From: Planctomycetota bacterium
GTDB lineage: Bacteria; Planctomycetota; Phycisphaerae; Phycisphaerales; UBA5793
Length of the DNA: 50,971 bases
NCBI GenBank assembly: GCA_963205185.1
Contig: CAUJHZ010000059.1
Coordinates: 1-50,971, forward strand
Reading direction: 5' to 3'
Positions 1 through 50,971 of the stretch are shown here, in pieces. How positions within the stretch are numbered: the stretch's first letter is position 1; every line of letters begins with the position of its first letter. The translations under genes and the position numbers were made by a program. The notes beneath the pieces were generated by a model. The model had not been told where the DNA came from, did not search any database, and saw only the letters and a program-made list of their open reading frames with translations.

Positions 1-1
1 G

Positions 2-124
2 CTGCGCAGCCTGGCGTGCCGCACGGTGGATCGGCTGTGGCGAGCCATGCAGTCCGTCCTCGATCGCGTGACCCCAACGGACGCCCTCAACTGCTTCGCC
101 CACGCGGGATACCGCTACGCGTGA
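2..124 (+). pseudogene. IS630-family transposase, C-terminal fragment (cut by window edge)
   Basis: Forty codons are open from the window edge to TGA at 122-124. The peptide reads RTVDRLWRAMQSVLDRV, then TPTDALNCFAHAGYRYA at its end. This matches the usual end of IS630-type DDE transposases: the helix after the last catalytic Glu, then a terminal NYF-x-HAGY-like motif. Only this tail is visible, so intactness of the element to the left cannot be judged. No clear terminal inverted repeat or TA duplication was found downstream. It marks the border of the adjacent restriction-modification-like operon, which fits a mobile or accessory region. Confidence 0.65.
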
Positions 125-718
125 GATGGGAACGCTCTAGCAGGCATCCAGGGCATCCAGGCATCGAGGGGGCCAGATAGCCGTCGGCGGGAGCCGATGG
201 TTTTCAATCGCGCTGAACGCGGGCGGATCGCTTCGGTTGCAAGCGTCGTGCCGTGCTGGCGGGCGGCGGGCGGCGGGGCGGAAGAAAGTGCGCGGCAAGA
301 GCCGTGCCGCGCACGGGGATGCGCGTGATGGGCGCACATGTGCGTTCGCGGGGGCGCACATGTGCGCGAAAGTGAGCGCTGCCGTGCCGCACCACGGCGC
401 GAGATTTACCCAGAGCGCCAAATGAGCGGTGCGTTTGCGCGATTTTCGTCGATTTCGATTTTTCTGAGGGGGGGTGGGCGCGCCTTTTAATCTCTTTTTC
501 TGCGTTTTCAGAGGCTCCGCGCACAAAGCGCACCTGGGGTCTAGCGCCGGCGCGCGGGGCAAGAATCAGGCACTTGGAATCAGGCACTGGCCATGAGGCA
601 CCAAGCACTTGGGAAGGCATCAGGACCTTCACCACGGAGGCTCGGAGGACACGGGGCACGAGGAGGATTAGCCGCGAAGAGGCGCAGAAGACGCAAGGGG
701 GAATCGGATGTCGAGGCG
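125..718. other. Spacer with short repeats and paired palindromes, no gene
   Basis: No credible gene is seen; the open frames here lack ribosome binding sites and family resemblance. The spacer holds GGCATCCA-like short repeats near 140-160. It also holds two copies of the 12-bp palindrome CGCACATGTGCG at 333-344 and 355-366, and a 14-bp tandem duplication (AATCAGGCACTTGG-like) at 564-591. A purine-rich stretch at 630-710 resembles dispersed repeats common in planctomycete and acidobacterial genomes (from memory, not checked). T-rich tracts lie at 440-520. Confidence 0.6.
333..367. repeat. Two 12-14 bp perfect palindromes, 22 bp apart
   Basis: CGCACATGTGCG occurs at 333-344 and again at 355-366; the second extends to GCGCACATGTGCGC (354-367). 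The centres are 22 bp apart, about two helical turns, so two dimers could bind the same DNA face. No start codon with a good ribosome site lies close by, so a target gene is not evident. Confidence 0.6.
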
Positions 719-3229
719 TCATTCGCCGCTCGGCATAATGCCCTCGAAGGTCTCCTTGAAGTCCTCCTCGGTCAGCGCGGTATCCCAAAGGCCGATTTCA
801 AGCGGGCGATGCCGCTCCACACCCATGTAGCGCAGGCTCGCGTCTTCGTAGCGTCGAAACTTCCACACCGCGTCGTTCATGAGTTGACTGTTGAATACGC
901 CAAGACTCACGAGTCGCTCAAAGTCTGCAGTAGTCAACCCCGTAACCTTCAGGAACAGTCGCGGCTCGATCTTTGTGATCACATCTTTCAGGCGCTGCTC
1001 GCGATAGTCGGTGAGATACATAAACACGGGCACACGCGCCGCGAACTTCAAAAGCTTCTCCTGCACCTGTTTGCGAAGGCTCTTGCGTTCTTTCTCCGCT
1101 TCAGTCAGCTCCTTCTTTTCTTTGGCGGTTGGCTCCTCGCCGTCCGCTATCTTGCGCTTGGCGTCCTTGATCTGCTCGGAGCGATTGATGATCGTCTCCA
1201 GATCGGCATTGAGATTGCGAAACCCCTCGATACTCATGAGCGCCTTCATCGCCGTCTCGTCCGCCATCAGACGATTGAGCGTCGAGTCATCGACATTTAC
1301 CAACAGCACGCTTTCCCAGCGCTTGGCGAGCAGCGTGGCACTCGTGCCGGCCGTCGCCAGGTCGAGGATCGCCTCGGCGTCGAGTTGCCGCATCGCGCTG
1401 CCGTCGTAGGCCAGCACCGGCAGGAAGCCGATCAACTCGGCCACGCGCTGCTCCGGCGTCGCCTCATCCGTTGCCAAGCGCGAACCGTAGTCGGCGATCT
1501 GTCGCAGCGCGCGGTTCGGTGCAAAGTCGAAGACGTAGCACTCCGGCTTGACGATGATCTCTGCTCCATCCTCCGCCGGCACGGTCCAAGGAGACTGCAC
1601 GCGAAAGGCGCTCTGAAAGTAGGTCTCGGGGCTGGAGCATTTTCGGAGCATGAGCAAGCCCGCCCAAGGACGCACCGTCACGCCGGTTGTCAGTTTGCCG
1701 CATGAGAGAGTGATGGTTCTTGTCGCCAGCGGTTCCGCCATCGCTTCCAGAACTGGCGGCAGCGCCTCTGCGCCTATGCCCGCCTGTGGACCCGCCGCGA
1801 CGACCACCTTGAAGTCATGATAGAACGTGTTCTGTCGCGCCTTGAGCAAGTTTGCCATTGCGAAGCAGGATGCGACACTTGGCAGGAACCAGAAGGTGTG
1901 ATTCAGCAGGCCAAGCAGCCCAGTCGTCGTGAAGGGAAGCACGGCCTTGGCTCTGCCGAGTTTCAGGTCATCAATCGTCGTGCCCTTATATGCACCGCGT
2001 ATCAAATCCAGCCACTTCTGCACCTCGTCCTCGTGCACGAACCTTGCTTTGTCTCCATCTCCCTCGGCGCGGAAGAACTCGTTCAAGTCGAACTCATTGA
2101 ATTCGCCCATCTCCGCTACCTGCCGAATGTCGTCCGGCAGGGTGTAGGTCATCAACAACAAGCGAGGCAATGCCGCGTATGGACTCGGACCCGGTCCCGC
2201 CCAATCGCGCTTGGCGCGCTGTTCGTCGCTGTACGTCCAGTTGTAAATCTGCTCCTCGATGAACTCTCCTGATGCGAGCGCACGGAACGGCGTGCCGGAT
2301 AGATACAAGTAATGCCGAGTCGTGATCGGCAGGATTGACTCATCAAATGCTTGTTCGTCCTTCGTCACTTCGGCTGACACTTCACCCTCGTCCTCTTCGT
2401 CGCCGCCGAAGAGTCCTTTCGCATTCTCGCGCCACGCGCCATAGTGGTATTCATCGAGAACGACGCAATCCCAGTTGGTCGCGTGCACCCATTCGTTGCG
2501 CGGCTTGATCGCGCCGCTGGCCGTGCGCTGGAGGAAATCCTGAAAGGAACCAAAGCAGACTACCGGGCGGTCGGGGTCGATGTCGGCACCGTTCAGTTGC
2601 CCGTCTCGGCTGACGAACTGCCATCCCTCAAAATCAATGTGGCGCTGAAGATCTTCGGCCCAAGCGTGCTTGACGGCGGGCTTGAATGTGAGCACCAACA
2701 CCTTTTTCCAGCCCATGCGCTTCGCCAGTTGGTAGGCGGCGAAGGTCTTGCCGAAGCGCATCTTGGCGTTCCAGAGGAAGTGCGGCGTGTGGCCCTTCTG
2801 CTCCGTCGCGGCCCGCGAGAAATAGTCGGCGGTCATCTCCACCGCTTCGTGCTGCTCGGGTCGCATGGCGAAGTTGAGGGTGCGATCTTCGATGTTGGCG
2901 CGGCGCTCGCGCACGGCGAGGATCGCCGCCTGAACGTCTTTGACCGTGCAGCGGAACCACTCGTGCGTTTCGTGCCTGATCCCGCGCGAGATGAGATGTC
3001 GGTGCACGTCGCGGTCGGTAAAGGACGACCCATCCGGCCGCATGGCCGGTTCGATGAGCCTAATGTCGTAGCCGGTGAATCCGCCGGGGAATTGCTGAGC
3101 GATGCGTTCGGCGGCCTTGTGCTCGGTGTAGCCGACCTTCAGCAGCCCCGCGTGATCGGGGTGCGTGCTCGCGAAAGCGTAAATCGTCGGCGTTGCGCCG
3201 GGACGGGGAGGAAAGAAATCATCGGACAT
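719..3229 (-). CDS. GIY-YIG-like nuclease / superfamily 2 helicase fusion, restriction-type
   Basis: The 836-residue protein starts with a GIY-YIG-like (T5orf172-type) segment, residues about 17-95, with YAF then LKVGYT and a following Arg. A superfamily 2 helicase core follows: a Walker A-like WNAKMRFGKT ending near residue 162, a DEAD-type motif II written DEYH at 259-262, motif III-like YLSGTP, and a motif VI region around FQSAFRVQSP. The middle is acidic (GGDEEDEGE) and the C-terminal third is Lys/Glu-rich and possibly coiled. ATP-dependent helicases fused to nucleases are typical of type I, III and related restriction enzymes. It is the last gene of a four-gene minus-strand operon, 21 bp after the DUF3800 gene. 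Nuclease plus translocase of a restriction system is inferred; target sequence is unknown. Confidence 0.8.
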   Translation of the reverse strand: MSDDFFPPRPGATPTIYAFASTHPDHAGLLKVGYTEHKAAERIAQQFPGGFTGYDIRLIEPAMRPDGSSFTDRDVHRHLISRGIRHETHEWFRCTVKDVQAAILAVRERRANIEDRTLNFAMRPEQHEAVEMTADYFSRAATEQKGHTPHFLWNAKMRFGKTFAAYQLAKRMGWKKVLVLTFKPAVKHAWAEDLQRHIDFEGWQFVSRDGQLNGADIDPDRPVVCFGSFQDFLQRTASGAIKPRNEWVHATNWDCVVLDEYHYGAWRENAKGLFGGDEEDEGEVSAEVTKDEQAFDESILPITTRHYLYLSGTPFRALASGEFIEEQIYNWTYSDEQRAKRDWAGPGPSPYAALPRLLLMTYTLPDDIRQVAEMGEFNEFDLNEFFRAEGDGDKARFVHEDEVQKWLDLIRGAYKGTTIDDLKLGRAKAVLPFTTTGLLGLLNHTFWFLPSVASCFAMANLLKARQNTFYHDFKVVVAAGPQAGIGAEALPPVLEAMAEPLATRTITLSCGKLTTGVTVRPWAGLLMLRKCSSPETYFQSAFRVQSPWTVPAEDGAEIIVKPECYVFDFAPNRALRQIADYGSRLATDEATPEQRVAELIGFLPVLAYDGSAMRQLDAEAILDLATAGTSATLLAKRWESVLLVNVDDSTLNRLMADETAMKALMSIEGFRNLNADLETIINRSEQIKDAKRKIADGEEPTAKEKKELTEAEKERKSLRKQVQEKLLKFAARVPVFMYLTDYREQRLKDVITKIEPRLFLKVTGLTTADFERLVSLGVFNSQLMNDAVWKFRRYEDASLRYMGVERHRPLEIGLWDTALTEEDFKETFEGIMPSGE

Positions 3230-3250
3230 TCCGTGAAACCTCAGCGGCGA

Positions 3251-4078
3251 TTATGACCCCAGTTTGCGCAAGCACTCCGGACTGTGTCTGAAGAACAGGT
3301 CCGAACACTCACAACGGCCCTTTGCCGGGTAATTCACGCTCGACGGCATACAGAATTGGGCCACAGTCTTCAGCCAGCCATCGAGCTTCGTTGCTTCATC
3401 CTCATACTTCTCGTCCTTGTATCCCGCTTTGATTTCCGCGTGTTTCCTCAAGAAGAAGGCGATGAAATCTGCTACCTGGAGCAAATGTACCTCGGTCGAA
3501 TCTGCGAAATAAGGAACATCGACGATTTGGTCAAGTCGCTCCCGCTTCTTACGCTTCGCATAGTAACTATCCGTCCACGTCGGCGGATTCGCCACGAGAT
3601 CAGTAAAGCGCACACGTTCGCGCTCCTCGTTGTCGAAGATCAGAATCGTATGACCTTTGTTCTTCACGATGGACTGATGGTGCTTCTGAATACACAGGAG
3701 TAGGTGCAATCCCATAAATCGCCAGAGCGTGCTGACTTCCGGTTTCAACTGCCCCGCCTTTTGTGACTCATAGAACTTAGACTTCTCAACGCTGACAAAG
3801 ACGACCTTATGCTTACGGTCCTTAAGCCAATCGAAAGTCTCATCAATGATCGCGGATCGTTGGTCGCCTCGCAACGCTCTCCATGCGTCCTTGCCGGCAT
3901 AGAAGTCGCGGGTGTGAAGCTCGGGAATTGGCCTTTCAACGATCCGCGACAACTTCTCCAGCAGCATCTGCCAGTCCTGCTTGGTCACGTGCATGCGTTG
4001 CGCATCTACCACGACACCAACCATGACCGCAATGGGCTCGTCGCCGGTGCCGCTCTCGTCACAGTAGCAAAGCTTCAT
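3251..4078 (-). CDS. DUF3800 family protein
   Basis: The 275-residue protein opens with CYCDESGT, the acidic N-terminal motif of DUF3800, and ends with the LLQVADFIAFF motif, also characteristic of that family. DUF3800 is thought to have an RNase H-like fold, and its members often sit beside restriction or defence genes; a nuclease role is plausible but unproven. An Asp/Glu-rich middle (LIFDNEERER) could supply further metal ligands. It lies 21 bp from the neighbouring genes on each side in the same operon. Codon use here is visibly less GC-biased than in the housekeeping genes to the right, consistent with transfer. Confidence 0.75.
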   Translation of the reverse strand: MKLCYCDESGTGDEPIAVMVGVVVDAQRMHVTKQDWQMLLEKLSRIVERPIPELHTRDFYAGKDAWRALRGDQRSAIIDETFDWLKDRKHKVVFVSVEKSKFYESQKAGQLKPEVSTLWRFMGLHLLLCIQKHHQSIVKNKGHTILIFDNEERERVRFTDLVANPPTWTDSYYAKRKKRERLDQIVDVPYFADSTEVHLLQVADFIAFFLRKHAEIKAGYKDEKYEDEATKLDGWLKTVAQFCMPSSVNYPAKGRCECSDLFFRHSPECLRKLGS

Positions 4079-4099
4079 GCCTCGTTCCCGACCTTCCTG

Positions 4100-5608
4100 T
4101 CACTCCCACGCCTGAATCTTTGATTTGATGAACTCAACTTCTTCGGCGGTCAGCCCATACCGATTTGCCAAGTCGGCATCAGTCCATTGCTTTTTCATAT
4201 TTAGGATTGGGATGAAAGCGAAAGTATCTTTTGTGATCCCATGGGAGTACATGAACAAGCTCATCAGAAATCGGAAGAAACGCGTCCTCATGTAGGAAAG
4301 GAGGTTTCGTGCCTCCTCTTCTGTGTCGTAGTTGCCTATAACGAGATATGTTTCGGTGCAGACGGTGCCGGGCGGAAGAACGTCGGTTCTCGCAAGGACG
4401 CGACGCGTGCCATCCTTGCCTGGATTCCCGGCGTGCTCATGTCCCGACCGTGACGAGATAACCTTCCACTGATCGATCATCTCAATCCCGGCCGTTATCT
4501 CACTGCGCTTGTAAGGCCCAATGCCCTTTTGCCAATAGAGCTTGATGTCGCCGCTCTTTTGCGGCTGAACGTAGGTACGCAAGCCAAACGGCTTGTATGA
4601 TGAAACCTGCTCCCGCATCATCCGCTCATTCTTAGCCACGATCTTTCGGATGATGGGAATCGCGCGACTTTCCCGAATGAACGTGCTGAACTCGTCAAGC
4701 TGCCTTGTTGTCGATGTCCGTAGTCCACCTTGCACGTTGATCATCTCGCAGGAGCCGTGATAATCCCTGTCCCAGAGGAAGTAACAGATACCGCCTGCGA
4801 CGCTGACTCCTGGGAACACTTCAGTCGCGTCTTCGAAATCTGTTATACTTCGGATGCGGTCATCGCTTAGCATTTCTGCACGAAAGTCGTCAAGCCCTTT
4901 GCCGCCACCGAACCATCTGGAAGGGATAACCATCGTGAGAAAACGCGGCTCAAGCATTTTCGCTTGAGTTACGAATTCTTGATAGATCGGCGACGCACTC
5001 CTGCCGAAGCCGCCATCACTGAGTTGATACGGCGGATTCCCGACGATGACGTCGAATCTCACGTTGAATAGCTCCCTTGGATCGATGCCGTGGATGAACG
5101 GGTACGCGTACGCCTCGAAGGCCTCGCCGCGCCCGTACTCACGCTGGTTGCTTGCCCCGCAGTCTTCGCACCGGCCGTTCTGATTCCACCGGTGTTTTGT
5201 GCGGGGCAGGCGGATGTTGCCCTCGAACGTGGTGAACTTGGTGGCGATTGAGTACTTGCCGTCCGCCTTCTTGGAGCAGTAGACGCTCCGCCGGCTGATG
5301 GCGGCGGTCAGTTCGCTGGTCGCCAGGCCGAATACCTGCTTCGTGAGAATGTGGTCCACGCGTTTCTGCTCATCGGGCATTTGGTCGCGCAGGCCGTCGT
5401 TGAGCCGGCGGGCGATCTCGCGCAGGAACACGCCGCTCTTGCAGACCGGGTCGAGGAATGTCGTGTCGGCCCGGCGGAACAAGTCCTGCGGCAGCATGTC
5501 GAGCATGGCCGCGGCGAGCTTGGGCGGGGTGAAGACCTCATCGGCGGACAGGTTGGCGAGGCAGGTGAGGATGTCGGGGTTGTGGGTGGTGGCGAGTGAA
5601 GAACTCAT
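4100..5608 (-). CDS. Eco57I-type N6-adenine DNA methylase-like protein (NPPY-bearing subunit)
   Basis: The 502-residue protein has an N-terminal EVFTPPKLAAAML motif (residues about 24-36). Motif I is FLDPVCKSGVFL near 51-62, where the usual CGSG loop is CKSG. The catalytic motif IV is VIVGNPPY (NPPY 191-194). A C-x2-C pair (RCEDCG, about 146-151) may be a zinc knuckle. The C-terminal half resembles a DNA recognition region. ATG at 5608 is chosen because it overlaps the upstream TGA as ATGA, which implies translational coupling; a longer reading to 6004 would run through the upstream gene. It probably methylates adenine as the modification component of the operon and may also contribute specificity. 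Confidence 0.8.
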   Translation of the reverse strand: MSSSLATTHNPDILTCLANLSADEVFTPPKLAAAMLDMLPQDLFRRADTTFLDPVCKSGVFLREIARRLNDGLRDQMPDEQKRVDHILTKQVFGLATSELTAAISRRSVYCSKKADGKYSIATKFTTFEGNIRLPRTKHRWNQNGRCEDCGASNQREYGRGEAFEAYAYPFIHGIDPRELFNVRFDVIVGNPPYQLSDGGFGRSASPIYQEFVTQAKMLEPRFLTMVIPSRWFGGGKGLDDFRAEMLSDDRIRSITDFEDATEVFPGVSVAGGICYFLWDRDYHGSCEMINVQGGLRTSTTRQLDEFSTFIRESRAIPIIRKIVAKNERMMREQVSSYKPFGLRTYVQPQKSGDIKLYWQKGIGPYKRSEITAGIEMIDQWKVISSRSGHEHAGNPGKDGTRRVLARTDVLPPGTVCTETYLVIGNYDTEEEARNLLSYMRTRFFRFLMSLFMYSHGITKDTFAFIPILNMKKQWTDADLANRYGLTAEEVEFIKSKIQAWE

Positions 5609-6327
5609 CCGTCCGCCTCCGGCTGACCCAGCTTGAGATAATGCACGGGCGGCCAATCTGACACTTTGCATGGGATGTAGACCGGGTTGCCATCCTCGTC
5701 CGTGAACCGGGCATTCGGCGGGATGAACAGGCCTGATCCGGCCTCCGGCGGGGGCTTGGACAAGTCGCGGTACTCGTAGCGGCGGCGCTTGAACTTGCCG
5801 CCGGGAAGGAGCGACCATTCCGTGAAGACGAGCGGTTGGGCCGTCCTGACCTTGTCGGCGATGCTCATCATTGTGAGTGCATTGCCATTCAGGATGTTGC
5901 AGCGGAGGATGTGGCGCGCGGCCGTAAGCACTTGGGGCTTGGCGTGTTTGCCGTAGCGCGTCGTGTAATGTTCGGCGAAGAGCGCGTGGAGGCGCTCGAC
6001 GCACTCGCTGACGTTATCCCACAGCAAATCGATGCCGTAGAGACAGGCCAGGCCGAGGAGAGCGTTGGGCTCCCACTGTGTTCTGGCTTTGTGACGTCGG
6101 TCCACGAGCGAGAGGCGGCGACGTAGGACTTCGACGAGAAAATTCCCGTGTCCGCAGGCGGGCTCGAGGAAGCGGGAATCGATTCGCTCACATTCGTGGG
6201 CAATGCCCGGAAGGTTGAGCATGTCGTTGACAAGGCCTGGCGGAGTGTAGACTTCGCCGTGGTCAATCACGCGTTTGCGAGACACAAAGTGCCCTGCGGC
6301 CGTGCTCTGACTGGATGCTCTTGCCAC
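5605..6327 (-). CDS. N6-adenine methylase-like protein lacking the NPPY motif
   Basis: The 240-residue protein starts with GTG at 6327. It has the GEVYTPPGLVNDML motif (residues 24-37) and a canonical AdoMet-binding motif I, FLEPACGHGNFL (53-64). No NPPY/DPPY catalytic motif is found in the remaining 175 residues. The start codon has no strong ribosome site, so a start slightly inside is possible (a Val codon precedes SRKRV). It is the first gene of the operon, and its TGA overlaps the next ATG. It likely pairs with the next subunit rather than acting alone. Confidence 0.72.
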   Translation of the reverse strand: MARASSQSTAAGHFVSRKRVIDHGEVYTPPGLVNDMLNLPGIAHECERIDSRFLEPACGHGNFLVEVLRRRLSLVDRRHKARTQWEPNALLGLACLYGIDLLWDNVSECVERLHALFAEHYTTRYGKHAKPQVLTAARHILRCNILNGNALTMMSIADKVRTAQPLVFTEWSLLPGGKFKRRRYEYRDLSKPPPEAGSGLFIPPNARFTDEDGNPVYIPCKVSDWPPVHYLKLGQPEADG

Positions 6328-6500
6328 AATCTGAGTACCTTAGGCATTCTGTCGGGCTGCCGCCGGATCGAGCCGACGATATCGTCGCCACGGCGCTGGC
6401 GGGCTCGGCTAAAACAGGTAGGTCCGGTGGAACCTGACAGTTGGGCGTGTGTTGGAGCGGCGGCGTGGCTGCGAGGGCGCGACGGCACCGGCTCGCTCAC

Positions 6501-6815
6501 CATTGGGCTGCGCCCATGGGCTTGTGGCAGTCGCGGGTCGACCGCGTAGCGGCGCTGCGTCGCGCCGTCGTACGTCGAACACCCGCTCCCTTACCATTCG
6601 GCTGTGCTCATGGCCTTGCGGCAGTCGCGGCTCGTTGAGCGCTAATCGCGGCTCGTTGACCATTCGGCTGCGCCCATGGCCTTGTGGCAGTCGCGGGTCC
6701 ACCGCGTGGCGGCGCTGCGTCGCGCCGTCGTCGAACACCCGCTCTCTTACAGTCGCGGCTCGTTGGGCGCTAATCGCGGCGCGTTGAGCGCTAATTGCGG
6801 CTCGTTGAGCGCGAG
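6501..6815. repeat. Composite direct repeat: two ~92-bp units plus 21-bp tandem units
   Basis: Unit A1 (6501-6594) and A2 (6661-6750) match almost throughout; A2 lacks a 4-bp TACG. Between them, 6595-6624 repeats the start of unit A. Then come 21-bp units of the type TCGCGGCTCGTTGAGCGCTA at 6625-6645 and 6646-6660 (partial), and again at 6753-6773, 6774-6794 and 6795-6815. The minus-strand reading gives phrases such as LPQGHGRSRMV, which I recall from spurious proteins in other planctomycete genomes; this suggests a dispersed family. Confidence 0.85.
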
Positions 6816-6848
6816 AGCTGCGTTGTTTCTCGGCGCTTCGGCGCGCGA

Positions 6849-6880
6849 CAACGCCCAGGCGTGGCTTTGCCTGGGCGTTG
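6849..6880. terminator. Strong hairpin downstream of the PepSY-like lipoprotein gene
   Basis: Perfect 12-bp inverted repeat CAACGCCCAGGC / GCCTGGGCGTTG with an 8-nt loop. It lies about 50 bp beyond the stop of the minus-strand lipoprotein gene. There is no T tract on either side, so termination by this hairpin alone is uncertain. Confidence 0.45.
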
Positions 6881-6929
6881 CGGAGGGTGGTCGGTGGTGG
6901 CGCCGGTTGCGGGCGGCTGGGGGGGCGGG

Positions 6930-7352
6930 TCAGACGCCGTCGCCTTCGGGCAGCTCGCGTTCGTTTTCTTCTTCGGGTTCTTCGGGTTCTTCGGGTTTTT
7001 CGCGGTCGCGGGGGTCGCGGGGGTCCATTTCATCGTCGTCCTCGGTGTCGCGGCCGAGGTAGGTGCCATCTTCGGCGACGCAGAACTCGAATTCGCCGGT
7101 GCGATCGCGTGCTTCGACGTCGTAGACCCAGCGGCCGTTTTCGTAGGACATGTCGATGTTCTCGATGGCGCCGCCGTTGAGGTTGGCATCGACGGTTCGG
7201 CGGACGGCGGGGGGCAGTTCGGCGTAGGAGACGGTGCGATCGCGGTCGTCGTACTCGTCGGAAGCGCAGGCGCTGAGCGCCACGGCGAGACCCGCGGCGG
7301 CGAGCAAAGGGAGGCGACGCAGGCCCGCGAAGTGGTTGGAAATCGGTGACAT
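6930..7352 (-). CDS. Lipoprotein with a PepSY-like domain and acidic C-terminal tail
   Basis: The 140-residue product starts at ATG 7352, with AGGAG a few bases upstream; a longer reading to 7454 is less likely because it buries the signal peptide. The signal segment (LPLLAAAGLAVALSAC) ends in a lipobox, so the protein should be lipid-anchored outside the inner membrane. The body (about 35-100) has the PepSY-like pattern: LPPAVRRTVDANLNG, then ENIDMSYENGRWVYDVE. The last 35 residues are acidic and Pro-rich, built from 9-bp repeats (TTCTTCGGG on the plus strand near 6968-7000). It is divergent from bioB. Its function is unknown; PepSY proteins often modulate peptidases or bind wall components. 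Confidence 0.75.
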   Translation of the reverse strand: MSPISNHFAGLRRLPLLAAAGLAVALSACASDEYDDRDRTVSYAELPPAVRRTVDANLNGGAIENIDMSYENGRWVYDVEARDRTGEFEFCVAEDGTYLGRDTEDDDEMDPRDPRDREKPEEPEEPEEENERELPEGDGV

Positions 7353-7641
7353 GGGGGCTCCTTTCGTGGGTGGGCGCGGCGGGCGGCAGTCGTGGCCGCG
7401 CTGCTCGCGCCTCGGACGATGAAAGGCCGGGACGGGCGGGAAGAGGATGAGCAAGATGCCGAAAGGACGGGGAGCAAGAGGCGGCGCAGGGCCGGGATGG
7501 GGGCCCGATCGACGCGCAGAGCCTCGCTCAGGGCGGCGAAGCGCCGGGGTCGTGGGCTTCGAGATCGGGTGTTGTGCGCTACTTTCTGCTTTCTCCTCTC
7601 ACCTCTCTCGGCGCGTCGTTGCGGGGCTATGCTGTAGGCCC

Positions 7642-8814
7642 ATGAGTTGGACTGCTGCTGCATTGCTGGACCGCTGGATTGACGCCGGCCGCGCCGGTGA
7701 GGCGGTCGGGCGCGACGAGGCGCGGGCGATTGTTGCCGACGATCGGCTGGCTCTGCTGGGGCTGATCGAGGCGGCGGGGCAGGTGCGCGAGGCGCACTTC
7801 GGCCGGGATGTGCTCATTCACCAGTTGCACAACGTGCAGAGCGGCGCGTGCCCGGAGGACTGCGGCTATTGCGGGCAGAGCCAGCACAGCGAGGCGCCGA
7901 TCCAGGCGTATCGCCTCAAGAGCCGCGAGGAGATTGTCGCCGAGGCGCAGCGGGCCAAGGACAACGGGGCGTACCGGTACTGCATGGTGCTGTCGGGGCG
8001 CGGGCCCAGCGATGAAGAGATCGACCACATGGCGGCGTGCATCGCCGAGGTGAAGAGCCGCTTGGGCCTGCGGACGTGTTTGAGCGCCGGGTTGCTCGAT
8101 GAGGGCAAGGCCAGGCGGCTTGCCGACGCGGGGCTTGACCGGCTGAACCACAATCTCAACACGAGCGAGCGCCACTATGAGCAGATCTGCACGACGCACA
8201 CGTTTGCCGACCGCGTGAACACGCTGGCGGCGGCGCGGGCGGCGGGGCTGGACCTGTGCAGCGGGCTGATCGTGGGCATGGGCGAGTCGTTTGAGGACCT
8301 GATCGACGTGGCGTATCGCCTGCGCGAGTTTGCGGTGCCGTCGATCCCGGTGAACTTTCTCGTGCCGATTCCGGGTAACCGCGTGAACGATGCGACGCTG
8401 CAGGGGCGGCCGCTCACGCCGCAGATGGTGTTGCGGGTGCTGTGTCTGTTTCGGCTGGTGAATCCGACGGCGGAGATCCGCATCGGCGCGGGGCGCGAGG
8501 GGCACCTGCGGAGCATGCAGGCGCTGGCGCTGCATCCGGCGAACAGTCTGTTTGTCGATGGGTATCTGCTGACGCGCGGCTCGGCGACGCGCGACACGAT
8601 TGCGATGATCATCGACGCGGGGTTCGAGGTGCGCCTCGACGGCGCGTGGCCGGCGGAGCTGGAGCAGTTCGTGGCGCAGCTCAAAGCGGGAGGCAGCGGC
8701 GCGTTTGACATCGATCACAGCGGCGAAGTCATCCGCGACGACCGCCGGCGGCAGCGCAATGCGCGGCTCGGCGAGGCGCCGGCGACGCTGCGGGTGAACG
8801 GCACGCCGATCTGA
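7642..8814 (+). CDS. bioB: Biotin synthase
   Basis: The 390-residue radical SAM enzyme inserts sulfur into dethiobiotin, the last step of biotin synthesis. The radical SAM cluster motif is CPEDCGYC (C-x3-C-x2-C), followed by GQSQHSEA. The family landmarks HNLNTSERHY, GLIVGMGE, and NFLVPIPGN are present. The Arg ligand of the [2Fe-2S] cluster is probably in RIGAGRE, and NSLFVDGYLLT near the end is also typical. ATG 7642 is chosen because upstream residues are low-complexity and lack homology. No other biotin gene is adjacent, so it is not in a bio operon here. The N-terminal 50 residues are longer than in compact BioB proteins. Confidence 0.93.
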   Translation: MSWTAAALLDRWIDAGRAGEAVGRDEARAIVADDRLALLGLIEAAGQVREAHFGRDVLIHQLHNVQSGACPEDCGYCGQSQHSEAPIQAYRLKSREEIVAEAQRAKDNGAYRYCMVLSGRGPSDEEIDHMAACIAEVKSRLGLRTCLSAGLLDEGKARRLADAGLDRLNHNLNTSERHYEQICTTHTFADRVNTLAAARAAGLDLCSGLIVGMGESFEDLIDVAYRLREFAVPSIPVNFLVPIPGNRVNDATLQGRPLTPQMVLRVLCLFRLVNPTAEIRIGAGREGHLRSMQALALHPANSLFVDGYLLTRGSATRDTIAMIIDAGFEVRLDGAWPAELEQFVAQLKAGGSGAFDIDHSGEVIRDDRRRQRNARLGEAPATLRVNGTPI

Positions 8815-9133
8815 GCGCTCGCATGAAAAGGTGAGAGTGCCTGTCAGCGAGGCTTGGCGAACGCAGGCCACGCGAGTACGCGGCTCGCAGACGAAGCAGA
8901 TTGAACGCCCATCGCGCGAAGACGTGGCCCGCCGGTCGCAGAGCCTCCCTGTGGACCACGGCACCCGGCCACGCGAATGCGCGAAGCGCAGACGAAGCAG
9001 ATTGAACGTCCATCGCGCGAAGACGTGGCCCGCCGGTCGCAGTTTTCGATCAGACTCAGGCCAGGGAGCCGACCGCTGGACCAAGTCACCCGCAGTGTTC
9101 ATCGCCGACGGCGGCGTGCGATCCCGCGGCGCG
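8815..9133. other. Spacer with a 75-bp direct repeat, no gene
   Basis: The bioB to AraC-type gene spacer is convergent: bioB ends at 8814 and the regulator ends at 9134. No coding signal is credible here. The main content is the duplicated 75-bp element at 8867-9042; no hairpin followed by a T tract is evident for either gene. Confidence 0.6.
8867..9042. repeat. 75-bp direct repeat, two copies
   Basis: 8867-8941 and 8968-9042 are near-identical, differing at a handful of positions. They share GACGAAGCAGATTGAACG and CATCGCGCGAAGACGTGG and are separated by 26 bp. On the minus strand the unit reads as RRATSSRDGRSICFV-like peptide. I recall this from spurious proteins in planctomycete assemblies, so it is probably a dispersed intergenic repeat. 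Confidence 0.85.
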
Positions 9134-10267
9134 TTACTCCAGCTGTTCGCGGTATTCCGTCGGGCTCATGTTCTGCAGGCGGCGGAAGGTGGAGGTGAAG
9201 TGGCCGTGGCTGGCGAAGCCGGTGGCCTTGGCGATGGCGGCGATGGGCACGCGCTGGGTGGCGAGCATCCACTTGGCCATCTGCACCTGCCGCTGCAGGA
9301 CGTACTGCTTGGGCGTGGTGCCCACCAGTTTCGAGAACGTCCGGTGAAAGTGGAACAGGCTCACTTCGACGAGTTCGGCGATGGTGTTGAGGCTGGGCGA
9401 CTCGGCGTAGCGGTCGTGGATGTAACCCACGGCCCTGGCCACGCGCATGTCGTCGAGGCTGCCCAGCGGCGGAAGATCGCCTCGATCCAGCGGCCGCAGC
9501 TCGAGGTACCACTGCTCGGCCGACGCGGTCGGCAGGGCGCGGCGGCGCTCGAAGCGGATCCAGATCGGCTCGCCCGAGAGGTTGAAGACCACGTCGTGCA
9601 TGCGGTCGTCTTCGAGTTCGGGCCAGCGCTGGCTTGCCACCACGCGCAGATCGACGAGCACGCGGTTGATGTCGATGTGTTCGGCGGCCAGCCAGAATTC
9701 ACCGCCCGGGTCGGCGTGGATGACGCGATCGTCGTAGCCGACGAGCAGGCGGCAGACCTTGGGATCGCGCGGGCGATTGAATTGCGCCGCCCAGCGGCGC
9801 ATGAGCAGGCTGAGCGTGTGCAGGTCGGACTCGCTGAACGTGCCCGATGGGCGCGCGGCGATGGCGATCCAATGGCGCCGATCCGGATAACCGTCGGGAA
9901 GCGTGACGCACGCGACGGGCGTCTGTGCGGGCAGGTCCGCCGAAGCGAGTCGCGCCTGCTCCGCGGTGTCGGCTGCGGCGCCGCTGCGCATGGCCTGAAG
10001 AAAGACGCTGTCATGCCGGAAGCCGGAGTCGAGCCATCCGCCGATGGTTTCCATGCTCAAGCCGTCAACGAGGATGAGTTCATCACTGCGCGGCCGATGA
10101 GGCGCGACGATGCCGAGCATCAGGCGATCGCATTCGAGTCGTTCGCGAATTTCAGATCGAAGCGCATCGATGCGCCTCATCCAGCCGAACGGCTCGCCGG
10201 GCTGTGCCGCGTGGACCATGCCGTTGCCTGCAGCGGACGAAGTCGCGACTGATGTGGAACTGGACAT
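9134..10267 (-). CDS. AraC-family transcriptional regulator
   Basis: The 377-residue protein has a C-terminal AraC DNA-binding domain of two helix-turn-helices. One lies around LNTIAELVEVSLFHFHRTF, followed by VGTTPKQYVLQRQVQMAKWML. The second lies around IAAIAKATGFASHGHFTSTF, and the protein ends MSPTEYREQLE. The N-terminal 260 residues look like a sensor region without a family I can name; RECDRLMLGIV-type sequence hints at a GAF- or PAS-like fold. ATG 10267 is chosen over an upstream frame extension because GGAGGA lies seven bases before it. The gene follows the Nudix gene on the same strand after a 204-bp gap, so it probably has its own promoter. Its target is unknown. Confidence 0.88.
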   Translation of the reverse strand: MSSSTSVATSSAAGNGMVHAAQPGEPFGWMRRIDALRSEIRERLECDRLMLGIVAPHRPRSDELILVDGLSMETIGGWLDSGFRHDSVFLQAMRSGAAADTAEQARLASADLPAQTPVACVTLPDGYPDRRHWIAIAARPSGTFSESDLHTLSLLMRRWAAQFNRPRDPKVCRLLVGYDDRVIHADPGGEFWLAAEHIDINRVLVDLRVVASQRWPELEDDRMHDVVFNLSGEPIWIRFERRRALPTASAEQWYLELRPLDRGDLPPLGSLDDMRVARAVGYIHDRYAESPSLNTIAELVEVSLFHFHRTFSKLVGTTPKQYVLQRQVQMAKWMLATQRVPIAAIAKATGFASHGHFTSTFRRLQNMSPTEYREQLE

Positions 10268-10471
10268 TGAAGATCCTCCGAGAGTCGTGCTCGGGAAGAG
10301 AAGCAATTGCGGCGCAAACCGCACGGCCCCCGTCGCGGGGGGCATCTTTAAAGGATAGGTTCAAAGCGACATATGAGCCACGAGCAAACACACTATTGCC
10401 TGACTGCAACGCGTGTGCGCGAGCCGGTTTAGCGTTCATTCACATGGTGCGCAACGAAGTGCGGCGCGCTT

Positions 10472-11014
10472 TCATCCGGCGCCCGCCGACTGCTCGACGG
10501 TCCACTTCATCTCGGGTCCGGTGCAGTCGATGTGCACCATGAAGAATCCGCCGCGATGGCTCAGAAACGCCGGCCAGATGATCTTTCGATCCGACTCGGG
10601 GATCGAGAGGTTGGTCACGTTGTCGAGCGCGTGCCACTCGAGACGGCCTTCATGAAGATGCGTGCGCACCACTTTTACCGGCCGCGTGACCTCGTAACAG
10701 AAGAGCAGCCAGTGCCCCTGGCCTTCATATGAACATTCACTCACGATGCCGGCCAGGCGCAGATCTTCGGCGGCGACGTCGATGTCGGCTTCTTCTTTAA
10801 TCTCGCGGATGGCGCATCCGGTCGGGCTCTCGCCGAGATGCTGCTCGAGTTTGCCGCCAATGGGCGAGTAGAGATCGGCGTTGGGCGGCTTGGCGCGGTG
10901 GAGCAGGAGCACCCGACCCTGGGCGTCGAAGAGGTAGCAGAGCACGGCGATCCGGTATGGCAGGGCGGTGGACACGAGTCGGAATGTATCCCCCTTTCGC
11001 CGCCGCCGCCACAC
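10472..11014 (-). CDS. Nudix hydrolase
   Basis: The 180-residue protein has a Nudix box: GGKLEQHLGESP then AIREIKEEADI (residues about 53-81). It fits REUxEE with the final Gly replaced by Asp, and there are two to three extra residues between the first Gly and Glu. It should hydrolyse a nucleoside diphosphate linked to another moiety; the substrate is unassigned. The next part, HWLLFCYEVTRPV, is the usual strand after the box. ATG 11014 is the first start; a GTG at residue 14 (VSTALPYRIAVL) would also give a full domain. It is divergent from murC with about 95 bp between starts. Confidence 0.85.
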   Translation of the reverse strand: MWRRRRKGDTFRLVSTALPYRIAVLCYLFDAQGRVLLLHRAKPPNADLYSPIGGKLEQHLGESPTGCAIREIKEEADIDVAAEDLRLAGIVSECSYEGQGHWLLFCYEVTRPVKVVRTHLHEGRLEWHALDNVTNLSIPESDRKIIWPAFLSHRGGFFMVHIDCTGPEMKWTVEQSAGAG

Positions 11015-11109
11015 CGGTCGATCGCCGACTCAATTCCACCCGGCGAGTTGGTCGATCTCTGAAGAGGCGCAGTAACATCATCGCGGCATCGCAACGGAGG
11101 CGGCAAAAG

Positions 11110-12597
11110 GTGGGCAAGACGGTCGTGAAGCCGGGCAGGGCGAAAACCAGCAGTCGATCCACTCGGGCCGCCAGCGCCGAGCCGGCGTGGGACGTCGCCG
11201 GGCAGAATCTCTACTTCATCGGCATCGGCGGCTGCGGCATGAGCGGGCTGGCCCGCATGCTCGGCGCCCGCGGCGGCCGGTGCAGCGGCAGCGACCAGAC
11301 CCGAAGCGACCTCACCGACGCGCTCGACCGCGACGGCATGCCCGTGGATTTCGACCAGGAAAGCGGCCAACTGCCCGAAGAGTGCGATCTCGTCGTCGCC
11401 TCGGCCGCGATCCGGGCCGATCACCCGCAACTGCTCGAAGCCCAGCGCCGCGGACTGACGGTCATGCACTACGCCGAAGCGCTCGGCCGGCTCATGCTCG
11501 GCCGCACCGGCGTGTCCATTGCCGGCACGCACGGCAAGAGCACCACCACCGCCACGCTGGCGCACATTCTCATCCAGTGCGGCCGCGACCCCTCGTTCGT
11601 CGTCGGCGCCACCTGCGCGCAGATCGGCGGCGGGGCCCGCACCGGCTCAGCGGTCCAGCCGGGATCGGGTCAGCCCGGCATCCTGCTGGGCGAAGCGTGC
11701 GAGTTCAACCGCTCGTTCCATCATCACCGCCCCACCATCGCCGCGGTGCTCAACGTCGAGGAAGATCATCTCGACATCTACGGCTCGCTCGACGCGATCA
11801 TCGAAGCGTTCCACGAGTTCGCCGCGCTGCTGCCGCCGCGGGATAAAGGCGGGTACCTGCTCATCGGCCATGACGCCGCCCATCGCGGCCAGGTCGCCGC
11901 GGGTCTGGAGTGCGCCGTCGAGACGATCGGCTTTTCGACCCAGGCGGACTGGGTCGTGCACTTCGATCCGCACTCGCACCGCGTCAGCCTGTCGCACGGC
12001 GGCGAAGAGGTCGCGTCGTGGGTCGCGCCGATGCCCGGCGAGCACAACGCCTACAACTCCGCCGTCGCCTGCGTGCTCGCGAGCCGTCTGGGCTGCGCGT
12101 GGGAGCGCATCGTCTCGGCCGTCGAGTCGTTCGCCGGTGTCGATCGGCGGCTGCAGCGCCTGGGCAAGCGGGCCATTCCCGGCGGCGAGGTGATCGTCTA
12201 CGACGATTACGGCCATCATCCCACGGAGATCGACGCGACGCTCCGCGCCTTGCGCGCCCACGAGCGGCCCAGCCGGCTCGTGTGCGTGTTTCAGCCCCAT
12301 CAGCACAGCCGCACGCGGTTTCTGCTTGAGCAGTTTGCGACGAGTTTCAGTTCGGCGGACGTGGTCATCGTGCCGCATATCTATTTTGTGCGCGACAGCG
12401 AAGCGGAGAAGCAGCGCATCAGCGCTTCGGATCTCGTCGATCGCCTGCGTCAGCGCGGCGTGCAGGCGATGCACCTCTACCCTTTCGAAGCGATCGTCGA
12501 GCAACTCGAAAACGTCTGCCGCCCGGGCGATCTGCTCGTGGTCATGGGCGCGGGTCCGGTGTGGAAAGTCGCCCGCCAGTTCCTCGGACGGAAGTAA
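11110..12597 (+). CDS. murC: UDP-N-acetylmuramate--L-alanine ligase
   Basis: The 495-residue cytoplasmic ligase adds L-Ala to UDP-MurNAc. Visible motifs are the N-terminal nucleotide fold YFIGIGGCGMSGLARML, the ATP loop GTHGKSTTTATLAH, VEEDHLDIYGS for the Mg/ATP site, and HNAYNSAVAC. The C-terminal part has YDDYGHHPTEIDATLRALR and VFQPHQHSRT, both diagnostic of MurC. GTG 11110 is chosen because GGAGG lies nine bases upstream; it leaves a basic 30-residue N-terminal extension (VVKPGRAKTSSRSTRAA) that most MurC lack. It is the first gene of the cell wall cluster, but murB comes 4.5 kb later. Confidence 0.94.
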   Translation: MGKTVVKPGRAKTSSRSTRAASAEPAWDVAGQNLYFIGIGGCGMSGLARMLGARGGRCSGSDQTRSDLTDALDRDGMPVDFDQESGQLPEECDLVVASAAIRADHPQLLEAQRRGLTVMHYAEALGRLMLGRTGVSIAGTHGKSTTTATLAHILIQCGRDPSFVVGATCAQIGGGARTGSAVQPGSGQPGILLGEACEFNRSFHHHRPTIAAVLNVEEDHLDIYGSLDAIIEAFHEFAALLPPRDKGGYLLIGHDAAHRGQVAAGLECAVETIGFSTQADWVVHFDPHSHRVSLSHGGEEVASWVAPMPGEHNAYNSAVACVLASRLGCAWERIVSAVESFAGVDRRLQRLGKRAIPGGEVIVYDDYGHHPTEIDATLRALRAHERPSRLVCVFQPHQHSRTRFLLEQFATSFSSADVVIVPHIYFVRDSEAEKQRISASDLVDRLRQRGVQAMHLYPFEAIVEQLENVCRPGDLLVVMGAGPVWKVARQFLGRK

Positions 12598-12675
12598 CGC
12601 GCAAGCCGTCTTTAGTGCTGCAAATCCGATCCCCGTCTCCTGAGCCGAAGCCACCGATCAGGGTGGTTTCCCTGT

Positions 12676-12704
12676 GGACGGTATGGGACGCTGGCGACAT
12701 ACTT
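12676..12704 (+). promoter_or_regulatory. Possible sigma70-type promoter for the tandem small secreted genes
   Basis: TGGACG (12676-12681) and CATACT (12699-12704) are separated by 17 bp, each matching four of six consensus bases. They sit 35 bp before the first small secreted gene and just after murC. Weak but well placed. Confidence 0.35.
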
Positions 12705-12738
12705 GTGGCGTGTACCATCAGGTGAAAGGAGTTTCACC

Positions 12739-13137
12739 ATGTCAAACAGAACGATGACCACCGCTCTCGTCGGCGGTTTTGCGGCGCTCCTCGCCTCAGC
12801 GCGCCTTGGCCTGGCGCAGCCGGTTCTATCCGTCGAGGGAGACTGTCCGGGATTCCTCAGAGCAGAAGTTACTGGCGCGCCGCCAAACCACGGCATCTTG
12901 CTTCTCTTCGCACCCCATCGGGGCTCGTACAGGTTTCCGCCTGGTCACTGGTGCTATGGAGTTACGTTGGGACTGGGGTGGCGCGGACTGCGCATCGCCT
13001 CCGCAGCAGGTGCAGACGAGAACGGCTTCGCCTTCTTTGAAGGGAAGGCGGGGGTGCTCGCGTGCGGCGGGTTTCTCCAAACATTGAATTATCCAAGCGG
13101 TGGGTGCGAGATCAGCAACGTCGTTCAAATCGAGTGA
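12739..13137 (+). CDS. Small secreted Cys-rich domain protein, copy 1 of 3
   Basis: A signal peptide (TTALVGGFAALLASARLGLAQ) is followed by a single domain of about 105 residues (132 residues in total). The landmarks are VEGDCPGFLRAEV, GILLLFAP, HWCYGVTLGLGW, ACGGFLQTLNYP and CEISNVVQIE. Four cysteines sit at the CPG, CxG, ACGG and C-x2-SN positions and could form two disulfides. AAAGGAG lies eight bases before ATG 12739. It is paralogous to the next two genes and to the C-terminal module of two larger secreted proteins in this window. I recognise no named family. Confidence 0.8.
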   Translation: MSNRTMTTALVGGFAALLASARLGLAQPVLSVEGDCPGFLRAEVTGAPPNHGILLLFAPHRGSYRFPPGHWCYGVTLGLGWRGLRIASAAGADENGFAFFEGKAGVLACGGFLQTLNYPSGGCEISNVVQIE

Positions 13138-13197
13138 TTGTGCCTCCCGGGAGTTCTGTGGTGGCTGCCGTTGAAGCAGCGTTGAGGAGCATTGGTC

Positions 13198-13608
13198 ATG
13201 AAGCACCAACTTCGCCGTGTTCACAACCTCCTTGCGTTCGCTGGCGTGCTCGTGGGGCTGACGGCTCCGGCGATGGCCCAGGATCCTGTGCTGACGCTGG
13301 AGGGCACGTGCCCTGGCGTACTGAGGGCGGAGGTCACCAGCGCGCGACCCCGAACCGGGCTTTCTTTGTTGTTTGCATCCGAGACGGGAACGGTCACGAT
13401 CCCATGGTTCTGGCAGCACTGTCCCGGAGTTGAACTGGGGCTGGGACGGCGCAATCTGCGCGAAGTGGCCTCAGGAACGACCGATGATCTGGGTCGCGTC
13501 ACGATCAAGGGGATGGCCGGCGCGCGTGCATGCGGTGGCTACCTCCAGGTACTCACTTTTCCTCTCGGGGGCTGCCTGACAAGTAACGTCGTTCAGATTC
13601 CAAGATAG
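13198..13608 (+). CDS. Small secreted Cys-rich domain protein, copy 2 of 3
   Basis: This 136-residue protein has a signal peptide ending LTAPAMAQ, then the same domain as its neighbours: LEGTCPGVLRAEV, LSLLFASETG, QHCPGVELGLGRRNL, ACGGYLQVLTFP and CLTSNVVQIP. It is the most divergent of the three in the middle, and the aromatic HW before the second Cys is QH here. GAGGAG lies upstream of ATG 13198. The gene starts 60 bp after copy 1 and ends 11 bp before copy 3, so the three are likely cotranscribed. The function is unknown. Confidence 0.8.
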   Translation: MKHQLRRVHNLLAFAGVLVGLTAPAMAQDPVLTLEGTCPGVLRAEVTSARPRTGLSLLFASETGTVTIPWFWQHCPGVELGLGRRNLREVASGTTDDLGRVTIKGMAGARACGGYLQVLTFPLGGCLTSNVVQIPR

Positions 13609-13619
13609 GAGCAACGGCC

Positions 13620-14018
13620 ATGAATGCGAGTCGTGCTCGCCAAGTCATGCTTATCGGGGTTGCGTCGCTGGCCATCTGGAACGCGCCGGCGACAGCGCAG
13701 CCGGTGCTGACTCTCGAAGGCTCGTGCCCGGGTTTCGTGCGCGCTGAGGTCCGCGGAGTGCGGCCGGATCGGTCCGTTCTGCTGCTGTTCGCGCCGATGA
13801 GCGGATCCTACGTCCTTCCGTTCGGACATTGGTGCGCTGGGACGCGGCTCGGACTGAACTGGCGAGGGCTGCGGATTGCAACCGCGGCGAGAGCGGATGG
13901 GAGCGGCTTCGCCTTCTTCGAAGGAATCGCCGGTGAGCGCGCCTGCGGCGGGTATCTGCAGACACTGAACTACCCGGATGCAAGCTGCGAGACAAGCAAC
14001 GTCGTGCAGATTCCATAG
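13620..14018 (+). CDS. Small secreted Cys-rich domain protein, copy 3 of 3
   Basis: This 132-residue protein has a signal peptide ending NAPATAQ, then the shared domain: LEGSCPGFVRAEVRG, VLLLFAPMSGSY, HWCAGTRLGLNWRGL, ARADGSGFAFFEG, ACGGYLQTLNYP and CETSNVVQIP. It is closest to copy 1 and carries the ADGSG motif that links this Cys-rich type to the Cys-poor type found elsewhere in the window. AGGAG overlaps the end of copy 2 and lies ahead of ATG 13620. The start and stop positions fit a tight operon. Confidence 0.8.
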   Translation: MNASRARQVMLIGVASLAIWNAPATAQPVLTLEGSCPGFVRAEVRGVRPDRSVLLLFAPMSGSYVLPFGHWCAGTRLGLNWRGLRIATAARADGSGFAFFEGIAGERACGGYLQTLNYPDASCETSNVVQIP

Positions 14019-14029
14019 GGAGGATCATC

Positions 14030-14299
14030 ATGTGCAATGTTCGCTCAACGAGCCACTTGATCGCTGGCGTGCTGATCGGCGCGCTTGTTCTCTCGTTCGG
14101 AAGTTCCATCTCCACTGCGCAATCCTGTGGATCGGACGTGGACTTTGGCTTCGAGGGCAGCAACTACGCGGACAGTTCGGGGCAGGCCACCAAGCAATTC
14201 ACCGTGCCCAGCAACTTCGACCTCGGCGAGGTCCACGTGCAGGCCGCCGAACTCGAGAACACTTCGGCGATCATCCGCCGCGTGATCATCGAGCAGTGA
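14030..14299 (+). CDS. Small secreted protein of unknown function
   Basis: The 89-residue product has a signal peptide (LIAGVLIGALVLSFGSSISTAQ) and a mature part of about 58 residues. That part has one Cys near its start (SCGSDVDFGFEGSNYADS), and it ends ENTSAIIRRVIIEQ. GGAGG lies seven bases before ATG 14030. It follows the three tandem domain proteins by 11 bp and so likely shares their transcript. It does not carry their domain. No family is recognised. Confidence 0.65.
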   Translation: MCNVRSTSHLIAGVLIGALVLSFGSSISTAQSCGSDVDFGFEGSNYADSSGQATKQFTVPSNFDLGEVHVQAAELENTSAIIRRVIIEQ

Positions 14300-14301
14300 G
14301 C

Positions 14302-14321
14302 GTCGCCTGAAATCAGGCGAC
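14302..14321. terminator. Hairpin after the small secreted gene cluster
   Basis: GTCGCCTGA / TCAGGCGAC form an inverted repeat just after the TGA of the 89-residue gene (9 bp with a 2-nt gap, so 7 bp with a 6-nt loop in practice). No T tract follows, so its role as a terminator is uncertain. Confidence 0.4.
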
Positions 14322-14428
14322 CACGAATCCCCGGGGCGCTCGCAACCGAGCGGCGACAGCGCATCGCGGCCGCGCGCCAAGAGTATCATCCTCTGCCAAT
14401 GCGCACCCACGCCCTCGGGAGGATGGCC

Positions 14429-15226
14429 ATGAATACGCAACTGCTCCTGCTCGTCGCCCTGCTGGCGACCTTCTGCACCGGCTGCCAGGCGGCCGGGGGG
14501 TCAAACGGCGGCGGCGAGAAGTTTCAGGGCTGGGGAACGGTTACGACGCTGTTCGCCCTGCCGCAGCGCCAGCCCGACTGGCCCGCGGGCGAACTCACCG
14601 GCAGCGGCTTTCAGCCCGACCCTGATGAGGACGGCCAGTCGCCGGGCGCGCGGGCGATGCTGCTGAGCAAGGACTTCAAGGATGCAGCAGCGCTCAACGC
14701 CCGCCTGCAGGCCGGCCGGCGGGCGTGGATCAAGGGAGCCGTGTTTGAGCAGGTGATCCGCATCGATGAGATCGAAGTGCTGCCTTTCACGCGGGCGGGC
14801 GAGATTCCCATGAAGATGGTCAAGCCGGCGGCGCGATTCGATCTCATGGAAGTCGGCGCCTGGCACAACCGCATGCCGCCGTCGAACGACACGCGCCACC
14901 TCACGCTGATGATCCGGGCCGAGAACACCGCCGCCGACCGCAAGCCGCGAACGGTGAAACTCGAGCGCGTGTTCTACTCGTTCGACAAGGACCGGGAAGG
15001 CGTGCTGGCCGAGGACATGTCGCTCATCAACCCGGACACGGGCATGGCGGGCGGGAAGATGGAGATGACGCTCCCGCCGGGCCAGGCCGTGGACCTGGGC
15101 ATCCGCGGCGAGGGCGTCTACCCCGAGGGCCACATCGACGAGGAAATCTACGTCACGGTGATCCTGAGCATCGACGACGAGCGCATCATCCTCCGCGGCC
15201 ACACGAGAATCATCGCGGCAGTGTGA
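14429..15226 (+). CDS. Lipoprotein of unknown function
   Basis: The 265-residue protein has a lipoprotein signal, LLLLVALLATFCTGC, then Gly/Ser-rich linker (GGSNGGGEK). The first half (FQGWGTVTTLFALP ... AWIKGAVFEQVIRIDEIEV) and the second half (HLTLMIRAENTAADRK ... TVKLERVFYSF) read as beta-rich domains; the second resembles a DUF4352-like or immunoglobulin-like fold, not certain. ATG 14429 is chosen over 14423, which abuts the GGGAGG ribosome site. It sits between the small secreted genes and the ATPase gene. No role is assigned. Confidence 0.7.
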   Translation: MNTQLLLLVALLATFCTGCQAAGGSNGGGEKFQGWGTVTTLFALPQRQPDWPAGELTGSGFQPDPDEDGQSPGARAMLLSKDFKDAAALNARLQAGRRAWIKGAVFEQVIRIDEIEVLPFTRAGEIPMKMVKPAARFDLMEVGAWHNRMPPSNDTRHLTLMIRAENTAADRKPRTVKLERVFYSFDKDREGVLAEDMSLINPDTGMAGGKMEMTLPPGQAVDLGIRGEGVYPEGHIDEEIYVTVILSIDDERIILRGHTRIIAAV

Positions 15227-15315
15227 ATGACTCCGGCCGCCCTGCTGGCGCGACCGCGGGGGAACGCCGATATGATCTGAGGAACCTCCGCTTCGGTCGA
15301 TCGAGGATTCTGAGT

Positions 15316-16500
15316 GTGATCACCAGGCTGCACGTCAAGAACTTCAAGGCCCTTCAGGATGTGACCGTGGATCTCACACCCATCCACGCGCTGATCGGCC
15401 CTAACGACGCGGGCAAAACGAGTATCCTGCAGGCGCTCTACGCGATCTGCCACAGCGTGGATCACGCATTGCCAACATGCTTTCCAGGCTTGTGGAGCGG
15501 CCGCGAACTCGTGTGGAATCACACCCGGGCTCGTGAAATCGAACTTGAAGTCTGGGCAATCATTGGCGAAGAGAGTATCGGCTATTCTTTAAAGTGTGGC
15601 TTTCCAGAGAGCGGTCGCGATACGCGAGTCCTTGGAGAGTCTGTTCGTATCGGAGATCAGCAAGTGACCCTGCCCAGCGGGGGCCACCAGACTTTTCTGT
15701 GCCGACAGGGGGAATCACCAGTACCCGCCGCGCCGCCCGCGATCGGCGATAGACGTATCGGTTCGCTGCGCGACGCGCTAACAGGCGTTCACTGGCATCG
15801 TTGGGACCCTCGATTCCTCGCGATTCCAAATGCCTTAGATACTCGCTGGCGGTATCGCCTCGAATGGACGGGTTTCGGCTTGGTTCGTTGTCTGGACGAC
15901 ATTCTTGGCTATGACCGGAAACTGTTTGCGAGACTTGAACAGCGATTCACGAGTCTGTTTCCAGAGTTCGATTCCATCATCCTCCAACCGCAGAAGGCGT
16001 TTGTCTCCAACGATATTCCCACCATCAGCCTACCGAGGCTGGAGGAGCGAGATGGAAAGGGACTCGCATTCGGACTCGTAAATGGCGACTACCCACTTCC
16101 TGCGTCCCAAGTCTCCGATGGCGTGCTTCTTATCCTCGCTTATCTGACTATTCTCCATCTTCCCAATCCGCCCCGACTGCTATTAGTCGAGGAGCCGGAG
16201 AACGGTATTCATCCTGAGCGGCTTCAGAAGATCGTTTCCATGCTCCGTGAGTTGATTGGAGACAAGCAGCACACCCAAATTGTCATGACGACTCACTCTC
16301 CATATGTTGTTGATCTCCTCAATCCTGAGGAGGTTACACTGTGTCGTAAGGCGAGAGATGGCTCGGTGGAGACGCGTCGCCTCTCTCAAATCCCGACCGT
16401 CCAGCGGCAACTTGACATCTTCAAACTCGGAGAGATTTGGACGGGTGAGGGGGATGACGCTTTGGCCAACGAACCTCCAATCGTGGTGGAGCCCTCCTGA
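15316..16500 (+). CDS. ABC-type AAA ATPase (AAA_15/AAA_21, OLD-like), probable defence ATPase
   Basis: The 394-residue protein has an SMC/ABC-like N-terminal strand pair (VITRLHVKNFKALQDVTVDL), then Walker A GPNDAGKTS (Lys 34). The signature region is QVSDGVLLILAYL, Walker B LLLVEEPENGIHP (near residue 288-300) and the switch histidine is in VMTTHSPYVVD (His 327). This order is typical of OLD-family and PARIS AriA-type ATPases without a fused TOPRIM. GTG 15316 with GAGGA upstream is preferred over GTG 15223, which would put 31 unconserved residues ahead of the fold. Its TGA overlaps the next ATG by one base. Codon use is less GC-rich than in murC and murB, suggesting acquisition. Confidence 0.82.
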   Translation: MITRLHVKNFKALQDVTVDLTPIHALIGPNDAGKTSILQALYAICHSVDHALPTCFPGLWSGRELVWNHTRAREIELEVWAIIGEESIGYSLKCGFPESGRDTRVLGESVRIGDQQVTLPSGGHQTFLCRQGESPVPAAPPAIGDRRIGSLRDALTGVHWHRWDPRFLAIPNALDTRWRYRLEWTGFGLVRCLDDILGYDRKLFARLEQRFTSLFPEFDSIILQPQKAFVSNDIPTISLPRLEERDGKGLAFGLVNGDYPLPASQVSDGVLLILAYLTILHLPNPPRLLLVEEPENGIHPERLQKIVSMLRELIGDKQHTQIVMTTHSPYVVDLLNPEEVTLCRKARDGSVETRRLSQIPTVQRQLDIFKLGEIWTGEGDDALANEPPIVVEPS

Positions 16501-17072
16501 TGAGAGTACTCGTGGTTGGCGAGGGAGATCACGAGGAGCAGGCGCTCCCTATTCTCGTCAAACAACTCAACTGCAGTATTCAGGATGCCGCGTTCGATCG
16601 GATCAAGAACACTCGCCACATTCATGGCAAGGGAAGCAGGATCCTCAAGAAAGCCGTAGGCTGGTCGATCGAAGCGCAATCCCGAGGATTCGATGCCTTG
16701 GTGCTGCTAATGGACGAAGACGGCGACGCGGACCGACGGCGAGCGATCGAAGAGGCTCAGGCGTCTCATCTTCACCCGATTCCTCACGCCTGCGGCATTG
16801 CGATCAGGACGTTCGACGCGTGGTTTCTCGCCGACCAGCTGGCAGTTTCCCGCGTCCTGGGCCGCACCGTTCAGCGACAGGCCGATCCGGAAGACGTTCG
16901 GAATCCAAAGGGCCAGTGCACCGCGCTCATCGCAGTCGGGGAGATTGCGACGCTCGCTGAATTCTATCGGCTCGTGGCACATGAGATGGATCTGGCGGCG
17001 GTAGGAGAGCGTTGCCCGCACGGATTTCGCCCGTTCGCCGAGCGGGTGGCCGGCCTCGGATCGGCCGGCTGA
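16500..17072 (+). CDS. TOPRIM-like (DUF4276-like) protein paired with the ATPase
   Basis: The 190-residue protein opens VLVVGEGDHEEQAL, where Glu 8 is in the position of the TOPRIM Glu. A second motif, LVLLMDEDGDAD (Asp 72, Asp 74, Asp 76), gives the DxD of a TOPRIM metal site. This layout fits DUF4276-like TOPRIM proteins, which may be nucleases. The start codon shares one base with the ATPase stop, so the two are translated together. In the PARIS system an AAA ATPase holds a TOPRIM effector in check until a phage trigger; a similar trigger/effector arrangement is inferred, not shown. The C-terminal 30 residues are unremarkable. Confidence 0.65.
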   Translation: MRVLVVGEGDHEEQALPILVKQLNCSIQDAAFDRIKNTRHIHGKGSRILKKAVGWSIEAQSRGFDALVLLMDEDGDADRRRAIEEAQASHLHPIPHACGIAIRTFDAWFLADQLAVSRVLGRTVQRQADPEDVRNPKGQCTALIAVGEIATLAEFYRLVAHEMDLAAVGERCPHGFRPFAERVAGLGSAG

Positions 17073-17164
17073 TGGGCTGCCTTTCGCCGTCTCTCGCGTT
17101 GGCCCGAGTTCTGCGTCGCCCTCTGTGAATTCTCCAGCCCCCGGCCGCCAACTTTCGATATCCT

Positions 17165-18178
17165 TTGGCGGTGCCTGGTGATGCGGTTTCCAGCGTGCGA
17201 TCCATTGTCGAAGACCTCGATCTCGAGGTCGAGTTCGATGCGCCCATCGGCGCGGAGATGACGTGGTACCGCGTCGGCGGGCGAGCCGATGTGCTCGCCA
17301 GACCGCGCAGCGTCGAAGCGCTCTGCACGCTGATGCGCCGCTGCCATGAGACGGGGACGATCGCCCGTGTGCTGGGCTCGGGGGCGAACCTGCTGGTGGC
17401 CGACGAGGGCGTCGATGGCGTCGTGGTCCACCTCGACCACGCCGTGTTCCGCGAAGTGTCCACCATTCATCGCCACCGCATCCACCGCGCGGGAGTGCAG
17501 GGGCGCGCCGGCGACGCCGTGCGCGTCATGGCCGGCAAGTCGCTCGAGCAACTCGTCATCTCCACCGCCACGCAGGGCCTGAGCGGCATCGAGTGCATGG
17601 CCGGCGTGCCCGCGAGCGTGGGCGGGGCCATCCGCATGAACGCGGGCGGCAAGTTCGGCTGCATCGGCGACGCCGTCGCGGCCGTCGGCTGCATCAACGT
17701 CAAGGGCGATCTCGTCGTGCACGAGGCGCCGGACATCGCCTTCGAATACCGCCGCTGCTCGATCATCGACCCGGTCATCCTCTGGGCCGAACTGGCACTG
17801 ACGCCTGACGACCCGACCCGCACGCACGCCAAGGTGAAGGAGATCTTCGCGTACAAGAAGCAGTCGCAGCCGATGGCCGCCAACAGCGCCGGGTGCGTGT
17901 TTCGCAATCCGCCCGCGGGCGACGGCTCGGGCCGGCTGGTGAGCGCCGGCGAACTTATCGACCGCGCCGGCCTCAAGGGCACGAGCATCGGCGGCGCGAC
18001 CATCAGCGAGCGGCATGCCAACTTCTTTACGGCCGAGCCGGGCGCCTGTGCCGATGACATCATCGCCCTGATCGATCATGCCGCACGCGTCGTGGCGGAA
18101 GAGTCAGGCTACGAACTGGTTCGGGAACTCGTCGTGTGGAAGCGGCAGGAAACGCGGCGCTCCGGCGAGCACGTTTAG
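17165..18178 (+). CDS. murB: UDP-N-acetylenolpyruvoylglucosamine reductase
   Basis: The 337-residue flavoenzyme reduces UDP-GlcNAc-enolpyruvate to UDP-MurNAc. Motifs are MTWYRVGGRADV, the FAD-binding GSGANLLV, GIECMAGVPASVGGAIRMNAG, the substrate-site FEYRRCSI, and the C-terminal GLKGTSIGGATISERHANFF. At the loop that carries the catalytic Ser in E. coli MurB (AGSFFKNP) this protein reads AGCVFRNP, so Cys stands in for Ser. The start is TTG 17165, with GTG 17171 as an alternative; neither has a strong ribosome site. It is followed by ddl after 50 bp. Confidence 0.93.
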   Translation: MAVPGDAVSSVRSIVEDLDLEVEFDAPIGAEMTWYRVGGRADVLARPRSVEALCTLMRRCHETGTIARVLGSGANLLVADEGVDGVVVHLDHAVFREVSTIHRHRIHRAGVQGRAGDAVRVMAGKSLEQLVISTATQGLSGIECMAGVPASVGGAIRMNAGGKFGCIGDAVAAVGCINVKGDLVVHEAPDIAFEYRRCSIIDPVILWAELALTPDDPTRTHAKVKEIFAYKKQSQPMAANSAGCVFRNPPAGDGSGRLVSAGELIDRAGLKGTSIGGATISERHANFFTAEPGACADDIIALIDHAARVVAEESGYELVRELVVWKRQETRRSGEHV

Positions 18179-18228
18179 TCGCGACCCGAAGGCTCCGCGC
18201 AGGGGAGCGCCCCCCTCGCGCAAGAAGC

Positions 18229-19185
18229 ATGAATACCCACCCCATCAACGTCGCCGTCCTCGCCGGCGGGCCCGATGCCGAACGCGAAGTCAGCCTCATA
18301 TCCGGCCGCGAGATCGCCGCGGCGCTCAACGCAACCGGCCGCTACGCCGCGCGCCTCGAAGTGATTGACCGCCTCACCGGCTCTGAACTCGCCGCGATCG
18401 AAGGCGATGTGATCTTCCCCGCCTTGCACGGCCCCTGGGGCGAAGGCGGCCCGCTGCAGCGGTTGCTCGAGACCGACGGCCGCCCGTTCGTGGGCTGCGG
18501 TTCGACCGCCGCCGAAATCTCCATGGACAAGATGCGCACCAAGGAGATCTCGGAGTCGATCGGCGTGGCCACGCCGCCCGCGTGCATTCTGCATACGCTC
18601 GACGATGCGTGCACCGTTCAGCCGCCGCTGGTGCTCAAGCCCATCGATGATGGTTCGAGCGTTGATGTGCTCATCTGCCGCACTTCGGACGAGCTGAAGC
18701 GGGGCCGCGCCAAACTTCACCCGCGCCGCAGCCGCATCATGGCTGAGCGGTTCATCCCCGGGCGCGAACTGACCGTCGGCCTCGTGGGCGACCGCGTCGG
18801 CTCGCTCATCGAGATCATCCCCAGCGTCGAGTTTTATGACTACGAGGCGAAGTACACGCGCGATGACACGCGTTACACGGTGAGCCCCGACCTGCCGGCC
18901 GAGCACGCAGCGCAGATCAAGGATGAGGCGCTTCGCCTGTATCGCGCCATCGGCTGCCGCGACCTGGCGCGGATCGATTTCCGCTATGACGACGTGACCG
19001 ACCCGGCCCGGCCGGCGTGGTGGATGCTCGAGGTGAACACGATGCCCGGCTTCACGAGCCACTCACTGGTGCCGATGGGCGAAGCGGCCGGCGGCGTGCC
19101 GATGCCTGAACTGTGTGCGCGGCTGGTGGAGATGGCGCTGGCTCGCCGCGAGGCGGGGAGTTCACCGCCGCTCGGCCGATCTTGA
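18229..19185 (+). CDS. ddl: D-alanine--D-alanine ligase
   Basis: The 318-residue cytoplasmic ligase makes the D-Ala-D-Ala dipeptide for peptidoglycan. It has VAVLAGGPDAEREVSLISG at the start, FPALHGPWGEGGPLQ, GCGSTAAEISMDKMRTK, the ATP-grasp Lys region VLKPIDDGSSVDV, and the C-terminal metal-site ARIDFRYDD ... WWMLEVNTMPGFTSHSLVP. ATG 18229 starts right at the conserved N-terminus. The length equals the family norm. It lies directly after murB and before the ftsQ-like gene, the classical cell wall cluster order. Confidence 0.95.
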   Translation: MNTHPINVAVLAGGPDAEREVSLISGREIAAALNATGRYAARLEVIDRLTGSELAAIEGDVIFPALHGPWGEGGPLQRLLETDGRPFVGCGSTAAEISMDKMRTKEISESIGVATPPACILHTLDDACTVQPPLVLKPIDDGSSVDVLICRTSDELKRGRAKLHPRRSRIMAERFIPGRELTVGLVGDRVGSLIEIIPSVEFYDYEAKYTRDDTRYTVSPDLPAEHAAQIKDEALRLYRAIGCRDLARIDFRYDDVTDPARPAWWMLEVNTMPGFTSHSLVPMGEAAGGVPMPELCARLVEMALARREAGSSPPLGRS

Positions 19186-19249
19186 AGCCATCCCCCCGCT
19201 TTCTGCCGACATACAGGGGACACGCTCACTGTGAAAACGGGAGAAGGTT

Positions 19250-20272
19250 GTGCATTTCTGGCCCTTTGGCGGCAAAGAGAAGTCGAAGCGAACAAAGAGC
19301 CGCGCCAAGCCGGCCCAACCCGCGGCCCAAACCCCGGCCAAACGCAGCGCCCCCGCAGCCGAACGCTTCGGCTGGCGCGAGGCGGGGCTGTACATCGCGT
19401 CGTTTGCAGCGCTGCTCGCGCTGGGCGCGGGCGCATGGGCGTGGTGGTCGTATCAGCCCGTTGATCTGCTCCGCGCGGAAATCGCCTCGCGTCAGTCGCA
19501 GCGCGCGGAGGTGGCCGAGATCGTCTTCGCTGAGCCGGTCGTCGGCGTGGAGGGCGTGCGCGAGTCGTTGCTCGCCGCCGCCTATGCCGCGGCCCGATCG
19601 AGTCCTTTCGACCGCGATGCCCTGCGCGCCATCCACGAGACGCTCGTCGAGAGCCGGTGGATGGAGGATGCGACCATCCGCGTGATGCGCGATCTCACCA
19701 CGGCCCAAGTTGACGGCACGACGCAGCGGGTTGATCGCATCACCATCCACGGCCAGTTCCGCCGGCCGTTTGCGATGGTGCGGCGCGATGAGACGGATTA
19801 CGTCGTGGATGCATCGGGCACGCGCCTGCCGGTGACGTATCGCGCCGGGCAGATTGCGGCCCTGCCGGCCATCGTCAACGCCATCGGACCGGTGCCGCCC
19901 ATCGGCGGCATCTGGCGCGGCGGCGACATCACCGACGGCCTGCTGCTCATCGGTTACCTGCGCAAGCAGAATCGCGAATGGTTCAGCCAGGTCCGGGCCA
20001 TCGACGTGCAGAATTGGGATGGCGGCGACCGCAAGCGGGCCCACCTCGCGCTCATCACCGATCGAGGGTATCGCATTGCATGGGGTCGCGCCGTCGGGCA
20101 GGAAGCGGGCATCGAACATCCCGCCTCACACAAGGTGCAGGCGCTCGACGCGTATTACCTCACGCGCGGCAAGACCATCGGCAGCCCGCAGGGCACGCTC
20201 TACATCAACCAGCCCCTGCTCACCCAGGACCGCCAGGTCCGCCTGACCAACCCAGGCGAAGAGCCGGGGTGA
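19250..20272 (+). CDS. ftsQ: FtsQ/DivIB-like cell division protein
   Basis: The 340-residue protein starts with GTG 19250, preceded by GGGAGAAGG. It has a basic cytoplasmic tail (KEKSKRTKSRAKPAQPAA), one membrane segment at about residues 48-68 (AGLYIASFAALLALGAGAWAWW), and an extracytoplasmic part of about 270 residues. In FtsQ that region holds a POTRA domain and a beta domain. Sequence identity to well-known FtsQ proteins is not obvious by eye; the call rests on topology, size and its position after ddl. No ftsA or ftsZ follows; the next gene is a secreted hydrolase-like protein. Confidence 0.65.
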   Translation: MHFWPFGGKEKSKRTKSRAKPAQPAAQTPAKRSAPAAERFGWREAGLYIASFAALLALGAGAWAWWSYQPVDLLRAEIASRQSQRAEVAEIVFAEPVVGVEGVRESLLAAAYAAARSSPFDRDALRAIHETLVESRWMEDATIRVMRDLTTAQVDGTTQRVDRITIHGQFRRPFAMVRRDETDYVVDASGTRLPVTYRAGQIAALPAIVNAIGPVPPIGGIWRGGDITDGLLLIGYLRKQNREWFSQVRAIDVQNWDGGDRKRAHLALITDRGYRIAWGRAVGQEAGIEHPASHKVQALDAYYLTRGKTIGSPQGTLYINQPLLTQDRQVRLTNPGEEPG

Positions 20273-20483
20273 CCGCGCCTGGAGACCGAGTAGCCATTCT
20301 TGCGCCCGAACAGGCGGCGCAGTCGGCACAGACGGCACACTTTCCGTAGTCTCGCTCGATTCCCCGGCTTGCCGCCTTCTCACAACAGCCGTCCAATCGT
20401 ACTTTTTCTTCTGCGCCCGTCGCGCGATGCGGGGTGCGATGGGTCGCCCGATGCATGGACCACCGAGGAGGAGGATCGCACCA

Positions 20484-21611
20484 ATGGCTCGCACGAGAAC
20501 TGCTTTCGCCCGTTGTGGCTGGACGCTCGCCCTGACTACGGCCGCCGTCATCGCCGTCGGCGCTGCACCACCCCGGAAGGCCGGCTCGCGCAAGCAGGCC
20601 CGGCAGTCGCAAACGGTCAGCAAGAACTCAGCGCGGATTATCGCGCGGGAAGATCCGGCCCAGAATGCGACCGCCTCGACCAGCACCGAACTCTGGCTTT
20701 TCGGCATCTCCGACGTCAAGCGCATGAAGCCCTTCAACGCGCAGGGCACGCGCACGATCATCGATCTGCGCACGTTCGACACCGCCGGCGCCATCTCGTT
20801 TCTTGAGAAGATGTCAACGAGCGGCAAAGGCGCCGCGATCTGTCTCCGCTGGAAGAACCCGAACCACGAAGGCGACCGCCCCGTCGGGCAGGAGAACTAC
20901 GACGTGCCGCCCAGTGCCGAGGAATCATCGGCGGCGTTGAGCGCGCTGGCCGAAGTGCTCTCGTCGGCGCCCGCTCGCGCCATGGGCAAGCGCCTCTACG
21001 TTCAGATCTACAACGAGATCGGCGGCGGACCGGGCACCTTCGCTCTCGACGACGTCGATGCCATGCTCGCCTTCGCCGACACGGCGGTACCGGCCATCCG
21101 CAGCGCCAATCCCGACGTGCGCATCTGCGGCCCGGCGCTCAGCGGCGCCCAACTTGCGCAGTATGGCGTCGAACCCACGACCGAAGGCGGCCGGCTCAAG
21201 CGCGAACAGATCGATCGCTGGATGTCCTGGACCGCCGCCAACGCCGACGTCACCGATGTGCACCTCAACGGCGAAAACGTGGACGCCGGCTGGGCCGACC
21301 AGGCGCTGAGCAACATGCGCCAGATCCTCGACAGCCGCGGCGGCCAGAACGTCGGCCTCGTCTCTTTCGAGTGGTCCTGCTCAGGCTATCCCGACCGCAC
21401 CGACTCGGCCGGCATCGAAGCCTACATCCACGACGTGTGGGAGGCGATGAAACAGCGCCAGGTTCAGGTAGCTGCGTACACCTACTGGCCGCTCTTCGAC
21501 CAGCCCGAAGAGGTGCGCAGCAGAACGAGCTGGGCCTCGGTCATCGGCGAAGACAAGAAGCCCAACAAGCCCGTCACCAAGGCGCTCACCAGCATCGGCA
21601 AATCGCCGTAA
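20484..21611 (+). CDS. Secreted glycoside-hydrolase-like TIM-barrel protein
   Basis: The 375-residue product has a signal peptide (ARCGWTLALTTAAVIAVGAA) and then a likely TIM barrel. YVQIYNEIGGGPGTF carries an Asn-Glu pair of the sort that holds the acid/base Glu in clan A glycosidases, and LVSFEWSCSGYPD near the end could carry the nucleophile Glu. WMSWTAANADVTDVHLNG supplies a middle strand. GAGGAGGAGG lies about ten bases before ATG 20484. It shares this core with the C-terminal half of the next, convergent gene. Substrate is unknown. Confidence 0.6.
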   Translation: MARTRTAFARCGWTLALTTAAVIAVGAAPPRKAGSRKQARQSQTVSKNSARIIAREDPAQNATASTSTELWLFGISDVKRMKPFNAQGTRTIIDLRTFDTAGAISFLEKMSTSGKGAAICLRWKNPNHEGDRPVGQENYDVPPSAEESSAALSALAEVLSSAPARAMGKRLYVQIYNEIGGGPGTFALDDVDAMLAFADTAVPAIRSANPDVRICGPALSGAQLAQYGVEPTTEGGRLKREQIDRWMSWTAANADVTDVHLNGENVDAGWADQALSNMRQILDSRGGQNVGLVSFEWSCSGYPDRTDSAGIEAYIHDVWEAMKQRQVQVAAYTYWPLFDQPEEVRSRTSWASVIGEDKKPNKPVTKALTSIGKSP

Positions 21612-21645
21612 CAGCCCCGCCCTGACCATCTCGACCACCCGAACC

Positions 21646-21674
21646 CAGGGCTCGCGCCACCAGCGCGAGCCCTG
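21646..21674. terminator. Hairpin between convergent glycosidase-like genes (1)
   Basis: Perfect 12-bp stem CAGGGCTCGCGC / GCGCGAGCCCTG with a 5-nt loop, 35 bp after the stop of the plus-strand gene. There is no T tract; it could still act as a bidirectional barrier. Confidence 0.5.
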
Positions 21675-21725
21675 CGGCATGCGCAGAAGGACTAGAGGGT
21701 GAACTTGTAGCAAATTCGTCGAATG

Positions 21726-21752
21726 GCGGCGCAGGCCTTCGACCTGCGCCGC
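21726..21752. terminator. Hairpin between convergent glycosidase-like genes (2)
   Basis: Perfect 10-bp stem GCGGCGCAGG / CCTGCGCCGC with a 7-nt loop, 12 bp beyond the stop of the minus-strand gene. On the minus strand it is followed only by a weak CATTCG stretch. Confidence 0.5.
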
Positions 21753-21763
21753 GCAAGGCTCAG

Positions 21764-24352
<2,589 letters not shown>

Positions 24353-24494
24353 CCCACCCGATGGCAACGACTCCCCCCGCCCCGGGCGGCAGCAAGGGCA
24401 GAATACAACCTACCCGATCCTGTGGGTCGGTGCAAGAGCAAATGGGGAGATGTGGATGAAATTGTTAAGATTCGGCGGCGAGGGTTGCGGCCGC

Positions 24495-25604
24495 TCAGTA
24501 CATCCCTGCCGGGCTGGCCGACAAAGTGAGGTTGTCGGTCTGGCCGGCTTCGAGTTTCAGGCAGGCGAGGCCGGCGATCATGGCGGCGTTGTCGAGGCAG
24601 TAGGCCATCTGCGGCAGGTGCAGCTGCAGGCCGTTGCGGTCCGCCAGGCTCTGGGCGTCTTTGCGCAGGCGCGTGTTGGCGCTCACGCCGCCGCCGATGA
24701 TGATGGACCTGGGCGCCTGGCCGCGCTGGCGCTGCTGCTCGATGGCGCGCTGGAGTTTGAGCATCACGGCGCTGACGGCCGCGCGCTGGAACGAAGCGCA
24801 CAGATCATCAATCTCGCCCGGCGACAGGTCGGCGGCATCGCGCTCGAACGCAGCGCCCTGGCCGCGGCCCGTCGGCGTGCCGCGCACGGCGTAGAGCAGC
24901 GCCGTCTTAAGACCAGAAAACGAAAAGTCAATGCTGTCGGGCTCGAGGCGCGAGATGGGAAAGTCATAGACATCATCACGGCCGCGAGCGGCGCGGGCAT
25001 CGACGCGCGGCCCGCCGGGATATCCCAGATTCATGATCGCCGCCGCCTTGTCGTATGCTTCGCCGATCGCATCGTCGATGGTGCGGCCGATGCACTGCAC
25101 ATCGAGCGCGCTGCGCATGGCGAACAGGCTCGTGTGCCCGCCGGAGACGACCAGGCCGACGGCGGGAAACTCGGGGCAGCGCTGCGCATCGAGGCACGCC
25201 GCGTGCAGATGCGCGATGATGTGATCGACGCCGATGAGCGGCTTGTCCCACGCCCACGCGAGCGCCTTGGCCGCCGCCACGCCGACCAGCAGCGAGCCGA
25301 TGAGCCCCGGCCGGTGGCCGACGGCGACGGCGGAGATTTCATCGGGCCCGACGCCCGCCTGGTCGATGGCGCGGGCGATGACGGGGTAGATGCGCTCGAG
25401 GTGCGCGCGGCTGGCGATCTCGGGCACTACGCCGCCGAACTCTTCGTGCAGATCTTCCTGCGTGGCGACGACGCTCGAAAGCACCTCGCCGCCGCCGCGC
25501 ACGACGGCCGCAGCCGTCTCATCGCAGCTCGACTCGATGCCGAGCACCATGGTAGGGTCAGGTTCGTCCGGCTGATCCGGACCGTCTTTTTCGTCTGGCA
25601 TCAT
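24495..25604 (-). CDS. tsaD: tRNA N6-threonylcarbamoyladenosine transferase subunit
   Basis: The 369-residue protein transfers threonylcarbamoyl to A37 of ANN-reading tRNAs. It carries VLGIESSCDETAAAVV, FGGVVPEIASRAHLERI, the metal motif HIIAH in GVDHIIAHLHAA, VVSGGHTSLF, and the C-terminal GGGVSANTRLR. ATG 25604 is used; TTG 25631 would overlap the S41 protease stop as TTGA and add nine residues, while ATG 25550 would start right at the conserved domain and lose the DEKDGPDQPDEPDP acidic leader. Either way it is closely coupled to the upstream protease gene. Confidence 0.93.
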   Translation of the reverse strand: MMPDEKDGPDQPDEPDPTMVLGIESSCDETAAAVVRGGGEVLSSVVATQEDLHEEFGGVVPEIASRAHLERIYPVIARAIDQAGVGPDEISAVAVGHRPGLIGSLLVGVAAAKALAWAWDKPLIGVDHIIAHLHAACLDAQRCPEFPAVGLVVSGGHTSLFAMRSALDVQCIGRTIDDAIGEAYDKAAAIMNLGYPGGPRVDARAARGRDDVYDFPISRLEPDSIDFSFSGLKTALLYAVRGTPTGRGQGAAFERDAADLSPGEIDDLCASFQRAAVSAVMLKLQRAIEQQRQRGQAPRSIIIGGGVSANTRLRKDAQSLADRNGLQLHLPQMAYCLDNAAMIAGLACLKLEAGQTDNLTLSASPAGMY

Positions 25605-25627
25605 CACACCCCGCGCGACGCGGCGCG

Positions 25628-27280
25628 TCAATTTTCCTGTTCGTTCTCTTTGGTGGCGGGTTCGACGCCGGCCTGGCGCAGCGCCGGCTCGAGCGAGCCG
25701 CTCTCTTTGATGCGCAGCACGGCGACGACGTTGCCGGCGGCGTCGTGCACTTCGACGGTGCCGCCCGCGATGTCGAGTTCATCGGGAATGAGATCAACGG
25801 GCTCGCGATCTTCCGCGGGGATGAACGAGGTGAGGTTGTTGAGCCGTTCGTCGATTTCTTCGAGCTGCTCGATGAAGAAGTCGCGCTGCCGCTCGACGAG
25901 GTGCAGTTCATCGATGAGCGCATCGGTGGGCTTCATCTCCGAACCGGTGGGGACCCATTCGCCGCCCTCGAGCCGCAGGCGCAGGGCCTTGATGGCGGCG
26001 CTGAGCTGCTTGTCCTTGAGCGTGTCTTCGACCCACTGCGGATCGGCCCACTCGCCTTCGCCGTTGTGCTCGCGGATGACGCTGAGTTCGTTGCGCACAT
26101 CATACATGGCGCGGTATTCGTCGTTGGTCATGGGGACGAAGAAGCCCGGATCGGGATCGACGCCCCAGGTCTTGGAGTCGGGCCATTTGTGCAGGTTGCG
26201 GCCGCTGGGCAGGTAGTACGCTGCGGTGGTGATCTTCAGTTGGCCGGCGCCGGAGTGGAGCGTGCGGACATCCTGCACGAGTCCCTTGCCGAAGGAGCGC
26301 GTGCCGAGCACGATGGCGCGGTGATCATCCTGCAGCGCGCCGCTGACGATTTCGCTGGCCGAGGCGGACTGGCTGTTGACGAGCACGACCATGGGGAAGT
26401 CGGGCAGCGTGCCGTCCGCGTGGGCGCTGTATGAGCGATCGACCTCGCGGCCCTTGACGGAGACGATCACGCCTTCGGAGATGAGCATGTCGGAGATTTC
26501 GATCGCGGCCTGCAGCGACCCGCCGGGGTTGAAGCGCAGGTCGAGCACGAGGCCGCGCAAGTCCTGCTTGACGAGGCTCGTCGCCGCCTGGTAGAGGTCG
26601 AACGAAGTGGTCTCCGTGAACTGTCGGATGCGGAGGTAGGCGAGTTTCTGATCGCGATCGAGCCAGTAATCCCAGTCTTCGCCGACGCGGTGCACGCCCT
26701 CGACGGTGGAGACCTGGATCTGGCCGCGCGTCACGACGACATCTTCGGTTTCGCCTTCGGGCGCGCCTTCGCGGTGCACCGTCACGACGACTTCGGTGTT
26801 GGGCGTGCCCATGAGGCGGTTGATGGAGTCGTCGATCGGCTCGTCCTTGGTGGACTCGCCGTCGATGGCGCGGACCTGGTCGCCGGCGCGAATGCCGGCC
26901 TGGATCGCGGGCGAGCCGGCCATGGGGCTGACGATGGTCAGCCAGCCGTCGCGCATTTCGACAGAGGCGCCGATGCCGACGTAGCGGCCGCGCACGTTCT
27001 TGTCGAAATCGCCCTGCTCCTGGGTGGGGATGTAGTTGGTGTAGGGGTCGCCGAGTTCCTTGAGCATGCCGTCGATGGCAGCGCGCTGCAGACTCTTGTA
27101 CTTCGCTTCGTCGAGTTCATCGACGTAGTTCTTGCGGACTTCGAGCAGCACATCCTGGATGGGATCGAACCACGCCAGGGAGTCGAAACGGTCCCCCGCG
27201 GCGGCGGCGAGTTGGACGATGATGACCATCAGCAGGCCGAGCATGCACGTCGGGGCCAGCACTCGCTTCATCGAACGCAT
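25628..27280 (-). CDS. S41 family carboxy-terminal processing protease
   Basis: The 550-residue protein has an N-terminal membrane or signal segment (VLAPTCMLGLLMVIIVQLAAA). It is followed by a CTP-type helical region (FDPIQDVLLEVRKNYVDELDEAKYKSL) and a PDZ domain (SPMAGSPAIQAGIRAGDQVRAIDG). The peptidase core has LRFNPGGSL, the nucleophile Ser in NSQSASASEIVSGAL, and the general-base Lys in RSFGKGLVQ. It cleaves near C-termini of periplasmic proteins and may process wall enzymes or the secreted proteins nearby; that substrate link is inferred. The 150-residue C-terminal tail is acidic and charged. GAGGAG precedes ATG 27280 by six bases. Confidence 0.92.
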   Translation of the reverse strand: MRSMKRVLAPTCMLGLLMVIIVQLAAAAGDRFDSLAWFDPIQDVLLEVRKNYVDELDEAKYKSLQRAAIDGMLKELGDPYTNYIPTQEQGDFDKNVRGRYVGIGASVEMRDGWLTIVSPMAGSPAIQAGIRAGDQVRAIDGESTKDEPIDDSINRLMGTPNTEVVVTVHREGAPEGETEDVVVTRGQIQVSTVEGVHRVGEDWDYWLDRDQKLAYLRIRQFTETTSFDLYQAATSLVKQDLRGLVLDLRFNPGGSLQAAIEISDMLISEGVIVSVKGREVDRSYSAHADGTLPDFPMVVLVNSQSASASEIVSGALQDDHRAIVLGTRSFGKGLVQDVRTLHSGAGQLKITTAAYYLPSGRNLHKWPDSKTWGVDPDPGFFVPMTNDEYRAMYDVRNELSVIREHNGEGEWADPQWVEDTLKDKQLSAAIKALRLRLEGGEWVPTGSEMKPTDALIDELHLVERQRDFFIEQLEEIDERLNNLTSFIPAEDREPVDLIPDELDIAGGTVEVHDAAGNVVAVLRIKESGSLEPALRQAGVEPATKENEQEN

Positions 27281-27415
27281 CAAGAACTCCTCTCTGAATC
27301 GTGGCAATGCGGCAGGTGGGCGCGCCCAGCCATCTGTGATCGGCTCGCGCGGCAGCGGATGATAGCAGAAACGACTCCGACGCATCCGGCGTTCGGTTCC
27401 GTCTCCGCCTGGCGC

Positions 27416-27451
27416 ACAAAAACAGCGTCCCGGCTTGTACAGCCGGGACGC
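27416..27451 (-). terminator. Rho-independent terminator
   Basis: Perfect 10-bp stem GCGTCCCGGC / GCCGGGACGC (27425-27451) with a 7-nt loop. It is followed on the minus strand by TGTTTTTG (27417-27424). It lies 46 bp beyond the stop of the minus-strand secreted gene at 27498. Confidence 0.85.
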
Positions 27452-27497
27452 CGATGCGTTGTCTGAACTTCAGCGCGCCAGGCGGCGCGCGTTTGGA

Positions 27498-28406
27498 TTA
27501 CTGGATAACGCGATCTTCAACATCGGTCGTGTGGCCCTGCTCGCATCCCTGGAACCAGACGCGGCGGCCGGCGGAGTTGCCGGGGATCGGCAGACTCCAC
27601 GATGCGTCGCCGTTGGCGTCGGCCCGCTTCTGCGAAGCAAGCACCGGCCGCGCGAGATCGAGCGTGATGCCCAGCTGCGGCACGTTGGTGCTGCCGAGCC
27701 CGTTGAGCGAGTAGACGAGGTACTGCATCTGATTCGCCGTGGCGCCTGAGATGCTGAACTGGCCGGCCTGGCCGTGCGTGAGCGTGCCGACGGTGAGGTC
27801 ATACCCGCCGCCCGAACCGCCCGGGAAGGTGAGCGTCGCGATGCCGGTCGAACTCTGCACGTCCACGGAGACGTCATCCACGTAGACGAAGTCGCCGTCG
27901 AGGCCGGAGTAGAGACGGATCTCGATGACGAGCGCTTCGCGGCAGCCGTTCGGATTGCCGCAGTCGGCGTTGAAGGTCCAGGTCCACTCGAGGTAGGACC
28001 AGCCGTTGCCGTCGGAGTAGGTGCTGTTGCCGCCGGCGCTGCCGCGGAACGAGTAGACGTCGCCGGGGTCGGCGTAGTGTGCCCAGATGCGGCCGGACGG
28101 GTTGGTGTTTGGCGTCGTGTCGTAGACCCAGGCGCCGGCGGTGATCGTGTCGCCGTCGGTGAGGTTCTCGATGTAGGCGATGTAGGCCTGGGGCGTGCCG
28201 CCGAGGACTTCTTCGGTGAACTTGAGCGAGCGCGTGCCGCCGTGCGCCTGCTCCGTCGAGTTCTCGGTGAGCACGACCGCGCCGTCTTCGAAGACGCCCA
28301 GCACGGTGCCGCCGTCCTCCCAGTCGTAGGAGCCCATCAGATGCTGCGCGCTGGCCGCACCGCTGAGGAGCCCGATCGTCGCTAATGCCGCAAGTGCTTT
28401 CTTCAT
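27498..28406 (-). CDS. Secreted jelly-roll-like protein with the shared C-terminal domain (Cys-poor type)
   Basis: The 302-residue product has a signal peptide (ALAALATIGLLSGAASAQ). A carbohydrate-binding-like N-terminal region of about 190 residues follows (SYDWEDGGTVLGVFEDGAV ... AGAWVYDTTPN ... EWTWTFNADCG ... VYVDDVSVDV). The C-terminal 90 residues carry the module found eight times in this window: YLVYSLNGLGSTNVP, GITLDLARP, RADANGDASWSLPIPG, RRVWFQGCEQ and a T-DV near the end. GAGG precedes ATG 28406. It is the last gene before a strong terminator and follows the nuclease-like gene on the same strand. A ligand is unknown. Confidence 0.75.
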   Translation of the reverse strand: MKKALAALATIGLLSGAASAQHLMGSYDWEDGGTVLGVFEDGAVVLTENSTEQAHGGTRSLKFTEEVLGGTPQAYIAYIENLTDGDTITAGAWVYDTTPNTNPSGRIWAHYADPGDVYSFRGSAGGNSTYSDGNGWSYLEWTWTFNADCGNPNGCREALVIEIRLYSGLDGDFVYVDDVSVDVQSSTGIATLTFPGGSGGGYDLTVGTLTHGQAGQFSISGATANQMQYLVYSLNGLGSTNVPQLGITLDLARPVLASQKRADANGDASWSLPIPGNSAGRRVWFQGCEQGHTTDVEDRVIQ

Positions 28407-28487
28407 GATCCTCGTTCCTTTCCTCTCCAGTTGAGTTTCACTTGTCGCACCGGACCATTTCCGATGCGGTTCAAACCTTTTTTGCAT

Positions 28488-29825
28488 TCAGTCCACCGGC
28501 CTCCACACGACGTCGGTGACGGCGCCCTGCCGGGCCGCCTGGATCCACAGTTCGCCGCCGAGCAGTTCGACGGGCACGCGGCCGCGCAGCGTGGCGCTGC
28601 CTTGCGCATCGGCGCGCGCCGAGCCGGCCAGCGCCGGCGAGCGCAGGCCCAGCGTCACGCCGAGTTGCGGCACGGGTGTTTGCCCCAGCCCGCGCTGCGA
28701 ATAGATGAAGTGCACGGACTCGCCCGGCTGGGCGTGCGAAGCGCGGAGCGTCGCGAACAGCCCGGCCACCAGCGGCGGCACCTCGAGCAAGAAGCGAGGC
28801 GCGGGGGTGAAGTAATCGACCACCACCGGCAGATGGTCCGACGCCAGCGCCAGCGCATCGGCCTTCCACTGTTCGTCGGGTCGAAAGTAGTGATTCACGC
28901 CCGCGTTGATCGAAAGGTTGTAGTGCAGCCCGTCGTTACCGAATGAGCGATACGACTCGGCGATCATCTCGAAGCCCGCACCGTCGCTGAGTTCTTCGCT
29001 GCAGAGCTGGAAGTCGAAGCGATCATCCATCCCGCCGCCGACGAGATCGGGATTGCTGCCGTCGTGGGGTGACTGCGTGTGCGCCAGAGCGGCGAACGAG
29101 CCGAGAAAGCGCGGATCGACCGCGCGTCCGCTTCCGGCATCAAAGAACCGCAGGAACGCGGCCTCTGACGGCGCATACACGTTCCAGTCGCCCGCGTAGA
29201 TGATGTGCGCGGCGGCCGGCAGGGTGTCGGCGTCGCGTCGCACCGCATCGGCTTCGCTGGCGCGCTGCGATTCAAACTGGAAGCCCTCTTCAGCCTTGAA
29301 GTGCGAGCCGTAGATGTAGAGCGTCACGCTGGCATCTTCGGCGCAGTGGAGTTTCCAGCGGTCCGTGGCGCGCGGGCCGGTGTGATTCGTGATGTCACGA
29401 TGCGCCGCAGGCTCTTCGACGAATGAATCATCGCGATAAAACAGCGCGTTCTCTCCCGCTCCGCCGCCGTTGACGGTGAAGGTGGCCAGGCGGTACTGCA
29501 CGCCCAGCGGCGCGGACGCGTCGAGCCACGACTGGATCAGCCCCGTCGTCCCTGCGTCGACTTCCTGGAAGATGTAGATGTCGGGCGCGCGGATGACGCC
29601 GGTCACCGGAGCCGGATCTTCGCCCAGCGCCTGGAACACTTTGCGCAGATCGATGGTCGAGCCGACGAGTTCGGCGATGTTGTAGGTCACGATGCGAACC
29701 GGGGCGCCGCTCTGCGCCTCGGCACGGCGCCACGCGCCCACGCAGCCCAGCGCGACGACCAACGCCGCCAGCACCCGTCGCACTCGAAGGGTTCGAAACT
29801 CTCTCCGCCCCAACCGATCCGTCAT
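28488..29825 (-). CDS. Secreted endonuclease/exonuclease/phosphatase-fold protein with shared C-terminal domain
   Basis: The 445-residue protein has a twin-basic-rich signal segment (RVRRVLAALVVALGCVGAW, ending RAEAQ). The DNase I-like fold follows, with the landmarks IVTYNIAEL, YIFQEVDAG (metal Glu), YAGDWNVYAPSE and ASDHLPVVVDY (final His). It may be an extracellular nuclease or phosphatase. The last 90 residues are the shared module: HFIYSQRGLGQTPVP, GVTLGLRSPALAG, ARADAQGSATL and ELWIQAARQGAVTDVV. ATG 29825 overlaps the prepilin stop as ATGA, so the two are coupled. Confidence 0.85.
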   Translation of the reverse strand: MTDRLGRREFRTLRVRRVLAALVVALGCVGAWRRAEAQSGAPVRIVTYNIAELVGSTIDLRKVFQALGEDPAPVTGVIRAPDIYIFQEVDAGTTGLIQSWLDASAPLGVQYRLATFTVNGGGAGENALFYRDDSFVEEPAAHRDITNHTGPRATDRWKLHCAEDASVTLYIYGSHFKAEEGFQFESQRASEADAVRRDADTLPAAAHIIYAGDWNVYAPSEAAFLRFFDAGSGRAVDPRFLGSFAALAHTQSPHDGSNPDLVGGGMDDRFDFQLCSEELSDGAGFEMIAESYRSFGNDGLHYNLSINAGVNHYFRPDEQWKADALALASDHLPVVVDYFTPAPRFLLEVPPLVAGLFATLRASHAQPGESVHFIYSQRGLGQTPVPQLGVTLGLRSPALAGSARADAQGSATLRGRVPVELLGGELWIQAARQGAVTDVVWRPVD

Positions 29826-30829
29826 TTCACCACCGTCGGATTGGTTGGATCGAGTACGCCGCCGGTCACGCGGGCGCCGCTCGGGTACCAGTAATGAATC
29901 GATCGCGATTCGCTTTCATCCATCACGCCGGCGTGGCCGTCGAAATAGGAGACGACCATCTTCGTGTCATGCCGGTACGCAAAGCGCCGCATCGCTTCGC
30001 GCTGCGCGTCGGTGAACTCGCCGCTGCGCCGGCCGAGCGTGGCCGGGTCGCCGGTGTGGCCCACGGCGGCGCCGTGGTTCATGAAGTTGCCGCCCTCATC
30101 CTGGAATGGAAACGCGTTGAAAGTGACCTCAAACGTGCTCGAGTCCACGTAGCGCGTGCCGTCCATCGTGCATACTTTGGCGTCGGGACGATTGATGTTG
30201 TCGAGGCGCGGCCGGTAGCTCGGATAGAGCAGCGGCATGCCCCAGTCCTGCCGCGATGAATAGTCACTGATCACATCGTGCCGGCTGCTGCTCAGGTGCA
30301 TGCCCATGTTGGCGGCATAACTGTTGATGCGCAGCTCCGTCACCGGGATGCCGTCGAAGGTGTTGCCCCCGCCGTACTGCGCCGCGTAGCGCTCGCGGTT
30401 GGCCGGGCAGGCGAACTCCTGTTCGAAGATCATGCGCAGCCGCCGCTCGGCGATGCGGTTCTCTTCGCCGGGCTGCTTGCCGGGCAGGTTCAGGCTGTAG
30501 GCGAGAATCGGCGAGAGCCAGTCCACGTTTTGCGTCGGCGCCGAGGGTGAATTGCCGATGTCGCTCCCGCTGCGGATGTGGGCGCCGCTGGTGTTGGGTC
30601 CGGCGATCCACTGATCGTGCTCGGCGCCGTAGGTGGCAAAACCGACCGCCGCCTGCCGCTGGCTCGCCGTGCACACCGCGGTGCGACTGGCGGTGCGCGC
30701 GTGGCCCAGGGCCGGCAGGAGCAGGCCGATGAGCAGCGCGATGATCGAGATCACCACGAGCAGTTCGATGAGCGTGAAAGCGCTTCGATCGGCCTTGAAC
30801 CATCGCCTTGCCGGGGTCATATCCTGCAT
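29822..30829 (-). CDS. Type II secretion/type IV pilin-like protein, planctomycete style
   Basis: The 335-residue protein has a prepilin peptide with a short basic leader and AFTLIELLVVISIIALLIGLLLPALGHAR. The peptidase should cut before the Phe, leaving a membrane helix. The rest is an extracellular head that ends KMVVSYFDGHAGVMDESES. This DG region follows an H-D-T as in the H...DG C-terminal pattern of large planctomycete prepilin families. ATG 30829 is used; ATG 30820 is equally possible. It is divergent from pdxA and is coupled to the downstream nuclease-like gene by ATGA. Confidence 0.85.
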   Translation of the reverse strand: MQDMTPARRWFKADRSAFTLIELLVVISIIALLIGLLLPALGHARTASRTAVCTASQRQAAVGFATYGAEHDQWIAGPNTSGAHIRSGSDIGNSPSAPTQNVDWLSPILAYSLNLPGKQPGEENRIAERRLRMIFEQEFACPANRERYAAQYGGGNTFDGIPVTELRINSYAANMGMHLSSSRHDVISDYSSRQDWGMPLLYPSYRPRLDNINRPDAKVCTMDGTRYVDSSTFEVTFNAFPFQDEGGNFMNHGAAVGHTGDPATLGRRSGEFTDAQREAMRRFAYRHDTKMVVSYFDGHAGVMDESESRSIHYWYPSGARVTGGVLDPTNPTVVK

Positions 30830-30946
30830 CGCCGTGTCTCCGACTTCGGGTCAGTTGGATTTGCTGTTAGCGTAGCCCCGCCGCTTCAGCCGCGAGTTAG
30901 AATCAGGTGCATTTCGGAATTCACCCTGAGGGGCGCAGGCAAGGGC

Positions 30947-31996
30947 ATGGCGGAGCGACCGGACCAACTCGTCATCGGCATCACCATGGGCGATCCGTGC
31001 GGCATCGGGCCCGAGGTCGCGGTGAAAGCCCTGGCCGATCCGCGCATCCGTAACTCCGCTGGATTCCGGATCTTCGGCGACGCGCCGACCCTCGCCCGAG
31101 CTGCCGAGCAGGCCGGCCTCGAGCCCGGGTGGTGGATCGAGACCCCGCAGCAGCGCAGCGGCGTGCGGCCGGTGCGCGGCCAGGTGGTGGTGGTCGATTA
31201 TCCGCCGTTCGCTCCGGCCGTCGCCGAGGCGCGCACGCGCCGCATCGCGGAGCCCTCGCGCGCCGGCGGCGAGGCGTCGCTGGCATACCTCAATGCCGCG
31301 ATCGACGCGGCGCTGCTGACCCCCGGCGATCCCCAGCGCATCGACGCCATCGTCACCGCGCCCATTTCCAAGTCTTCCTGGCATCTCGCCGGTTTGCGCC
31401 GCTTTCCCGGCCACACCGAACTGCTCGCCGAGCGCACCCGGGCGCGGCAGCATGCGATGATGTTCGTCGCGCCTCAACTGCGCGTCGTCCTCGCCACCAT
31501 TCACCTGCCGCTCATGGAGGTGCGCAACCGGCTGACGATCGGCCGCGTGCTCGAGCCGATCCTGCTGGGCGACGAGGCTTGCCGAAACCTTCTGGGCATC
31601 GATCATCCGCGCATCGCGGTGTGCGGCCTCAACCCGCATGCATCCGAGGGCGGACTGTTCGGCGATGAAGAGCAGCGCCTCATCGAACCCGCCATCCGCC
31701 AGGCCGTCGAACATGGCGTCAACGCCACCGGCCCGTGGCCCGCGGACACCGTCTTCAACGCCGCCGTGGATGGTCGCTTCGACCTCGTCGTCGCAATGTA
31801 CCACGACCAGGGCCTGATCCCCATCAAGCTGCTGGCGCGCGATGAAGCGGTGAATGTCACCATCGGCCTGCCGATCATCCGCACCAGCCCGGACCACGGC
31901 ACGGCATTCGACATCGCGGGCCGCAACCTTGCGCGCCCCGGCTCGATGGTTGCCGCGATCGATCTCGCGTGCACATTGGCGCACCGCCGTGCGTGA
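30947..31996 (+). CDS. pdxA: 4-hydroxythreonine-4-phosphate dehydrogenase
   Basis: The 349-residue enzyme oxidises 4-phosphohydroxy-L-threonine for pyridoxal phosphate synthesis. It shows GITMGDPCGIGPEVAVKAL, TAPISKSSW, FPGHTELLAE, ATIHLPLMEVRN, GLNPHASEGGLFGDEE, GPWPADTVF and MYHDQGLIPIKLLARDEAVNVT, with RTSPDHGTAFDIAG at the end. His and Asp metal ligands are intact. ATG 30947 is chosen because the upstream extension is not conserved. Its stop codon lies inside the loop of a strong terminator. No other pyridoxal gene is adjacent. Confidence 0.96.
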   Translation: MAERPDQLVIGITMGDPCGIGPEVAVKALADPRIRNSAGFRIFGDAPTLARAAEQAGLEPGWWIETPQQRSGVRPVRGQVVVVDYPPFAPAVAEARTRRIAEPSRAGGEASLAYLNAAIDAALLTPGDPQRIDAIVTAPISKSSWHLAGLRRFPGHTELLAERTRARQHAMMFVAPQLRVVLATIHLPLMEVRNRLTIGRVLEPILLGDEACRNLLGIDHPRIAVCGLNPHASEGGLFGDEEQRLIEPAIRQAVEHGVNATGPWPADTVFNAAVDGRFDLVVAMYHDQGLIPIKLLARDEAVNVTIGLPIIRTSPDHGTAFDIAGRNLARPGSMVAAIDLACTLAHRRA

Positions 31997-32007
31997 CGGC
32001 GGTTTTT
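31983..32007 (+). terminator. Rho-independent terminator overlapping the pdxA stop
   Basis: ACCGCCGT / ACGGCGGT (8-bp perfect stem, GCGTG loop) followed by TTTTT at 32003-32007. The TGA of pdxA (31994-31996) starts in the loop and ends at the first base of the second arm. Confidence 0.88.
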
Positions 32008-32139
32008 CGGCGAAGATGCGCATGACGCATGGCCGCCGCTGCCCGCGATGATTGCACGGCAAGGTGCGCGGCGCTACCGTCGCGCCCCGGCCCTGCCAGG
32101 TCCGCCGGGGCGGCCGGCGGCCGCTGAAGGATCGATTGC

Positions 32140-32733
32140 ATGAGGCATCGTCGTCGCCGATTCAAACGCTTGCGGGCGATGTGGATCCGCGCCCGCCGCG
32201 GCTCGCGCGAGGGGTGGCGTCGGATGCTGCGCCTCGAAGGCTCGCCGCGCGCTATTGCGCTGGGACTGGCGATCGGCATCGTCGTTGCGTTCTCGCCGAC
32301 CATCGGCTTTCAGATGATCATCGCGGCGTTTCTCGCTTCGATGGTGCGGGCCAATCCGGCGCCGGCGATCATGGCCGTGTGGATCACCAATCCGCTCACG
32401 ATTCCGCCGATCTATACCGCGACTTACTACCTCGGCCGCCACTTCTGGCCGGGCCGGCCCGTGGACATCCATCTGACACTCTCGCGCTTCGTGCGCGAAC
32501 TGGGCCGCTTCGAGTTCTACGAGGTATACAGCCAGTTCCGCGAACTGCTCGAACTGGGCGTCGATGTGCTCGTGCCCATGTTCATTGGCGGGGCGATCAT
32601 CGGCATCGCTCTGGGCGCGATCAGTTACCCCATCGCTCTCATCGCCGTCACCCGGGCGCGAAGGCTGCTCAAGGCCGGCCGGCACCGGCTGGCGGAGCGC
32701 CGAGCGCGGGCCGGGCACGAGCACCGCCCGTGA
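32140..32733 (+). CDS. DUF2062 membrane protein
   Basis: The 197-residue protein has a very basic start (RHRRRRFKRLRAMWIRARR), then the DUF2062 signature: SPRAIALGLAIGIVVAFSP, GFQMIIAAFLASMV, and WITNPLTIPPIYTATYYLG. About three membrane segments are visible. The function of DUF2062 is not established; it is often linked to glycosyltransferases or wall proteins. GAAGGA lies ahead of ATG 32140. It is preceded by the pdxA terminator, so it is transcribed separately. Confidence 0.88.
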   Translation: MRHRRRRFKRLRAMWIRARRGSREGWRRMLRLEGSPRAIALGLAIGIVVAFSPTIGFQMIIAAFLASMVRANPAPAIMAVWITNPLTIPPIYTATYYLGRHFWPGRPVDIHLTLSRFVRELGRFEFYEVYSQFRELLELGVDVLVPMFIGGAIIGIALGAISYPIALIAVTRARRLLKAGRHRLAERRARAGHEHRP

Positions 32734-32851
32734 TCGTCTGCAGATGGCGACCTTGACGCGGCGCGACTGTTGCCTGATACTCTCACAGCGCCGCGCCGCC
32801 TCACCGATCCCGTCCGTTGTTCAGCGGCGCACCCGCCAAAGGAGGCGCACC

Positions 32852-33379
32852 ATGACCACGCGCACGCATCGGGGCCTCAGCGCCGTGGCGATCGTCATCC
32901 TCATCGCGCTCGTGGTCATCATCGGCCTGGTCGTGATGAAATCCGGCGTCGGCGTGGACGGCCTGATGATGCACGTCGATGACTACATCGCGATGCTCGA
33001 CAACCGGCCCACCGGCGCGCCAGCCGGCAAGGCCGTCGGCCCGGCCGTCGTCGTCGATTCGGAGATGAAGCGCATCGACGATCTGCACGACCGCCTGCCC
33101 GGCTCGCTCCGCGCGGCCAACCACTCCGCGGTCAACACCGTCATCGTCCTCGTGCGCACCGGGACGGGCATCGGCGCCGGCGTGGCCACGGGCCTGGGTG
33201 TCGTGAGCAGCAACGAAGGCTCGTATTCGATCAGCGCGTTTCTGTACGACAAGTCCGGCAACCCGATCGGTTCGCACACGGTCACGCACAAGACCGCGAT
33301 GAGCGGCGCGGGAGCCGAAGGCGAAGCCAAGGCAAAGTGTGACGAGGACATGCTCGCCTGGCTGCAATCGCAGTTCTGA
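32852..33379 (+). CDS. Small single-pass membrane or secreted protein, unknown
   Basis: 175 residues from ATG 32852, with AAAGGAGG six to seven bases ahead. The N-terminal segment LSAVAIVILIALVVIIGLVVM is one membrane helix or an uncleaved signal. The exported part (VNTVIVLVRTGTGIGAGVATGLGVV ... YSISAFLYDKSGNPIG) has a small beta-rich stretch and a second Gly/Ala-rich segment that could insert. No family is recognised. Confidence 0.65.
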   Translation: MTTRTHRGLSAVAIVILIALVVIIGLVVMKSGVGVDGLMMHVDDYIAMLDNRPTGAPAGKAVGPAVVVDSEMKRIDDLHDRLPGSLRAANHSAVNTVIVLVRTGTGIGAGVATGLGVVSSNEGSYSISAFLYDKSGNPIGSHTVTHKTAMSGAGAEGEAKAKCDEDMLAWLQSQF

Positions 33380-33567
33380 GACACCGCGATGCGGCATTCC
33401 GCCCGCTCGGGCGCGGTTTGCAGCAACCGGGCAATTCCCTGAGGACGCGTGGCGCTGCTCCTGTATACTCGAAGTAAGCGCCCGCCGCACCGGCCGATGC
33501 GCAGCGCGCCGTGCGGCGCCCTTGCGGCGATGTCACACGCCACAACCCAGCAGGGAGGAGAGATGCT

Positions 33568-34398
33568 ATGTTTTCCACGCGCCACATCGCCGCGGCTGTG
33601 CCCGCGCTCCTCGCGCCCGCCGCCGCCGCGCAGGTGATCGATTTTCAACATCTTGAGCAGCGCAACGACATGGTCAACTTCGTCGGAAGCGTCGTGATCG
33701 AAGATGGATTCGAAATCACCAAAGACGCCGGCGAACAGTACGACTTCGGCGTCTTCGGCACGCTCGAGCGGCGCTATCCCGGCTCGACGGCGCTCTTCAA
33801 CGACACCATCGGAGGCTTGCACATCATCAGGGCCAAGGACGGTCGTTCGTTCGACGTGCTGTCGATCGACTTCGCCATGCTCAACGGCGCCGGCACCGTG
33901 GTCGTCGACGTTGTCGGCGAGAAGACCGGCGGCGGACAGGTGTTCCAGCAGATCGTGCACTCCGACGACGGCCCGCCGCTTGAACTGATGACCTACGAAC
34001 TCGACGGGTTCGTGGGGCTCGACTCGATTCACTGGACGGAGGACTTCCCGTATCACCAGTTCGACAACGTGGTCATCTCCATCGGTGGCTACGGCCTGAA
34101 CGTCACCGGCCGATGTCCCGGGATGATTACGGTGTCGTGGAGCGGCGCGATGCCCGACGTGGCGCAGGGGCTTGTCTTCGGCCGCGATGAAGGCGCCACG
34201 ACGATCCCCGGAGGTCCGTGCGCGGGCACGCGACTGGGCCTGCAGGGCGGCGTCATGCTCGTGCGCACATTGGGCAGCGGAGATGGAAGCGGTGAGGCAT
34301 CGAGCAACGCGGGCACCTCGGCCTGCGGTGGATTCCTTCAACTCGTGCAGGTTGGCTCGTGTCGCGCAAGCAACGTGGATCGGCTGCCGGAGTTCTGA
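33568..34398 (+). CDS. Secreted protein with the shared C-terminal domain (Cys-rich type)
   Basis: 276 residues: a signal peptide (TRHIAAAVPALLAPAAAAQ), an N-terminal half of jelly-roll character (VIDFQHLEQRND ... FDVLSIDFAMLNGAG ... HQFDNVVISI), and the Cys-rich form of the shared module at about 172-276. The module reads LNVTGRCPGMITVSW, GLVFGRDEGATTIP, CAGTRLGLQGG, SGDGSGEA, ACGGFLQLVQVGSC and SNVDRLP. It therefore puts on a larger protein the same domain that stands alone three times at 12.7-14.0 kb. GGAGGAG precedes ATG 33568. Confidence 0.75.
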   Translation: MFSTRHIAAAVPALLAPAAAAQVIDFQHLEQRNDMVNFVGSVVIEDGFEITKDAGEQYDFGVFGTLERRYPGSTALFNDTIGGLHIIRAKDGRSFDVLSIDFAMLNGAGTVVVDVVGEKTGGGQVFQQIVHSDDGPPLELMTYELDGFVGLDSIHWTEDFPYHQFDNVVISIGGYGLNVTGRCPGMITVSWSGAMPDVAQGLVFGRDEGATTIPGGPCAGTRLGLQGGVMLVRTLGSGDGSGEASSNAGTSACGGFLQLVQVGSCRASNVDRLPEF

Positions 34399-34435
34399 TC
34401 GCGTCGAAGCAGCCGGTATCGTCGCGGCTGCAGGC

Positions 34436-35281
34436 TCACCGCAGCGCGCTGATGGTGATGGGAGTCGGCGCCCAGGCTTCGCTGCCGCAGCGGACCGCGC
34501 CGCGATCCATCCAGTAGAACTCGACGGTGCGCGAGTGATACATGTCGCTGCGGCGGTATATGCGAAACGGCAGGCCGAGCGCCTCCGCCTGGGCGCAGAC
34601 ATACTCATACATTCCCGGCAGCAGCGCCAGTTGCGCGCCGTGCACCGCGCCGCCGCGCCCGATGGGCAGGAACTGGTAGAGGTGCCACGCGTGGACGTTG
34701 CCGCCGCGCTGGATGTACTTGCCGAGGAAGCGGCCGACGTCTGCGACCTCGTCAAAGTTATTCTGCGTGATGACCGTCGAGATGGTCACCGACTTGCTGA
34801 CCCGCCGCAGCGCTTCGAGACGATCGAGAACAATGGCGTGATGCCGGCCGCGGTAGAGGCGCATGGCGTTGTGCGATTGGGGCTGCACGGATTCGAGCGG
34901 CAGAACCCAGCGGTCGATGGCGTCGAGGTGCTCGAAGCCATCGGGTACGGCGATGCCGTTGGTGCCGACCTGCATCGTGAAGCCGAGCCGCCGGCCCAGC
35001 GCGCCCAGCGCGATGACATCGTGCGGCCAGTCGAACGGCTCGCCCCCGCCGAGCACGACCGAGCGCACCGTCCCGCCGGCGCGGAGGTCGCGCAGCAGCC
35101 CGGCGGCCTGGTCGAAGGCGAAGGCGTTGAAGTTGTCCTCGGTGATGCAGAAGGTGCAGTGCATGTTGCAGCGCGGCTGGAGGAAGACGACCGCCACGCG
35201 CGGGCCGGTGAAGCGCGCACCGGGCGATAGTGGGCCGGATTCCGGCAGCGGCGGAGCGGGCGAATCGGCGAACCCGACCAC
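34436..35281 (-). CDS. Radical SAM protein of unknown specificity
   Basis: 281 residues from GTG 35281, which has AGGAAGG eight bases ahead; a longer frame to ATG 35413 lacks a ribosome site and adds 44 unconserved residues. The cluster motif is CNMHCTFC (C-x3-C-x2-C), followed by GGGEPFDWPHDV for AdoMet binding, MQVGTNGIAVP and LPLESVQPQSHNAM. The C-terminal part has HAWHLYQFLPIGRGG and ends with a lone Cys (RCGSEAWAP). The layout is MoaA-like in the core but has no second cluster motif. The substrate is unknown. Confidence 0.75.
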   Translation of the reverse strand: MVGFADSPAPPLPESGPLSPGARFTGPRVAVVFLQPRCNMHCTFCITEDNFNAFAFDQAAGLLRDLRAGGTVRSVVLGGGEPFDWPHDVIALGALGRRLGFTMQVGTNGIAVPDGFEHLDAIDRWVLPLESVQPQSHNAMRLYRGRHHAIVLDRLEALRRVSKSVTISTVITQNNFDEVADVGRFLGKYIQRGGNVHAWHLYQFLPIGRGGAVHGAQLALLPGMYEYVCAQAEALGLPFRIYRRSDMYHSRTVEFYWMDRGAVRCGSEAWAPTPITISALR

Positions 35282-35430
35282 GGACAAACCCTTCCTGTGC
35301 CACGGGGCCAAAAGAGGACTAAGTGATCCTTTATGGTAGCATATGAGCGCGCGGCTTTCCTCGGCTCCCGTCGACTTGCCCGGAACAACGCCCTGCCTCG
35401 CTGCTCGCTCCATCCGGTAGACGACCGCCC

Positions 35431-35459
35431 TTGACAGGCGACGTGAACTTCAGTACATT
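35431..35459 (+). promoter_or_regulatory. Sigma70-type promoter
   Basis: Perfect -35 TTGACA at 35431-35436, 17-bp spacer, and -10 TACATT at 35454-35459 (four of six). It points to the secreted-protein gene that starts just downstream. Transcription would begin near 35466, so an ATG at 35466 would be leaderless and ATG 35520 would have a 50-base leader. Confidence 0.7.
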
Positions 35460-35519
35460 GACTTGATGTGCCCGCTCCAGCACCATTCCATCCCGATTGC
35501 CCCGAACCACTCCCGCAAG

Positions 35520-36557
35520 ATGGGGGCCATACCGCGGAGACTGGCACGAGCCTTGGTAGTTCTCGTTGCGCTTCAGGCAATGGCGGCCTCAGTTCCGAAC
35601 CCGCCGCAATGGGCTGATCGGGATCTCGACGCCCTGCAGAAGCTGGCGATCGAGCGCATCGGTGCACAGGCGAGTTCGGTGTCGGTCAGGTTCGAAGACG
35701 ATTTGGTGCTGCACTGGCAGGTCAGATGCTGCGAAGGCGCAATCCTTCCCGCCGAACTTGCGAACGACCCCAATCCCGTTTTTCGTGCAAGGCAGCGAAT
35801 CGCCGACTGGTCGCGAGCTACCGCCGAAGCGTTATGTGAGATATCGACTTCTTACATGACCGAGCAAGCACGTAACGATTCGTTCAACGCCCGCACTGAT
35901 GTCGTCGTGTTCGTGGCCGCGGAATTCGACACTTATGAAGATGAGATACTGGCTGAACGAACCAAGGACCTGTCGGAAGATGAAGCCGGGGTAGTAAGGG
36001 CACTGCTACCAAGAAGTTGGACGACTTGGCGCGGCAGACGTCTTGTGCGGGAACTCGGCCCAGCGGACCACATTCCTGGATGGCAGCCAAGTCGCGCGGC
36101 CGAGGCGCTCTTCGACGAGTATTCCATGCGCTCTCTGTGCCAGATCGACGCCGCAGACGAGCCCCCTATTTTCCAGGCTCGAATTGAACAGGTCTGCGGA
36201 GACTCATCCAGAATCCGCGGACGCGTTGTACTTACGAATAAGAGCAAGACGCCGGCGACTGTTCTGTCCGACTGGAGTGGACTTGCACGTGTCGCACTGC
36301 CGCTTGGCGACTCGATCGTTGCTGGACCGAAGGGACATCCGATGCAGCCGAATGCCACGAAGCGGATTGTCTACAAGAGCGTCGCTCCAGGAGAAGAGAT
36401 TGCAGTTCCGTTTGCACTTTGGCGAACGGGGATCGCGGAACTGGGCGTGACCGGCCTAACGGCTGTAGTGTCGTTTGACGCGGCGTTCCAAGAATTTGGC
36501 GTGGCCGGCGTTCCGGACGTGCCGGTGGCCACGGTCGAGTCCGGACTATCATTCTGA
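35520..36557 (+). CDS. Secreted protein of unknown function
   Basis: 345 residues from ATG 35520. This start gives a good signal peptide (RRLARALVVLVALQAMAAS); a start at 35466 would place 18 residues before it. The mature part includes LQKLAIERIGAQASSVSVRFEDD and an acidic helical stretch (ELANDPNPVFRARQRIADW), then a beta-rich C-terminal third (GRVVLTNKSKTPATV ... KRIVYKSVAPGEEIAVPFA). The last part resembles an immunoglobulin-like domain. Base composition is less GC-rich than neighbours. No family is recognised. Confidence 0.6.
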   Translation: MGAIPRRLARALVVLVALQAMAASVPNPPQWADRDLDALQKLAIERIGAQASSVSVRFEDDLVLHWQVRCCEGAILPAELANDPNPVFRARQRIADWSRATAEALCEISTSYMTEQARNDSFNARTDVVVFVAAEFDTYEDEILAERTKDLSEDEAGVVRALLPRSWTTWRGRRLVRELGPADHIPGWQPSRAAEALFDEYSMRSLCQIDAADEPPIFQARIEQVCGDSSRIRGRVVLTNKSKTPATVLSDWSGLARVALPLGDSIVAGPKGHPMQPNATKRIVYKSVAPGEEIAVPFALWRTGIAELGVTGLTAVVSFDAAFQEFGVAGVPDVPVATVESGLSF

Positions 36558-36644
36558 AGCGCACGGCCCTCGGCTGACAATCGCGGCCCGTGCGTTCCGG
36601 GTGCATGCGCAAACGAATGTGGTTCAGTTCTCCGAAATGTCCTG

Positions 36645-36680
36645 CAAAAAGCGGGCTCGGCGCTTCGCGCGCCGAGCCCG
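36645..36680 (-). terminator. Rho-independent terminator
   Basis: Perfect 11-bp stem CGGGCTCGGCG / CGCCGAGCCCG (36652-36680) with a 7-nt loop, followed on the minus strand by CTTTTTGC (A tract 36646-36650 on the plus strand). It lies 57 bp beyond the stop of the minus-strand secreted gene at 36737. Confidence 0.85.
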
Positions 36681-36736
36681 TTGATCGAAAAAACGTACCT
36701 GGAACCTGATAGATGGGCAATCTCTGCCCAGCCGCG

Positions 36737-37684
36737 TCAGTTGATTCGCGTCGCCACTACGTTCGTCTTATTCTCGAACTGGCACGCCTGGAACCACACG
36801 TTGCGCCCGCTGCCGCCCATCGGGATCGGCAGCGTCCAGTTGCACGTGCCCGAGCCGTCCGTCTGCTTCACACCGCCCGCCTGTCGCGGCTGAGCGAGAT
36901 CGAGCGTGACGTTCAGCGGCGGCACAAAAGTGCTGCCCGTGCCCGCGAGGCTGTAGACGAGGTACGTTGCCGCGTTGGGCGTCGCACCCGTCACGTGGAA
37001 CGAGCCGGGCTGGCCGCCGGTCAGCGGATCGACCGCCAGCGTCGCGCCCCCACCCACCCAGTTGATGAGCATGTCATCGATGATGATGCGCGGCAGCGAA
37101 TACTGGTTGCCGAAGGTCGAGTAGATCTTCAGCTGATCGAACTGAGCGCCCGAGACGCTCAGCGCGCTGATGGCGCCGTTGTCGCGTCCGCCGCCGTCGG
37201 CGATCTGGAAGCTGTCGCTGGCGACGACCTGCCCGCCCATGAGCGCATCGAGGTGCACGACGATGCCGCCCCACGGCCCGTTCTCGTAATAGCCGACATC
37301 CATCGACAGCGAATCCGCAACGCCGTCGAGATCGACGGTGACGCTGGAAAGTCGGCCGAGGCTGAGGTTGTCGCCGCCGATGTAGGCGTTGCCGAAGGTG
37401 AGCAGTTTGTCCTCGCTGCCCCAGCCGGGGAAGTCGTTGTACCACGCCGTCGCGTCTTCGCAGATGCACTCATCTGTCGGCTCGGGGCCGAACGGCGAGC
37501 CGTCAGGGAACACGCCCGAGACGTTGTTGAGGTCGTGGAACGTGAGGCCCTGGTGCGACCAGGGATCGCCCAGCGGACCTTCGCTCTGGTCTTCAAAGTC
37601 GATGAGCACGGGTTGGGCCGCGGCCAGGCAGGCCATGGACAGTACGGCAGTTGCGGCGGCGAGTGCCGCGTGACGCTGATTCAT
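36737..37684 (-). CDS. Secreted jelly-roll-like protein with the shared C-terminal domain (Cys-poor type)
   Basis: 315 residues from ATG 37684, chosen because AAAGGA lies about eight bases ahead; two ATGs further upstream are less well placed. The signal peptide is RHAALAAATAVLSMACLAAAQ. The N-terminal 200 residues (VLIDFEDQSEGPLGDPWSHQ ... VTVDLDGVADSLSMDVGYY ... IIIDDMLINWV) look like a PEP-CTERM-type jelly roll without a PEP-CTERM tail. The C-terminal module has YLVYSLAGTGSTFVPP, NVTLDLAQPRQAGG, TDGSGTCNWTLPIPMG, RNVWFQACQ and TNVV. It is close to the copy at 27.5 kb. Confidence 0.75.
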   Translation of the reverse strand: MNQRHAALAAATAVLSMACLAAAQPVLIDFEDQSEGPLGDPWSHQGLTFHDLNNVSGVFPDGSPFGPEPTDECICEDATAWYNDFPGWGSEDKLLTFGNAYIGGDNLSLGRLSSVTVDLDGVADSLSMDVGYYENGPWGGIVVHLDALMGGQVVASDSFQIADGGGRDNGAISALSVSGAQFDQLKIYSTFGNQYSLPRIIIDDMLINWVGGGATLAVDPLTGGQPGSFHVTGATPNAATYLVYSLAGTGSTFVPPLNVTLDLAQPRQAGGVKQTDGSGTCNWTLPIPMGGSGRNVWFQACQFENKTNVVATRIN

Positions 37685-37746
37685 CTCGATCATCCTTTCC
37701 AATTGGTTCTTCACCGTTCAAAGCCAACACTGCATCGTGAGCCTTC

Positions 37747-38952
37747 TCACCGAGGCGGCAGGTCGTGACGGATCACGACCGAAGCCGGCATCGGCGGGTA
37801 GGCCATGCGAATGCGATACACGTCAAACTGGTCCGCGTCCCAGCCCACCGCTGAGAACGCAGCACGAAGTATTTTCTGATAGCCCGGCACATCGGGCGTG
37901 CGCGCGACCGTGACGCCGCGGCCGAGGTGCTCGATCGTTTCGCTCGTGGGCAGGCGGTCGTGCTCATCCTGCGTGATGGGCGAGTTGAGTTCGCCGAATA
38001 CGCACATCTCGCGCTCCACGCGCGGAAACAGGCCGCGATGCACAAACTGGTCGTAGACGAACACTTCGGCCGGCGTGCGGACGACGGCGCCAAAGAGCAT
38101 GCGCTTGTGGCCGGGCGTAGCGTGCACGGGCGAAAGTTCGCGCAGCACTTCGCCCGTGACAATGGTCTGCTGGCCCGTGAAGCCGACGGGGGCGGGAAGC
38201 AGCTCGTCATTGAGCAGGCCCGGCTCGGCGCTGCGGCGGCGCAACTCTGGCAGCGGCTGCGAACAGAAGTCGAGCATCACCGGCACGCCGCCCATGGCTT
38301 CGGCGCCCTGCGGGTCGAGCGGGGCGCGCAGCATGCGCCGGTCGGGAACGTTGTCATCGATGATCGCCGACTGGCTCACGATCCAGTGCACGTTGCGCCG
38401 CACGCGCTTGAGGCCGATGAGGCCGCGCACCTGCACGGCGTCGAACCAGTCGCTCTTGCCTCGCGAAAAGTTGAGGATGCTCGTGGAGAGCAGCGTGCGC
38501 GCCTGGGCGCCGAAGATGAAGCTGTTGCCCTGGAACGCCCTCTCGCGCCACTTCACTTCCGCCTGCTGCAGCGTCGTTTCGGAAGCGGATTCGACGAGCA
38601 TCTCCATCGAGGTGCGGTCGCCGGCGTGGGTCCGGACGAGATCGGCGAACGACTCGGCGGCGGCGCGCAGGGTGTCGGAAGTGCTCTGCGGCAGGCCGAG
38701 CCGCTGCAGCGCAGTCAGCAGCGATTCCATCCCGGCGGGCGTGGGCATGTGGCGCACTGCGGCGAACGGATCGGGTTCGTACGCCACATGGCGCACCTGC
38801 CAGGCAAGTTTGCGGTGGATGCCCAGCGCTTCGCAGATCTGCGTGATGCCGACCTCGCCCCCGCCGCAGTACCGCTCGAGCATGCCGGCGAACAGATCCT
38901 GCACCGCAGGCATGCGCCGGGCAACATCCTGTTCGAAAGAGAGTTCGTGCAT
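37747..38952 (-). CDS. Probable DNA-binding protein of unknown family
   Basis: 401 residues from ATG 38952. An N-terminal helix-turn-helix-like stretch, GEVGITQICEALGIHRKLAWQVRHV (read in two parts, ICEALGIHRKLAWQV being the likely recognition unit), suggests a regulator. The large C-terminal part has no known ligand-binding family by eye; it includes KRMLFGAVVRTPAEVFVYD and YRIRMAYPPMPASVVI. It is driven by a near-consensus promoter just upstream. It is divergent from a methyltransferase gene by 160 bp. No function is assigned. Confidence 0.55.
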   Translation of the reverse strand: MHELSFEQDVARRMPAVQDLFAGMLERYCGGGEVGITQICEALGIHRKLAWQVRHVAYEPDPFAAVRHMPTPAGMESLLTALQRLGLPQSTSDTLRAAAESFADLVRTHAGDRTSMEMLVESASETTLQQAEVKWRERAFQGNSFIFGAQARTLLSTSILNFSRGKSDWFDAVQVRGLIGLKRVRRNVHWIVSQSAIIDDNVPDRRMLRAPLDPQGAEAMGGVPVMLDFCSQPLPELRRRSAEPGLLNDELLPAPVGFTGQQTIVTGEVLRELSPVHATPGHKRMLFGAVVRTPAEVFVYDQFVHRGLFPRVEREMCVFGELNSPITQDEHDRLPTSETIEHLGRGVTVARTPDVPGYQKILRAAFSAVGWDADQFDVYRIRMAYPPMPASVVIRHDLPPR

Positions 38953-38983
38953 GCGCGGCCTTGGGAAGAAACCGATCGCGACC

Positions 38984-39012
38984 AGTATATCACATTTCTG
39001 ATACCAAGTCAA
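38984..39012 (-). promoter_or_regulatory. Near-consensus sigma70-type promoter
   Basis: On the minus strand, TTGACT (complement of 39007-39012) and TATACT (complement of 38984-38989) are 17 bp apart, each matching five of six. The -10 lies about 32 bp before ATG 38952 of the probable DNA-binding protein. Confidence 0.8.
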
Positions 39013-39112
39013 AAACCGTTTCGGAAACAAATCCTTGGCCTGGCGCCCCCTGTTAAACTGGGAAGAGGTGGCTCGGCCTGACACCGTTTCGATCGGCTGA
39101 TATCCTCTCGCC

Positions 39113-39886
39113 GTGAGCCAGCCCGCCGATCCTCTGACTTACTTCACCGGCCTGGCCGATCGGTACGCGGCCAACCGGCCGTCCTACCCCGCCGCGGCGA
39201 TCGACGCGATCCTGCAGGGCCTGCCGGAGTCGCCGCGCATCGCCGACGTCGGCTGCGGCACGGGTATCGCCACCACGCTGCTCGCGCGAGCCGGCGCGCG
39301 CGTCATCGGCATCGAGCCCAACGATGAGATGCGCCGCCGGGCGATGAACGATCTTCCGCCGGAGTTGTGCTCCGCGGTCGACTTCCGCGAGGCGACGGCC
39401 GAGGCAACGGGACTCGAGGATGGGAGTGTGCACGCGGTGCTCTGCGCTCAGTCGTTTCACTGGTTCGATCTCGACGCGGCGCTGAACGAGTTCCACCGCA
39501 TTCTCGCGCCCGGCGGCCGGCTCGCGCTGATGTGGAACGTGCGCGTGCCTCAGTCCGAGATGGACCGCATCTACGCCCAGTGCGTCATCGAAGCGCAGGA
39601 GAAGGCCAAGGGCGAAGGCCGCGTGCTGCGGCGGAACTACGGCGTCGATCTCAACGAACTCGGCCCACAGTTCAGCGGCGGCCGGCAACTCGCCTGGCGC
39701 AACCCGCAGACCTGCACGCTGCCGACCCTGCTGGGCAAGGCGGCGAGCGCCTCTTATTTTCCGCGCGAACCGGCGGCGGCCGATGCACTGCTGGCTCGCC
39801 TCGCGCACGCGTTCGAGCAGCACCAGTCAGGCGGCGTCGTCGAGATCAACCAGGAATGCCGCCTGACGCTGGCGACGCGCGTCTGA
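39113..39886 (+). CDS. Class I SAM-dependent methyltransferase
   Basis: 257 residues from GTG 39113. Motif I is RIADVGCGTGIATTLLARAG, followed by VIGIEPNDEM as the acidic post-I strand, then VHAVLCAQSFHWFDLDAALNEFHRILAPGGRLALMWN. The HWFD motif is common in small-molecule methyltransferases of the UbiE-like group. Start choice is weak because no ribosome site is clear. The substrate is unknown. It is divergent from the DNA-binding gene. Confidence 0.85.
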   Translation: MSQPADPLTYFTGLADRYAANRPSYPAAAIDAILQGLPESPRIADVGCGTGIATTLLARAGARVIGIEPNDEMRRRAMNDLPPELCSAVDFREATAEATGLEDGSVHAVLCAQSFHWFDLDAALNEFHRILAPGGRLALMWNVRVPQSEMDRIYAQCVIEAQEKAKGEGRVLRRNYGVDLNELGPQFSGGRQLAWRNPQTCTLPTLLGKAASASYFPREPAAADALLARLAHAFEQHQSGGVVEINQECRLTLATRV

Positions 39887-39914
39887 CGCCGACCATCCGC
39901 GCTAACGGACAACT

Positions 39915-40388
39915 CTAGTGCAAGCCGGGCCCGGACCCCGCGCCAGCCGCCACGCCAGGGCCGGAGATGAATAACTCATCCGGCAAGCGATGGCCGCACG
40001 GCAACTGCTTCATCCACCGCCAGACTTCCTGTACGTCTTCTTCGGCATCAGCCAGCGTGCGCTCATCGATCTGTTCTGAATGCAACTGGGATTGCGCCGC
40101 CTCGATCTGGCGGCGCAAAGAAAGCACCAGCATCGGCTGGCGATCCTCCGTGTCGCGGCCCGCCTGACGCAGCGCCTCGATTTCGGTTTGCTCTTGAGCG
40201 AGTGCCGCATCAAGTACCTGAATCTGTTTCATCAGGCGCTCTTGCCGCTCGAACTGTTCCGTCAAGCGCTCGACTTGTTCGGTCCGACCGCTGGCGCCTG
40301 TCGAAGCCGTCTGGCAGCCTCCAAACACGAGCAGACACATCAGGCCGACGGCCGTCTGCTGAAGATACTGCAGCGATCGATGGACCAC
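39915..40388 (-). CDS. Coiled-coil lipoprotein, unknown
   Basis: 157 residues from GTG 40388, with AGAGAGGTGG ahead. The signal segment ends LMCLLVFGGC, a clear lipobox. Residues about 35-110 are rich in Glu, Gln, Leu and Arg in heptad-like spacing (VERLTEQFERQERLMKQIQ, ALAQEQTEIEALRQAG), so a coiled coil is likely. The last third is Gly/Pro-rich. It is followed on the same strand by no obvious partner; a second lipoprotein starts upstream at 40656. No family is recognised. Confidence 0.7.
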   Translation of the reverse strand: MVHRSLQYLQQTAVGLMCLLVFGGCQTASTGASGRTEQVERLTEQFERQERLMKQIQVLDAALAQEQTEIEALRQAGRDTEDRQPMLVLSLRRQIEAAQSQLHSEQIDERTLADAEEDVQEVWRWMKQLPCGHRLPDELFISGPGVAAGAGSGPGLH

Positions 40389-40449
40389 ACGACACCACCT
40401 CTCTGGAGATCAAGCAGGCTATGTCGCGCTCACTCGCCGGTCGCGGCGT

Positions 40450-40656
40450 TCACCACCTGCAATGGTCGTGGTGGCGATAGTGATGATGGTGCCGCTCGTG
40501 GTAGTGTCCGCGATAGCGGTGAGTGTCGCGGACCACGAAGTAGGAACTCGTCGTGCAGCCGCCCAGCAGCACCGCCCCGAGGAGCACTGCGGCGAGCGCG
40601 GCCCGGCGGCCGATGCGCGGGATCGATGGATGGGTCGATTGAATCTCGGCGGACAT
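40450..40656 (-). CDS. Small His-rich lipoprotein
   Basis: 68 residues from ATG 40656, which has GGGGAGG about seven bases ahead. The signal segment RRAALAAVLLGAVLLGGC ends in a lipobox. The mature part is about 34 residues and ends HYHERHHHHYRHHDHC, with eleven His in a short tail. Metal binding at the outer surface is plausible. It lies 61 bp upstream of the coiled-coil lipoprotein gene on the same strand, so the pair may be cotranscribed. Confidence 0.6.
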   Translation of the reverse strand: MSAEIQSTHPSIPRIGRRAALAAVLLGAVLLGGCTTSSYFVVRDTHRYRGHYHERHHHHYRHHDHCRW

Positions 40657-40748
40657 AGCGTGACCTCCCCGGAAACGGACAGATGCGCCGGCAGCGCAGC
40701 GCGTTTCCAAGGGGACGCACGGCAAGCGAGCCTATTCCATCGGCCCTC

Positions 40749-41243
40749 TCAGTATCCGCTGTCGGCCACGAAGATGGCGATGCCCAGCCCGCCCCAGAGC
40801 AGCGTGAGCAGGCCGCCCATGATGATGCCGACCCAGGCGTGCACGCCGCCGCGGATCTCGGGCTTGCGGCGATAGTTGCGCCAGCCGATGATGCCGAGGA
40901 CAAACGCGGGAATGCCGAGCACGATGCCGATGAACGGCAGCAGCGAGAAGATCCCCATGTAGTACGCCGTGAGCGCCGCCGGATTTTGGTACGGCACGAG
41001 CCCGCCACCGGGCAGCGGCTGGGCGGTGATGGGCACGCGCGTCGTCGGCGGCGCGCCCAGCACGCGGGCAAGGCGCGGCTCGTTGAAGACGCTGCGCACC
41101 TCGGACGGGTCGGCCGTGTTGACGAGCAGCCCGTCGCGCGGCACGCGGCCCTGGCGCGTCCACTGCTCGAGCAGGTCGAGATCGGCGGGACCGAATTCGG
41201 TTCCGTTTCCCAGACGCAGCATATAGGTGGGCGAGTCGGGCAT
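40749..41243 (-). CDS. GYF-like/DUF4190-like membrane protein
   Basis: 164 residues from ATG 41243; a longer reading to 41450 adds unconserved residues. Residues 6-45 (TYMLRLGNGTEFGPADLDLL ... WTRQGRVPRDGLLVN) look like a GYF_2-type domain. Then a short linker leads to two membrane helices in DUF4190 style (YMGIFSLLPFIGIVLGIPAFVLGIIGW ... GIIMGGLLTLLWGGLGIAIF). This domain order is common in planctomycetes. The function is unknown. It is divergent from another DUF4190-like gene by 144 bp. Confidence 0.75.
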   Translation of the reverse strand: MPDSPTYMLRLGNGTEFGPADLDLLEQWTRQGRVPRDGLLVNTADPSEVRSVFNEPRLARVLGAPPTTRVPITAQPLPGGGLVPYQNPAALTAYYMGIFSLLPFIGIVLGIPAFVLGIIGWRNYRRKPEIRGGVHAWVGIIMGGLLTLLWGGLGIAIFVADSGY

Positions 41244-41387
41244 GCGGTGAGTATGGCCGATGGGGACCGCCCCGTCAAGGGATGTTTTGTCGATGATCGA
41301 ACCCTGCTGCGCCGATAAGTCCGGAAACACAGGCGTGGCGACACGGGCGATCGGCCGCGCCACCCGGTCTAACCAAGGAATCACAGC

Positions 41388-41720
41388 ATGACGCAGTTTC
41401 CACCGCAAGTAAACCCCGGCGGCTACCAGGGCGGACACATGAAGCCGCATCGCGGGGTGCTGATCCTCGTGTTCGGCATTCTGAGCTTCTTCATCTGTGT
41501 CCTCTTCGGCATCGCCTCGTGGGTCATGGGCAACAGCGATCTGAGCGAGATGGACGCCGGGCTCATGGATCCATCCGGCCGAGGCCTGACGCAGGCCGGC
41601 AAGATTCTGGGCATGGTCTCATGCCTGCTGACGGTCCTCGGCCTCGTGCTGGGAATCGTGCTCTTCGCACTGGGCATGATTGGCGTGGCAGCGGGCGCAG
41701 CGGGCTCCGGCGGGCCGTGA
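41388..41720 (+). CDS. DUF4190-like membrane protein
   Basis: 110 residues with two membrane helices (GVLILVFGILSFFICVLFGIASWVMG and MVSCLLTVLGLVLGIVLFALGMIGVA), separated by a short polar loop with SGRGLTQAGKILG, the typical DUF4190 connector. The first 20 residues are Pro/Gly-rich and cytoplasmic. AAGGA precedes ATG 41388. Its TGA shares one base with the next ATG (TGATG), so the two are coupled. Confidence 0.8.
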   Translation: MTQFPPQVNPGGYQGGHMKPHRGVLILVFGILSFFICVLFGIASWVMGNSDLSEMDAGLMDPSGRGLTQAGKILGMVSCLLTVLGLVLGIVLFALGMIGVAAGAAGSGGP

Positions 41721-42139
41721 TGCCGGCGGGTTCACCGATGATCTGTACCGCGAACCCGTGTGCACGGTTCCGTTGGCCGCTGCTTGCCGTGGCGGTATGG
41801 GCAGGGCTTGTGCTCGCGCTGACGGGGCTCAACGCATACGGAGGCGCCGAGGCGACCTCGTGCATCTTTCAACGCGTGACCGGCCAGCCGTGCGCAACGT
41901 GCGGCGGGACGCGGGCGACGCTGCAACTCTTTCGCGGCGAGTTCGCCGAGGCGCTGCAGTTCAATCCGCTCGTCACGCTGGCGTGGCTCGCGGCGCCGCC
42001 GGGCATTGCGTGGCTGCTCTTGCGAAAGCAGCGCGGCCAGCCGCGCCTTGAACAGCGTGTCGCATTGCGGCTCTGGATCGCTGCGGGACTGCTTCTCGCG
42101 GCGAACTGGATGTACCTGCTGGTCGCGCGGCCGTTCTGA
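41720..42139 (+). CDS. DUF2752 membrane protein
   Basis: 139 residues, starting at ATG 41720 within the upstream stop. The DUF2752 hallmark is present: TSCIFQRVTGQPCATCGGTRATLQLFRGE, with the C-x2-CGGTRA core, followed by ALQFNPLVTLAWLAAPPGIAWLLL. Three to four membrane helices are seen. The family's function is not established. Coupled to the DUF4190-like gene. Confidence 0.88.
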   Translation: MPAGSPMICTANPCARFRWPLLAVAVWAGLVLALTGLNAYGGAEATSCIFQRVTGQPCATCGGTRATLQLFRGEFAEALQFNPLVTLAWLAAPPGIAWLLLRKQRGQPRLEQRVALRLWIAAGLLLAANWMYLLVARPF

Positions 42140-42349
42140 AACCAGAAAATCTCCGCAGAGACGCTGCATCTCCGCCGCGCGGAGCGAGGCACGGCATGTG
42201 CCTCACGGTGGGAGAAGCGGTTCTCGGACATCGTCATCGGGGTGGAATCCCCCATCTGTGGCTCGGCGATCGAATCGCCGGCGATTGCGTCGCCTTCGAG
42301 TTTATACTGGCGCAGCGTCCTGCTCGTTTCGACTCGAAGGAGGGGAGAG

Positions 42350-43270
42350 ATGATCTTTCATTCACCGAAGCATACCTGCCGCATCATTGGGCCGACGCTT
42401 GGCATCGCACTCCTCGCCGGCGCTGCCAGCGCACAGCAGACCGTCTATGACAACGAAGCTGAGTTCCTCGCCGAAATCGCCAGTGCCGGCTGGGAGACGT
42501 ACACGGAGGGCTTCGAAGGACCGGCGTGGGACGGCGTTCGCTCGCCCGATCCGTTCAACCACCACTCGGCAGTCTCGGTCACCAATCTCGGCGTCCGCTG
42601 GCACGCGCGACCGGGCAATCTCATCACAACCAATCACAACTGGGCCCGCGATCAACGTGGATGGGGCATTTTCGAGGATCAGATCCAGGGCTTCAGCGCC
42701 AGCGAGCTTTTCGGCGAGACTGATCGCACGATCTACGCGGTGAGCGGTTGGGTCAACACCAACCCCGATCAGTCCGACATCGCCATCGAGGTGAACGGTG
42801 AGTGGGTGGACTCGGTGCGCGTCGGCGCGGGCCACGCGTTCATCGGCGTGATCGACACGCGAGGCTTCACAGCGTTTCGCATCTTCGACCCGGACTTTGA
42901 ACATGTCTGGGGTGCGGACGACTTCACCTACGCAGCGCCGGACGCGCCACAGATCGAACTCGTTCTCGAGCCTGTCTGTCCGGATGGGGGCCTGTCGCGG
43001 CTCGCATGGAACCGGGCTTCGCCCGACGGACTGGTCGCCCTGCTCATGGCGCCTTCGGTCGGTCAGATCTCGATCCCGGGCAACCGGCCGTGCCCGGGCA
43101 CCGCGCTGGGGTTGAGTGGTCAGGGGCTGCGCATCGTGTACACGGGCCGCACGCCCAACAGCGGGCGGAAGGAAATGACTGTCAACGTTCCGCCGGCTGC
43201 GTGCGGTTCCTACTTGCAGATTATCGATCTCGCCACATGCGGCGTCAGCGCCGTCTGGCAGGTTCAGTAA
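42350..43270 (+). CDS. Secreted protein with the shared C-terminal domain (Cys-rich type)
   Basis: 306 residues from ATG 42350, with AAGGAGG ahead. The signal peptide is RIIGPTLGIALLAGAASAQ. The N-terminal part (YTEGFEGPAWDGVRSPDPFN ... DFTYAAPDAP) is jelly-roll-like, similar to choice-of-anchor proteins. The C-terminal module from about residue 195 reads LEPVCPDGGLSRLAW, VALLMAPSVGQISIPG, CPGTALGLSGQGLRIV, ACGSYLQIIDLATC and SAVWQVQ. A TTTATACT element at 42301 may be part of its promoter, but no matching -35 is seen. Confidence 0.75.
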   Translation: MIFHSPKHTCRIIGPTLGIALLAGAASAQQTVYDNEAEFLAEIASAGWETYTEGFEGPAWDGVRSPDPFNHHSAVSVTNLGVRWHARPGNLITTNHNWARDQRGWGIFEDQIQGFSASELFGETDRTIYAVSGWVNTNPDQSDIAIEVNGEWVDSVRVGAGHAFIGVIDTRGFTAFRIFDPDFEHVWGADDFTYAAPDAPQIELVLEPVCPDGGLSRLAWNRASPDGLVALLMAPSVGQISIPGNRPCPGTALGLSGQGLRIVYTGRTPNSGRKEMTVNVPPAACGSYLQIIDLATCGVSAVWQVQ

Positions 43271-43378
43271 GCGACGGGCGTCCGCGAACTCGTGCGTCGC
43301 GCGACGGCGGCTTGCGCACTTTCCTTCTGCCGCCTGGTCCGAGGACAAGGTCGCTGGCGCCTTGACATCGGGTCCGGG

Positions 43379-45184
43379 CTACTTCTTCTCCAGCATCTCC
43401 TTGGGCAGTTCGGCCGGGGGCAGGAGCTGCTCGGACAGGTTGATCGTCTGGCTGATCACGCCGCCCTTCTGGCTGTTGTAGACCAGTTCGATATCGCCTG
43501 AGCCTTCGACGATGAAGCGGAACAATTCGGTGGATTTGCCGCCGATGCCGCCATCAACCCACAGCCGCTGCGGCTCGTGCTCGACGGGACTGAACCGCGC
43601 ATCTTCGAGCAGCGAGTTCACGCTGCCGCCGGCGACGACGCGGGACTGGCCGTTGACCGCCGTGCACGTGAGGAAGTCGCGCTGGCCGATGCCCTTCTGG
43701 CGGGCCATGGCGGTGATGCTCGGGATGATCTTGTCGTTCTTGACCTCGACGCGAACGTCCCACAGGTTGCCGCCCATCGACTGCACCTGCTTGACGCCCC
43801 ACTCCACCTTGGGCATCTCGCGCGCGTGGAACATGGTGAAGGCGAAGTTGCGATGGCAGTCTTCTTCGCTCATCCACGGCGGCGGGACGCGGCTGGACCA
43901 CTTCTTGCTGCCTCCGATGAGCACCTCGCCCAGCGTCGGGTGGTTGTGCGGGCGATAGGGCACGAGCGGCTCGTCGAACTGCAGCAGTTCGGTGAAGCGC
44001 TTGTCGGCATCGGGGCCGGGGTTGTCAGTCTGGTTCGCCTTCCAGTCGCTCCAGAGTTCGTTGGTGAACGCGGTGATGCCAAGACCTTCGTAGGCCCAGT
44101 TCACCTCGCCGCCGTGCACGACATAGAGGTCTGACCAGAGGATCATCTTGCGATAGCCCGGCAGCATGAATCCACCGGCCTCCTGCAACTGGTCATAGAC
44201 GCGGATGTCCTGGAAGGGGTACTGGACGTAGTCGGCGCCGGGGCCGCGAAGAATCATGCCGCCGCTGTTGTGATAACTCTGGAACGCGGCGATGTTGGGA
44301 TGGCTCAGCATGAAGTCGCGAATGCAGCGCGTCTCGGGCAGGCTGAACGGATAATCGCGCGCGCCGCCCTGGATGTACTCGGGCTGCCAGTCGCTTGGCC
44401 AGTCGCGGTTGGGGTCGTAACTGCCCGGCCCGTCTTCGTTGATGTCGCCGTCGCCGTCGTTGTCGATGCCTTCGGAGCCGGCGCGGTTCCAGCCGCCCGG
44501 CTCTTCATCCTCTTCGACGCGGATCATGAAGCGCGGGTCTTTGGGGTCGGGCTTGTAGCGGCCGAGCGGATCGCGGCGGTACATCTGGGTGATGTGCCCG
44601 TCGCCGTCGAGGTCGTCGTAGGAATCTTCGTCGTAGAGGCCGTCGTTATCATCGTCGATGGGATCGATGCCCCCGCGCAGCCAGTGCGGCGTGGCGGCCT
44701 CGTGGAACCACGTGTCGCGGCCGTCGGGGTTTTCCATGGGCAGGAAGTAGAAGGCGCGTTCGTCCACGAGTTCGGTCAGCGCCTCGACGTGGCCGTAGCT
44801 CTTGGTGAGATACCAGATGGAATAGAGGATCGTCTCGGCGGCCTGGATTTCGTTGCCGTGAATGTTGCCGTCGATGAACATCGCGGCCTTGCTCGTGTCG
44901 GGCCCCGTCTTGGGGTTGTTGAGCGTGACGAGCCACATATCGCGCCCGCCGACGCTCTTGCCGATCGACTCCATCGTGAGCAGGTCGGGGTACGCCGCGA
45001 CGAGTTTGCGGAGCAGTTCGGTCATCTCCGCGTGGTCGTAGAAGCGGTTGAACTGGATATCGACCTTGCTGGGATACTGCCACTGGGCCAGCGCTACCTG
45101 CGGCGGCGCGCTGCAGAGCGCCGCAGCGCCGACGGCCACGCCCAAGAGACGAGTTGCAAACAAGGATCGGATCGAGTGCATCAT
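43379..45184 (-). CDS. Secreted M14-family zinc carboxypeptidase
   Basis: 601 residues with a signal peptide (RLLGVAVGAAALCSAPP ... ALAQ). The M14 core has the zinc motif HGNE (His 109, Glu 112) in FIDGNIHGNEIQAAE, the substrate-binding PMENPDGRDT, the third zinc His in AFQSYHNSGG, and the catalytic Glu in ITAFTNELW. Acidic DDDNDGLYDEDSYDDLDGDGH-type loops (DNDGDGDINEDG also) are inserted in the core and probably bind calcium. ATG 45184 or 45181 can start it. It lies 39 bp after a paralogue on the same strand and is likely cotranscribed with it. Confidence 0.9.
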   Translation of the reverse strand: MMHSIRSLFATRLLGVAVGAAALCSAPPQVALAQWQYPSKVDIQFNRFYDHAEMTELLRKLVAAYPDLLTMESIGKSVGGRDMWLVTLNNPKTGPDTSKAAMFIDGNIHGNEIQAAETILYSIWYLTKSYGHVEALTELVDERAFYFLPMENPDGRDTWFHEAATPHWLRGGIDPIDDDNDGLYDEDSYDDLDGDGHITQMYRRDPLGRYKPDPKDPRFMIRVEEDEEPGGWNRAGSEGIDNDGDGDINEDGPGSYDPNRDWPSDWQPEYIQGGARDYPFSLPETRCIRDFMLSHPNIAAFQSYHNSGGMILRGPGADYVQYPFQDIRVYDQLQEAGGFMLPGYRKMILWSDLYVVHGGEVNWAYEGLGITAFTNELWSDWKANQTDNPGPDADKRFTELLQFDEPLVPYRPHNHPTLGEVLIGGSKKWSSRVPPPWMSEEDCHRNFAFTMFHAREMPKVEWGVKQVQSMGGNLWDVRVEVKNDKIIPSITAMARQKGIGQRDFLTCTAVNGQSRVVAGGSVNSLLEDARFSPVEHEPQRLWVDGGIGGKSTELFRFIVEGSGDIELVYNSQKGGVISQTINLSEQLLPPAELPKEMLEKK

Positions 45185-45223
45185 CGAATGGCTCCCGTCA
45201 GCAGACGAGTGTGATGGTGAAAA

Positions 45224-47254
45224 TCAGTTGCTCGCGCCGGTGAGCGTGACGCTCGTTTCCGACGAGCCGTACTTGGCGCTGAAGAGCGTGATGGTGATCG
45301 TCGAATCATCTTCAGCGCGGATGAGCCAGCGGAAATCGTTGCGCCCGCCGCTACCCGCGACGGACCAGATCTTGGCGATGCGCTGACCCGAAACGACCTG
45401 CTCCTCGGGCAGGTCCACGCGCACCACAAACGGCAGGGCCCGGCGGTTGCGCACCGCCATGCGCGTCCCCGCCGGCAGGAAGCCGTCGTTGACGAGCGCG
45501 GCTTTCACTTCGTACAGGCCCGAGGCGAGTTTCGTCACCTCCGGCGTGGTCAGCGAGACCTCGGGCATCTTGCCCAGCAGATCGAGGATGAAGTCCGCCT
45601 GCTTGGCGGCGAGAGCGTCGAGTTCTTCAGCGGGCGGATCGACGCGGAAGTAGGGCACGAAGCCGCCGATCTGCACGCGCCCGAGTTGGGGATGCTCGAA
45701 GTCGGTCCATTCGACGAAGCCTTCGCCGTTGCGCTTGTCGGTGCTGTACTCGAGCCAGCCCTTGTCGCCTTCGGTGTTGCGGCCGCCGTTGCGCGGGCTG
45801 CGGTTGCCGCCGGCCGGCGGCGCCCCGCCTCCGGGCTGGAAGCCCCCGCCGCCGCGCCGGAACCCGCCGCGCCCGCCGCCGCCTCCCGGCGGAGGCTGCT
45901 GCGCGCCACCACCCGTGGGACGGGCGCTTCCGGTGGCGATCATCTGCCGGAAGAACGCGATTCGATCGGGCGGCATCTGCTGGAGCTGTTCGAGGGTGAC
46001 CTGCATGCCGCGCGCGTTGGCGGCTTCGAGGATGTCGCTGAAGTCGTCTTCCCCGGGCGCGGCGCCGCCGTTGCCGCCGCCGGCCTCGCCGCCTTCGGCC
46101 TTGTCTCCTTCGCCTTCGCCTTCCTTGGGCGCTTCGCTGGGCCGGCTCCACACCGGCGTGGCGAAGGATGGAATGCCGTACTGCGCATACGCCCACGCGT
46201 GGAAGGCGCCATCCACCGGCGGGCTGTTCACATTCTGCAGACCCGTGATCTTCTTGTACGACTCGCCGATGGCGCGGTAGACGGGCACATCGGCGCCGTC
46301 GATGTTGATCGGTGCGCCGCCGTTGATCGACCCCTGCCCGTTGGGCGTGTTGTTCAGGTTGTCGTGCCGGCCGTAGGTCAGGGCGATGGCGATGTTCTGG
46401 TGCGACAGCGCGTAGCGCAGCAGCGAAAGCGATTCAGGCTCGGACACGGGATGGCGACCCACGCCGTCGTCGTGCTCGCGCCAGTCGTGCATGAAGTTGC
46501 GATTCAGATCCACGCCACCGGCGGCGTCTTCGTTGTAGTTGCCGTCGCCGTCGTCATCGGACCCCTCGATCATCAGGAAGAACTCGGCCCGCTGGCCCTT
46601 TTCGGCGTCGGGCGCGATGTCGAGGCGCGGCTCGTCGGGATCGGCGGTGCGATTCGCCTTCTCCGGGTCGTAGACGCGCATCATCGTGATGAGCCCGTCG
46701 CCGTTGAGATCATTCGGCCCGTCTTCGTCCTCCTGCATGTCGCGGTCGGCATCGTCGGGCCGGCGGTTGCGGTTAATCTCCTGCTTCACCTGGGCGAAGT
46801 AGAGCTCGGCGGCGTCGGGATTGACGCGCGGCACGACGTAGAGTGTGTAGCGGCCGAGCAATTCGGCTGCGGGAGATGCGCCGTCTTCCCCGGCCCGGCG
46901 CAGCAGTTCGCGCACGGCACGCAGCGCGACTTCGCTGCCTGCAAGGTGATCCCCGTCGATGTTGGCGGCCAGAAGCAGCGCCGGCCGCTTGTCGGCGTCA
47001 ACGCTGCCGGGCAGCGCGACGCGCAGGGCCCAGAGGTGACGCATCTCAAGACTCTCGCCAATCGAGGTGAGTTGCAGCGCCTGCGGGTGCTCGGCCGCGA
47101 GGGCCTTGAGCGCGGCGGTGAACTCGTCATAGGTGCGGTACGACGCATCGGGCGCGGCGTCCTGGGCCAGCGCGACGCGGCAGGTGCACACGCCGGGTGT
47201 CAGAAGCGCCAGGCCGGCGCACAATGCAGCAGCGAGCGGAAAGCGATGAACCAC
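45224..47254 (-). CDS. Secreted M14-like protein with degenerate active site (probable pseudoenzyme)
   Basis: 676 residues from GTG 47254, with AGGAGG six bases ahead. The signal peptide (RFPLAAALCAGLALLTPGVC) is followed by a domain that tracks the M14 neighbour. But the zinc motif NIHGNE is NIDGDH here (residues 98-103), SYHNSGG is TYGRHDNLNN, and the catalytic FTNELW is FATPVW. DRDMQEDEDGPNDLNGDG-type acidic loops are kept. A C-terminal third of about 250 residues is Gly/Arg/Pro-rich (GGGRGGFRRGGGGFQPGGG) and then beta-like. It may regulate, bind substrate for, or partner the active enzyme; it is unlikely to be a classical carboxypeptidase. Confidence 0.75.
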   Translation of the reverse strand: MVHRFPLAAALCAGLALLTPGVCTCRVALAQDAAPDASYRTYDEFTAALKALAAEHPQALQLTSIGESLEMRHLWALRVALPGSVDADKRPALLLAANIDGDHLAGSEVALRAVRELLRRAGEDGASPAAELLGRYTLYVVPRVNPDAAELYFAQVKQEINRNRRPDDADRDMQEDEDGPNDLNGDGLITMMRVYDPEKANRTADPDEPRLDIAPDAEKGQRAEFFLMIEGSDDDGDGNYNEDAAGGVDLNRNFMHDWREHDDGVGRHPVSEPESLSLLRYALSHQNIAIALTYGRHDNLNNTPNGQGSINGGAPINIDGADVPVYRAIGESYKKITGLQNVNSPPVDGAFHAWAYAQYGIPSFATPVWSRPSEAPKEGEGEGDKAEGGEAGGGNGGAAPGEDDFSDILEAANARGMQVTLEQLQQMPPDRIAFFRQMIATGSARPTGGGAQQPPPGGGGGRGGFRRGGGGFQPGGGAPPAGGNRSPRNGGRNTEGDKGWLEYSTDKRNGEGFVEWTDFEHPQLGRVQIGGFVPYFRVDPPAEELDALAAKQADFILDLLGKMPEVSLTTPEVTKLASGLYEVKAALVNDGFLPAGTRMAVRNRRALPFVVRVDLPEEQVVSGQRIAKIWSVAGSGGRNDFRWLIRAEDDSTITITLFSAKYGSSETSVTLTGASN

Positions 47255-47432
47255 TCCGGACCTCCTCGCCAGGCGCCGCCGGGGTGCGCAGCGCGTGCGA
47301 ACGGGAAAATGATGAACCCAACCAACCAGGCAGCCAACGGCGACACTACCGCCCCCGCCGGCCGAAGTTGCAGCGTAGCGGGACGCGCGGCAGGCGTCAA
47401 AGCGGCGCTCAAAGAGCGGGGAGCGAAGCCAA

Positions 47433-47514
47433 TGCGGGCGAGAGGACTCGAACCTCCACGTCTTGCGACACCAGAACCTAAATCTGGCGCGTCTGCCAAT
47501 TTCGCCACGCCCGC
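47433..47514 (-). tRNA. tRNA-Leu (anticodon UAG)
   Basis: Read on the minus strand: acceptor stem GCGGGCG / CGCCCGC with discriminator A, the D-arm GCGAAATTGGCAGACGCGC, and anticodon stem CCAGA / TCTGG. The 7-nt loop TTTAGGT places UAG at the anticodon (plus-strand 47478-47480). A leucine-type extra arm follows (GTCGCAAGACG), and then the T-arm GGTTCGAGTCC. It reads CUA and related Leu codons. CCA is not encoded. It is 82 nt long. Confidence 0.95.
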
Positions 47515-47668
47515 ACGAGGCCGGCTGCAAGGCCCAACAAGTGTACCCGGAGCGGCTGCGGCGGGTGCCCATGCTGCCCGGCGCGCGGGGCCGTATCATT
47601 GCTTTCCGCCCCTGATCGGCATCGCGGCAACTCGGTTGCACGCGAAGATTTGCGAGGAGTTCACCACC

Positions 47669-48574
47669 ATGCGACATCGCGACGCCATCGCGCTGCACAC
47701 CTGCCCCCTGCTGCTGCGCATCGGTCTGGCCGCCACGTTTCTGTGGTTTGGCATCCCCAAGTTCGAGACGATCACGTTCACCGGAGAAAACGCGGCAACG
47801 CTGGTCAATCTCGGCATCGGTCGCGCCACGGTCGTCGGCGAGGATGCCGCCGAACAAGCCGAGCCGTCGCGGGACGAGGAGCCGGCCGATGGAGGCGATG
47901 ACGCCACCGCGCCTGGCGCGGAAGAGCAGCCCGACACGGACCAGCAGCCCGCCGATCAGCCTGCGGGAGATGAGCCCGCCGAGCAGCCAGATGAGGATGG
48001 AGTTCAACCCGCTGAGGATCCGGATCAACCTGATCAAAGCGATGTCGCACCGCCCGAATCCGAGCCGCGCGCTGAGCCCGCCGCCGATGCGCCCGCTGAG
48101 CCCGATCCCGACGAGGAGGCCAATGTTCTCGTGGAATCCGAGCCGCTCGTCGCCGAGCCGGGCGTGCAGTACGAAGTGCGCGCCAAGGCCGCAGAGCACA
48201 TCACGATCATGCTCAGCCGGGCCGGTCATCCCTACCCGCAAATCTTCGCGTGGGTCGCCGTGTTCACCGAGACTATCGGCGCCGGGCTGCTGCTCATCGG
48301 CCTGTTCAGCCGCGTGTGGGGCCTGGGCTTGGCGGTAGCGATGGGCTACGCCTTCGCGTTGGCCACGCTTCCCGAGATCCAGGACGCGATGGGGCCGGGA
48401 CCAGGTGGCCTGATCGCGTTCCTCCAGGCGCTGCGGGCCGTCGATCCCTCGGTGCAGAGTGGGGCTTTCTTCCAATTGATGCTTTTCCTTGCCGCGTGGT
48501 GCATCTTCATTGGTGGGCCGGGCGCTTCGAGCCTTGACTACCTGCTGTTCCGATCGCGCCGCACCCCGGACTGA
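47669..48574 (+). CDS. DoxX-like membrane protein with a large acidic insertion
   Basis: 301 residues from ATG 47669, with GAGGAG ahead. TM1 is in LLLRIGLAATFLWFGIPKF, typical DoxX start. Instead of the short loop that normally follows, residues about 57-165 are acidic and Pro/Ala-rich (EEPADGGDDATAPGAEEQPD ... QPADQPAGDEPAEQPDEDG). Then the remaining DoxX helices come, with HPYPQIFAWVAVFTETIGAGLLL, LGLAVAMGYAFALATL and FFQLMLFLAAWCIFIGG. The membrane topology puts the insertion probably outside. Its role is unknown. Just upstream, on the other strand, is tRNA-Leu. Confidence 0.75.
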   Translation: MRHRDAIALHTCPLLLRIGLAATFLWFGIPKFETITFTGENAATLVNLGIGRATVVGEDAAEQAEPSRDEEPADGGDDATAPGAEEQPDTDQQPADQPAGDEPAEQPDEDGVQPAEDPDQPDQSDVAPPESEPRAEPAADAPAEPDPDEEANVLVESEPLVAEPGVQYEVRAKAAEHITIMLSRAGHPYPQIFAWVAVFTETIGAGLLLIGLFSRVWGLGLAVAMGYAFALATLPEIQDAMGPGPGGLIAFLQALRAVDPSVQSGAFFQLMLFLAAWCIFIGGPGASSLDYLLFRSRRTPD

Positions 48575-48595
48575 TTCCAGCCAGCCGCCTTGCGC

Positions 48596-49660
48596 ATGAG
48601 CACCACCCCCACGCCACCCCGCCGCAACGGTCCGAGCGTTGAGTCGCTCAGCGAAGCGGTGCGCGAGGGCGCCGCCGCCGAAGCCGAGCCGGGCGTGGCG
48701 CAGCGCGTGGTGCCGTGGGTCGCTTCATTCGCCGCGCACGCGGGGATGATCGTGCTCGGCCTGCTCATTCCGTGGACGACGGCCAAACTGCTCGCCGACA
48801 AGGCGGCGCCGCCCGCGGTCGTCGCCGAGTTCAATGATCTCACCTTTCAGCCGCTCACGACGATCAGCCCCGATGAGTCCGTCAGTGAGAACATGGTCTT
48901 CGAGGAGCGGGCCCCGCTCGATCGCACCAAGTCAGAAGTGCTCGAGGCCAACCGCGTGGACCCGGCTTCGCTCATCGGCCCCACGGGCAGCGAAGAAGCG
49001 TTGGCGGGCTTTGCGCCCAAGGCCGGCAGCAATGACGTGACCTTCGGCGGGCTGCGCGGCAGCAACGCGCGCAACATCGTCTACGTCGTCGATGCGTCCG
49101 GCTCGATGATCGCGTACCTTCCCATTCTCATCGATGAACTGGTGCGCAGCATCGACAAGCTCAACGAATCGCAGAACTTTCGCGTCATCTTCTTCCAGCG
49201 CAACGAAGCCGTGCTCGTGCCCGGGCCGCACGACCCCAAGGACATTTCCACTAAGCGCCGGCGCGGCACGGTGAAACTCCTGCCCGCGACCAACGAGAAC
49301 AAGCTTTTCGTGTTCGACTGGATGAACCTCGACAACCGCAACATCCGCGCGACGAGCCAGTCGAACCCGATCGCGGCCATCGAACTGGCCCTGCGCGACA
49401 TGAACCCGCCGCCGGACGTCGTGTTCATTCTGAGCACCGACATCACCGGCCTTGGCGAATTCGAAGTCGATCAGGGCGAACTGCTGCGGATGATCGAGCG
49501 GCTGAACCACAACGCCAGCGGTCAGTTGCGCAGCGTCATCAAGGCGATCCAGTTCGTCTACGAGGACCCGCTGGGCACGCTCAAGCGCATCGCAGCGGAA
49601 AATGGCGGGCCGGATGGCTATCGCTTTCTGAGCCGCGAGGAACTGGGGCTCGATCGATGA
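48596..49660 (+). CDS. Membrane-anchored von Willebrand factor A domain protein
   Basis: 354 residues from ATG 48596. A membrane segment at about 40-63 (VVPWVASFAAHAGMIVLGLLIPW) precedes a linker and a VWA domain with the metal motif DASGS (in IVYVVDASGSMI), a middle strand FRVIFFQRNEAVLVPG and the C-terminal DVVFILSTDITGLGEF. The ribosome site is weak. Its stop overlaps the next start as ATGA, so it is coupled to the TPR-like gene. A scaffold or adhesion role at the cell surface is inferred. Confidence 0.8.
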   Translation: MSTTPTPPRRNGPSVESLSEAVREGAAAEAEPGVAQRVVPWVASFAAHAGMIVLGLLIPWTTAKLLADKAAPPAVVAEFNDLTFQPLTTISPDESVSENMVFEERAPLDRTKSEVLEANRVDPASLIGPTGSEEALAGFAPKAGSNDVTFGGLRGSNARNIVYVVDASGSMIAYLPILIDELVRSIDKLNESQNFRVIFFQRNEAVLVPGPHDPKDISTKRRRGTVKLLPATNENKLFVFDWMNLDNRNIRATSQSNPIAAIELALRDMNPPPDVVFILSTDITGLGEFEVDQGELLRMIERLNHNASGQLRSVIKAIQFVYEDPLGTLKRIAAENGGPDGYRFLSREELGLDR

Positions 49661-50727
49661 AGCGCCATCTTCTCTGCACCATCACGTTGATGCTCACCGC
49701 GACCGCTGCGGCGGCGCGCGGCGATGAGATCCTGCTCGGCCGCATCCCGATCTCGGGCGTGGAGGTGCGCGGCGTCAGCGAATGCCAGGTGCACTACACC
49801 ATGGCCGGGCGCCTCTCCACCCGCCCGATCGATCGCGTCATCCTCCACCTCGACGCCATGCCCGCGCTCAAGACCGCGGAGAGCGCCGCGGCGGACGGGC
49901 GGCTCGACGACGCCATGAAGCAACTCGACGAGGCGTACGCGCAAGCGAGCGAGCCGTGGCACAAGACGTGGATTCACTACCGCCGCACGCGCCTGCTCGA
50001 CGCAGCGCAGCGCTACACGCCGGCGTGCGAATCGTGGGCCACGCTGCTGCTCACCAGTGTCGATGCCTGCTGGCTCGACGCCATGCCCGCGTGTCAGCCC
50101 GACCGGCCCGATGCCGCCTCGCGCGATGCGGCTCTCGTTCAGCTCCGCAAGGCGCTCGACCAGTCGCAGCCGGATTCCGTCGCAGCCGAAATGCTCGACG
50201 AGGCGATGCGGACCATCACCAATCTTGAAACCTCGGAGCGCTACGAAATCGGTCAGGCCCCCGCGGAGCAGGAGACGCCCGCCGAACCGGGCGCCGCGCC
50301 GTCGGCCGAGCAGCCGACCGAGAAACCGACTCCGCCGGCGGGCCGCGGCGACGTCGCCGATGAGATCGATGATCTCATCGAAGCCGGCCGCGCGCGCGAG
50401 GCCCGACAACAGATCGAGCAGTGGGTCGCGGACACCAGGTCGTACCCGCTGGACCGCCTGCTCTACCAGTACGGCCAGGTGCTGGCGGCTGCAAACCCGC
50501 GCGATGCGGCGGTGCGCTTCATGCAGTGCGCGATCCTGTTCGCGGGCAGCTCGTACGCGCCGCCGAGCCTGTTCGAGGCGGCTCGCCTGTACGCGGGCCC
50601 GCTGGCTGATCCCGCCACGGCCCGCCGCCTGCTCGAGCGCGCCCGCAGCGCCGCCGACCCGGATCAACACGCCGCGCTGCTCGAGCAGATCGACATCGCG
50701 CTGGCCGAACTCAACTCGCGCCGGTAA
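49657..50727 (+). CDS. Secreted TPR-like protein
   Basis: 356 residues with a signal peptide (HLLCTITLMLTATAAAARG). An N-terminal beta-type segment (EILLGRIPISGVEVRGVSEC) is followed by TPR-like helices rich in Ala, Leu and Asp (AESAAADGRLDDAMKQLDEA). A Pro/Glu linker (EQETPAEPGAAPSAEQP) leads to a second helical set (LIEAGRAREARQQIEQWV). It probably forms a protein-binding scaffold with its VWA partner. No exact family is recognised. Confidence 0.7.
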   Translation: MKRHLLCTITLMLTATAAAARGDEILLGRIPISGVEVRGVSECQVHYTMAGRLSTRPIDRVILHLDAMPALKTAESAAADGRLDDAMKQLDEAYAQASEPWHKTWIHYRRTRLLDAAQRYTPACESWATLLLTSVDACWLDAMPACQPDRPDAASRDAALVQLRKALDQSQPDSVAAEMLDEAMRTITNLETSERYEIGQAPAEQETPAEPGAAPSAEQPTEKPTPPAGRGDVADEIDDLIEAGRAREARQQIEQWVADTRSYPLDRLLYQYGQVLAAANPRDAAVRFMQCAILFAGSSYAPPSLFEAARLYAGPLADPATARRLLERARSAADPDQHAALLEQIDIALAELNSRR

Positions 50728-50731
50728 CGAC

Positions 50732-50971
50732 CTTCGCGCTGATATATCTCCACTCCGCGCACAGCGTCCAACACCCGTGCTGACGCGTGGGGCTCGATTC
50801 CGGTCCTCGCTTTGCGATGAACCGAGCCCCGACCGTGAGGGAGGGTCTTCGCCGGCCGCGGAACTTCGCGTTGATGCATGTCCATTCCGCGCACAGCGTC
50901 CAACACCCGTGCTGACGCGTGGGGCTCGATTCCGGTCCTCGCTTTGCGATGAACCGAGCCCCGACCGTGAG
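50732..50971. repeat. 132-bp tandem repeat with an internal hairpin (runs off window edge)
   Basis: Unit 1 is 50732-50863; unit 2 starts at 50864 and is cut at 50971. The shared core contains CCGCGCACAGCGTCCAACAC, then GGGGCTCG ... CGAGCCCC flanking an inner TCGC-TTT-GCGA hairpin. The minus-strand reading gives TLPHGRGSV. I recall LPHGRGS-like strings from many spurious planctomycete and acidobacterial proteins, so this is probably a dispersed REP-like element. Confidence 0.88.

Follow-up and report, generated by a model that had tools for sequence, protein, structure and literature searches.

A co-inherited tandem of an M14 carboxypeptidase and a paralog lacking the active site in Planctomycetota

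The window analyzed here is a stretch of 50,971 nucleotides from a Planctomycetota bacterium (assembly GCA_963205185.1, contig CAUJHZ010000059.1). It carries two M14 genes on the minus strand, separated by 39 bases, which we call PSE (upstream) and ACT (downstream) (Table 1). The initial annotation placed a tandem here, with the altered member upstream and a signal peptide kept in both proteins, and the gene coordinates, the strand and the predicted signal peptides bore this out. The GTG start of PSE is preceded by the Shine-Dalgarno sequence GAGGAGG, and a tRNA-Leu gene (47432-47515) marks the upstream boundary of the pair. Both proteins match Pfam Peptidase_M14, ACT with an E value of 8e-38 and PSE with 2.6e-23 (83.5 bits, for a cut-off of 21.6), and they share 32% identity over the catalytic part. 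Close relatives of PSE reach 69-70% identity in the best segment. The same genome carries a further tandem of two M14 genes (contig C73:40872-41702 and 42660-43496; L006 and L004), both with HARE and DLNRN motifs and so apparently canonical at those places.

Table 1. Features of the PSE-ACT locus, in window coordinates
Feature	Residues	Position	Strand	Evidence or detail
PSE, upstream gene, M14-fold pseudoenzyme		45224..47254	minus	676 aa, GTG start, predicted signal peptide
PSE DGDH, at the place of the HxxE zinc motif	100-103	46946..46957	minus	alignment to ACT HGNE
PSE acidic loop 1, DxDxDG-like	161-190	46685..46774	minus	D170, D172, E177, D182 invariant
PSE acidic loop 2, DxDGDG-like	230-243	46526..46567	minus	E230, D233, D235, D237, E242, D243 invariant
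PSE YGRHDN, at the place of third zinc ligand His196	294-299	46358..46375	minus	Gly in 91/113 orthologs
PSE TPVW, at the place of catalytic Glu270	366-369	46148..46159	minus	Glu in 0/113 orthologs
PSE Gly/Arg-rich internal linker	~370-495	45770..46147	minus	pLDDT and ortholog comparison
ACT, downstream gene, canonical M14 carboxypeptidase		43379..45184	minus	601 aa, predicted signal peptide
ACT HGNE zinc motif	109-112	44849..44860	minus	H and E in 115/115
ACT acidic loop 1	177-199	44588..44656	minus	D177, D179, D181, E186, D187, D191 invariant
ACT acidic loop 2	238-251	44432..44473	minus	E238, D241, D243, D245, E250, D251 invariant
ACT YHNSGG, third zinc ligand His305	304-309	44258..44275	minus	115/115
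ACT NELW, catalytic Glu376	375-378	44051..44062	minus	115/115

The window ACT has HGNE, YHNSGG and NELW together with the equivalents of Arg127, Asn144, Arg145 and Tyr248 (positions 69, 72, 127, 144, 145, 196, 248 and 270 are given in bovine CPA numbering). At the places of the three motifs PSE reads DGDH, YGRHDN and TPVW; none of the three zinc ligands is left, nor is the catalytic Glu, the general base. The contrast of HGNE and NELW with DGDH and TPVW had been pointed out at the outset, and the changes to the HxxE motif and to the Glu hold at those residues; the loss of the third ligand (YHNSGG versus YGRHDN) had been omitted.

The searches covered 298 genomes at the level of the class and 392 at that of the phylum; about 120 loci were then read. 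The zinc ligands and Glu270 were intact in 115/115 ACT orthologs, as was each of the Arg127, Asn144, Arg145 and Tyr248 equivalents, and all 14 related unpaired M14 proteins were canonical. The canonical set was absent from every one of 113 PSE orthologs, none of which retained more than two of the four zinc and catalytic residues. Position 69 was D, E, H, N, A or another residue, position 72 mostly H or R, and position 196 Gly in most orthologs; position 270 was mostly R, P, N, S, T or A. The substrate-binding residues had also become scarce, R127 being present in 35 of the 113 orthologs and N144 in 43. The recurrence of the same loss throughout PSE, while ACT and the unpaired relatives are canonical, excludes chance and makes the loss old and stable. 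PSE is accordingly a protein that we predict to be incapable of exopeptidase activity. In two deep-branching PSE the zinc motif survives in part (HGDE in L178; GDE and a His in L181), perhaps as a relic of the ancestral site. As for ACT, position 255 is Val in 89/115 orthologs; in CPA-type M14 enzymes Val at this position goes with hydrophobic C-terminal residues, and ACT is therefore expected to be a CPA-like exopeptidase.

PSE could still be an enzyme if other residues had taken over metal binding (in the window protein, D100, H103 and H297 would be candidates); the initial annotation had named an intact alternative site as one of two findings that would overturn its reading, the other being canonical residues in orthologs. 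We found no conserved substitute zinc site among the PSE orthologs: a D/E/H + H + H combination is available in 22/113, the window PSE included, and missing in the other 91. His72 and His198 do co-occur above expectation (25/43 versus 20/70; Fisher p 0.003, a value that ignores relatedness), but the candidate site belongs to variable parts of the protein and no ortholog has the catalytic Glu, so that we consider an enzyme of this kind improbable.

AlphaFold2 models built on family alignments indicate that the architecture outlived the active site. The PSE model (pLDDT 86.3, pTM 0.83) found its best solved match in human CPB (1zli; Z 31.2, rmsd 2.5 over 274 residues), with Z about 31 against CPB and CPT, and the ACT model (pLDDT 92.9, pTM 0.90) matched bovine CPA (2abz; Z 38.2, rmsd 1.9 over 287 residues). 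PSE is thus predicted with high confidence to retain the M14 fold. The Gly/Arg-rich stretch, first described as a tail of PSE, turned out to be an internal linker. It takes up about 125 residues, from where the catalytic-site region ends to a shared HPxLG motif, is largely disordered (pLDDT <50 at 387-401 and 444-488, a short helical segment lying at 405-442), and is followed by a C-terminal beta domain common to both proteins. Across PSE orthologs its length between landmarks ranges from 0 to 203 residues and the composition varies; we rejected the stretch as a functional part, and as a lineage-specific linker it cannot serve as an argument about function. At the same place, two PSE (L045 and L052) have an EF-hand-like motif (DTNGDGELDEDE / DTDGDGELSGDE) and two others (L060 and L066) a different, beta-looking insert (GSWSGEIALPMMEGM...).

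Both proteins also carry two acidic loops, situated between the Arg127 and Asn144 positions. The DxDGDG/DxNGDG pattern is present in 115/115 ACT and 101/113 PSE, and the loop Asp and Glu residues listed in Table 1 are invariant in both alignments (99 aligned PSE were scored), which upholds the early observation that the loops are kept. Outside them, the invariant residues of PSE are G266, D322, G349, G530 and G531. By their likeness to DxDxDG calcium loops, the acidic loops may bind calcium.

Comparison of the window genes with their counterparts in three close relatives showed purifying selection on PSE, at a dN/dS of 0.13-0.30, much like that of ACT (0.13-0.29). This rules out a pseudogene. 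In favor of a decaying gene hitch-hiking with ACT, PSE does evolve faster (mean distance 1.12 versus 0.77), but such decay has next to no credibility given these ratios, the invariant loops, the strict retention of the gene, and open frames with predicted signal peptides across the phylum. With a homologous fold, a conserved loss of catalytic residues and selection acting on it, PSE is an M14 pseudopeptidase. The fold and the acidic loops appear to be what selection retains in it. A tree built from 89 proteins separated PSE from ACT by a branch (99 and 100% SH-aLRT); the canonical unpaired proteins fell nearer ACT, and many PSE and ACT subclades matched. This tree makes it likely that PSE arose once (99%), but the deepest PSE branches were without firm grouping in a second tree to which further paralogs from family f56 (see below) had been added. 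Pairwise distances of PSE and ACT were correlated (r = 0.78), which partly reflects shared species history.

The two genes are also inherited together. The initial annotation had proposed to look at the co-occurrence of the pair, and in the 298 genomes of the class it is exact: the same 50 carry PSE and ACT. Assuming independence, the probability of this is ∼1e-57, or 1e-39 when counted by genus. Families f2, f3 and f5 each include genomes with both genes and genomes with neither, so the pair seems to have been jointly gained or lost more than once. Across the phylum we found 116 linked pairs, in all of which PSE lies directly upstream of ACT on the same strand; the proposed enzyme/pseudoenzyme pair is real and extends well beyond the window. 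With gene starts picked by a signal-peptide heuristic, about 84 pairs overlap by 1-7 bases, 63 of them by exactly 4. Loci that seemed to hold ACT only (L170 and similar) sit at contig ends. ACT thus has a dedicated, co-inherited partner gene, as heteromeric enzyme/pseudoenzyme pairs do. No third gene was common to the linked neighborhoods beyond close relatives, and an extended operon was rejected, its neighbors being conserved solely among close relatives. A scan of genome contigs returned two relatives, and a plasmid search gave a single, weak M14 match. One locus (L042), in a record labeled Vicinamibacteraceae (Acidobacteriota), holds a pair 74-82% identical to that of the window; the record may be a misclassified planctomycete genome.

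Considering that the fold, the export signal, the loops, the overlapping gene arrangement and strict co-inheritance have all been retained, we favor PSE as the dedicated non-catalytic partner of ACT in one secreted two-protein system, and hold this to be probable, with appreciable room for doubt. A protein-binding role fits PSE, whose fold is preserved while its active site is not, and the same-strand linkage, purifying selection, matching subclades and correlated distances also back a dedicated partner. According to this model, PSE and ACT would be co-produced by translational coupling, exported, as their predicted signal peptides suggest, and assembled into a heteromer through physical association. 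ACT would act as a zinc carboxypeptidase that trims C-terminal residues, probably hydrophobic ones, and PSE, an ancient dead M14 homolog, would be the folded scaffold. Equipped with two acidic loops of a metal-binding type, PSE would stabilize its partner, activate it or present substrate to it. The suggestion made initially, that the pair serves regulation or substrate capture, is plausible. As to the kind of help that PSE would give, activation or stabilization is our first choice, substrate presentation the second and inhibition the third.

Inhibition would mean that PSE acts on ACT in trans, as the prodomain does in pancreatic procarboxypeptidases. ACT lacks a prodomain of its own, its catalytic domain beginning around residue 40-48, a short way past the signal peptide, and PSE is made first. 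PSE nevertheless consists of a full M14 domain and a beta domain, unlike any prodomain, and the sequences give no pointer to inhibition over activation; we regard this as rather unlikely.

Two observations count against a dedicated partner of ACT. One genome (G248) is the sole case in which both genes are present but unlinked, on different contigs and far from contig ends (L058, L093). The other comes from family f56, where L204, L206, L207, L208, L209, L210 and L211 show a second, unlinked M14 tandem with neither zinc nor catalytic residues in either member; its upstream member, with the acidic loops, clusters with PSE, and its downstream member is without them. At L205 the upstream member alone was seen. 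A fold pair of the PSE/ACT type can therefore apparently serve without catalysis.

This dead-dead tandem, which has no enzyme adjoining, also speaks for another reading, that PSE is exported to bind a peptide, a surface polymer or a fragment of the wall and shares a pathway with ACT without touching it. Such a binder would account for the operon and the co-inheritance with no need for a complex, and collagen binding is known for eukaryotic M14 pseudopeptidases (PMC11266112). The low frequencies of R127 and N144 in PSE, however, leave no conserved peptide-binding groove evident, and gene overlap in most pairs favors stoichiometric assembly. We judge a binder without contact unlikely, though less so than inhibition in trans.

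If PSE is the dedicated partner of ACT, the plain annotation "zinc carboxypeptidase" is wrong for half of the PSE and ACT proteins, and ACT expressed alone could seem inactive or unstable. More speculatively, and with less than even confidence, the pairs could represent a phylum-wide bacterial family of heteromeric metallocarboxypeptidases that cannot do without their dead M14 subunit, the lone-looking enzyme being half of a complex, and one family would have moved on to a dead-dead tandem with a purely structural or binding role. The more than 100 natural PSE-ACT pairs in the phylum form a set for asking what selection keeps once catalysis is gone.

M14 pseudopeptidases are already known, as are bacterial enzyme/pseudoenzyme pairs in other families. 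What appears to be new is their combination in a two-gene M14 pair that is inherited together across a phylum of bacteria; we found no description of a bacterial M14 enzyme/pseudoenzyme pair in the open-licence literature. The M14 pseudopeptidases covered by a 2024 review, vertebrate CPD, AEBP1, CPXM1 and CPXM2 and yeast Ecm14, are all eukaryotic (PMC11266112). Domain III of animal carboxypeptidase D, in which nearly all active-site residues are substituted and for which substrate presentation has been suggested (PMC11266112), resembles PSE in being a dead M14 domain tied to active ones, but CPD is one polypeptide, whereas PSE and ACT are two separate bacterial genes whose products have two extra acidic loops. 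AEBP1/ACLP, CPXM1, CPXM2 and Ecm14 are like PSE in combining the M14 fold with substitutions of zinc or catalytic residues (PMC11266112), but have no dedicated active partner encoded alongside, and ACLP and the CPXM proteins contain discoidin domains that PSE does not. The closest solved sequences and folds for both PSE and ACT, carboxypeptidase T of Thermoactinomyces and pancreatic CPA/CPB, are single enzymes without a paired pseudoenzyme, an acidic double loop or a C-terminal beta domain of the PSE/ACT kind.

Outside M14, paired active and inactive paralogous metallopeptidases are found in family M16, in MPP alpha/beta and in the prokaryotic M16B two-gene operons (PMC11266112). The bacterial ones share the two-gene arrangement of PSE-ACT; their fold is unrelated and they form a clamshell chamber, and the association demonstrated for M16 is one that we infer for PSE and ACT. 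Helicobacter Csd1-Csd2 (M23B) is a heterodimer of a metallopeptidase and a metal-free paralog (PMC5053510), from an unrelated family and dimerizing via helical domains that PSE and ACT lack. In metformin hydrolase MetCa-MetCb (PMC11271267) and the trypanosomatid AdoMetDC prozyme (PMC5201418), both from unrelated enzyme families, a dead paralog is needed to activate its live partner. Altogether, M16, CPD domain III, Csd1-Csd2, MetCaCb and the prozyme are precedents for a dead paralog that helps a live partner.
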